From Candidatus Komeilibacteria bacterium S5_K13 (GTDB taxonomy: Bacteria > Patescibacteriota > Patescibacteriia > UBA1558 > S5-K13): a stretch of 36,739 nt of DNA. Below, one piece after another: positions 1-36,739 of this stretch (positions are counted from its first letter, which is position 1; every line of letters begins with the position of its first letter). Below the pieces are notes generated by a model. That model did no database searches. It was given only the letters and a program-made list of their open reading frames with translations, and was not told where the DNA came from. The stretch lies in assembly GCA_019248485.1 (NCBI GenBank), contig JAEHGL010000009.1, positions 1 through 36,739 of the forward strand. Reading direction: 5' to 3'. A program made the translations under genes and the position numbers.

Positions 1-819
1 GTTTTCTATTTTATTTATTAATTTATCTAGCGCACTTAAAATAGACTTTTTTACAGAAGTATTCACTTTTTTAGCATCTAAGCCAACGCTAATTTTAGCA
101 AGCTCCGCCTTACTCATATCAAGCTCTAAGGACTTTGCGATCTTTTTTGTTATACTTTCCCCTGATATTGGAATACTAATATCAAATAATATTGTGTCTT
201 GTGAATAAGCAAAAAAACTACTTCTACTTGCACCAATATCAATAACGCCATATGTCCTTCTTGGACTCTGAGATCTAAAACGTGGAGACTCCTCTTGAAG
301 AATTGCTCGACTAATCGCAACAGACTCTATTTCGCAAGCGACAACCGACAACTTCGCATCTTTTAATATACTAATATAATCATCTACAAAATTTTTGGGA
401 GAAGCGCCTATTAGAACTAATGTCTTTTCAAATTCACTTGGAATTTCTTGCCAATCAAAATAGACATCCTCAATTGAAACTGGTAAAAAATTTTCTAATT
501 GATTTTTTATGGCATCCTTTGTTTTAATTTGAGAGCCTTCTATCTTAAGAAGCTTAATAAAAGTTTGTGGTTCTGGAAGACAAACAACCGCTTCATCTCC
601 TCCGACCCTACCATAAAGAGGCTTATCCAACATTTCTTTAAGATTGCTGACAAATAATTCTCTATTTTTTATTTCACCATTTTCTATAATTCCCTTTTTT
701 AATTTTTTACTAGAAAAAGATTTAAGGATTATTTTATCTCCTGATTTTGCAAGTTGAACAAACTTCAGAGAAAGATCTGAAATATCTATTCCTATTGGAT
801 AATTAATTGCCTCTATCAT
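1..819 (-). CDS. pilM: PilM-like pilus assembly ATPase, C-terminus cut by window edge
   Basis: A reading frame opens at ATG 819-817 and stays open to base 1, giving the first 273 residues. The start MIEAINYPIGIDISDLSLKF is the phosphate-1 motif of the actin/FtsA-like fold, and a second motif YGVIDIGASRSSFFAYS follows near residue 196. This is the arrangement of PilM, the cytoplasmic actin-like protein that links the PilN/PilO inner-membrane complex to the pilus motor. The middle (GGDEAVVCLPEPQTFIKLL, then a PKNFVDDYISILKDAKL segment) also fits the family. It lies 66 bp after the PilX-like gene on the same strand, so it is probably the next gene of the pilus operon; pilN and pilO would be expected just beyond the window. 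No Shine-Dalgarno is evident. Confidence 0.85.
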   Translation of the reverse strand, partial: MIEAINYPIGIDISDLSLKFVQLAKSGDKIILKSFSSKKLKKGIIENGEIKNRELFVSNLKEMLDKPLYGRVGGDEAVVCLPEPQTFIKLLKIEGSQIKTKDAIKNQLENFLPVSIEDVYFDWQEIPSEFEKTLVLIGASPKNFVDDYISILKDAKLSVVACEIESVAISRAILQEESPRFRSQSPRRTYGVIDIGASRSSFFAYSQDTILFDISIPISGESITKKIAKSLELDMSKAELAKISVGLDAKKVNTSVKKSILSALDKLINKIEN

Positions 820-884
820 AAAAATAATACTAATAAATAAATTATAACATTATAGACGCATAATTTAAAACTTTTGTAATAAAA

Positions 885-2375
885 TTATTTTTCCTCCCAA
901 GATAAAAATACATACTCGCCAACTGTTGGAAAATGCGGTGGCGGAAAGAATCTTAAATTATTATCAAAACTAATATTTCTTATATCATATCCAGATCCAT
1001 CTGTGTAAGAAAAACCATATCGTAAATTTGAGGCAATTGAGCCATATATGTCTAAACTATGCCTTTGATAATGACCACCACAATCTTGTATATAGTATTC
1101 TCTCCCAATCATACCCTCTTTTGCAATCATTCCTGCATCTATTTCTAATTGATTTTCAGAATCTAATCCAACTAAAATATCTTTTTGAGCTATGAGACCT
1201 ATTGAATCTGTTCCGTCATAATTAGTATATTTTATATTCCCATTTATAATAATATTTGTATTACTTCCAGTAAGAGGCTCTTTAAAAGCTAAAATAGTTG
1301 CCCTCGTTCCATTAACAGATCCGTCTACCCAGACATTATCTTTTACAAAAATGATTCCGTTTGCAGGAATAGTCCTTGACGAATAAAGATTTGTTTCTCT
1401 CTCTATACTATAGGTTTCTGTGCTCACATATTCTGTGCATCCCCAAGAAACACAAAGTCCCCACTTATACCTTGTACATCCAGTTTCAACACACCTAGAA
1501 CACGGATCACTTATTCTAGTAACAATTTTTATATCAACCGTATTATTTGTATTAAGTTTTATATGATATCCTTTTTCGTTAGATGGATTTAATATTAGAC
1601 CCCCCGTTGTACCTGCAATTTGCAAAACATCACTTACATAATTATCTAGCAAATCAAAGCTTACTGTTGTAACTGGAAAAGTTCTCCCCGACATAAAGGT
1701 AGCTGGCCTGTTTGGAACGTTTTGAGGCGGATTATTTGAGTCGGGCTGTGGATCTAAGACTGGAGAGTGCGTATGAACACCAAACTCATTTACACCTTCA
1801 TGATCTGGATCATCATAATTTAAGACGCCAGAGGATATAATATTATGAGCAACACCATCAAATCTAATTCCGCCATTTGAATGAATTGGTCCCCAAGTTT
1901 CTGTTCCTTCTCCAAATCTTATATCTGAATTAGAAAGAATTGCATAAGAAGACCAAGACGGAGCTCCGCAAGTAACCTCAATCGCTCTTTTTAAGTTTGG
2001 ATATTTTTCCGTCCAAGCAATTGATTTTATCTTTATTATCTTTGCCCCATCTGCCGCTGGTGGAGTTATATAAAGTTCATAAAATCCCCTTGTTCCATTT
2101 TCACTATATTCATACGGACCGTATGGACCATAATCTGGTCCAGATAAACAAGCTTCATTATTACAATACTCTTCTTTATCATGATAAAGTACCCATTTAT
2201 AATAATTTATTCCCGCCTCTGCAATACTAAGCGCCTGAGTGCTTGCAACCTTCATCTTATTAAATCTTTGTTGAGTAAGACCAAGTCCAATAGAAGAAGA
2301 AAGAATAACAAAAAATATACCCGTTAAAACAAGCGATAAAAACAATACACTTCCTTTCTTATTTTTATAAATCAT
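885..2375 (-). CDS. PilX-like pilus assembly protein with Cys-rich segment
   Basis: This 496-residue protein has a short basic N-terminus (MIYKNKKG), one hydrophobic helix (about residues 9-32) and then AEAGINYYKW, the hallmark of PilX/GspK-like minor pilus components. It lacks the FTLxE prepilin box. The rest is a long beta-rich exterior domain. Near residues 293-318 there is an unusual cysteine cluster (CSRCVETGC, then GLC and WGC), plus further cysteines at about 71 and 76, suggesting disulfides or metal binding outside the cell. The start overlaps the TGA of the preceding prepilin gene (ATGA at 2372-2375), so translation is likely coupled. It is probably part of the minor-pilin priming or tip complex; the exact role is inferred. 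Length well exceeds a typical PilX (about 170-200 residues). Confidence 0.75.
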   Translation of the reverse strand: MIYKNKKGSVLFLSLVLTGIFFVILSSSIGLGLTQQRFNKMKVASTQALSIAEAGINYYKWVLYHDKEEYCNNEACLSGPDYGPYGPYEYSENGTRGFYELYITPPAADGAKIIKIKSIAWTEKYPNLKRAIEVTCGAPSWSSYAILSNSDIRFGEGTETWGPIHSNGGIRFDGVAHNIISSGVLNYDDPDHEGVNEFGVHTHSPVLDPQPDSNNPPQNVPNRPATFMSGRTFPVTTVSFDLLDNYVSDVLQIAGTTGGLILNPSNEKGYHIKLNTNNTVDIKIVTRISDPCSRCVETGCTRYKWGLCVSWGCTEYVSTETYSIERETNLYSSRTIPANGIIFVKDNVWVDGSVNGTRATILAFKEPLTGSNTNIIINGNIKYTNYDGTDSIGLIAQKDILVGLDSENQLEIDAGMIAKEGMIGREYYIQDCGGHYQRHSLDIYGSIASNLRYGFSYTDGSGYDIRNISFDNNLRFFPPPHFPTVGEYVFLSWEEK

Positions 2376-2950
2376 AAATTAATCAAATTTCTAAAAGTAA
2401 CGCTAGTTTCTAAAATATAATCATCTGGAGCTCTTTGAGGTGTTACATTTACATATAACGTTATAGAAATCAATTTTATTCTATCTATGGAGCTAGTTTC
2501 TAAATTAGAGCTATCATAATATTTAAAAACAGGCACTCCCCTATTATTGATATACTTTGATAATACGCTAACGGTTGACGTTCCGTCATAATTATTATTA
2601 ACTCCTGGTGGAGTTATCGCTTTTTTTAAATTATATCCATCTAGATAATATCTTATTTTTTCTCTTTTGCCATCTTTATTTATATCATTATAAAATACAA
2701 AAGTGCTTGTGCTTGTTTCTGATATTGTATAACTTCCATTGTCTGATGAATTTGCGCCTCTTATTTCCTTTGTGATTATATCTAACCCATTTCTTGCTTC
2801 ACTTATAGCCTCTTCTTGCTCTATATTAAATGTTGTTGACTTAAACCCAACAATTAGAAATTGATTAAAAATTAAAATAATAATAGAGCTAATAGCCATT
2901 GCTACAAGAATCTCAATTATTGTAAATGCGCACTTTCTATTGTTGTTCAT
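2372..2950 (-). CDS. PilW/PulJ-like type IV prepilin
   Basis: This 192-residue protein has a class III prepilin leader. The basic segment MNNNRKCA is followed by FTIIEILVAM, with Glu at mature position +5 and a hydrophobic helix to about residue 35. The residue before the predicted cleavage site is Ala (A8) instead of the usual Gly. The head domain contains EARNGLDIITKEIRGA, typical of PilW/PulJ minor pilins, which join PilV and PilX in priming the fibre. It sits between the PilV-like gene (no gap) and the PilX-like gene (4-nt overlap), the usual V-W-X order. The assignment rests on the N-terminus and the gene order. Confidence 0.8.
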   Translation of the reverse strand: MNNNRKCAFTIIEILVAMAISSIIILIFNQFLIVGFKSTTFNIEQEEAISEARNGLDIITKEIRGANSSDNGSYTISETSTSTFVFYNDINKDGKREKIRYYLDGYNLKKAITPPGVNNNYDGTSTVSVLSKYINNRGVPVFKYYDSSNLETSSIDRIKLISITLYVNVTPQRAPDDYILETSVTFRNLINL

Positions 2951-5158
2951 TTATCTATTTAAATATAAAATAATATTTTTTGTTTGCCCCGCATCAATTC
3001 CAATATTTTCGGACGGTTCAGACATGATTAAATAATACGGAGATGAGTCTTCAACGCTAAGAGAATATTCATCATCCCACGGAAGATCTAAACTAATCAT
3101 TCCCGATGAATTACTATTATATATATCGTTATATCTAAAAACGTCTGGATCACTTCCTATTTTATTAGAGCTTATTAGTCTTATTGGAATTGAATTTAGA
3201 TTGCTTATAGCTTCGTATTCTTTTATTTCTCCAAAATAAATATCAAAATTCCCATTTCTATCATCATCCCAAGATGCAAATATATTACCACTTGTTTTAT
3301 CAATACACATGCTTGGATTTTCTTGTGGAGACATACCCACATTTATATTTGCTCTTACTTCGGAATCCCAAGATTTTTCTAAAGAAGAGAAGAGCTTTTG
3401 TACATACACATCTTTGTTCGTATTTCTATCATCTGTCCAAGATACATAAATATTAAAATCACTATCACACACAATGCTTGGGGCATATCTATTTGCGCTC
3501 ATACTCTCTGTATTTACAAATACATCATCACCCACTTGTTTTACTCCTGCGTCATTGAATTTTTGAATAAATACTTTTTTATTTAAATTACTATCATAAA
3601 TCCACGCGATATAAATATTATTATCATCGTCAAGACAGATATCCCCGGAATAACTATTATCAGATAGCTGCGTATTAACAATTACATCGTCACTAAAAAG
3701 CTTTGCTCCATCTTTACTTATTTTTTGTATATATATAGAAGAAGCCGGATTTCTTGTGTCTGTCCATTCAATATATGCATTGTCCTCAACATCTACAACA
3801 ATATTCGGATCATACTGATCTGACAAATTAGATGATTCGTCATTTGAATTAACCATTACAGGGTTCATCCAAAGTGAATTACCAGCTTCATCAAACTTCT
3901 GTAAATATATATCGTAATCTCCGTCTTTATTATCTTGCCATACGCCAAAGAAGTCCGTGCTTGTAGGTGATGTAAAAATTTTTAGATTTGACTGACTTGA
4001 GTTTGTTAAATCGGCTATCTTTTTATCACTAGCCCAAAGCTTGAGCCCGTTATCTTTATTAATTTTTTGAAAATAGCAATCATAGTCGCTAGACCCCAAA
4101 CACCAAGAAACATAAATATCATTATTTTTTGATATTTTTATATCTGGTTCTCCATATATATCAGAACTTATTAAAACGTCTGATGAATATTGTTTTTCTC
4201 CCAAATTATTATATTTTTGAATATAAGCTCCCAAAGTTGTGCTAACACTGCCCCAAACAACATACAAATTACCACTTGAATCACTGGCAATTCTAGAGTT
4301 TGTTTGTGGATTAGAGTCACCACCAGAATTAGCTTTGAAATTACTTGGCAAATCTGCTGATACAACTCTTATATTTAGACGACTCATTAGATCTATTGAA
4401 AAACTATCTTCTGTTTTTCTATTTTCAATCACGCTCAAATTTTTCTTAATTGGATTTGGATTTGACTCACTTATACTATACGTCTCATCATTACTATAAC
4501 CACTCTTTGAGACGATAATTTTATAAGATTGAAATGCTGGCAAAACTGGAACTGATATTTTGCCCAAAGAATCGGAAATATAATCAACACTTATTGGAGG
4601 ATTTATTTCACTATTTTCAACGTGCACCGTTGCGCCACTAACAGCTACGCCATTTGAATCAACTACAAATAATTTCAAAAGTCCATATCCAGACAAGTTT
4701 TCTTCTGTTGGCGGAATAACTCTTGAAAATACGTCTATACTTTTTATTCCCATTCTAGTATTCCAAGAAACATTTATAACAACATTTTTATAATCAGTAA
4801 ATACATCATCTGTTTCGTCTTCAAGAGTCCCGTCATATGGATCGTCAAAAAATTGTATAACCGAATGTATTGTATATGATCCATTTCTTACGATAGTTTC
4901 ATAGTCACTAATGCTCCCATGTGGGCTACCAAAAACAGTGCCAACATCATCATATGGCATATTTCTAATTTGCTCCATTTTTTGATTTGCTATTGCAATG
5001 GCTTCAACGTAGTGTTGATTATCAGATGTTATCGCAAAAGAATACATAATAAGCTGATATATTCCAGTCATTACAATACTTAATACAAACAAAGATACCA
5101 GCACCTCAATCAAGGTAAAAGCGCCCCGCCCACCATTCTTATTAAAATTATTTATCAT
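2951..5158 (-). CDS. PilV-like prepilin fused to carboxypeptidase-regulatory-like and seven-repeat propeller-like domains
   Basis: This 735-residue protein is far longer than a usual minor pilin. Residues 1-18 carry a prepilin leader ending GAFTLIE, with E18 at +5 if cleavage follows A13. A hydrophobic helix to about 41 and AIAIANQKMEQIRNMPY are typical of PilV. Residues 155-245 look like an Ig-type carboxypeptidase regulatory domain (GVAVSGATVHVEN, then SKSGYS). Residues 260-670 hold seven repeats of about 45-60 residues, each with a core like YVSWTDDRNTNKDVYVQK; seven copies suggest a seven-bladed beta-propeller. The likely role is a pilus-tip adhesin or sensor displayed by the minor-pilin complex (inference). 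The gene lies between pilC and the PilW-like gene. Confidence 0.8.
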   Translation of the reverse strand: MINNFNKNGGRGAFTLIEVLVSLFVLSIVMTGIYQLIMYSFAITSDNQHYVEAIAIANQKMEQIRNMPYDDVGTVFGSPHGSISDYETIVRNGSYTIHSVIQFFDDPYDGTLEDETDDVFTDYKNVVINVSWNTRMGIKSIDVFSRVIPPTEENLSGYGLLKLFVVDSNGVAVSGATVHVENSEINPPISVDYISDSLGKISVPVLPAFQSYKIIVSKSGYSNDETYSISESNPNPIKKNLSVIENRKTEDSFSIDLMSRLNIRVVSADLPSNFKANSGGDSNPQTNSRIASDSSGNLYVVWGSVSTTLGAYIQKYNNLGEKQYSSDVLISSDIYGEPDIKISKNNDIYVSWCLGSSDYDCYFQKINKDNGLKLWASDKKIADLTNSSQSNLKIFTSPTSTDFFGVWQDNKDGDYDIYLQKFDEAGNSLWMNPVMVNSNDESSNLSDQYDPNIVVDVEDNAYIEWTDTRNPASSIYIQKISKDGAKLFSDDVIVNTQLSDNSYSGDICLDDDNNIYIAWIYDSNLNKKVFIQKFNDAGVKQVGDDVFVNTESMSANRYAPSIVCDSDFNIYVSWTDDRNTNKDVYVQKLFSSLEKSWDSEVRANINVGMSPQENPSMCIDKTSGNIFASWDDDRNGNFDIYFGEIKEYEAISNLNSIPIRLISSNKIGSDPDVFRYNDIYNSNSSGMISLDLPWDDEYSLSVEDSSPYYLIMSEPSENIGIDAGQTKNIILYLNR

Positions 5159-5159
5159 A

Positions 5160-6443
5160 TTATACGGCAGAAGTGATTTTATACATTGGCATTATAATAG
5201 AAATAGCTATTCCACCAACCCCAAGTCCAAGCACCAAAATAAGTATTGGCTCTATAAGAGATGGTAAGTCTGTCATAATTTGATTCACCTCTTCTTCGTA
5301 AAATTCAGCTAACTCTACTAATATATTGTCTAGATCTCCCGTCTCCTCTCCTATTGCCATCATTTGACTCACAACTGGGGGAAACAACTTAGGATAAATT
5401 TTCATAGACTCCGTTATAGTTTCACCTTTTTTTATTTTACTTCCAATATCAAGTATTGCCTCTTTATAAAATGAGTTGCCAAGAACCCCCGCAGAAATAT
5501 CAAAGGCTTTTACTATCATAATATCTGTTTGCAAAAGCGAGCTTAAATTTCTTGCAAATCTTGCTAGATTAATTTTTTTGGTAATTGTGCCTATTATTGG
5601 AAATTTCAAAATGATCGAATCAAAAAATCTTTTTCCTTTTTTTGTTTTTGCAAATCTTGCGGACAATATTATAAGTCCGGCTATAATAGCCGCTGCTAGT
5701 GGACCCTGCGTTCTTAAAATATTACTTATTGCTATGAGTATCTTAGTTGGAAGCGGAAGTTCTACCTTCATTTCTATAAAATTTGCTGTCATTCCAGGGA
5801 CAACAACAACCATCATAAAAATAGAAATTCCAACGAGCGCAAACAAAATTACCATTGGATATGTCATAGCACCACGAACCTTTGCAATAAGCATGTGCTC
5901 TTTCTTCATTTGCACAAAAAGCTGCTTTAAAACCTCCTCTAATTTACCAGAAGCCTCTCCCGCCTCTATCATATTTATAAAAAGTTCATTAAAAACTTTT
6001 GGATAGGATTTCAAAACTTCAGAAAAACCCTCTCCAGCATCAACCCTTTTTGCCATTTGAGTAAGGACTTGAGCAAAATACTTATTTTGAGCTTGATAGG
6101 CTAGCGTATAGAGTGCTTTTGATAAAGATATTCCAACTCTAAGCATCAGGGATAAATGCTGAACAAAAAACAACTTTTCTTTAAGTGGGACTTTTTTAAT
6201 TTTCAATAAAAAATTATTTATTTTATCCATTGCACCACTACTTACTTGAACATCTTTAAATAATATCTGTTCTTTATTTATTGAGTTTTTTTTCTTTATC
6301 ACCATATTGCTCTCACTAAGATCACTAACAAACTTATAATCTTCTGTTATAGCGTCTTTATTGATTCTTTTAACACTAGATGCTCTTTGGGCTACTCTAG
6401 GTTGTTGAATGCTTTCTTTTTTATTTTCTAATTTTTGTTTCAT
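5160..6443 (-). CDS. pilC: PilC/GspF type IV pilus inner-membrane platform protein
   Basis: This 427-residue protein has two T2SSF domains (about residues 88-215 and 293-415), each followed by hydrophobic segments. Diagnostic stretches are FFVQHLSLMLRVGISLSKAL, FINMIEAGEASGKLEEVL and the second-domain copy MMAIGEETGDLDNILVELA. PilC is the integral-membrane platform that couples the PilB ATPase to pilin addition. The N-terminal 75 or so residues are Lys-rich and probably disordered; they may dock on PilB. The gene lies 60 bp downstream of pilB and 1 bp before the PilV-like gene, in one operon. Confidence 0.95.
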   Translation of the reverse strand: MKQKLENKKESIQQPRVAQRASSVKRINKDAITEDYKFVSDLSESNMVIKKKNSINKEQILFKDVQVSSGAMDKINNFLLKIKKVPLKEKLFFVQHLSLMLRVGISLSKALYTLAYQAQNKYFAQVLTQMAKRVDAGEGFSEVLKSYPKVFNELFINMIEAGEASGKLEEVLKQLFVQMKKEHMLIAKVRGAMTYPMVILFALVGISIFMMVVVVPGMTANFIEMKVELPLPTKILIAISNILRTQGPLAAAIIAGLIILSARFAKTKKGKRFFDSIILKFPIIGTITKKINLARFARNLSSLLQTDIMIVKAFDISAGVLGNSFYKEAILDIGSKIKKGETITESMKIYPKLFPPVVSQMMAIGEETGDLDNILVELAEFYEEEVNQIMTDLPSLIEPILILVLGLGVGGIAISIIMPMYKITSAV

Positions 6444-6503
6444 AAGGTTATCTAGTAAGCTACGTAGTTACTTAGCCTAAAAGAAACTTATTTTTAAAAT
6501 AAT

Positions 6504-8234
6504 TTATTCTGTTGCAACTCTTAAAATTTCCTCTATTGTAGTGACTCCATTTTTTGCCTTTATAAAACCATCTTCTACTATAGAAAGCATTCCTTTGGAA
6601 ATGGCATATTGTCTTATTTTTTCTGCTCCTGAATTTTTTAGTATCAAATCTGCCATTTGTTCATCATTTTCTAAAACCTCATAAATTCCAAGCCTTCCTT
6701 TGTATCCAGTGCCAGCGCACTTTTCACAGCCCTTACCTCTATAAAATAATAATTCATCTAATCCATTTTTTTTCTTTGAAATCACTTTTTCTTCTTCAAG
6801 GGTTCTCAGTATTGATTCAACGTCTATTTGCTTTTCTAATTCTTTTATATATGCTTTTTCAAGGTTATAACTAGTAATACAATTTGGACATATTTTTCGG
6901 ACCAATCTCTGAGCTATAATAATATTAAATGTAGATGCTATTAAAAAAGTGGGCACATTCATTTGTGTAAGTCTTGGAATAGTTGTTGGGGCGTCATTTG
7001 TATGGATAGTAGATAAAACTAAATGACCAGTCATAGCAGAGTGAATTGCTATTTCGGCTGTTTCTTGATCTCTAATTTCTCCAACCATAATAACATCTGG
7101 ATCCTGACGAAGCAAAGACCTAAGCCCAGATGCAAATGTAAAACCAATCTTTGGATTTACCTGTGACTGATTAACATTTTTCATTTTATATTCAATAGGA
7201 TCTTCAATTGTAGAAATATTTACTTCAGGAGTATTCAACATATTGAGTATAGTATAAAGCGTTGTTGTCTTACCACTTCCCGTAGGCCCTGTTACAAGAA
7301 TAATTCCGTGCGGTTTTTCTATATTTCTTTTTACGACATTATAGGCTCGCTCGTGAAACCCAAGCTGATCAAGAGATAAAATTTGTGCTTTTTCGTTTAA
7401 AATTCTAATAACAATTTTTTCTCCATCAAAAGTAGGAATAACAGAAACTCTAAAAGAAACCTTATATTTATCAGAATACATTTTAAAACGACCATCCTGT
7501 GGCAAACGGCGCTCATCTACTTTTAAATTAGAGAGTATTTTAATACGACTTGTAATTCCGGGTTGCACTTCTTTTGGTAATGTCATAGCATTATGAAGTA
7601 TGCCATCAAGTCTATATCTCACTAAAACATTTTTTTCTTCTGGTTCAATATGTATATCTGACGCTCCGTCAATAATAGCATGCTCTAATATTGCATCAAC
7701 AACTTTTGCAACTGGCAAATCTTTAATTGACTTCTTTTTACTTATTTCTTTTAATTTACTTACTTCCTCATCTCCATCTGATAAATATTTAAACTCTGCT
7801 TCCAAGCTTCTACTATATTTTTTAAAAGATTCTTTAATATTTTCGGGCGTACTTAAATAAACCTTAACACTTAATCCTGTCTTTCTTTTAATAAAGTCAA
7901 TTATTTCTAAATTGCCTGGATCAATAAGTGCAATACTAATAGATTTGCTGTCCCCATCAAAAGCAATAATATTATTAGAGACAGCAACTGACTCTGGAAT
8001 CATATACAAAATATCTTTTCTGATATTTGTATTCTTCAAATTAATAAACGGGACTTTAATATATGTTGATATATTTTCATACAAAGTCTCATGACTTATT
8101 AATTTTCTCTCTATCAAGTAATCCTCTAAAGATTTTTTTTCTTTTAGCGACTCTTTAGAAAAACTATCTAAATCGGCAGATGAAAATAAATTTACTTTTT
8201 CAAGAATTTTTTTTATTTTTTTATCACTAAACAT
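6504..8234 (-). CDS. pilB: PilB/GspE-family pilus extension ATPase
   Basis: This 576-residue secretion ATPase has an N-terminal GspE-N/MshEN region (about 1-150) and a C-terminal AAA+ core. Visible motifs are Walker A GPTGSGKTT (316-324), an Asp box near STIEDPIEY, Walker B VIMVGEIRD (381-389) and the His box HLVLSTIHTN (404-413). A zinc-binding CM domain has CPNC (449-452) and a second pair in GCEKCAGTGYKG. The zinc site and N-terminal domain mark it as the extension motor PilB rather than the retraction motor PilT. It is the first gene of the minus-strand pilus operon. No PilT is seen in the window. Confidence 0.96.
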   Translation of the reverse strand: MFSDKKIKKILEKVNLFSSADLDSFSKESLKEKKSLEDYLIERKLISHETLYENISTYIKVPFINLKNTNIRKDILYMIPESVAVSNNIIAFDGDSKSISIALIDPGNLEIIDFIKRKTGLSVKVYLSTPENIKESFKKYSRSLEAEFKYLSDGDEEVSKLKEISKKKSIKDLPVAKVVDAILEHAIIDGASDIHIEPEEKNVLVRYRLDGILHNAMTLPKEVQPGITSRIKILSNLKVDERRLPQDGRFKMYSDKYKVSFRVSVIPTFDGEKIVIRILNEKAQILSLDQLGFHERAYNVVKRNIEKPHGIILVTGPTGSGKTTTLYTILNMLNTPEVNISTIEDPIEYKMKNVNQSQVNPKIGFTFASGLRSLLRQDPDVIMVGEIRDQETAEIAIHSAMTGHLVLSTIHTNDAPTTIPRLTQMNVPTFLIASTFNIIIAQRLVRKICPNCITSYNLEKAYIKELEKQIDVESILRTLEEEKVISKKKNGLDELLFYRGKGCEKCAGTGYKGRLGIYEVLENDEQMADLILKNSGAEKIRQYAISKGMLSIVEDGFIKAKNGVTTIEEILRVATE

Positions 8235-8385
8235 TGTATCTTAAGTTAGATATTTATATACTCTAATTTTATCACAATGAGGATAATATAAAAGGCTTAT
8301 TTTTTTAAAAAAAATAAAAAAATAGTAAAAACCTCTTTTCTTTTTTTTGTTTTTCTGTTAAAATTATATAAAGAAAAATAATTTT

Positions 8386-8631
8386 ATGAAAAATTTTTTT
8401 ACAAGCGCATTAATAATAATATTTGGATTCTTGATCACATGGAAAACAAATTGGATTGTAGAAAATTTTGGAAGGAATGATTGGGCAGAGCAAAAATTAG
8501 GATCGGAAGGCGGAAGTAGATTGGTATATAGATTAGTTGGAATTGCAATAATGATTTTTGGCGCACTACTTATGACAGGACTCATGAAAAATATAATTTT
8601 TGGAATTTTTGGCAACACAATGCAAATTTAG
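8386..8631 (+). CDS. Small two-helix membrane protein, unknown function
   Basis: This 81-residue protein has an N-terminal hydrophobic helix (about 5-20) and a second one (about 50-67). A short polar loop between them contains NWIVENFGRNDWAEQKLGSE. The second helix is followed by KNIIFGIFGN. It is transcribed divergently from pilB across a 150-bp AT-rich gap. I do not recognise a named family. Its regular helix-loop-helix layout and clean start make it a credible real gene. No recognisable Shine-Dalgarno precedes ATG 8386. Confidence 0.7.
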   Translation: MKNFFTSALIIIFGFLITWKTNWIVENFGRNDWAEQKLGSEGGSRLVYRLVGIAIMIFGALLMTGLMKNIIFGIFGNTMQI

Positions 8632-8656
8632 TATTTCTTTTTTATAAAAAAAGAAC

Positions 8657-8684
8657 TATAATAAATATGTGAGATAATTCTCAC
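8657..8684 (+). promoter_or_regulatory. -10 box and operator-like palindrome before the H1-like gene
   Basis: A consensus TATAAT lies at 8657-8662. Right after it, across the expected transcription start, is a perfect palindrome: GTGAGA (8669-8674), loop TAAT, TCTCAC (8679-8684). It could be a repressor site or a 5' hairpin of the messenger. The gene starts at 8757, giving a leader of about 85-90 nt. Confidence 0.5.
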
Positions 8685-8756
8685 GCCGAATCGCTAAAAA
8701 AATTTATTCTCCAAATCCAATTAAGGAAATGAGGAATAATAGAAAGGTATAAAAAA

Positions 8757-8888
8757 ATGGCAGCAAAGAAAAAAGTTGCAAAGAAAACAACAAAAAAAGT
8801 TGCAAAGAAACCTGTAAAGAAGGTTAAAAAGGCAGCAAAAAAAGTTGTTAAGAAAGCAACAAAAAAAACAAAGAAATCAAAGAAATAA
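8757..8888 (+). CDS. Histone-H1-like Lys/Ala-rich basic protein (43 aa)
   Basis: The start is ATG 8757 and the stop TAA 8886-8888. The protein begins MAAKKKVAKKTTKKVAKK and continues with the same K-x-A/V/T pattern. More than half the residues are Lys and there are no acidic residues, as in bacterial histone-H1-like (HctA/AlgP-tail) proteins. A Shine-Dalgarno-like AAAGG precedes the start by about 9 nt, a TATAAT lies upstream and a strong terminator follows, so it is a complete transcription unit. The likely role is non-specific DNA binding and nucleoid compaction, or RNA binding (inference from composition). Confidence 0.8.
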   Translation: MAAKKKVAKKTTKKVAKKPVKKVKKAAKKVVKKATKKTKKSKK

Positions 8889-8914
8889 GATTTCTGTTGC
8901 GTCAAAAATTGCGC

Positions 8915-8957
8915 AAAACAAAAATCCCTTTACTTGTCGTGTTGGGATTTTTGTTTT
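8915..8957 (+). terminator. Rho-independent terminator after the H1-like gene
   Basis: A perfect 14-bp stem joins 8915-8928 (AAAACAAAAATCCC) and 8944-8957, with a 15-nt loop. A-rich and T-rich flanks make it usable in both directions. Confidence 0.85.
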
Positions 8958-8993
8958 ATTAAAGCCTATTATAAGGGCCTTAAATCTATGTAT

Positions 8994-10268
8994 CTAAAAT
9001 AAGCTAGACCGTTCTTTCTTAAACCTATTTATTTCACTTTCCGAAAAAATATTTATTTTACCATACTCTCCATCATATCCTGGAATTAAATTTACTTTGT
9101 TTTCTCTTACTCTAATTATTGCATCCGCAATTCTTGCATCGATTTTTTTTAATTTGTCGTAAGGAATATTTAATAAAATATTAAATTCGTTTTCAAATTT
9201 TTTTATTATTTCAAAATAAAAGTTATCCACTCTTTTACTATTTCGTCCTACTCTTATAGATTCCGAAATTATTTTTTTCAATCCAATTAAATTTTTATAG
9301 GGAATAAAATAGTTTTCTTTTTCTAACTTTGAAATTTCTTCATCACTTCTATCACAAAGAGTTTCTACACGATGCAACACTCCAAGTGTTAATTCCTTTT
9401 TACAAACAGGGCATATATTTTTTTGCCTTATAGATTCAAGCGGATCTAAATTTATTCCACAATTTCTATGGCCATCATTATAGTAAGTTCCTTCTTCTGC
9501 ATAAAATTCTATTGTGTATAAAAATTTATTTTTATTTTTATTTTTAAAAATTTCATATATCTCATCATATGAAAAATTTTCTAGAGAAATGACATTTGCT
9601 TCTCTTCCCAAATTTTCTACGCTATGTGCATCTGAATTTGATACAAGTAAATAATTATCTAATGAACTCACTTGCCAATTCATTCTTGGATCAGATGACA
9701 ACCCTGTCTCAACGGCAAAAATATATCTTGAGTATTCTTCAAAACATTCCTCTATACTATCAAATCCTGATTTTGATCCCAAGGTTGCAAACCATGGCGT
9801 CCAAATATGTGCAGGAATTATTAAACTTTTATTATTTATAGCAAGTGCGATTTGCAAAACATCTATCACATCCATTCCAAGAATTGGCCTACCATCTGAT
9901 TTGAGATTTTTTCCTCTACTTATTAATTCATTGTTAAACTTTTTCACAGAGTCGATGTCTGGCATCAAAATACAAATATGTATTCTTCTTACTTTTCCAT
10001 TTTTCTTATATATACACGACACTTCTGTTGAAAGGATAAAATATATATCGCTATATTCGCCACTTTTTAGACTATAGAGACCCTTTCCATTGCTCTTCAT
10101 AAGTTCTTCAAATTCTTTTATCCAAACTGGATGAGTAAAATCTCCACTTCCTACTATATTAATACCTTTTATGTGGGACCATTTTGCTATATTCTCAAAC
10201 GTTAGCTCCTTGGAACAGGCTCTTGAAAAACGAGAATGTATATGAAAATCTAATATTGCTTTGTGCAT
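8994..10268 (-). CDS. PHP-family phosphoesterase with zinc ribbon (COG1379-like)
   Basis: This 424-residue protein starts MHKAILDFHIHSRFSRACSK, the PHP metal-binding motif HxH (H9, H11). Further PHP motifs are GSGDFTHPVW, STEVSCIY, PAHIWTPWFATLG and SNSDAHS. A zinc ribbon follows (ICPVCKKELTLGVLHR) and the C-terminus contains a helix-hairpin-helix-like stretch (KIDARIADAIIRVRENKV). This layout matches the PHP phosphoesterases with Zn ribbon that are often mislabelled as UvrD-like helicases. The likely activity is a metal-dependent phosphoesterase acting on nucleic acid; the substrate is unknown. It stands alone on the minus strand and is convergent with the H1-like gene. Confidence 0.85.
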   Translation of the reverse strand: MHKAILDFHIHSRFSRACSKELTFENIAKWSHIKGINIVGSGDFTHPVWIKEFEELMKSNGKGLYSLKSGEYSDIYFILSTEVSCIYKKNGKVRRIHICILMPDIDSVKKFNNELISRGKNLKSDGRPILGMDVIDVLQIALAINNKSLIIPAHIWTPWFATLGSKSGFDSIEECFEEYSRYIFAVETGLSSDPRMNWQVSSLDNYLLVSNSDAHSVENLGREANVISLENFSYDEIYEIFKNKNKNKFLYTIEFYAEEGTYYNDGHRNCGINLDPLESIRQKNICPVCKKELTLGVLHRVETLCDRSDEEISKLEKENYFIPYKNLIGLKKIISESIRVGRNSKRVDNFYFEIIKKFENEFNILLNIPYDKLKKIDARIADAIIRVRENKVNLIPGYDGEYGKINIFSESEINRFKKERSSLF

Positions 10269-10342
10269 ATACCTTGAAATAAATAATTAGTTTATTTAAT
10301 TTTAATCTATATATAGCAAAAAACAAGCTGGCTTCATAGATC

Positions 10343-10393
10343 CCAACCCTGAGTTGGTGTTAATTTGACAAAAAATTCAATTAAATCTAAGAT
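10343..10393 (+). promoter_or_regulatory. Cassette promoter 1 with operator-like palindrome
   Basis: The -35 box TTGACA is at 10365-10370. An exact 17-bp spacer separates it from TAAGAT at 10388-10393 (4 of 6 matches to the -10 consensus). Upstream lies the imperfect palindrome AACCCTGAGTT inside CCAAC(10343-10347)...GTTGG(10353-10357). The whole region is nearly repeated at 11943-12008 before the next gene. Confidence 0.75.
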
Positions 10394-10425
10394 ATTTACA
10401 AATATAAAAAATATGGGAGGAAACC

Positions 10426-11877
10426 ATGAAAGAACAAAACAACGAAGCTAAGGTTGATCTTTCTGCAGTAAAATGGATTCTGAGATACCGTTTTATCAAT
10501 GGGGCCAAAAAAGAAGACGAGCTGAAATCTATTATCGACAACATACATGTAGGTAGTGCAGAAATGCCGTCAATCAAACTAATGGCTCTTATGGAAATGA
10601 AAGAATTATCTTTCCAAGATGTATATGAGCTTGTTTTGAAAAAAGAAACTAAAAAAACGGGCGACTGTGAATCCTATAAGGTAAATGAAACTCTGCGCAG
10701 TATTGTCATAAAAAGTATAAGCCAATATATCACATTCTCTCAAAACATTGAACTATGTGCCGAAAAACACTATCTATTCCGTAATTTTTGTGAGTCAATT
10801 GGCTTAAAATATTTTACAGCAGAACAAATCAAAGAATTTTCGCTTGGAGTTAAAAATCTCGAATCTCATAATAATAGATTACGAGAAATTAACTATGAAT
10901 GCTTCATGCAAATTTCAGCAGAGTTTATTAATTGGCAAAATCTTCTAAAAGAAACATCTTTAGATGAATGTATTGAAATATGCAAAAACATTGACAGGGG
11001 TAAAAATTATCCCTACGTGTGGGGCGCTTTTTTAGAAGATCTATGGGAAAACCTGAACGAAAAAAAACAAGATGACCTTGTAAAACAAATTAACAACTCA
11101 AGTGCTGGTAGCATTCTAATTAAAAAAAGACCCCTTACAAACGGCCAGATACTTGATATATGTAGGAAGTGGAAAAATTTTAACCTTTGGATTCAAGCAT
11201 TAGACAGGATTGATTGGTCCCTTGTTCCAACAGAAGAAATAAATCAAATTATAGAAGATGCTGAAAAAGATGGTGTGTTATTATTTTCTTTAGGACTAGT
11301 TAGGGTACTAAAAATAAATGGGGATTGCCTGAAAAAAATTAACAAAATAAATAGATACAACGACTGGAGCTTCACAAAAGAGGTTCTTGAAAACATTCCT
11401 CATACATTTAAACAGCTCTTAAAACTTCCCAAGATAATTGATGACAAACCGTCAGGATTACTAATGATCGGGTGCAACAATCTTACAGATGAAGAATTTG
11501 ATACATTAGTTGAGAATGGTTTTCTATCTTGGGGAGATGACGCAGTTACTTACTCAAAAACATCCCTGATGTGTCTTCATGCCATACTAAAATATGGCGC
11601 AAAACACAATTCTTGGAAACGACTTTATCAAAAAGTTAGCGATGACGAGCCCAGCGCAGAAGATATAATAAAAATCTGCGAGACTATTATAAGCAACGTA
11701 AATCAAGAAGTTTTCAGGGATTTAGCATATAATATTCCCTGGGGAAATTACTCTCCAGAGGAGATAATAAAAATCTGTAAGGCTTCAAACAATAACCCCC
11801 ACATGTTAGATCGGGCACTTGAAAAAACAATTGGTGCGATAAATGAAAAACTCTTCAAAAGAAAAACAAAACAATAA
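10426..11877 (+). CDS. Helical-repeat protein of unknown function
   Basis: This 483-residue, all-helical-looking protein is not recognised as a named family. It contains degenerate repeats of about 35-60 residues with cores such as SLDECIEICKN, TNGQILDICRKW, SAEDIIKICET and SPEEIIKICKA. Several are preceded by a W-rich turn (FINWQNLL, RIDWSLVP, NIPWGNYS). A strong Shine-Dalgarno GGGAGG (10415-10420) lies 5 nt before ATG 10426. There is no signal peptide or membrane helix. It has its own promoter and terminator, both nearly duplicated around the next gene. It may be a scaffold or binding protein; the function is unknown. Confidence 0.85.
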   Translation: MKEQNNEAKVDLSAVKWILRYRFINGAKKEDELKSIIDNIHVGSAEMPSIKLMALMEMKELSFQDVYELVLKKETKKTGDCESYKVNETLRSIVIKSISQYITFSQNIELCAEKHYLFRNFCESIGLKYFTAEQIKEFSLGVKNLESHNNRLREINYECFMQISAEFINWQNLLKETSLDECIEICKNIDRGKNYPYVWGAFLEDLWENLNEKKQDDLVKQINNSSAGSILIKKRPLTNGQILDICRKWKNFNLWIQALDRIDWSLVPTEEINQIIEDAEKDGVLLFSLGLVRVLKINGDCLKKINKINRYNDWSFTKEVLENIPHTFKQLLKLPKIIDDKPSGLLMIGCNNLTDEEFDTLVENGFLSWGDDAVTYSKTSLMCLHAILKYGAKHNSWKRLYQKVSDDEPSAEDIIKICETIISNVNQEVFRDLAYNIPWGNYSPEEIIKICKASNNNPHMLDRALEKTIGAINEKLFKRKTKQ

Positions 11878-11884
11878 ACTACAT

Positions 11885-11917
11885 AAACGCCTTGTTAATA
11901 AACTTGGCGTTTTTTTT
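11885..11917 (+). terminator. Cassette terminator 1
   Basis: AACGCC (11886-11891) pairs with GGCGTT (11906-11911) over a 14-nt loop and is followed by a T tract. The same hairpin, including its loop, recurs at 12735-12760. Confidence 0.85.
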
Positions 11918-11922
11918 GATAT

Positions 11923-11995
11923 CCAACCCAGGGCTAATCTTTGACTAACCCTGGGTTGGTATTAATTTGACAAAAAACTCAATTAAACCTAAGAT
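11923..11995 (+). promoter_or_regulatory. Cassette promoter 2 with 11-bp inverted repeat
   Basis: The -35 TTGACA is at 11967-11972 and TAAGAT at 11990-11995, with an exact 17-bp spacer. Upstream, CCAACCCAGGG (11923-11933) and CCCTGGGTTGG (11949-11959) form a perfect inverted repeat with a 15-nt gap. The promoter-proximal arm itself contains the palindrome AACCCTGGGTT. This arrangement looks like a repressor site copied, with small changes, from the promoter at 10343-10393. Confidence 0.75.
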
Positions 11996-12026
11996 ATTTA
12001 CAAATATCAAAACTAAGGAGGATGTT

Positions 12027-12725
12027 ATGTGTGGAGCATGCGTTCAAACAGAAGAAATAAGTGGCGTATTCAAGGAATTAATGAATCTCATCCTGAATGC
12101 TGTATTACTTAAACCGGAAATATTTACACAAAAAGGTTATCAAATTCATTGCGGTATAGGCGCAAGAACATTCAAGAAGGGTTCTCTAAAAAAGATACAC
12201 ATACTCGGTGGAAATGGGATTGATGATGAAGATAATAAGGTCTTATTATCAATCGATAGATGGGATTGGTATCCACTTGAAAAAGAAATCCGCTTTATAG
12301 TTCACGATGAAACAATAACCCTCGTCTTACTTGAAATACTTGCATCTCAAAAAGAGTTCTTCGTGAAAAATGGGTTGAACCAAAAAGTCTTTATCTTTCA
12401 CAATTTCCCGTGCTGTATATCTTCAAATATAGTGGGGCTTAATCAATCTTTCCTTATTGCCAAAGTGTCTGGATCAGAAAAAATGCTTCCAATTCAAGCT
12501 GGTATTGTAAGAAATAGCATTCCATACGATAAGCAATATTCCCATGAAGAAGACATATCAACGGGTGGAATCAATTTTTATGAGGGTAAAAGCCATAAAA
12601 ACGTAATTGATATTAACCAAGTAGATCGGGCTGAATTGAAACTGTTTGATTGTGACAAATTTGCATTTTCAACAGATCTGACAGCCATAAAAAGATATCT
12701 GCCAGAATTATTTAAACTTCTCTAA
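12027..12725 (+). CDS. Hypothetical protein, second cassette gene
   Basis: The protein is 232 residues from ATG 12027, starting MCGACVQTEE. The start is set by AAGGAGG at 12015-12021, 5 nt upstream. An in-frame TTG at 11967 is the -35 box of the promoter and cannot be the start. I do not recognise the family. It appears globular and mixed alpha/beta, with cysteines in the first residues (MCGAC) and a central FHNFPCCISSN segment. No signal peptide or transmembrane helix is visible. It shares promoter, leader and terminator sequences with the unrelated gene just upstream, so the two form matching single-gene units. Confidence 0.8.
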   Translation: MCGACVQTEEISGVFKELMNLILNAVLLKPEIFTQKGYQIHCGIGARTFKKGSLKKIHILGGNGIDDEDNKVLLSIDRWDWYPLEKEIRFIVHDETITLVLLEILASQKEFFVKNGLNQKVFIFHNFPCCISSNIVGLNQSFLIAKVSGSEKMLPIQAGIVRNSIPYDKQYSHEEDISTGGINFYEGKSHKNVIDINQVDRAELKLFDCDKFAFSTDLTAIKRYLPELFKLL

Positions 12726-12733
12726 GAACCTAT

Positions 12734-12765
12734 AAACGCCTTGTTAATAAACTTGGCGTTTTTTT
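12734..12765 (+). terminator. Cassette terminator 2
   Basis: AACGCC (12735-12740) pairs with GGCGTT (12755-12760), followed by five more T. Stem and loop are identical to the terminator at 11886-11911. Confidence 0.85.
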
Positions 12766-12770
12766 GATAC

Positions 12771-12800
12771 TTGAATACCTCAACAAATTCATTGTATAAT
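12771..12800 (+). promoter_or_regulatory. Promoter for the two small CxxC genes
   Basis: TTGAAT (12771-12776) lies 18 bp from a perfect TATAAT (12795-12800). The gene at 12827 starts 26 nt after the -10 box. Confidence 0.65.
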
Positions 12801-12826
12801 AATAATATAAGAATTATTCGAAAAAT

Positions 12827-13024
12827 ATGGACAATTTGTGTATAAAATGCCAAATGGATGAGGTGTTTTTGGACGGATTATGTGAGGATTGCTACGAAGA
12901 GCAATTTGAGGATCAAAAAAAAGATACTACACATGACAAAATGGTTGTTCATAGCGCAGGACTAAAAAATCAACCCTTTCAAAATAGAGGAATTGATAAA
13001 TTAAATAAACTAAAACGAAAATAA
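12827..13024 (+). CDS. Small zinc-ribbon-like CxxC protein (65 aa)
   Basis: This 65-residue protein starts MDNLCIKC and has C5, C8, C19 and C22 (CxxC-x10-CxxC), a likely zinc knuckle. An acidic stretch and a basic tail (DKLNKLKRK) follow. The same cysteine spacing and flanking residues (NLC..C, then C..C-x-E) occur in the 85-residue protein at 15366-15623, so they are probable paralogues. It is followed after 1 nt by another small cysteine protein and shares its promoter. Function unknown; such proteins may bind nucleic acid or another protein. Confidence 0.75.
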   Translation: MDNLCIKCQMDEVFLDGLCEDCYEEQFEDQKKDTTHDKMVVHSAGLKNQPFQNRGIDKLNKLKRK

Positions 13025-13025
13025 T

Positions 13026-13223
13026 ATGGAAAAATTTAAGATACCCTGTGACTGTGGAGTTTGTGATGAGTGTATTGCAAGAGAGGAAAATCTACACATA
13101 AAAAACAACGGCCGTGAAAAAAGACACACAAAACCACCCATAGATGATCATTTAGTAGACCCTAAAGAAAAAACTCCTAAAAGACCAGACACAACAAGAG
13201 AGGGAGATATATTTGAATTGTAA
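13026..13223 (+). CDS. Small Cys-rich protein (65 aa)
   Basis: The protein has C8, C10, C13 and C16 (CDCGVCDEC), a compact potential metal site. A hydrophilic, Pro/Lys-rich, probably disordered tail ends GDIFEL. It starts 1 nt after the stop of the preceding CxxC gene and is certainly co-transcribed with it. I do not recognise the family. A bidirectional terminator follows 18 nt later. Confidence 0.7.
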   Translation: MEKFKIPCDCGVCDECIAREENLHIKNNGREKRHTKPPIDDHLVDPKEKTPKRPDTTREGDIFEL

Positions 13224-13241
13224 ATATTATAAAAATTTATC

Positions 13242-13270
13242 AAAAAGAGAGCTAGCAATACTCTCTTTTT
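13242..13270. terminator. Bidirectional terminator between convergent genes
   Basis: A perfect 10-bp stem joins AAAAAGAGAG (13242-13251) and CTCTCTTTTT (13261-13270). The A and T tracts serve transcription from both sides. Confidence 0.9.
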
Positions 13271-13284
13271 TATTGCAAATAAAT

Positions 13285-13839
13285 TTATTTGAGATGCTCT
13301 ATATTCTCTAATAGCACATCAAAGCGATTATATCCACTATCTATATTAAAATGGCCTGCACCATGTATCAAATTAACTTGTACTCCTAATTTATAAGCTA
13401 AATTTTGAGATTTTTCTAGTGAAACATATGGATCATTATCTGAATGAACTATGGTAAAATTTTTAGAATGGTTTTTTATTTTATCAAAATCAAACTCCTT
13501 GCTTATAAATGTTTTATTAATACTATCAAAAATTGGATTATCCAGTAATTCTATAAATCCGGATACTAAATAACTAGCCCTGATTTGAAAATCAATATTT
13601 TCTAAAATGTTTAACAAAAAAGCCACACCAATGCTGTGACCTATTAATATTGAATCTTCTTTAAGATATTTTCTATATCCTTCAAAAACCTTTGACCAGT
13701 TTTCTAAGCTCTGATTTTCTGGAGTAGGAAAATTTGGAGAAAAAACATTGTGACCAATCTTTTCAAGACTATTCCTAAGCCATGGAATCCAGTTCTCCTC
13801 TGAATTACCGTATGCGCCATGAAATATAAAAATATTCAT
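13285..13839 (-). CDS. RBBP9/YdeN-family alpha/beta serine hydrolase
   Basis: This 184-residue protein starts MNIFIFHGAYGNSEENWIPW. It carries the nucleophile elbow GHSIG (S69), the acid in HSDNDPYV (D136) and the His in GAGHFN (H163). This short alpha/beta fold with SDNDP and GHFN is characteristic of the RBBP9/YdeN (DUF452/DUF676-like) small esterases. The substrate is unknown. It is the last gene of a four-gene minus-strand operon, 7 nt after the upstream gene. Confidence 0.88.
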   Translation of the reverse strand: MNIFIFHGAYGNSEENWIPWLRNSLEKIGHNVFSPNFPTPENQSLENWSKVFEGYRKYLKEDSILIGHSIGVAFLLNILENIDFQIRASYLVSGFIELLDNPIFDSINKTFISKEFDFDKIKNHSKNFTIVHSDNDPYVSLEKSQNLAYKLGVQVNLIHGAGHFNIDSGYNRFDVLLENIEHLK

Positions 13840-13846
13840 AAATCAT

Positions 13847-14380
13847 TTACTCAATACAACAATCAATTGCCTTTTTAACCAATCCACCAAGTTTTCCAAA
13901 AAAACCTTTTTTTTCTTTATCGTTTTTATCAAGTGCACTATCATCAATTTTTTTTACATCACCAACATTTAATAACTTCATATTTATTCCCCAGAAAAGC
14001 GAATATAGGTTATAGGCTTTTTCAAATAATTCATAAGCTTCTTCTTTCTTATCCATTCCAAGCTGTTTTGTGCCAACTTCCATAAGTCTCATTGATGCTG
14101 CAAGTAAATGCTTTGAAATACACCAAACCTCTCCTTCATATTCTTTGATAATTTTTTTGAGTAGTTCTTTTCGCATTTCACGAACATCTTTTATCAAATC
14201 ATAATAATCATTATTTCCAGTTTTTGCACCAGAAAAAAAGAAATGCTCTTCAATACTAATAAGATTCATTATCGCAATGCTCAAATCCTGGTCAGAGGAC
14301 AAATCCATTTTTTCTTGCTTTTTCATATGATCAACGCGCTCCACAAACTCACTAATTTTTTTTGATAAATCTTCGCTCAT
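13847..14380 (-). CDS. Conserved-looking helical protein, unknown
   Basis: This 177-residue, mostly alpha-helical soluble protein has a TPR-like stretch (MDKKEEAYELFEKAYNLYSL) and a basic, Gly-rich tail (KKGFFGKLGGLVKKAIDCC) that could be amphipathic and membrane-associated. I do not recognise a family. It lies 4 nt downstream of the CPxC membrane gene and 7 nt upstream of the hydrolase, so it belongs to the same operon. Confidence 0.75.
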   Translation of the reverse strand: MSEDLSKKISEFVERVDHMKKQEKMDLSSDQDLSIAIMNLISIEEHFFFSGAKTGNNDYYDLIKDVREMRKELLKKIIKEYEGEVWCISKHLLAASMRLMEVGTKQLGMDKKEEAYELFEKAYNLYSLFWGINMKLLNVGDVKKIDDSALDKNDKEKKGFFGKLGGLVKKAIDCCIE

Positions 14381-14384
14381 ATAT

Positions 14385-14882
14385 TTATCTTGTTATTAAA
14401 TAAAATAAGAAACTAAGTACTGATAATGAAAATATAGGTACAACAACTTTTTCAAATGGAAAATGCGCTTTACCATTTTTTTTCTTCATATATTCATATA
14501 ATCTAGATGATAATAAAAACACGATACTTCCAACAATAATTCCTAAAATCAATTTATTTACTCCTAGTAAATTATTAAATGGATGAAATATAGATTTCAT
14601 AAAAAACAAAGGAACTACAACGATGGCATAATAAAAAACAAATGATGCTGGCACAATCCACTTCGTTCTCTGATATTTTCTAATATACCAGTTGATAGTC
14701 CACATTGCCATTGATACCGTAAGCGCTCCTATCCAAATACCTGAAACAGTATCATCTATTCCCAAATACTGCGCAAGACCAACACCGGCTCCTACCGCAA
14801 CAGTACATACTGGGCAAACCGCTAATGCTTTTTTTGTCATTAACAATAAAATAGTTATTATAAAAAATTTATATCGTCTCAT
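14385..14882 (-). CDS. Multi-pass membrane protein with N-terminal CPVC motif
   Basis: This 165-residue protein starts with a hydrophobic signal-like segment, then AVCPVCTVAVGAGVGLAQYL. A CxxC sits at the start of the exposed part, followed by about four membrane helices (around residues 45-60, 75-95, 110-125 and 145-162). The start overlaps the TGA of the thiol-redox lipoprotein by 4 nt (ATGA), so the two products probably act together. A role in electron transfer to extracytoplasmic thiols is plausible, comparable to DsbB/VKOR-type partners, but there is no clear homology to those families. Confidence 0.7.
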   Translation of the reverse strand: MRRYKFFIITILLLMTKKALAVCPVCTVAVGAGVGLAQYLGIDDTVSGIWIGALTVSMAMWTINWYIRKYQRTKWIVPASFVFYYAIVVVPLFFMKSIFHPFNNLLGVNKLILGIIVGSIVFLLSSRLYEYMKKKNGKAHFPFEKVVVPIFSLSVLSFLFYLITR

Positions 14883-15247
14883 TTATTTTCTTTTTTGAAA
14901 AAATTAATTATGTCTTGATCACCCATAAAACACTGTGATTTATAATACAGAAATGGAACTCCTATATCACCCTTTATTCCACAGCTTGCTGCTCTTTCTC
15001 CTATTTCTTTAGCATTTTTTTGATCTTGAAATATTTCTTTTTGAATAATATCATATTTTTTGAGAATTCCATTTTCATTTATATATTGCTCTACTATTTT
15101 ACAGTGGGAACAAGTTTCTCCGTAATACAAAATCATTGTGTTTTCATTAATATCTGACGAAGTGCTAGTACTTGTATTTTGATTCTTGGACGTTACACAT
15201 CCACTTAAAATCATAGCTATTGCTAATATGAATATATATTTTTTCAT
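14879..15247 (-). CDS. Thioredoxin/glutaredoxin-like lipoprotein
   Basis: This 122-residue protein has a lipoprotein signal ending ILSGC (lipobox Cys at residue 17), then a Ser/Thr-rich linker. A glutaredoxin-like domain has the motif CSHC (MILYYGETCSHCKIVEQYI) and a cis-Pro loop (GDIGVPFLYY). It is probably anchored on the outer face of the cytoplasmic membrane to handle disulfides. It leads the minus-strand operon with the CPVC membrane protein. The extra cysteines further on (AASCGI and SQCFMG) could form a structural disulfide. Confidence 0.85.
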   Translation of the reverse strand: MKKYIFILAIAMILSGCVTSKNQNTSTSTSSDINENTMILYYGETCSHCKIVEQYINENGILKKYDIIQKEIFQDQKNAKEIGERAASCGIKGDIGVPFLYYKSQCFMGDQDIINFFKKENK

Positions 15248-15336
15248 CTATTTTTGATTTATAATAATACAAATTTATTTTTTATTGCTTATAAATTTTA
15301 ACATTACTACCTATTTTAGGCAAATTTATATACTTT

Positions 15337-15345
15337 TGTTATAAT
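15337..15345 (+). promoter_or_regulatory. Extended -10 promoter for the 85-aa CxxC gene
   Basis: TGT followed by a perfect TATAAT (15340-15345) makes an extended -10 element. TAGGCA at 15317-15322 is a weak -35 at 17-bp spacing. The gene starts 20 nt downstream. Confidence 0.6.
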
Positions 15346-15365
15346 AAGATTATAAATACAAAACT

Positions 15366-15623
15366 ATGCTAGAAAAAATCAACAAATCCGAAAATCTGTG
15401 CTCAGTTTGCCATAAAAACCCTATTTCAGCAAATGGAAAGTGTGGAGAGTGTCTAGAGAAAGAATTTAATAAAAATTCAGATTATTTAGAATATGAAGAT
15501 GAGTTCGACAACAATATACCACAACCACCCAATAAAAACGGAGAAGTTATAACCCCACCCAGACAAACAATAAACCCCACAAGGGCAATAGGACACATAA
15601 AGAAACTTAGAGAAACTATATAA
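15366..15623 (+). CDS. Small zinc-ribbon-like CxxC protein (85 aa)
   Basis: This 85-residue protein has ENLCSVCHKN and GKCGECLEKEF, giving C12, C15, C26 and C29 with the same CxxC-x10-CxxC spacing as the 65-residue protein at 12827. An acidic linker and a Pro/Thr-rich segment (NGEVITPPRQTINPTR) follow, with a short basic C-terminus. The ends resemble a zinc knuckle joined to a disordered partner-binding tail. It is transcribed alone, divergent from the redox operon. Function unknown. Confidence 0.75.
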   Translation: MLEKINKSENLCSVCHKNPISANGKCGECLEKEFNKNSDYLEYEDEFDNNIPQPPNKNGEVITPPRQTINPTRAIGHIKKLRETI

Positions 15624-15643
15624 ACTATAAGTTACTTAAATAG

Positions 15644-15672
15644 TTGACTTTATGCTATTTTTAGTATATATT
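15644..15672 (+). promoter_or_regulatory. Probable promoter of the tRNA region
   Basis: TTGACT (15644-15649), a 17-bp spacer and TATATT (15667-15672) lie upstream of the first tRNA-Arg-like unit. Related but weaker sequences precede units 2 and 3. Confidence 0.5.
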
Positions 15673-15740
15673 AAGTAAAGTTTTATATACAATACTTTTG
15701 TAATTTAAAATTTGTAATTTGACATTAAAAATTAATTATA

Positions 15741-15916
15741 TGTCCTGGTAGTTTCCGCCTCGGCTTCGCCTATGGCGAGACGGGCAACGGATAGAACAAC
15801 AGCCTTCCCTCGCAAAATAAATGAGCGAAGTTCCGCGAAGCAAAAATGATGCGAATATTATTTTTGAGGTCCCGCAGGTAACAATAGGTTTGAGTGGATT
15901 TTTGCGGGATAAGCTG
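15741..15916 (+). pseudogene. tRNA-Arg-derived unit 1, split by two structured insertions
   Basis: Bases 15741-15753 match the 5' end of the functional tRNA-Arg region at 16331. A 31-nt insertion (15754-15784) follows in the D-arm region; it can fold as a hairpin. The match resumes at 15785-15807 through the anticodon-stem 5' side, and a 102-nt insertion (15808-15909) interrupts the anticodon loop. TAAGCTG (15910-15916) then matches again, after which the 3' half of the tRNA is absent. Inside the second insertion, CCCGCA (15871-15876) pairs with TGCGGG (15903-15908). It cannot be a working tRNA as it stands, because the T arm and acceptor 3' strand are missing. Confidence 0.75.
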
Positions 15917-16007
15917 GTACATTTTATATACATTGCCCTTGTGTTATTATGGTTAATGCATATTTTATATAAAACTTTTGTAATTTGACATTGGAAATTT
16001 GTCATTT

Positions 16008-16037
16008 TCCGCCAGAGGCGGATCAGCCTTTGGCTGA
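16008..16037. repeat. REP-like double hairpin
   Basis: Two adjacent perfect 6-bp hairpins: TCCGCC-aga-GGCGGA (16008-16022) and TCAGCC-ttt-GGCTGA (16023-16037). They are GC-rich against an AT-rich background, which is typical of small dispersed palindromic repeats. Confidence 0.7.
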
Positions 16038-16050
16038 GAAATTGTTTTTA

Positions 16051-16232
16051 TGTCCTGGTAGTTTCCGCCTCGGCTCGCGCCGACGCGAGACGGGCAACGG
16101 ATAGAACAACAGTCTTCCCCCACAAAATAAATGAGCGAAGTTCCGCAAAGCGGAATGAAGCGAATATTATTTTTGGGGTCCTCGCAAATGTTGCTACTCG
16201 CTTATGCTCGTAGACATTTGCGGGATAAGCTG
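16051..16232 (+). pseudogene. tRNA-Arg-derived unit 2, split by two structured insertions
   Basis: Same organisation as unit 1, 310 bp downstream: match 16051-16063, 31-nt insertion 16064-16094, match 16095-16117 (one change), 108-nt insertion 16118-16225 and TAAGCTG 16226-16232. Again no 3' tRNA half follows. The first insertion keeps a hairpin although its sequence differs from unit 1 (CTCGCG-ccga-CGCGAG here, TCGCC-tat-GGCGA there). The second contains TTCCGC-aaa-GCGGAA and CGCAAATG...CATTTGCG. Substitutions that keep the pairing suggest the structure matters or that the insertions are related palindromic elements. Confidence 0.75.
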
Positions 16233-16331
16233 GTACATTTTATATACATTGTCCCTATATTATTATGATTGATGCATACTTTATATAAAACTTTTGTAAT
16301 TTGAAATTTGTCATTTGAAATTTTAATACAT

Positions 16332-16406
16332 GTCCTGGTAGTTCAACGGATAGAACAACAGCCTTCTAAGCTGTGGATCTAGGTTCGATTCCTAGCCGGG
16401 ATACCA
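16332..16406 (+). tRNA. tRNA-Arg(UCU)
   Basis: A full cloverleaf forms. The acceptor GTCCTGG (16332-16338) pairs with CCGGGAT, and the discriminator A and encoded CCA end at 16406. The D stem is GTTC/GAAC, the anticodon stem ACAGC/GCTGT with loop CTTCTAA (anticodon UCU), and the T stem CTAGG/CCTAG with loop TTCGATT. Acceptor pairing uses two wobble pairs. It is the only intact member of the three-unit array beginning at 15741. Confidence 0.95.
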
Positions 16407-16409
16407 TAA

Positions 16410-16502
16410 CATCAAGCTACGCTTGATGGAATTTAAGAATTATGAATTTAGAATTTCGATTAATAAATTATTCAATTTGTTCATCATTCAAAATTCATAA
16501 TT
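16410..16502. repeat. Hairpin plus MITE-like 12-bp inverted repeat between tRNA genes
   Basis: CATCAAGC (16410-16417) and GCTTGATG (16421-16428) form an 8-bp hairpin with a 3-nt loop. Next, AATTATGAATTT (16438-16449) and AAATTCATAATT (16491-16502) form a perfect 12-bp inverted repeat around 41 bp. The latter resembles a tiny non-autonomous element. No T tract follows the first hairpin, so it is not a standard terminator. Confidence 0.6.
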
Positions 16503-16517
16503 AATCATTGTATCATG

Positions 16518-16587
16518 GTGGGTGTAGCTCAATGGTAGAGCACTGGTTTGTGGTACCAGTGGTTGTGGGTTCGAAACCCCCTGACCA
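16518..16587 (+). pseudogene. tRNA-His-like sequence with defective 3' acceptor strand
   Basis: It starts GTGGGTG-TA-GCTC with D stem GCTC/GAGC, anticodon stem CTGGT/ACCAG, loop TTGTGGT (anticodon GUG) and T loop TTCGAAA. The T stem has one mismatch (GTGGG against CCCCC). After it comes TGACCA, which cannot close the acceptor stem with GTGGGTG. A G precedes position 1, as in real tRNA-His. It is best read as a decayed or 3'-replaced copy; the intact tRNA-His follows at 16692. Confidence 0.65.
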
Positions 16588-16691
16588 AAGACTTTACCAC
16601 AGAAATACTGAGACTTTGGAGAACCATTAAATTATTAAATTGTGAAGAGTATTTAGACATTTTATAGAGCATTCGTATTTTTACATACCAT

Positions 16692-16767
16692 GGTGCCCAT
16701 GGTGTAACGGTTAACACAGCGGTTTGTGGTACCGCTAATTCGGGTTCGATTCCCGATGGGCACCCCA
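16692..16767 (+). tRNA. tRNA-His(GUG)
   Basis: The acceptor GTGCCCA (16693-16699) pairs perfectly with TGGGCAC (16757-16763). An encoded G(-1) at 16692 faces discriminator C 16764, the tRNA-His identity pair, and CCA ends at 16767. The D stem is GTGT/ACAC, the anticodon stem GCGGT/ACCGC with loop TTGTGGT, and the T stem TCGGG/CCCGA. A terminator follows immediately. Confidence 0.96.
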
Positions 16768-16770
16768 AAT

Positions 16771-16800
16771 CAAAAACCCCCATTTTAATGGGGTTTTTTG
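16771..16800 (+). terminator. Terminator after tRNA-His
   Basis: CCCCATT-tt-AATGGGG is extended by A/T tract pairing and ends in TTTTTT. There is one mismatch in the extended stem. Confidence 0.9.
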
Positions 16801-16837
16801 ATACCCAAAAGTAGAGTTAGAACCGAAATTGTAAATC

Positions 16838-16846
16838 TGATATAAT
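16838..16846 (+). promoter_or_regulatory. Extended -10 promoter, probably leaderless transcript
   Basis: TGA followed by a perfect TATAAT (16841-16846). The start codon of the next gene is at 16853, 7 nt after the -10 box, so transcription would begin on or next to the ATG. No clear -35 is present. Confidence 0.65.
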
Positions 16847-16852
16847 GGTTCT

Positions 16853-17320
16853 ATGAAATCAGAAGAATTAAAACAACTAATTCAAGATATCGTTAAGCAA
16901 TCTGTAGAACTTAAAGACAAACATACTTGGGCTAAAGATGCTCCAGTAAATTATGTTTGTATTTTTAGTAAAAATGAAGAGCATTATAATAATCTTATAT
17001 CGGCAGTAGAAGAAATGAGTTATATTAAAATAGTAGATAATACCAAAATGGGGTCTATATTTCTTTTGAATCCCATTGACACAATTGCTGGAAAGTTAAA
17101 ATTACTTAAAATAAGAAAGTCAGATATAAACAGAAAAGAACTTGGAGATGCTGATTTTACAATTGATGAGTATTTTAAATTTAAAAAAGATTATTTAAAT
17201 AAAAAGGGTTGGAATTTAATTAAAAGAGAAGATTTTGAAATGATGGAATTAAAAGATGCTGATTTTAATATCTTGTGTTATTTTTCTAATCCAACTTTAG
17301 AAGATTTATATAATATTTAA
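16853..17320 (+). CDS. Hypothetical protein, first gene of a four-gene operon
   Basis: This 155-residue soluble protein is not recognised as a named family. It has an N-terminal helix (MKSEELKQLIQDIVKQSVEL), a predicted alpha/beta core (VNYVCIFSKNEEHYNNL, then GSIFLLNP) and a C-terminal helical stretch. The transcript is probably leaderless. It lies 18 nt before the HAD-like gene, and the next three genes follow closely, so they are probably co-expressed. The preceding tRNA-His terminator separates it from the tRNA zone. Confidence 0.8.
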   Translation: MKSEELKQLIQDIVKQSVELKDKHTWAKDAPVNYVCIFSKNEEHYNNLISAVEEMSYIKIVDNTKMGSIFLLNPIDTIAGKLKLLKIRKSDINRKELGDADFTIDEYFKFKKDYLNKKGWNLIKREDFEMMELKDADFNILCYFSNPTLEDLYNI

Positions 17321-17338
17321 ATTGAGAAAATAAAACAT

Positions 17339-17833
17339 ATGAAAGAGAAAATATTAATCTTTTTACACGGTACATTAATAATGCATAAAAGTGCAGAAGA
17401 TAAAACCCGAGAAGAAAGAGTTGAGCAAATTTTGAATAATGACTCATCGGTGTATGACTATATTTCTTATATTCCAATTGGCAACGCTGTAGAAAAATTG
17501 AAATTTTGGCAATCACAAGGTGCAGAAATCTTATATTTGAGTTCTCACGAAGACATAAAAGATGTTGAAAGGGACAAGTGTGTTCTAGAAAAATATGATT
17601 TTCCAGATGGAGAAGTTCTTTATCGCCAAAATGGGGAGCTCTATAAAAATATTATTGAGAAAATCATCCCAGATATTTTAGTTGAGGATGATTGCGAAAG
17701 CATTGGTGGTGAAGAAGAAATGTCTATTACTTTTGTAAAACCAGAAATTAAACAAGAAATAAAATCTATAGTAATCAAAGAATTTAGTGGAATTGACGAT
17801 TTACCAAATGACCTAGAAAGTTTAAAAAAATAA
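17339..17833 (+). CDS. HAD-like protein with altered motif I
   Basis: This 164-residue protein begins KEKILIFLHGTLIMHKSA. The position resembles HAD motif I (DxDGT), but the nucleophile Asp and the acid Asp are replaced (F-L-H-G-T). A motif II-like ILYLSSHED and a motif IV-like DILVEDDCESIGG are present at the expected places. It may be a non-hydrolytic HAD relative, or an enzyme with a changed active site. It lies 18 nt after the upstream gene and 10 nt before the DUF3795 gene. Confidence 0.7.
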   Translation: MKEKILIFLHGTLIMHKSAEDKTREERVEQILNNDSSVYDYISYIPIGNAVEKLKFWQSQGAEILYLSSHEDIKDVERDKCVLEKYDFPDGEVLYRQNGELYKNIIEKIIPDILVEDDCESIGGEEEMSITFVKPEIKQEIKSIVIKEFSGIDDLPNDLESLKK

Positions 17834-17843
17834 AAATAATTTT

Positions 17844-18194
17844 ATGGATAAAAAAACTATAAATTTAACCGCCTATTGTGGCTTATATTGTCCAGAGTGT
17901 TACAAAATGGTCGTCTCCAATTCAGCCAAATCATTAAAAGACACTCTAGAAAATACTCATATTTGTGGGTCAACAAATAATCCATCTGAACAATTTAAAA
18001 AAGAGCTTGATAACTTAATTTCACTTCGTTGTCCAAGAGTATGCAAAGATGGAGGTGGAAATCCAGATTGCGCAATAAGAAAATGTTGTATTGAAAAAAA
18101 TATCGTTGGTTGTTGGGATTGTAATGATTTTCAAATATGTGAAAAGCTAACAGAACAATTTGTTAACAATATTAAAAAAATAAAGGAAATATGA
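17844..18194 (+). CDS. DUF3795-type cysteine-rich protein
   Basis: This 116-residue protein starts with LTAYCGLYCPECYKMV (C12, C16, C19). More cysteines follow in CPRVCKDGGGNPDCAIRKCC and in VGCWDCNDFQIC. The CGLYCxxC opening and the spaced C..C pairs downstream are the pattern of DUF3795, a family of presumed zinc-binding proteins of unknown function. Its TGA stop overlaps the ATG of the HD gene (ATGA at 18191-18194). Confidence 0.85.
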   Translation: MDKKTINLTAYCGLYCPECYKMVVSNSAKSLKDTLENTHICGSTNNPSEQFKKELDNLISLRCPRVCKDGGGNPDCAIRKCCIEKNIVGCWDCNDFQICEKLTEQFVNNIKKIKEI

Positions 18195-18745
18195 AAATTA
18201 CAAAAATAGCACAGGAACACATTAAAGAGCTTTGCAAAAGTCCAAAGAATATTTTTGGAATGGACATATATAATTATCATTTTGTATATGTAGTAAAATA
18301 TGCAAAAGTTTTAGCAAAACAAACCGGTGCAGATTCTGAACTTCTTGAAATAGTTGGATGGTTACACGATGTTGGTAGTATAAAAGGATATTACAAAGAT
18401 CATCATATTTATGGAGCAAAATATATTGAAAAATTTCTCAAAAAACATAATTACCCAGAAGACAAAATTAAAAATGCTGTTCATTGTGTGCTTAGTCATA
18501 GAGCAAGTAAAAACATAAAACGAAAAACAATAGAAGCCCAATGTCTTGCAGATGCTGACTCTATGAGTCATTTTGGACAAATAACAAGTATATTTAATCT
18601 CGCTTTTATAATAAGAAAATTATCTGTTGAAAAAGCAGATAAATTCGTGAAAAATAAATTAAACAATTCTTATAAAAATCTATCTCCAATGGCAAAAAAA
18701 ATAATAAAGCCAAAATTTGACGCTCTTAAAATTGTGTTAAAATAG
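18191..18745 (+). CDS. HD-domain phosphohydrolase
   Basis: This 184-residue protein has metal-binding positions H30 (NYHFVYV), H59-D60 (GWLHDVG), H98 and H103 (AVHCVLSHRA) and D121 (CLADADSMSH). This is the HD superfamily pattern, of the subtype often seen in small predicted metal-dependent phosphohydrolases acting on nucleotides. It is translationally coupled to the DUF3795 gene by a 4-nt overlap. A repeat module with a terminator hairpin follows at 18756-18859. Confidence 0.88.
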   Translation: MKITKIAQEHIKELCKSPKNIFGMDIYNYHFVYVVKYAKVLAKQTGADSELLEIVGWLHDVGSIKGYYKDHHIYGAKYIEKFLKKHNYPEDKIKNAVHCVLSHRASKNIKRKTIEAQCLADADSMSHFGQITSIFNLAFIIRKLSVEKADKFVKNKLNNSYKNLSPMAKKIIKPKFDALKIVLK

Positions 18746-18755
18746 CCATCTCTTT

Positions 18756-18859
18756 TTATATTTTGAATAATCTTATATTTTCTAAATTAAGTATCTCGCT
18801 TCGAATATTCTCCACTACGCGACCCCAAACAAAAAACATCTTTATAAAAGGTGTTTTTT
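18756..18859 (-). repeat. WGR/terminator repeat module, copy 1
   Basis: On the plus strand a GACCCC core is followed by a terminator hairpin (18831-18859, AAAAAACATC...GGTGTTTTTT). On the minus strand a small frame opens at ATG 18839 inside the hairpin and ends at TAA 18756-18758. It encodes 27 residues starting MFFVWGRVVENIRS. Three related modules lie at 19354, 31323 and 32348. This copy flanks one side of the solitary gene at 18944-19291. Confidence 0.7.
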
Positions 18860-18943
18860 GTTTTTTGACAAAGAAAAAAGACGAAGAGCATTTCTCCGCC
18901 TTTAATAAATAAATCGTAACTCAAATTTATTGTATTTGAACTT

Positions 18944-19291
18944 CTAACAGCCTCTGCCATTAATTTCCAGCAGAATCTCTTGCACAGAAAGAAAGCGTTG
19001 ATCTAAAACTTCTAAATCTAGATATTCAAAAGAATTTTTGTTTACCTTAAACTCTTCTTCTAGAGATAATATTTGTTCTTGAACCTTAGCAAGTCTTGAA
19101 TCGTTTAATTCTTTAACGATCTCTTCCGTCATTTCTTTTGCTTGTCCGAAAACATTACGTATATCTACGAGAAGAAACCCGCCAAGCGCCGCATCTTTCA
19201 GTGACTTTTCACAATGCTTAAGTTTTTGAACTGTGAGCCATAAATATCTCCAAAGAGATATCAATATATCGACTTTCATCTTAGTTGTCAT
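18944..19291 (-). CDS. Solitary helical protein bracketed by repeat modules
   Basis: This 115-residue protein appears almost entirely helical and coiled-coil prone (LNDSRLAKVQEQILSLEEEF). I do not recognise the family. The start at 19291 is supported by a strong Shine-Dalgarno AGGAGG (19302-19297 on the minus strand), 5 nt upstream, and by a TTGACA promoter. It is a single-gene unit between repeat copies 1 and 2. Its strong Shine-Dalgarno contrasts with nearby operon genes, like the other solitary genes here. Confidence 0.8.
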   Translation of the reverse strand: MTTKMKVDILISLWRYLWLTVQKLKHCEKSLKDAALGGFLLVDIRNVFGQAKEMTEEIVKELNDSRLAKVQEQILSLEEEFKVNKNSFEYLDLEVLDQRFLSVQEILLEINGRGC

Positions 19292-19322
19292 ATTAACCTC
19301 CTAGGCTATTTTCTAATATACA

Positions 19323-19351
19323 ACTTTAGAATACTTGACATCTTTTGTCAA
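19323..19351 (-). promoter_or_regulatory. Promoter with TTGACA...TGTCAA palindrome
   Basis: Reading on the minus strand, -35 TTGACA (19351-19346), a 17-bp spacer and TAAAGT (19328-19323). The -35 box is one arm of an inverted repeat TTGACA-5-TGTCAA (19335-19351), which could be an operator. Confidence 0.6.
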
Positions 19352-19353
19352 TA

Positions 19354-19471
19354 TCAAACATACGCTAATTTGTCCAACTCTTCTCTTATACTTTCATAAT
19401 CAAAATTCCTTAACGTGTCCACTAACTGACCCCAAACAAAGAAACTCTTTATTTAAAGGGTTTTTTTGTTA
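19354..19471 (-). repeat. WGR/terminator repeat module, copy 2
   Basis: The minus-strand frame without a standard start codon reads FFVWGQLVDTLRNFDYES and ends at TGA 19354-19356. The hairpin AACTCTTT...AAAGGGTT with a T tract lies at 19443-19467 on the plus strand. Bases 19443-19471 are identical to 31491-31519 in copy 3. It shares the GACCCCAAAC junction with copy 1 and the LR-x-x-D-aromatic-E peptide tail with copy 3, so it is a mosaic. Confidence 0.7.
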
Positions 19472-19485
19472 ATATGAATATTGAT

Positions 19486-19530
19486 TTGACATATTTATGT
19501 ATGAATGATATTATATTCCCATATAGGGAA
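19486..19530 (+). promoter_or_regulatory. Promoter and operator of the higBA-type operon
   Basis: TTGACA (19486-19491), a 17-bp spacer and TATTAT (19509-19514), immediately followed by the perfect palindrome TTCCCATATAGGGAA (19516-19530) at the expected transcription start. This is where an antitoxin HTH domain would autoregulate. Confidence 0.8.
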
Positions 19531-19563
19531 CAAAAATAATGTAATATATTTTATTGAAATTTA

Positions 19564-19848
19564 ATGAACATAATTAATAGAAAAGTATTAGTTGATTTCA
19601 AACAGAAGCATGTTGATGTAAGCTCGCAAATAGATTCATGGGAAGCTGAAGCGGATGCATCTGAATGGGATACACCACAAGATATAAAAGATAGGCATGC
19701 CACAGCAAGTTTTGTTAATAAACAGGTAGTTTTTAATTTGAAGGGTAATAAGTATCGTTTACTTGTGCAAGTAGACTATGAACATAAAATTATATTCATC
19801 AAGAAAGCGGGGACGCATGATGAATATAAGAAATGGAAAATTAATTAA
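19564..19848 (+). CDS. higB: HigB-family toxin (RelE-like mRNA interferase)
   Basis: This 94-residue protein has the HigB_toxin family pattern: SSQIDSWEAEADASEWDTPQ, a central VFNLKGNKYRLLVQVDYEH and a C-terminal FIKKAGTHDEYKKW. The NLKGNKYRLLV strand and GTHDEYKKW are hallmark segments of this RelE-fold subfamily, which cleaves mRNA on the ribosome. It is the first gene of the operon, 5 nt before its antitoxin, the usual higB-then-higA order. Expression is probably controlled by the palindrome at 19516-19530. Confidence 0.92.
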   Translation: MNIINRKVLVDFKQKHVDVSSQIDSWEAEADASEWDTPQDIKDRHATASFVNKQVVFNLKGNKYRLLVQVDYEHKIIFIKKAGTHDEYKKWKIN

Positions 19849-19853
19849 AATTT

Positions 19854-21068
19854 ATGAATACAATATTTAAAGTATTAAGAACTGAAGAGGATTATAATTC
19901 TGCCTTAAAAATGGTGGAAGATTTAATGAATAAAAATCCTAAATTAGGATCAAATGACAGTGATAGACTAGACTTATTAGTATCTTTAATAAAAGATTAT
20001 GAATCAAAAATATTTCCTAAATCATTGCCTGATCCTATTGAAGCAATTAAATTTCGTATGGAACAATCCAACTTAAAACCAAAAGATTTAATTCCATATA
20101 TAGGCAGTAGAAGTAAAGTATCCGAGATTCTTTCTTACAAACGCTCATTAACTATTTCAATGATAAGGGCGTTGGAAGAAGGATTAGGTATTCCATCTAA
20201 AGTCTTAATTCAAAAAATAGAAAAAAGAAATGACTCGCAATATGAGAATTGGAGTCTAGATATAGTTAAAGCCATGGACATACGCGGCTATTTTGGAAAT
20301 ATGTCATTAAAAGAATATAGCAAAACGGACTTATTGAAATCATTTTTTCCTTCACAGATGACTACACAACCAATTGCATTATTTCGTAAAACCAATTATA
20401 GAATAGCTCCTCGTACCGATAAAAACGCATTAACTGCCTGGACGATGCGTGTATTACAAAAAGCCAAAGAAATAAAAATATCATCAAAATATAAACATGG
20501 AATCATTAATTTAGAGTTCATGCAAAACCTAGTCAAATTAAGTGTGAAAAATGATAGTCCACTATTTGTCAAAAAATATTTAGAAAAATATGGCATTAAA
20601 TTAGTGATTGAACCACCTCTTCCCAAAACTCATCTAGATGGAGTGGTTATATTGTCGGAAAAAGATAACCCGATAATTGGGTTGACTATTCGATATGATC
20701 GTCTTGATAACTTTTGGTTTACATTAATGCACGAACTTGCTCATATAGCACTACATTACAATCAAGATGTTCATCTTTTTTATGATGAGTTAGAAGAAAT
20801 GAAAGGATCGGACATTGCAAGCAATGAAAAAGAGGCAGATTTATTAGCTGGAGAATCTCTGGTTCCATCAGATAAATGGGAAATTAGTCCTGCCAAGCTA
20901 ATGCCATCCTCTATTGCAGCAAGTAGTCTAGCTAAAGAACTTGGCATACATGTTGCTATCATTGCTGGAAAAATAAGACACGAAGGTGATAAATGGATTT
21001 ATTTAAATAATATTATTAATAATAATAAAGTTCGTCACTTATTTCCTAAAGAAAAGTGGGATAAATAA
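19854..21068 (+). CDS. HigA-type antitoxin fused to ImmA/IrrE metallopeptidase
   Basis: The 404-residue protein has two parts. Residues 1-125 resemble the HigA antitoxin: an N-terminal helical segment, then an XRE helix-turn-helix (KPKDLIPYIGSRSKVSEIL). Residues 135-404 are an ImmA/IrrE-like domain with zinc motif HELAH (293-297) and a downstream acid ligand in NEKEADLLAGESL. Antitoxin-peptidase fusions may cleave or sense a partner on phage infection, by analogy with ImmA, which relieves repression by cutting a repressor. It lies 5 nt after higB and 14 nt before the beta-family gene. Normal HigA proteins are near 100-130 residues, so the fusion is distinctive. Confidence 0.9.
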   Translation: MNTIFKVLRTEEDYNSALKMVEDLMNKNPKLGSNDSDRLDLLVSLIKDYESKIFPKSLPDPIEAIKFRMEQSNLKPKDLIPYIGSRSKVSEILSYKRSLTISMIRALEEGLGIPSKVLIQKIEKRNDSQYENWSLDIVKAMDIRGYFGNMSLKEYSKTDLLKSFFPSQMTTQPIALFRKTNYRIAPRTDKNALTAWTMRVLQKAKEIKISSKYKHGIINLEFMQNLVKLSVKNDSPLFVKKYLEKYGIKLVIEPPLPKTHLDGVVILSEKDNPIIGLTIRYDRLDNFWFTLMHELAHIALHYNQDVHLFYDELEEMKGSDIASNEKEADLLAGESLVPSDKWEISPAKLMPSSIAASSLAKELGIHVAIIAGKIRHEGDKWIYLNNIINNNKVRHLFPKEKWDK

Positions 21069-21082
21069 TAATTATAAGTCTT

Positions 21083-22243
21083 ATGCCTAATTCAAATAAA
21101 TATACACCAATATTAAAGTGGAAACGCGCTGAGCAAAGAGCGTTTTTAAGATTAGAAAATAAATATAAAAACAATATGATGCCCCTATTAGAATTGGTCA
21201 TGCCAACGGTATCATTATACAAAAAGGTAGATAAAAAAAATGTTAGAAAAACTCCGGATGAATTGCTAAAAGAAATCGTGGAAAAGTTTTATAGTAAAAA
21301 ATTAAAAGAAATACCAGAAGAAATATTAAAGTGCTGGGGTGATAAACCTATTTACCTTGATTTTACTTTATTATACAACGCTGAAAAAACCACCAACATA
21401 AAGCTCGACGGAATAAATACTATCATACCCGCGAGCATGAATTTAGGGTTAAATATAGTTCCAGTGCTTAATTTGAATGATAACAATGAAATTAAAGAGG
21501 CTGTGCGTTTAATTCAGGAAAAATATAAATTGGGAGTATGTTTAAGAATTACATCCTCAGATTTGTTAAATAAGAATAGGGTAAGTGACATAAATGGACT
21601 AAATGAAAAAATCCAAATATTCTTAGTTGATTCTAATTTACTAAGAAAAGATATTGATCTTTTAATAGATATAAAAGAATTGGAAAAAGATGATGGCACA
21701 TATTTAAGCCTTTTTAACATTAGTCAAGAAATAGAGAATTTATCGGAGTGGAGAAATCTTATTTTTGCAAGCGGATCATTTCCTCAAAGCGTAACAGATT
21801 GTAAATCTGATGAATTAAATTATATTCCTCGGATAGATTGGGGAAACTGGTTACAATTAAATGATTTAAAAACAATTCAGAGATTACCAATTTTTGCGGA
21901 TTATACTATGCGAAATCCAATCTTTAAAGAATCTCTTCAATATTTTAATTCAACGGCTAGTATTAAATATACGCTTGATGATAATTACCTTGTCATGAAA
22001 GGTAGGGTAAGTAAATTTGAAGACTACTTAATAAATGCCAAACTGTTAGTTGAAGACACTGGGCATTTTTATGGAGAGGGTTTTAGTTGGGGAGACCACG
22101 AAATTGAACAAAAATCTAAACGTTTTCATGAGTGGATCAAAAACAAGGAACTTAAGGGTATGGGCAATACAGAAGATTGGATTGCATGGGAGATTAATCA
22201 TCATTTATTAGTAGTGGTTAATCAGCTCGCCAAGCTAACCTAG
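21083..22243 (+). CDS. T4 beta-protein family (Beta_protein) gene
   Basis: This 386-residue protein fits the Beta_protein family: an opening YTPILKWKRAEQRAFLRL, a MMPLLELVMP segment, ASGSFPQSV and a C-terminal EDTGHFYGEGFSWGDHEI. Members occur in phages and in bacterial genomic islands, often near sce7726-type genes. The family has a TIM-barrel-like pattern of strands and helices, but its activity is not established. It is third in the toxin-antitoxin operon, 14 nt after the ImmA fusion, and its 3' end overlaps the convergent sce7726 gene by 26 nt. Confidence 0.85.
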   Translation: MPNSNKYTPILKWKRAEQRAFLRLENKYKNNMMPLLELVMPTVSLYKKVDKKNVRKTPDELLKEIVEKFYSKKLKEIPEEILKCWGDKPIYLDFTLLYNAEKTTNIKLDGINTIIPASMNLGLNIVPVLNLNDNNEIKEAVRLIQEKYKLGVCLRITSSDLLNKNRVSDINGLNEKIQIFLVDSNLLRKDIDLLIDIKELEKDDGTYLSLFNISQEIENLSEWRNLIFASGSFPQSVTDCKSDELNYIPRIDWGNWLQLNDLKTIQRLPIFADYTMRNPIFKESLQYFNSTASIKYTLDDNYLVMKGRVSKFEDYLINAKLLVEDTGHFYGEGFSWGDHEIEQKSKRFHEWIKNKELKGMGNTEDWIAWEINHHLLVVVNQLAKLT

Positions 22244-22838
22244 TTTTAAGACATAATCTAACTCTTTTCTTTAGCTCTTTTTGATCTAATGTTTCTGCTA
22301 GGTGTTTATATATTATACTTCTTGTTTTTGAACGCATTCCTTTTGCAGCATTTATCTCTTCTAGAATATTAAGTGCCTCGTCTCGCCATAAAAGTGCTGC
22401 GATAGCAGCGTAATCAGGGTTTGGATTTAACTCTGGTTCTCGAACACAACAAAAAGATACCTCCTTTTCAAGAGAGATTATTTTTGCAATAGTTATTCCC
22501 CACCATTCAGGTACTATTTTTATTGCTTCATGTAGATGATTTTTTCCTACTACTAAAGTTACCTTATCTAAAACAGAATTATATATTTCAATTTGTCTAG
22601 GTAGGCGCATCAAATTATCTTTGTCACTTTTAAGTTCATAGCCATGAATAATACCATTTACTACAGCAACATCAACACGAGTGGCTCCATGGGTTATACC
22701 TAACTCTTCTACAATCCTAGTATCAATATCTCTAGAATATTTTTTTTCAAGAACCTTCTTTAGTGCCGTCCTTATATCTCTATCGTTAGTCAGTAAAAAA
22801 TGCTGAGACGATAATTTTATATTTTTATTCAATTTCAT
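22218..22838 (-). CDS. sce7726-family PD-(D/E)XK-like protein
   Basis: This 206-residue protein contains RVDVAVVNGIIHGYELKSD, a PD-(D/E)XK nuclease pattern with D56, E68 and K70 (E44 may be the helix acid). VTLVVGKNHLHEA follows. Family members co-occur with the T4-beta family. Transcription is convergent with that gene with 26 nt of shared tail, an arrangement that would make mutually antisense 3' ends. The likely role is DNA cleavage or binding in a defence module (inference). Confidence 0.85.
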   Translation of the reverse strand: MKLNKNIKLSSQHFLLTNDRDIRTALKKVLEKKYSRDIDTRIVEELGITHGATRVDVAVVNGIIHGYELKSDKDNLMRLPRQIEIYNSVLDKVTLVVGKNHLHEAIKIVPEWWGITIAKIISLEKEVSFCCVREPELNPNPDYAAIAALLWRDEALNILEEINAAKGMRSKTRSIIYKHLAETLDQKELKKRVRLCLKTRLAWRAD

Positions 22839-22862
22839 AATATATTATGCTAATGTATTTAT

Positions 22863-22868
22863 ATTATA
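22863..22868 (-). promoter_or_regulatory. Extended -10 promoter for the sce7726 gene
   Basis: On the minus strand TGT-TATAAT is an extended -10, 25 nt before the start codon at 22838. No clear -35 is present. Confidence 0.55.
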
Positions 22869-22984
22869 ACACGTTGTATCGATTTGAAAAATAATAAATT
22901 TAATTCATAATACAAAAATATAAATATTAGCCCTCCCCCATTCTTGTCGCTTTATTATTTATTTTTATAGTACCTCTGCGTTTT

Positions 22985-23395
22985 TTAGTTTAAGTTATTA
23001 AGTTCTTTATACTGCTTAATTAAAAAAGCAAAGTTGGGATTATCAACTGATACTGGATTATTGTTTTTATCGAAATGTATTGTAAGGGATAGAATCTTTC
23101 TACCATTAAGAGTTGCAAGCGCATAAATCAATCCTGGCAATACCCAAAATAGTAATAAAATAATAAATACAATTCCATTGAAATTGTTTACTTGTTTATT
23201 TAAAATAATATAATCTTTTTCATTGTTCTCTGAAACTACTGTGTATGCGGGATATTTTTGTTTTAGAAATTCAGCAAAGGAATTGAATCTATTACTTTTA
23301 ATATTTCTATTTTCTTGATTAAGTAGCTCACCACAGTGACGACATTTAATTGCTTCGTCTTTTATTTCTTCTGCGCAAAATGGACATTTTTTCAT
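22985..23395 (-). CDS. Zinc-ribbon membrane protein
   Basis: The 136-residue protein starts MKKCPFCAEEIKDEAIKCRH: C4, C7, C18 and C21 form a zinc ribbon of the zinc_ribbon_2 type. A hydrophilic linker is followed by one membrane helix (about 73-95, NGIVFIILLLFWVLPGLIYA) and a short C-terminal beta region. The function of this common architecture is unknown. It lies next to the 125-bp inverted-repeat element. Confidence 0.85.
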   Translation of the reverse strand: MKKCPFCAEEIKDEAIKCRHCGELLNQENRNIKSNRFNSFAEFLKQKYPAYTVVSENNEKDYIILNKQVNNFNGIVFIILLLFWVLPGLIYALATLNGRKILSLTIHFDKNNNPVSVDNPNFAFLIKQYKELNNLN

Positions 23396-23459
23396 AAAAT
23401 TATAGCTTTTAATTATAAATTAGGTAATGCCCATTTAAAACAAAAACGGACACCCGACC

Positions 23460-23584
23460 TGCATAACCACATTAAGGTATCCGTAAGGAGTTCCCGCTTG
23501 CGATTGGTCGGAATGCCCGAGCCTTGATGCAAACGAGATAAAACAAAATACTTCCTAAAATGGATACTTTATTGTGGTTATGCA
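23460..23584. repeat. 125-bp element with 23-bp terminal inverted repeats
   Basis: Left arm 23460-23482 (TGCATAACCACA...) and right arm 23562-23584 (...TGTGGTTATGCA) are complementary at 21 of 23 positions. They flank a 79-nt interior. The interior is GC-richer than its surroundings and contains the small hairpin TCGG-aatgc-CCGA and CGCTTGC...GCAAACG pairing. It may be a MITE, a recombination site or a long structured RNA. No open reading frame of note is inside. Confidence 0.7.
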
Positions 23585-23631
23585 TATTTATAATAACTCA
23601 AAAACACCTCTTAGTAAAGTAAGGGCCTTGT

Positions 23632-23660
23632 TTTACAAAGTAGCTTATGCGGGGTAGAAT
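23632..23660 (+). promoter_or_regulatory. Promoter of the DUF5677-type gene
   Basis: TTTACA (23632-23637), a 17-bp spacer and TAGAAT (23655-23660). The start codon is 30 nt downstream. Confidence 0.6.
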
Positions 23661-23689
23661 TTATATATAAATTCATTAATAATTCCAAA

Positions 23690-25735
23690 ATGAGAGAAAC
23701 TAAACTATCTGAACATAAAAGAGAAAAGAAAAAGTTGGTTCCGCCACTTGCTCAAATAAAATTTACTAATTCTTCTTGGACAAACGATAGATTACCAGAA
23801 ATGTTGTGGGCAATTTTGATAATAGGCAACATTGAAAGAGATAAAGCTTTAAATTTTTTTAGATATTTACTGGAATTTGTAAATGATAATCCAGACTGTT
23901 ACGATGTTACTATGAGTGGTATATCTAATTTTCCGTCAATGCAAAGAGAGGCATTTATTAAAAGAGCTACTTCTTGGTCAGATGATACAAAAAAGATTCT
24001 TAGTTCGATGATTATTTTTCAAGACTTGCCAGCACATAAAGATTGGGTTTTGGCCCTCGACAAGATATCAAATGAAAAGTGTTCCTCTTATATTCTTAAT
24101 GGAGTTCAAAAGACGTTTTGGCATCAGTCAGATGAGGCTACAGATTGTAGATGGGTTAAGGTGTACGCAATGCTGTTGGGAAAAAAATTAAATTTTGTAG
24201 TCAAAAATAAAGCAGAAGATAAACATGGTTTAAATCCAAAACGAGCGGTAGATATTTATAATAGTATTGTAGAGTATCCTAATTATGGGAACATATCATC
24301 TATAAGAAGTCTAGAAATATCGTTCCTAATTGAACCTAAAAATAATTGGTCAGAGTTATTTTGGTTATTTTGTTTTAATAATACCCAGTGCATTACAGAA
24401 AATGATGAATTATTTTATTTTACAAAAAAACAAAAAATGGATAATAGTGAGGTGGTACGAAATCATTATTTCAAAGAAATTGTTAATATAAGAAATAAAC
24501 TAATAGATTGTATATTAAATAACGCAAAAACATCAATCGTTGATTCTCGTTATGAAACAATTAGTGGATTGATGTTATACTCTTTGACTATATTCATAGA
24601 AATAATTTTTTATCGTGCGCAATTTTCTATTCTAGGAAAATTAGGATTAAGAACCTTAGTCGAAACATATATAAATTTTACGTATTTACTACAACAAGAA
24701 AAGAGCGAACCAGAAATTTGGGAGAATTATAGAAACTATGGTATAGGACAATATAAACTTATTTATTTGAAACTAAAAAACATGAAAAATGAGCCTAGCT
24801 CCATAAATTTAGATAGTCTAAATGATATAATAAACGAAGATCGTTGGATGGAATTTGTGCCAATAAATATTGGGCATTGGGAAGAGATAGACTTGAGAAA
24901 AATGAGTGACAGGGTTGGGTTAAAAAATGTTTATGACAAGTTTTACAATTATACATCTGGTTTCTCTCATGTGAATTGGGGCTCTTTAAGAGAGTCTGTC
25001 TATCAAAAATGCATAAATCCATTGCATCGATTTCATAATATTCCTAGTATAGATTTACCATTTTTACCAGATATAATAGAAGACTCTAAAGAAATTCTAA
25101 ATAAAATTATTGATCTATTTTCTTCTTCGTATCCAGAATTTAACTATAAAATTAATGATTTTTCTGAAAACGAATCTCAACCCCAAATACCGGATGAAAC
25201 TAGTGATATTCAAAAAATAATTAAACAAGAAATTAATGGTTTCTTTAATTATTCTTGGAGCACCAAAGATTTTTTAACAGAAGATGACATTAGATGTCGT
25301 TTATTTTCTTGGTTAAAGCGAATGTCATCACTAGAAAATAATATATCTGTACATTCAGAAGTTCGTTGGTATGGATATGAGGATAAAAAAATGAAATATC
25401 GTTCAGATATTGTGATTATAGACCATAACGATATACTTATAGAAGAAAACGATTTATTTAAACTACCATCAAAAGGCTATGGTTTCGATAAGTATTACAC
25501 AATAGTTGAGATTAAATTATTTCGCAAGAACCATAAATACTCAAATAAAAGACTTGATAATATAGTCAAAAAAGATATTGATAAACTTTCAGAAATACAA
25601 CAAAAAACATATCGAGGGTCTTTAGAATCAAATAGTAAGAGTTTTTATTTTATTGCTTTTGATGTGAAAAATAAAAAGAAGTTATTAATAGATAATATTG
25701 AGTCTAGTGAATTATCTTGGCAAGATTGGAGTTAA
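23690..25735 (+). CDS. DUF5677-like protein with C-terminal PD-(D/E)XK nuclease domain
   Basis: The 681-residue protein has a unique N-terminal region (about 1-260). A helical DUF5677-like domain follows (about 265-495), with GLRTLVETYINFTYLL and YDKFYNYTSGFSHVNWGS as typical pieces. The C-terminal restriction-like domain has YRSDIVIID (D573) and VEIK (E607, K609). The order suggests a sensing region joined to a nuclease effector. It is followed by a HEPN-like gene in the same direction. A role in defence against phage or plasmids is plausible; I do not match it to a named system. DUF5677 assignment is from motif memory and is moderate. Confidence 0.75.
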   Translation: MRETKLSEHKREKKKLVPPLAQIKFTNSSWTNDRLPEMLWAILIIGNIERDKALNFFRYLLEFVNDNPDCYDVTMSGISNFPSMQREAFIKRATSWSDDTKKILSSMIIFQDLPAHKDWVLALDKISNEKCSSYILNGVQKTFWHQSDEATDCRWVKVYAMLLGKKLNFVVKNKAEDKHGLNPKRAVDIYNSIVEYPNYGNISSIRSLEISFLIEPKNNWSELFWLFCFNNTQCITENDELFYFTKKQKMDNSEVVRNHYFKEIVNIRNKLIDCILNNAKTSIVDSRYETISGLMLYSLTIFIEIIFYRAQFSILGKLGLRTLVETYINFTYLLQQEKSEPEIWENYRNYGIGQYKLIYLKLKNMKNEPSSINLDSLNDIINEDRWMEFVPINIGHWEEIDLRKMSDRVGLKNVYDKFYNYTSGFSHVNWGSLRESVYQKCINPLHRFHNIPSIDLPFLPDIIEDSKEILNKIIDLFSSSYPEFNYKINDFSENESQPQIPDETSDIQKIIKQEINGFFNYSWSTKDFLTEDDIRCRLFSWLKRMSSLENNISVHSEVRWYGYEDKKMKYRSDIVIIDHNDILIEENDLFKLPSKGYGFDKYYTIVEIKLFRKNHKYSNKRLDNIVKKDIDKLSEIQQKTYRGSLESNSKSFYFIAFDVKNKKKLLIDNIESSELSWQDWS

Positions 25736-25761
25736 TTGTAGGTGATTTAATATATAAATTT

Positions 25762-26340
25762 ATGGAAAATATAAGAGTAGCAGAAGAAATAACAGCAATA
25801 TCAGAGGATGTTACTTTTTTAGAATATTGCAGATCAGAAGTATGCGGTATATTAAAAAAAACTACATTAGAAGATATAGATTATTATAAATTTTATATTT
25901 TTTTACATTTTTATTTAGAAATTTCTTTATCTTCTTTTTTTAGAATGTTGGTAAATTTTCATGTGTACATAAATACACCATCAAAAAATCTATCTAGGGA
26001 AAAAATGGATAAAATGCCTATTCAAGATAAGATATCGACATTGATTTATTTTACGACTCAAAATAATATTGATATATTAATCGACTATTATAATAATTTT
26101 GCAGAAAAAAGGAATAAAATAACTCACGGGCATTCTATAAGTGCTACTTACAAAAATGGAAATATAAAAAATAGCGATATAGTTAATTGGAAAAACATAA
26201 AGACAATGAATCAACAGTTAGATTTTTATAATAATATTATTGACTTAGTAAAGGGGGTTGTAGGCATTCTCCCGTCTATAAAGGATGCCGAGAAAGAAGC
26301 AACAAGAAAAAGGTTTTTTATTTTTTCAAAAAAGATGTAA
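25762..26340 (+). CDS. HEPN-like small protein (putative RNase)
   Basis: The protein is 192 residues from ATG 25762. A TTG at 25717, inside the previous gene, is the alternative start. It appears all-helical and contains EKRNKITHGHS, giving R117-x4-H122, the Rx4-6H motif of HEPN ribonucleases. The Tyr/Phe-rich helix before it (FYIFLHFYLEISLSSFF) fits a HEPN helix bundle. It begins 26 nt after the nuclease-type gene and is probably co-transcribed. The HEPN identification rests on one motif and on predicted helicity. Confidence 0.65.
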   Translation: MENIRVAEEITAISEDVTFLEYCRSEVCGILKKTTLEDIDYYKFYIFLHFYLEISLSSFFRMLVNFHVYINTPSKNLSREKMDKMPIQDKISTLIYFTTQNNIDILIDYYNNFAEKRNKITHGHSISATYKNGNIKNSDIVNWKNIKTMNQQLDFYNNIIDLVKGVVGILPSIKDAEKEATRKRFFIFSKKM

Positions 26341-26421
26341 AATGATAAGCAAATTAAACAAAAATTTAAATAGATTAAATATTTAGAATTATTAAATATT
26401 GATTATATTCTCATAAATGAT

Positions 26422-27288
26422 ATGCAAAATGTTCCTAAAAATAAAAAAAGGAAAGTTATAAAGTTTACGGGAGAAAATCATGAATTTCCATTTCGAGATT
26501 TAAGCAGTGTGACACAGGGTGAGTATAAGATGATTAGACTTGTTGATGGCCTAATAAGAAATCAGGTATTTATGAATCTTTTAGAGCAAATAATACGCCC
26601 AATGGATGAATTACAAGAACTTCGTAAAAAAGATGAGCATTATTTACAACGCCCAGAGAGAAAGGAGGAATGGAAAATCTATATAAAAGAAAAATATAAA
26701 ATTATTGATGAATATGAAAAGCTTAGAAAAAGAGCCAGAAAATTAATCAATAATAAATTATATAAAATTAAAGAAAAGATAGCTCTAGAATATGGTTTAG
26801 ATGATTATTTGATTGATTTAGCTATAGCTAGGTATAAAAAAGATAGGTTTTGGGTATCAAATATTTTACTTGAAAGTGGTGGTATGTGTAGAATACATGG
26901 AGATCTTGAGGAAAATGTGTTCCCTCTAAATAAAGGGGATGATTTTTCGAAAATAAACCCAAAAAAACAACTTGAGCTTTTGGCTTTCCCTTTATCTATA
27001 GCAATACATCGTAAAGCAACAAAAAGAGATGTTTTGGATTTTATAGAGAAGGACTGGTCTTGGATTAGTACTTTTATGAAAGATTACGAGAACAAATCTT
27101 ATCGTGGAAGAAAGCGAAAATATAGTCAGAAAATGCTTGATTATATATGGCAAAGTCGTTCATTACCAGTTAAAAAAATTAAAGAGAAAATAGATATTAA
27201 GTTTCCTGAAATTAGATTAGCGTATTATGAAATAAGCAAAATTATATATTTAGAAAAACAAAGAAGAATAAAAAATTTAGAAAATTAA
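26422..27288 (+). CDS. Hypothetical protein of the recombinase module
   Basis: This 288-residue, highly charged, mostly helical protein is not recognised. It has a basic N-terminus (MQNVPKNKKRKVIKF), a central GGMCRIHGDLEENVFPL and a Lys/Arg-rich C-terminal region (SYRGRKRKYSQKMLDYIWQS) that could bind DNA. Its strand and position, upstream of the HTH-zinc-ribbon and integrase genes, suggest an accessory function of the mobile element. Confidence 0.75.
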   Translation: MQNVPKNKKRKVIKFTGENHEFPFRDLSSVTQGEYKMIRLVDGLIRNQVFMNLLEQIIRPMDELQELRKKDEHYLQRPERKEEWKIYIKEKYKIIDEYEKLRKRARKLINNKLYKIKEKIALEYGLDDYLIDLAIARYKKDRFWVSNILLESGGMCRIHGDLEENVFPLNKGDDFSKINPKKQLELLAFPLSIAIHRKATKRDVLDFIEKDWSWISTFMKDYENKSYRGRKRKYSQKMLDYIWQSRSLPVKKIKEKIDIKFPEIRLAYYEISKIIYLEKQRRIKNLEN

Positions 27289-27330
27289 TGTAGTACGTTA
27301 TTTTCTTATATTAAAATTGTCCAAAATAGT

Positions 27331-27363
27331 AACCTATAGAGTATATAACCTATAGGTTCTTTT
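27331..27363 (+). promoter_or_regulatory. Palindrome and possible terminator before the 59-aa gene
   Basis: AACCTATAG (27331-27339) and CTATAGGTT (27350-27358) are perfectly complementary. CTTTTT follows, so the site could terminate the upstream transcript. It also contains a TATATA -10-like box (27342-27347) and a direct repeat of AACCTATAG, so it may instead be an operator-promoter. Confidence 0.45.
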
Positions 27364-27364
27364 T

Positions 27365-27544
27365 ATGGATAAAAAAGCAATAAAATTAAGCGAATATGAA
27401 ATAGAAAATATCTCCGAGCAATTGGCACAATTTTTTTATTCGTTCTGGACAAATAGAAATAATAATAGAAAAAATTTGAATACTAAAACCACTGTTTTAA
27501 ACTCAGGTTCCTTGGAGGGTTATCCTGATAATTTAAAACAGTGA
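27365..27544 (+). CDS. Small acidic-to-neutral protein (59 aa), unknown
   Basis: A continuous frame from ATG 27365 to TGA 27542-27544. The protein starts MDKKAIKLSEYEIENISEQL and continues AQFFYSFWTNRNNN. The first part looks like an amphipathic helix. The last third lies inside a strong hairpin (27490-27543), so either the coding end doubles as a terminator or the frame is partly fortuitous. A clean start after a palindrome supports a real small gene. Confidence 0.55.
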   Translation: MDKKAIKLSEYEIENISEQLAQFFYSFWTNRNNNRKNLNTKTTVLNSGSLEGYPDNLKQ

Positions 27545-27569
27545 TTTTTTTATTTAAACAACCCTCCAA
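27490..27569 (+). promoter_or_regulatory. Competing hairpins: terminator versus start-codon-sequestering stem
   Basis: CACTGTTTTAA (27490-27500) pairs perfectly with TTAAAACAGTG (27533-27543), followed by ATTTTTTT, a terminator. Its loop contains TTGGAGGGTT (27512-27521), which pairs perfectly with AACCCTCCAA (27560-27569), whose last A is the first base of the next start codon. The two stems are interleaved and cannot both form in a simple fold. This resembles an attenuator or a translational switch for the HTH-zinc-ribbon gene. Confidence 0.65.
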
Positions 27570-27952
27570 TGAAAATAAATCCAAAAAAAATCTTCGGACA
27601 CAGAAGTTATACAATCAAAGAATTGTCCGGATTTTTAAATATAGATAAAAAAACTTGTTTAAGATGGATTAGTGATGGTTTAAAAATAATTCCTGGATGT
27701 AAAAACCCAATTTTAATAAATGGTAATGATATTAAAGAGTTTTTAACTAATAGAAAACTAAAAAAGAAAATTAAACTGACTCGTTATCAATTTTTATGCA
27801 TGACTTGCAAAGGCGCGCGTAATGCGAAAAGGGGTTCAATAAGAGTAGTCGGAAATAAAAAATCAGCCCTATGTCGTGTTTGTAATGGAAATATGAGCAG
27901 ATTAATTAAACCCTACCAAAAGGACTATAAGATATTTATAACCACAACTTAA
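27569..27952 (+). CDS. HTH plus zinc-ribbon DNA-binding protein (excisionase-like)
   Basis: The 127-residue protein has an N-terminal MerR/excisionase-like helix-turn-helix (RSYTIKELSGFLNIDKKTCL, then WISDGLKII). The C-terminal half has two cysteine pairs, CMTC and CRVC, forming a zinc ribbon. It ends 37 nt before the tyrosine recombinase gene and may be its directionality factor or a regulator of the module (inference). The start codon lies within the hairpin arm at 27560-27569. Confidence 0.8.
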   Translation: MKINPKKIFGHRSYTIKELSGFLNIDKKTCLRWISDGLKIIPGCKNPILINGNDIKEFLTNRKLKKKIKLTRYQFLCMTCKGARNAKRGSIRVVGNKKSALCRVCNGNMSRLIKPYQKDYKIFITTT

Positions 27953-27989
27953 ATGTCCACTTTCTAACTTAATTATTAATAATAATATT

Positions 27990-29099
27990 ATGACAAAAAC
28001 AACCTATAAAAACGAACAAATAAAAAGGGAGTTTCTTGAACATTTAAAGGGTGCTGAGGGTTTTGCAGAAAGCTCGGTAAATGCTTTTGCTGAGGCAATT
28101 GATAAATGGCAAACGTTTACTAATGCAGACGATTTTGAAAATTTCAATAACTCAAAAGCAATAGCATTTAGAGATTGGTTAAAATTAAAAGAAACTAAAA
28201 CAAAAAGTGGTAAGCTTTCAATAACTACTCAATACAATTACCTCCGCCGTGTTAAAAAATTTTTTAAATGGCTGTCTAGAGAACCTGGTTATAAAAGTAA
28301 AATACTAAAAAATGATGTAGAATTTTTACGTCTTTCTAAAGGGGATACTCGTATTGCTCAACAAGGTACAACTAGACAAATGCCTACTTTTGAAGAAGTT
28401 AAGATTATAATTAAATCAATAAGGGTCGAGAATGAAATAGATATGAGAGATAGGGCAATTATTTGTTTTGCTCTTATCACGGGCATTCGTATCTCTGCTC
28501 TTATTTCTTTGAGAATGAAAAGTTTTGATATTAACAATAAATTAATTGATCAGAATCCCGCAGATGGTGTGAAAACTAAAAATTCAAAAAGAATACTTAC
28601 TACATTTTTTCCTATTGGATGGGATGATCCTCGACAATATTTTATAGAGTGGTATAAATATTTAGAATCAAAGAATTTTAAACCAGATGACCCTATTTTT
28701 CCATCAACAATGAATAACTTCACCGTCCAAAAATATGAATATAGCAAAAAGTTTGTGGATAATAAATTCTGGGTTGGAACAGGTGGGGCAAGGAAGATAT
28801 TCGATAAAAGATGCAGAATGGTTGATTTACCTTATTTTAATCCACATTCCTTTCGTCATTTAATCGTAAATATATTAAGCGAGGCTAGACTTACAGAAGA
28901 AGAAAAAAAAGCAATAAGCCTAAATCTTGGACACGCAAACATTGGCACCACTTTTGGTTCTTATGGTTATGGCAATATGAATGGAGAAGATGCGGTTAGA
29001 ATTGTAAAAGAACTAAAGGATCCTCAAAATGTTAAAAATCCAATTATTTCTAAAGAAGAAAGAGATTTTTTCAATAAAATTTTAGATAAACTTAGTTAA
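27990..29099 (+). CDS. Tyrosine recombinase/integrase
   Basis: The 369-residue protein has an N-terminal SAM-like core-binding domain (about 10-105) and a C-terminal catalytic domain. Catalytic positions are R167 (TGIRISALISL), a candidate Lys near 199, H286-x-x-R289 (HSFRH), H315 (NLGHANIG) and a tyrosine at 325 or 327 in FGSYGYGN. This is a XerD/phage-integrase type enzyme for site-specific strand exchange. It lies next to a large serine recombinase, an uncommon pairing. Confidence 0.93.
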   Translation: MTKTTYKNEQIKREFLEHLKGAEGFAESSVNAFAEAIDKWQTFTNADDFENFNNSKAIAFRDWLKLKETKTKSGKLSITTQYNYLRRVKKFFKWLSREPGYKSKILKNDVEFLRLSKGDTRIAQQGTTRQMPTFEEVKIIIKSIRVENEIDMRDRAIICFALITGIRISALISLRMKSFDINNKLIDQNPADGVKTKNSKRILTTFFPIGWDDPRQYFIEWYKYLESKNFKPDDPIFPSTMNNFTVQKYEYSKKFVDNKFWVGTGGARKIFDKRCRMVDLPYFNPHSFRHLIVNILSEARLTEEEKKAISLNLGHANIGTTFGSYGYGNMNGEDAVRIVKELKDPQNVKNPIISKEERDFFNKILDKLS

Positions 29100-29194
29100 A
29101 CTTATAAACAAAAGACATTAATATTTTGGTATTATCAATAGATAAAAGCTCCAAAATGTTATAGAATGTCTGTATAAAACATTAAAATCCTCCT

Positions 29195-30823
29195 ATGAAT
29201 AAACCAATAAAACGGGGCGTTGCGTATATAAGAGAATCAACAGAAGAACAAGATAAGGGGTTTTCACCAGAGAGTCAACAAAAGGGAATAACAGAATATG
29301 CGACAAGAAACGATATTATCATGGTTAATACCTATAAAGACCTCCTAAGTGGCACTAACGCCACAAAAAGACCAAGTTTTCAAAGAATGATTGAAGATGC
29401 TAAACAGCATAAATTTGATATAGTATTAGTGTTTCATACCTCTAGATTTGCAAGAAATGTTCAAGAATCTAGAAAATACAAAGATCTACTTAGAAGAAAA
29501 CTTGAGATTAATGTGGTTTCAGTGACACAACAATTTGGAGATTGGGATAATCCAAGTGCTTTTTTAAATGAAGGAGTTAATGAGTTATTTGATGAACACT
29601 TGTCTAAACAAATAAGTTTTTGGGTCAGAACTAACTTAGCGGAAAAAAGAGAACAAGGAAAACAACTTGGTAATCCCCCATTCGGATACTATAAAAAGAA
29701 ATTGGGGTATGATACAGAAAAAGAAAGAACAATTTATAGTGGTAAATGGCTTATTGAAGAAAAAGAGGCTAGGGTAGTAAAGGAGATTTTCAAATTATAT
29801 TCAACAGGAAACTGCTCTTATGTAGACATTGCTGTAGAACTTAATAAACGAGGCATAAAGACAAAATATAAGAACGTTTTTACATATACGTCTATAAAAG
29901 GAATATTAAACAACAAAGTTTATTTGGGGCATATTTATTCTCGTCGTAAAAATATTGATGTTAATAATGGAATACATCCATCAATAATATCAGAATCATT
30001 ATTTAGTAAAGTTCAGAGCACAATTGCAGAAAGGCGAAATACAGAGGGCAGACCAGTTGATCAGCATAGGTTTTATTTATTGCAAGGCTTGGTATATTGT
30101 TATCACTGTATTAAAAGAATCAAGGGTAAAGAAAATAATGAAAATGCTAGATTATTGCCAAGAATGTATTGTCAGACTTTAATGGATGGGAGAGGTAAAA
30201 AAGAATATCTTACATATAATTGTAAATTTAAAAAAGAAACTAGAGATTGCAAACAACAAAGAGTCCCTTGCAAAATAATAGATGATCAGGTTATTAAATA
30301 TATGATGGGATTTCATGCTCCAGAAGAAATTGTAAAAAGAACATTAGAAATATTGGAAGAATTTTTCAGTAGAAAAATAGATTTACCAGAAAAGGATGAT
30401 AATTTAGTTGTTCAATTAATTGCTAAAAGAAAAAGATTAAATATAATGTTTGAAGCCGGGCAACTTATAGAAGAAAAATATTTAAAAAAAATTAAAGCCG
30501 TTGAAAGAGATATTGCTAAATATAGCGATACAAGTATAGCAGAAGATATTAATGATTTAACTGCTAAAAAAATTCCAACAAAAGAAATTTTAGAAAAAAC
30601 AGAAAAGTTTTTAAGAAATTTTAAGTCTTTATGGGATAATTTGGGAGATGATGAGGTAGCTTATAGAGAAAAGAGAGCCTGGACACAAATGACTATTAAG
30701 AGGGTTTGGGTTAAAGATAAAACCGTAGTGGCTATAGAGCCAAGAGACGATTTTAAACCATTATTTGCTTCACATAGGAAAGTCTTGGGTCAAGCCCCAT
30801 CACTCACCCCATCAAAAAAATAG
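29195..30823 (+). CDS. Large serine recombinase
   Basis: The 542-residue protein starts with the resolvase domain GVAYIRESTEEQ (catalytic S15, R13) and LVFHTSRFARN. A recombinase domain contains GNPPFGYYKK. A zinc ribbon (YCYHC, with a later C pair) and a C-terminal coiled coil (about 420-470, LVVQLIAKRKRLNIMFEAGQ) follow. Size and domain order match phage- or transposon-type large serine integrases, which act on att sites without accessory DNA. A terminator overlaps the end of the gene. Confidence 0.95.
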   Translation: MNKPIKRGVAYIRESTEEQDKGFSPESQQKGITEYATRNDIIMVNTYKDLLSGTNATKRPSFQRMIEDAKQHKFDIVLVFHTSRFARNVQESRKYKDLLRRKLEINVVSVTQQFGDWDNPSAFLNEGVNELFDEHLSKQISFWVRTNLAEKREQGKQLGNPPFGYYKKKLGYDTEKERTIYSGKWLIEEKEARVVKEIFKLYSTGNCSYVDIAVELNKRGIKTKYKNVFTYTSIKGILNNKVYLGHIYSRRKNIDVNNGIHPSIISESLFSKVQSTIAERRNTEGRPVDQHRFYLLQGLVYCYHCIKRIKGKENNENARLLPRMYCQTLMDGRGKKEYLTYNCKFKKETRDCKQQRVPCKIIDDQVIKYMMGFHAPEEIVKRTLEILEEFFSRKIDLPEKDDNLVVQLIAKRKRLNIMFEAGQLIEEKYLKKIKAVERDIAKYSDTSIAEDINDLTAKKIPTKEILEKTEKFLRNFKSLWDNLGDDEVAYREKRAWTQMTIKRVWVKDKTVVAIEPRDDFKPLFASHRKVLGQAPSLTPSKK

Positions 30824-30843
30824 CGCTTAAACGCTGTTTTTTT
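30813..30843 (+). terminator. Terminator after the serine recombinase
   Basis: AGCG (30822-30825) pairs with CGCT (30832-30835), extended by A and T tracts. The stop codon lies in the stem. Confidence 0.75.
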
Positions 30844-30892
30844 GTTTATGTTTCAATAAATATAAAACTTGAATGCAATTTGTATTGTTTAT

Positions 30893-30901
30893 TGATATAA
30901 T
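30893..30901 (+). promoter_or_regulatory. Extended -10 promoter of the Nudix gene
   Basis: TGA plus a perfect TATAAT (30896-30901). The start codon is 21 nt downstream. Confidence 0.6.
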
Positions 30902-30922
30902 AACATTATAAACAAAAAATTT

Positions 30923-31345
30923 ATGGAAAATAAAAGCAAAAGAATAACTGCGCATCTTATTCCCTATAAAATCATTAATGATGAGTTTTTCTTTTTTCTT
31001 CAAAAACGTTCAGATAATGCTGAGCGACATCCTGACTGGTTTACTATTTTTGGAGGAGGATCTGAGTCAGGAGAAACAGCCGAAGAGGCGATGCTCAGAG
31101 AAATCAAGGAGGAACTTAATTTTATTCCAAACAAATATTTATATCTAGGCGAATACAATGACGACTACAGCATCTCCCATTATTATATTTCTGAAGTCAC
31201 TAATAATTTTGAGAATAATATCAAAATCAATGAAGGTGCTTATGGCAAATTCTTTTCAGAAACAGAGGTTAAGAGCGAAATCAAATTAACTGAAAACAAT
31301 AAAAATATACTAAAAGATTTAATTAACAAGGTAAAAAATATTTAA
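30923..31345 (+). CDS. Nudix hydrolase
   Basis: The 140-residue protein carries the Nudix box at about 45-67 (GGSESGETAEEAMLREIKEE), matching GX5EX7REUXEEXGU apart from the closing Gly (L-N-F here). Residues before it (FLQKRSDNAERHPDWFTIFG) are typical of MutT-type NTP or sugar-nucleotide hydrolases. The substrate cannot be inferred. It is a single-gene unit after the recombinases. Its 3' end overlaps the antisense reading frame of repeat copy 3. Confidence 0.9.
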   Translation: MENKSKRITAHLIPYKIINDEFFFFLQKRSDNAERHPDWFTIFGGGSESGETAEEAMLREIKEELNFIPNKYLYLGEYNDDYSISHYYISEVTNNFENNIKINEGAYGKFFSETEVKSEIKLTENNKNILKDLINKVKNI

Positions 31346-31519
31346 TTTTTTGTAATTCTGCTAACCCCTCTTTTATCTTCTCCCAATCTAAGGTTCTTAA
31401 CGTATCCAATAACCGACCCCATTAAATTTACATTACTTGATATACGACAAGAAATTTAATGTCCCGAGCGAAGTCGAGGGACAACAAAATAACTCTTTAT
31501 TTAAAGGGTTTTTTTGTTA
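31323..31519 (-). repeat. WGR/terminator repeat module, copy 3
   Basis: The minus-strand frame reads WGRLLDTLRTLDWEKIKE and onward to TAA 31323-31325. In-frame stops lie just upstream of the W, so it is a fragment. The plus-strand terminator AACTCTTT...AAAGGGTT with a T tract is at 31491-31515, and 31491-31519 equals 19443-19471. Between the peptide part and the hairpin sits an insertion of about 60 bp with inverted arms CATTAAATTT/AAATTTAATG and an inner GTCCC...GGGAC hairpin. It flanks one side of the solitary gene at 31634. Confidence 0.7.
31460..31483. repeat. REP-like hairpin inside repeat copy 3
   Basis: TGTCCC (31460-31465) pairs with GGGACA (31478-31483) around a GC-rich 12-nt interior. 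It is GC-rich in an AT-rich context and resembles the palindromes in the tRNA zone. Confidence 0.65.
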
Positions 31520-31545
31520 TACCCCTAAATAGAATTGAACTAATA

Positions 31546-31627
31546 TTGACAAAATTATATATATATGATAACCTTTAATGTTTACTATCGTCTTTGAGAA
31601 CTAGAGTCTCAGGCGAAATAAAGGAGG
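31546..31627 (+). promoter_or_regulatory. Promoter, leader hairpin and strong RBS of the 31634 gene
   Basis: TTGACA is at 31546-31551. The -10 is uncertain: GATAAC (31567-31572) at 15 bp or TAACCT (31569-31574) at 17 bp. The leader holds a small TGAGA...TCTCA hairpin. AAGGAGG (31621-31627) ends 6 nt before ATG 31634. Confidence 0.5.
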
Positions 31628-31633
31628 AACAAA

Positions 31634-32164
31634 ATGAATGAAATGACTTTTAATAATTGGCTCGTATCATATGTAAATGCTGGAAGTCGTCAGAAACTTC
31701 AGAAAGTCGCGCTAGAGAAAATGATCGAGATGGGAAATTTTCAAGACTGGAAACAAATACATGACGATGAATACTATCGTTATGGCCAATTCAAAAATCT
31801 CAAAAAAATCGCGCAAGAAAAAGTGGTTGAGCTTGCTAGCTTTGGTAACTGGGTAAATATTTATGCTCGCTACAAGACTGGTAAGGACTACGGTTCAGCT
31901 TATGACTATCAACTTGGACCTATTGCCATCAAAAAAATGGTCGAGTTGGCTAATAATTTTAGCAGGTGGTTTTGTATCTACATGGATACATGTGATGACG
32001 AGGCGTACAAAGAGTATCAATCAATAGCTCTAGAGAAAATGATCGAGATGGGAAAACTTGAAGATTGGCAAGACATACTTGAATGGTGTCTCAGTCGTAG
32101 CTACATACCCGCCTACACCAATCTTAAAAAAACGTCTCTAGACCAAATAGAGAAGCTGGCATAA
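31634..32164 (+). CDS. Solitary repeat protein bracketed by WGR modules
   Basis: The 176-residue protein is built of four or five repeats of about 35 residues. Each has a core such as ALEKMIEMGNFQDWKQI, then KKIAQEKVVELASFGNW, IKKMVELANNFSRW and ALEKMIEMGKLEDWQDI. The pattern is a helical solenoid with a Gly/Asn-x-x-x-W turn. I do not recognise the family. It has a strong Shine-Dalgarno and its own terminator, and it is bracketed by repeat copies 3 and 4, which share a junction unlike copies 1 and 2. Its helical-repeat style recalls the gene at 10426. Confidence 0.8.
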   Translation: MNEMTFNNWLVSYVNAGSRQKLQKVALEKMIEMGNFQDWKQIHDDEYYRYGQFKNLKKIAQEKVVELASFGNWVNIYARYKTGKDYGSAYDYQLGPIAIKKMVELANNFSRWFCIYMDTCDDEAYKEYQSIALEKMIEMGKLEDWQDILEWCLSRSYIPAYTNLKKTSLDQIEKLA

Positions 32165-32200
32165 GCAGTGAACCCAAGCAAGTGGGGTAAACACAAAACA

Positions 32201-32229
32201 AAGAGGTATTCTTGCTGATACTTCTTTTT
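32201..32229 (+). terminator. Terminator after the solitary repeat-protein gene
   Basis: AAGAGGTAT (32201-32209) pairs with ATACTTCTT (32218-32226) through one wobble, followed by a T tract. Confidence 0.8.
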
Positions 32230-32347
32230 TATTTAATTTACTGCAGGTTATTAACAATCATGCCTCTAACCTCAAACACCAAGGAGCTCCATTATGTAAG
32301 AGTGAAAAATAATTTGAAATATATAGTAAGTAGCACGGTAGGGTAAA

Positions 32348-32492
32348 CTATAAATCAGCATACATTCTCAAATCAGGGATATGGACATACTCATTTTGTC
32401 TTTTAATTATTGTTCTAACATCGCTAACTATGCGACCCCATTAAATTTACATTACTTTATATACAAAAAACTCTTTATCAAAGGAGTTTTTT
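32348..32492 (-). repeat. WGR/terminator repeat module, copy 4
   Basis: The minus-strand frame reads WGRIVSDVRTIIKRQNEY and onward to TAG 32348-32350. The plus-strand hairpin AAAAAACTC (32465-32473) / GAGTTTTTT (32484-32492) is perfect. The junction GACCCCATTAAATTTACATT is shared with copy 3 and not with copies 1 and 2. Confidence 0.7.
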
Positions 32493-32711
32493 ATTATATC
32501 TATGATTAAAAACAAATTTATATAGCGTCAGTACGTTTAATAATAAGAGTTAACTAAATAAATAAGACCTAAAAAATAAAATTATAGCACAATACAGACA
32601 AGGAACTAACCAAAACCATTATACCAAATAAAAAATGCCCGTTTTGTATAATATAGACACGTAATTAAAAAGTGTATTATAGTACAATATTTAATTAGGT
32701 TTAGCTAAAAT
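32493..32711. other. AT-rich gap with no gene
   Basis: No reading frame with coding character is visible. A TATAAT near 32645 and a hairpin CTAAAAT-tt-ATTTTAG just after the response-regulator stop are seen, but the hairpin has no T tract. It separates the island from the second pilus region. Confidence 0.5.
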
Positions 32712-33107
32712 TTATTTTAGATTATTTTTATTGTTCAAATAATCTTTTATGTTGTTTATTATGTCTTCTAATTTATTTTCCGCTTTTATGTAGTATTTTA
32801 CGCCTTTGAAATCCAGATATTCATGTACTTTATCAGAGCTAGCGGTATTTGATACAACAAATATTGGGATGTTTTTTAACTTTGGATCGTTTTTACATTC
32901 TGTTACGAGGTCAATTCCAGTTTTTTTACCAAGTAAATAGTGATCTAACCATATAGCATGAATTGTTTTATTTTTTTTTAAACATTTTAGTCCGTCTTCT
33001 ACGCTACAAGCCATTTTTACAGAAAGTCCCATTTTTTCAAGCTTGGTCTCGATAGCTTTTAAAAGTGGCTTTTCATCTTCTACGACTAATATTTTTATTT
33101 TCTTCAT
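32712..33107 (-). CDS. Single-domain response regulator
   Basis: The 131-residue CheY-like receiver domain has acidic E10-D11, phospho-acceptor D55 (WLDHYLLG), S86 (VVSNTASS) and K108 (YYIKAEN). There is no output domain, so it signals by protein contact. It lies 17 nt downstream of the sensor kinase gene and is probably its partner. The position next to prepilin genes suggests control of pilus function (inference). Confidence 0.93.
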   Translation of the reverse strand: MKKIKILVVEDEKPLLKAIETKLEKMGLSVKMACSVEDGLKCLKKNKTIHAIWLDHYLLGKKTGIDLVTECKNDPKLKNIPIFVVSNTASSDKVHEYLDFKGVKYYIKAENKLEDIINNIKDYLNNKNNLK

Positions 33108-33124
33108 ATTCTTTTATATATTAA

Positions 33125-34702
33125 TTATGCAATTTTCTTTTCGCCAAACTTTTTTTGCATTCCAGATAATGGTAGGGAGACAAAGAATGTTGTTCCTTTT
33201 TTTTCTTCTGATTTAAAATATATATTTCCATTAGAATTTTCTACAATAGATTTTATGATGTATAAACCAAGTCCCGTGCCTTCGGTATTTTTTTCTCTTA
33301 CATTGCTGGCTCTAAATAGTTTTGTGAAGATTTTGTCTTGCTGATCTTTAGGTATTCCGAATCCGGTGTCAGACACGCTAATTAACACGTTCTTTTTTTC
33401 TTCTTTTATTGTCAATTTCACGGAACCTTTGTTTGGCGTATATTTAATAGCGTTTGAAAGTAAATTTTGGAATATCATTCTGGTTAATCCTGAATCTAAA
33501 TTGATTTTTTTGAGTTTTTTATCAAATAAAGACGTTATTTTTAATTTTTTTTCTTTTATTCCTGGTTCTAATTCTTTTATCACGCTTTGTGCCATTTTTT
33601 TGAGATCAATTGATGTGGGATCTATCATAAATGTCCCAAGTTCTAGTCGAGAGACATTTAGTAATGCATTTACAAGTGCTACCATTCTTTGATTTCCTGC
33701 ATATATCTCGTTGATAAATTGTTTTTGTTCTTTGTTCAATTTTCCGGCGTCTCCAGCCAAAAGCATTTCCGCATACCAATTAATGGAAGAAAGAGGAGTC
33801 CTCAATTGATGGCTTGCCAAAGATACGAATTCTGTTTTTGCTCTGTCTATTTGTTGTTCTTTTGTAATGTCTCTAAAAACCACAACGCAACCTATTATTT
33901 TATTTTCTTTATCTTTTATGGCTGAGGCGTTATTGGAAACATTAATTGTCTTTCCAGATTTTGTTATTAATAGGTCCTTGTGTGTAGATTGTTCTTTTTT
34001 GTTTTGTATTATATTTTCAATAAATGTGTCTTCTTCTTTTGTGGGATTTTCCTCAAGAGTAAATTTTAATGCTTCGTTATATTTTTTTCCTAAAATTTCC
34101 TTTTCGCTAAAACCAGAAATTTTTTCAGCAGCACTATTAAAAATAATTATTTTTAAGTTTTTATCTATAACAAATACGCCATCTCCCATACCATATAGTA
34201 TTGCTTTCATTTTGTCTTTTTCATATTCTAGATCAGTTTCCGTTTCTTCTATGTTTCTTATAATCTTTAGAGTTTCTTCTTTTATTTTTTCAAGTACTTT
34301 ATTTTTGCTCGATAGTTCTTTTGTTCTTTCTGTTACTTTTTTTTCTAACTCACTACCAGATTTTATGAAACAATCTGCCATCTTATTAACTGTTCTAGCG
34401 AGTTCACCAATTTCATCATTTGGAAATGTGTGTACGCGTTTTTTTGGATTTCCATTAATTATTTCCCTGGCTACTTCTATAATCTTTTTTAGAGGTTTCG
34501 TTATAACATTAAAAATTATTATATATAATATCAAAAATAATGTTAATAGAAATAGTATAACAGTTGGAAGTGCGCTAGCATAAGTATGAAGAATTTCTCC
34601 TTTAGAGAGGATATTTATTATATATAAAAAAGTTAGCCCCGATAAAAAAACAATGAGAATTATTATTAGCAATTTAAAACTAATTTTTAAATCTTTTTCC
34701 AT
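33125..34702 (-). CDS. Membrane sensor histidine kinase (HAMP-PAS-HisKA-HATPase)
   Basis: The 525-residue protein has two N-terminal membrane helices (about 10-31 and 44-66) with a very short outside loop. HAMP-like (about 68-120), coiled-coil and PAS (about 165-280, AILYGMGDGVFVIDKNLKII) segments follow. HisKA has ASHQLRTPLSS (H298), and HATPase has N box FQNLLSNAIKYTP, G1 VSDTGFGIP and EGTGLGLYII. The short outer loop suggests sensing in the membrane or by the cytosolic PAS. It forms a two-gene unit with the response regulator. Confidence 0.95.
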   Translation of the reverse strand: MEKDLKISFKLLIIILIVFLSGLTFLYIINILSKGEILHTYASALPTVILFLLTLFLILYIIIFNVITKPLKKIIEVAREIINGNPKKRVHTFPNDEIGELARTVNKMADCFIKSGSELEKKVTERTKELSSKNKVLEKIKEETLKIIRNIEETETDLEYEKDKMKAILYGMGDGVFVIDKNLKIIIFNSAAEKISGFSEKEILGKKYNEALKFTLEENPTKEEDTFIENIIQNKKEQSTHKDLLITKSGKTINVSNNASAIKDKENKIIGCVVVFRDITKEQQIDRAKTEFVSLASHQLRTPLSSINWYAEMLLAGDAGKLNKEQKQFINEIYAGNQRMVALVNALLNVSRLELGTFMIDPTSIDLKKMAQSVIKELEPGIKEKKLKITSLFDKKLKKINLDSGLTRMIFQNLLSNAIKYTPNKGSVKLTIKEEKKNVLISVSDTGFGIPKDQQDKIFTKLFRASNVREKNTEGTGLGLYIIKSIVENSNGNIYFKSEEKKGTTFFVSLPLSGMQKKFGEKKIA

Positions 34703-34754
34703 TGTTTGTTAGTGGGATTTATTTTTGAAAATCTAAATTATTATTTGAGGAGCG

Positions 34755-35213
34755 TTATCTTGTTACGCTTATTGTGGCGCTGTTTTCTGGACTTGTTGCG
34801 CAAACTGTTATTCTGCCACTTGTAGCATTTTTGTAAATTTCATACCCGGTGCCTTGCGTAGCGCCCTCATTGGGGTCTATTGGCATTGAAACTAGATATT
34901 CGCCATCTGTAGTCAAAATTGATAAATCTGTAAGAGAGTCACATGTTCCGGAGGTTCTGCATATTTCTTGAGTAGCGACGCCACATGTCGTACCAGATAA
35001 AATTTGGGTTGGTACCGTGCCATTATTATCAATAATATATTGATATGTTGCGTTTAAAATTGTGTTTACATCAACTCTTCTCTGGGCATTTCTAGCGTCT
35101 CCTAGTTGTTTATTCGGATTTATTGCCATAATTACAATACCAGCAAGTATGGCTATTGCTGCTACAACTAGCAGAATTTCTAATAAAGTAAAAGCTTGTT
35201 TTGTATTTTTCAT
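34755..35213 (-). CDS. Type IV pilin, PilE/PilA-like
   Basis: The 152-residue prepilin starts MKNTKQAFTLLEILLVVAAI, with Ala before the predicted cleavage and Glu at +5. The helix continues into AINPNKQLGDARNAQRRVDV, the standard pilin pattern of this phylum. The C-terminal head has four cysteines (CGVATQEICRTSGTC and a late VCA), able to form disulfides. It is the best candidate for a main or prominent pilin here. Its start overlaps the upstream PilX-like gene by 4 nt. Confidence 0.88.
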   Translation of the reverse strand: MKNTKQAFTLLEILLVVAAIAILAGIVIMAINPNKQLGDARNAQRRVDVNTILNATYQYIIDNNGTVPTQILSGTTCGVATQEICRTSGTCDSLTDLSILTTDGEYLVSMPIDPNEGATQGTGYEIYKNATSGRITVCATSPENSATISVTR

Positions 35214-35683
35214 GTTATTTTTCTTATTGTAGTTTTATAATATTTAGTAATATTAATTATATCATTTTTTTTGAAATCGGTAACTTCTTTCCAGGAAGAT
35301 ACATTTATAGTCGGCCTCAGTTGATCTACTATTATTTCTGTTTTTCTGAATGTTTGTCTAATTTCGCTGACTATCTGTAGTGTTCTATTGTCTCCAGCTC
35401 CAACTATTAAGGTATATTCGCAAGAACCCTCATCAACTATTATTGTATGTGTTTCTTCAGCTAGGTCATTATTTTGTCTTAGCTCTTCTAGTGCTTGTTC
35501 TGCACAGGCGTTTGCGAGGGCTTTTGTTTTATAGAGCTCTTCTACAGAAAGAAGCATGCGTGATGAACTTGCGCCAAAAAATAATATTGATGTAGTAATT
35601 GCTATTGCCACAACACCTATAATAAGCACACTTATTAAAACAATGTAACCTGGGCTGTTTTTATTAATAAATTTATAATTCAT
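35210..35683 (-). CDS. PilX-like pilus protein
   Basis: The 157-residue protein has a short polar N-terminus (MNYKFINKNSPG), a hydrophobic helix (about 13-37) and KTKALANACAEQALEEL, the PilX-type region after the helix. It has no FTLxE box. A small beta domain follows. It is translationally coupled to the PilE-like gene (4-nt overlap) and overlaps the upstream PilW-like gene by 11 nt. It is shorter than the PilX-like protein at 885-2375. Confidence 0.75.
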   Translation of the reverse strand: MNYKFINKNSPGYIVLISVLIIGVVAIAITTSILFFGASSSRMLLSVEELYKTKALANACAEQALEELRQNNDLAEETHTIIVDEGSCEYTLIVGAGDNRTLQIVSEIRQTFRKTEIIVDQLRPTINVSSWKEVTDFKKNDIINITKYYKTTIRKIT

Positions 35684-36248
35684 TTTTTTTTCTTAATGAC
35701 GCTCCACTATAAAAATATTTAGAATAAATATATTCACGTCTATTATTGTTTTGCTTGTAAGAAATTTTAAATCCAAAACTGATCGAATCAGGGGCGCTAT
35801 CTATTGATAAATTTCTTGCATTTAGGTCAGTCACTATAACATCTGAGTTGTTTATTGTAGTTGATATAATCTCTACTGTTGTTAATTCCCCAGAATAATC
35901 AATAGTTACGTCATGCATTATCATGTCATCACCATCTATAGCAAATTTAATAAGATCACTTGGATCGCTTGTTCGCGCATCAAGTGTTTTCACTATTTCA
36001 ATGGATCCTGTTTGATTATTTTTTGTTGGATTTTGTATTGCATACCCGTTTCTAATGTTTTGGGTTATGAGTTGTGTAATATAAGCACCTTGTTGTTCTA
36101 CGCTCATAACCGCTCTGTTTTTTACTTGTGATTCTAATAAAAAAGAAACAAGAGTTGATACTGATAATAATATTATAGAAGAAATTCCTATATATAATAT
36201 AAGTTCTACCAATGTGAAACCATTTTTTGTTGTATGATATTTTTTCAT
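35673..36248 (-). CDS. PilW/PulJ-like type IV prepilin
   Basis: The 191-residue protein has the leader MKKYHTTKNG, then FTLVELILYIGISSIILLSV, with a canonical Gly at -1 and Glu at +5. The head has QQGAYITQLITQNIRNGY, typical of PilW/PulJ. It follows the propeller protein by 2 nt and overlaps the PilX-like gene. It probably forms the minor-pilin complex of the second cluster. Confidence 0.85.
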   Translation of the reverse strand: MKKYHTTKNGFTLVELILYIGISSIILLSVSTLVSFLLESQVKNRAVMSVEQQGAYITQLITQNIRNGYAIQNPTKNNQTGSIEIVKTLDARTSDPSDLIKFAIDGDDMIMHDVTIDYSGELTTVEIISTTINNSDVIVTDLNARNLSIDSAPDSISFGFKISYKQNNNRREYIYSKYFYSGASLRKKNEL

Positions 36249-36250
36249 TT

Positions 36251-36739
36251 TTATTTTGCTGGTTGGATCGCCATAAATTCTCGACTTTTTCCAAGTCCAA
36301 AAACTTTGTTTCGTGCTTTATCATAGTAGAGTCCTAAAAGTGGTTCTCCGCCAGGACTTGTAGCAATTTGAGATAAGATTGTTGGTGTGGATGGATTTTC
36401 TATGTTTATCACAGAGAATCCAAATCCATATTTCCCCTCTGTTCCAATAAAAATATATTTAGAATCATAAAGATTTAATGCAACATCATAAATTGTGTCT
36501 CCTAAATCTATATAACCTGGGTCAAATAATACTGGGTTTTCCTTGCTACTTATGTCTATTGTATATAACATATTGTCATAAGACATTATAGCCGTATCCC
36601 CGCTTACTATAATTGATGTTGAAAAAGTGGTTCCGCCTCCTACCGAAGCATATCCAGTATTTATAATACTTTTTGGGTCACTTATATCTAAAATAAGTAG
36701 GCCTTTTCCATCGTCTTGCATGTTTGATATGTATGCATA
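36251..36739 (-). CDS. LVIVD-type propeller protein, N-terminus cut by window edge
   Basis: The frame stays open to the window end (residues YAYISN precede Met 36721). The visible part has repeats like GLLILDISDPKS, MLYTIDISSKENP and FGFSVINIENPSTP, the LVIVD beta-propeller pattern common in extracellular proteins. It sits 2 nt before a prepilin gene, so it is probably surface-displayed with the pilus, perhaps itself carrying a prepilin or signal sequence in the missing part. It parallels the propeller-bearing prepilin at 2951-5158. Confidence 0.8.
   Translation of the reverse strand, partial: YAYISNMQDDGKGLLILDISDPKSIINTGYASVGGGTTFSTSIIVSGDTAIMSYDNMLYTIDISSKENPVLFDPGYIDLGDTIYDVALNLYDSKYIFIGTEGKYGFGFSVINIENPSTPTILSQIATSPGGEPLLGLYYDKARNKVFGLGKSREFMAIQPAK

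Follow-up and report, generated by a model that had tools for sequence, protein, structure and literature searches.

In tiny Patescibacteria, tRNA genes seem to suffer repeated hits from small mobile DNA that always leaves an intact copy or brings one

Results

Broken and intact tRNA-Arg(UCU) copies in the window

The window, a 36,739-nt stretch of contig JAEHGL010000009.1 from Candidatus Komeilibacteria bacterium S5_K13, contains three tRNA-Arg(UCU) starts arranged head to tail, of which the third alone is complete (Table 1). The two units ahead of it copy the 5′ part of the intact gene, as a first-pass annotation of the sequence had proposed, with 42/42 and 41/42 identical positions (83/84 together). 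Both have the same layout: tRNA nucleotides 1–12, a 31-nt hairpin in the D arm, nucleotides 13–35, an insert of 102 or 108 nt in the anticodon loop, and nucleotides 36–42. The double split described in that annotation is confirmed, with coordinates now fixed, and its statement that the 3′ half is absent also holds: tRNA similarity stops at nucleotide 42 in both units and the remainder is missing, which means that no tRNA can come from them.

A diverged copy of the upstream flank (direct repeat family D1) lies ahead of all three tRNA copies, showing that the repeated unit consists of the flank plus the tRNA 5′ part. The unit-to-unit spacing is 310 nt, with ~130 nt separating unit 1 from unit 2. 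Spacer and flank copies at the locus agree at ~80–89% of positions (11–20% diverged), compared with 83/84 in the tRNA-derived parts. Ten ORFs around the units were tested, and no GIY-YIG, integrase or transposase was found among them. Downstream, a tRNA-His(GUG)-like sequence at 16518–16589 scores 47 bits with Rfam and receives no ARAGORN call; a normal tRNA-His begins at 16693.

Table 1 Features of the tRNA-Arg(UCU) locus, in window coordinates
Feature	Position	Strand	Remark
Outermost upstream-flank copy (P), ahead of unit 1	15683–15726	+	Direct repeat family D1
Unit 1, tRNA-Arg(UCU) nt 1–12	15742–15753	+	12/12 identical
Unit 1, 31-nt hairpin insert, tRNA nt 12/13 junction	15754–15784	+	Same 31-nt sequence at C35:25969, C75:2690
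Unit 1, tRNA nt 13–35	15785–15807	+	23/23 identical
Unit 1, 102-nt two-hairpin insert, anticodon loop nt 35/36	15808–15909	+	Related insert occupies this tRNA site in G006 (L080)
Unit 1, tRNA nt 36–42, end of tRNA similarity	15910–15916	+	
Upstream-flank copy ahead of unit 2	15963–16006	+	Direct repeat family D1
30-nt double-hairpin element, spacer 3′ of unit 1	16008–16037	+	Empty counterpart 3′ of unit 2
Unit 2, tRNA nt 1–12	16052–16063	+	
Unit 2, 31-nt hairpin insert, nt 12/13 junction	16064–16094	+	Inner stem unlike that of unit 1
Unit 2, tRNA nt 13–35	16095–16117	+	One mismatch
Unit 2, 108-nt two-hairpin insert, anticodon loop	16118–16225	+	Fold z −6.8
Unit 2, tRNA nt 36–42	16226–16232	+	
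Upstream-flank copy ahead of intact tRNA	16279–16322	+	Direct repeat family D1
Intact tRNA-Arg(UCU), presumed working gene	16332–16406	+	ARAGORN; Rfam RF00005, 67.1 bits

Pairing within the inserts and further copies of them

The annotation also held that the inserts keep their pairing. This stands for the basal stems of the large inserts, which are preserved in both units and differ by one two-sided change, from CCTC/GAGG in unit 1 to CCCC/GGGG in unit 2. Measured against mononucleotide shuffles, the large insert of unit 2 folds far better than expected, that of unit 1 does so weakly (z −1.9), and the 31-nt inserts, each a single imperfect hairpin rather than two abutting ones, fold like shuffles of the same composition (z −0.7), so that preserved pairing applies mainly to the basal stems. 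A group I intron or other known RNA family was rejected as the identity of the units, as Rfam yielded no such match, either across the window under its gathering thresholds or among 18 loci, this one included, with E values up to 0.1, and the exons, ending at nucleotide 42 in both units, do not join into a complete tRNA. The annotation had itself called a plain intron reading weak, which is borne out by the lack of an Rfam match and by the absent 3′ half; its suggestion of decayed intron-like units fits less well than mobility.

Both kinds of palindrome are multi-copy in this genome. The 31-nt sequence of unit 1 recurs at two more sites, at C35:25969 (100%), upstream of tRNA-Arg(GCG) with tRNA sequence CAACGGAT after it, and at C75:2690 (97%), where there is no tRNA. 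Near copies are present in other genera (G025, G029 and G030, in the last of these just 5′ of tRNA-Gln). The 30-nt double hairpin 3′ of unit 1 splits a spacer that is unbroken after unit 2 (GTCATTT^GAAATT), and this filled and empty pair within the window indicates a clean insertion in which no target bases were duplicated. Fifteen copies of the 30-nt element were counted in the 421 kb of genome sampled as background, and none in 197 kb of shuffled sequence. Two abutting hairpins inserted as one unit were seen both at this position and in several broken tRNA copies elsewhere, hereafter called shells. Some 30-nt double hairpins outside tRNAs (L261:6339, L256:8772) carry flanking direct repeats of 7–10 nt, unlike the clean tRNA insertions.

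Shells recur at other tRNAs and in other genomes

The layout of the units is not confined to this locus. It was met again at many tRNAs and in many genomes, which argues against the unique decay that the first-pass annotation had set out as the opposing case. In the window genome, the first 11 nucleotides of a tRNA are repeated exactly within 500 nt upstream of that same tRNA in 10 of 35 cases, compared with 8 of 1186 mismatched pairs, in which each tRNA's first 11 nucleotides were sought upstream of all other tRNAs (P ~4e-12), and most of the own-tRNA copies are interrupted by a hairpin. An own 5′ piece upstream, split or ended by a D-arm hairpin, was found for Pro, Lys(UUU), Lys(CUU), Asp, Leu(CAA), Leu(UAG), Glu, Ser, Val and Arg(GCG), and this same arrangement at other isoacceptors rules out an Arg-specific element. 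The enrichment above mismatched pairs holds in three genomes, namely the window genome, G002 of the same family (9/40 versus 3/1560, mostly at other tRNAs than in the window genome) and G350 (3/35 versus 2/1190). G111 gives no 5′ signal; there, 3′ ends are duplicated downstream at 8/41 tRNAs, versus 1/1640.

A scripted table of 5′ pieces contains 18 events in which the tRNA resumes after the insert. Twelve of them lie exactly at the 12/13 junction, in Lys, Arg, Leu, Ala, Met, Ile, Gln and Thr tRNAs, and since the tRNA sequence resumes at nucleotide 13, these insertions involve neither target duplication nor deletion. Inserts in Pro, Asp and Val tRNAs were placed at 17/18 by eye, several placements having been judged on printed sequence rather than by script. 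Overall, insertion points fall in the D, anticodon and T arms, shells lie 30–400 nt from the gene, and few half-decayed shells were detected.

Related genomes show turnover at the orthologous Arg(UCU)-His locus, which holds a single clean gene in G002 and G003 and is filled in other ways in G006, G132, G053, G350 and G030. At tRNA-Lys(CUU) of G350 (L231), the flank and the 5′ part of the tRNA stand three times in tandem, with a 16-nt perfect palindrome in place of 8 tRNA bases, and are followed by an intact tRNA, a GIY-YIG ORF and an old tRNA bearing the same 16-nt palindrome. A tRNA-like sequence with a disrupted anticodon arm (L089, G000:C68:6665-6742) is called as tRNA-Phe(AAA) and scores 26 bits, under the Rfam cut-off.

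A pattern search of 381 genomes identified hairpin-split tRNA-Arg 5′ copies, with unrelated hairpins after nucleotide 12, in ~10 further genomes of the class (Paceibacteria); the pattern AGCTCAGTTN{14,44}GGTTAGAGC proved too strict, giving one match among 192 genomes. A viral carrier was also considered and rejected, with viral contigs giving no matches to the cassette pattern and one match to the hairpin pattern, in a stretch without a tRNA, which we judged to be chance.

Complete tRNAs nested within broken ones

About a dozen loci are of a nested type, in which the first 21 nucleotides of a tRNA-Arg are followed by an arm (for example CCTGCCCGCCATGACC), a complete tRNA-Arg, the complementary arm and the rest of the outer tRNA. 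The arms vary among genomes yet pair, with duplex energies of −20 to −27 kcal/mol. Joined in silico, the outer halves read as tRNAs, with the anticodon of the inner gene in G132 (UCU) and G111 (CCU); that these halves are rejoined as RNA, with the inner tRNA serving as an intron, is barely credible. G053 also holds a complete tRNA-Arg between pairing arms within another tRNA-Arg, the nesting in G312 and G151 has more than one layer, and one cassette lies in a genome of another class with an arm identical to that of G111 and G229. In G006, an insert of the window's family interrupts the anticodon loop of a tRNA-Arg(UCU) at the second site used in the window, and this insert contains a different, complete tRNA-Arg(UCU). 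The gene order Arg(UCU)-His is common to the window, G002, G003, G006, G053 and G132, which identifies the outer copy as the resident and the inner copy as the newcomer. The nested tRNA-Arg(CCU) genes of L138 (G111) and L137 (G229), from two genomes of one family, have exchanged anticodon/T-arm bodies between inner and outer copies, which suggests recombination between nested copies.

Other structured elements beside tRNAs

Two further kinds of structured element were observed next to tRNAs. One, a conserved element of ~110–165 nt with the core GAACGCCGGAGCGATGT..ACCGCGAGGCGGTGGCTA..GTCGAAGC, sits in the T loop exactly after GTT in tRNA copies (Asp, Ser, Val, Leu, Pro). It was found at L027 and L042 of the window genome (Asp and Ser-UGA), at L208, L212 and L220 of G111, and at L327, L328, L329, L332 and L335, and it is present in 7/115 class genomes. 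It lies 3′ of an intact tRNA whose 3′ end (10–60 nt) is repeated past the element, and 5–8 nt at its 5′ end are complementary to the 3′ flank, co-varying with it. There is no Rfam match to this element, and HEARO (the IscB omega RNA) was rejected as its identity on that ground. The other, with the core GAGGAAAGTCCACGAAAACC.., occurs at L207 and L218 (G111 Glu-CUC and Glu-UUC), L324 (G072 Lys) and L313 (G255 Arg). Its first 11–16 nt are antisense to the T arm of the tRNA next to it and differ from tRNA to tRNA; they may represent a guide-like segment. In the Glu and Lys cases, the element is followed by a repeat of the tRNA 3′ end.

GIY-YIG ORFs cluster at tRNAs

At several loci, single-domain GIY-YIG ORFs of ~80–150 aa sit between the shell and the intact tRNA. 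Of the 24 such ORFs in four genomes, 17 have a tRNA no more than 300 nt away, against 0.8 expected (P ~1e-20), and among strong GIY-YIG matches in 57 class genomes, 12 of 28 inspected loci are within ~200 nt of one. Shells are commoner where a GIY-YIG ORF is adjacent (9/12 versus 21/97, P 4e-4, tallied by hand). At the Arg(UCG) locus of the window genome, the break in the outer tRNA falls within its anticodon loop; an identical hairpin lies at each end, with a GIY-YIG gene plus an intact tRNA between the two hairpins. Besides Arg(UCG), the Pro, Glu and Val/Ala tRNAs of this genome have a GIY-YIG gene beside them, with none among the ten ORFs tested around the window units, and the majority of shells are without a nuclease gene today.

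Discussion

We put at roughly 60% the probability that tRNA genes are broken, always at set positions in their arms, by small elements with hairpin ends, of which some have a GIY-YIG gene or an entire tRNA on board, and that the window units are two tandem wrecks of this kind. The direct observations behind this reading are the anatomy of the locus, the site specificity of the insertions, their recurrence in many tRNAs and genera, the turnover among related genomes, the hairpins common to unrelated sites and the clustering of GIY-YIG ORFs at tRNAs. The units fit best as dead tRNA copies entered by mobile hairpins rather than as a self-spreading tRNA-derived repeat. Of the tRNA-derived mobile repeats suggested by the first-pass annotation, the mobility finds support in the 31-nt hairpin on C35, on C75 and in other genera; the idea of the tRNA unit itself as the spreading repeat does not.

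As a possible course of events, a break or a single-strand insertion event, brought about by a putative mover, would put a hairpin element into a tRNA arm, and in the window hairpins would have entered cleanly at two places, nucleotides 12/13 in the D arm and 35/36 in the anticodon loop. All steps after hairpin insertion are ones that we infer. A hit on a sole tRNA copy should kill, and a cell would survive with an existing or immediately made intact copy, so that the loci visible today would be survivors. The intact copy with its own flank would be restored beside or inside the wreck through tandem duplication (from the sister chromosome), gene conversion or tRNA cargo, and the broken copy would stay as a shell that can itself be duplicated. 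In the window, the broken 5′ part and its flank would have been duplicated once more, leaving two shells, which themselves presumably do nothing. Several observations count against this account: the near-unchanged tRNA parts of the shells (83/84) beside diverged flanks are poorly predicted by passive decay, most shells have no nuclease gene today, and neither GIY-YIG, integrase nor transposase is encoded by the ten ORFs near the units. We further suggest, tentatively and at a little under even odds, that these are undescribed self-rescuing mini-elements of Paceibacteria tRNA genes, including the tRNA-in-tRNA cassettes, which would split the tRNA at a set place in one arm and, as part of a single event, supply or rebuild an intact tRNA, such that working tRNAs are replaced over time.

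The main rival, as far as the mover of the hairpins is concerned, is a single-strand Y1/HUH transposase (IS200 or RAYT-like) that favours tRNA arms folded as single strands and acts with nucleases uninvolved, a reading that we consider a serious if minority possibility. It would account for clean insertions without target duplication, for hairpins at the site and for insertion points in the D, anticodon and T arms, and 13 of 18 genomes carry Y1_Tnp genes, the window genome having two. They are common, not universal, in affected genomes: G006, G030, G132, G111 and G271 are all affected and gave no Y1_Tnp match, the hairpins beside the examined Y1 genes belong to other families, and some double hairpins outside tRNAs are flanked by direct repeats of 7–10 nt. 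RAYT as the mover was rejected on the differing hairpins and these five genomes. A simple scenario, in which the 5′ region of the tRNA was duplicated in tandem, decayed at random and received genomic repeats by chance, explains the three flank copies and the 310-nt spacing, which are indeed those of a tandem duplication; it is highly unlikely to be the whole story, contradicted as it is by a 12/13 site common to many isoacceptors and genomes, by an anticodon site common to G006 and by the enrichment over mismatched pairs in three genomes.

An ordinary integrative element, of which the shells would be att-site remnants left by tRNA-using integrases that restore the tRNA on integration, appears improbable. 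An intact tRNA beside partial copies is what such elements leave, and the 3′ shells (intact tRNA, ~150-nt element, 3′ tRNA fragment) resemble attL/attR, but the window shells are 5′ pieces with inserts inside the tRNA sequence rather than at its edge, shells and genes are merely 30–400 nt apart, and there is no integrase among the ten nearby ORFs or in the ~130 nt between the units. The near-perfect conservation of the tRNA parts next to diverged flanks, the strong fold of the unit 2 insert and the scarcity of half-decayed shells would all suit a functional RNA, serving either as a conserved leader or decoy whose D arm resembles that of a tRNA, or as a tRNA precursor that loses its inserts. 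We regard this as very unlikely, given that shells occur at different tRNAs within one family, that the orthologous locus of G002 and G003 has no shells, that the 3′ half is missing, that no Rfam family matches and that the inserts vary by locus.

Parts of the picture of hairpin-ended elements breaking tRNA genes have counterparts in known systems. Rickettsia palindromic elements are small multi-copy palindromes that can land in genes, and REP/RAYT palindromes share these traits; in contrast to the latter system, no linked RAYT with the same hairpin turned up among the Y1 genes examined. REPs are normally extragenic (PMC3733652). In form, the 30-nt double hairpin corresponds exactly to the mobile hairpin and double-hairpin elements of mitochondria (RHE of sponges, PMC2800124, and DHE of fungi), short abutting GC hairpins that have spread in AT-rich genomes and inserted in RNA genes; the elements here differ in being bacterial, in their fixed tRNA-arm sites, in the intact tRNA next to them and in sometimes having tRNA cargo. 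Archaeal tRNA introns transpose between tRNAs (PMC10714607), and group I introns are reported in some CPR tRNAs (PMC8172020). Both resemble our loci as insertions in tRNA genes, including the anticodon loop, whereas here there is no group I match, removal of the insert leaves no complete tRNA, and D-stem sites are used. With tRNA-targeting integrative elements, the loci share the intact tRNA beside partial copies, and they differ in their 5′ pieces, tiny size, internal hairpins and lack of an integrase.

The closest precedent for a nuclease is T6 SegB, a GIY-YIG protein with a marked preference for the neighbourhood of phage tRNAs, which introduces cuts within tRNA genes and causes a tRNA locus to be amplified in tandem (PMC13096335). 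This makes nuclease-started breaks plausible in these bacteria. By this analogy, a tRNA-cutting GIY-YIG nuclease may start the breaks and duplications. Small GIY-YIG ORFs are likewise enriched here at tRNAs of many isotypes, and the SegB motif RAWTSGAAC, on the opposite strand, matches the T-loop sequence in our reading. Unlike the phage system (PMC13096335), the targets here are bacterial chromosomal tRNAs, the copies are hairpin-broken, the tRNA-Arg(UCU) locus of the window has no nuclease gene among its ten tested ORFs, and cutting would be the implied rather than the observed step.

Searches of the open-access literature turned up no account of tRNA genes in Patescibacteria that are nested or split by hairpins. 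tRNA genes are among the most constrained genes in a small genome, yet a large fraction of them here show repeated wreckage at the same positions. If our reading is true, mobile DNA can afford to hit single-copy essential RNA genes by restoring them, and these bacteria would have a route for tRNA gene replacement as well as a bacterial-chromosome counterpart of the phage tRNA-homing nucleases. Annotation of tRNAs in Patescibacteria would then need to allow for split and nested copies.
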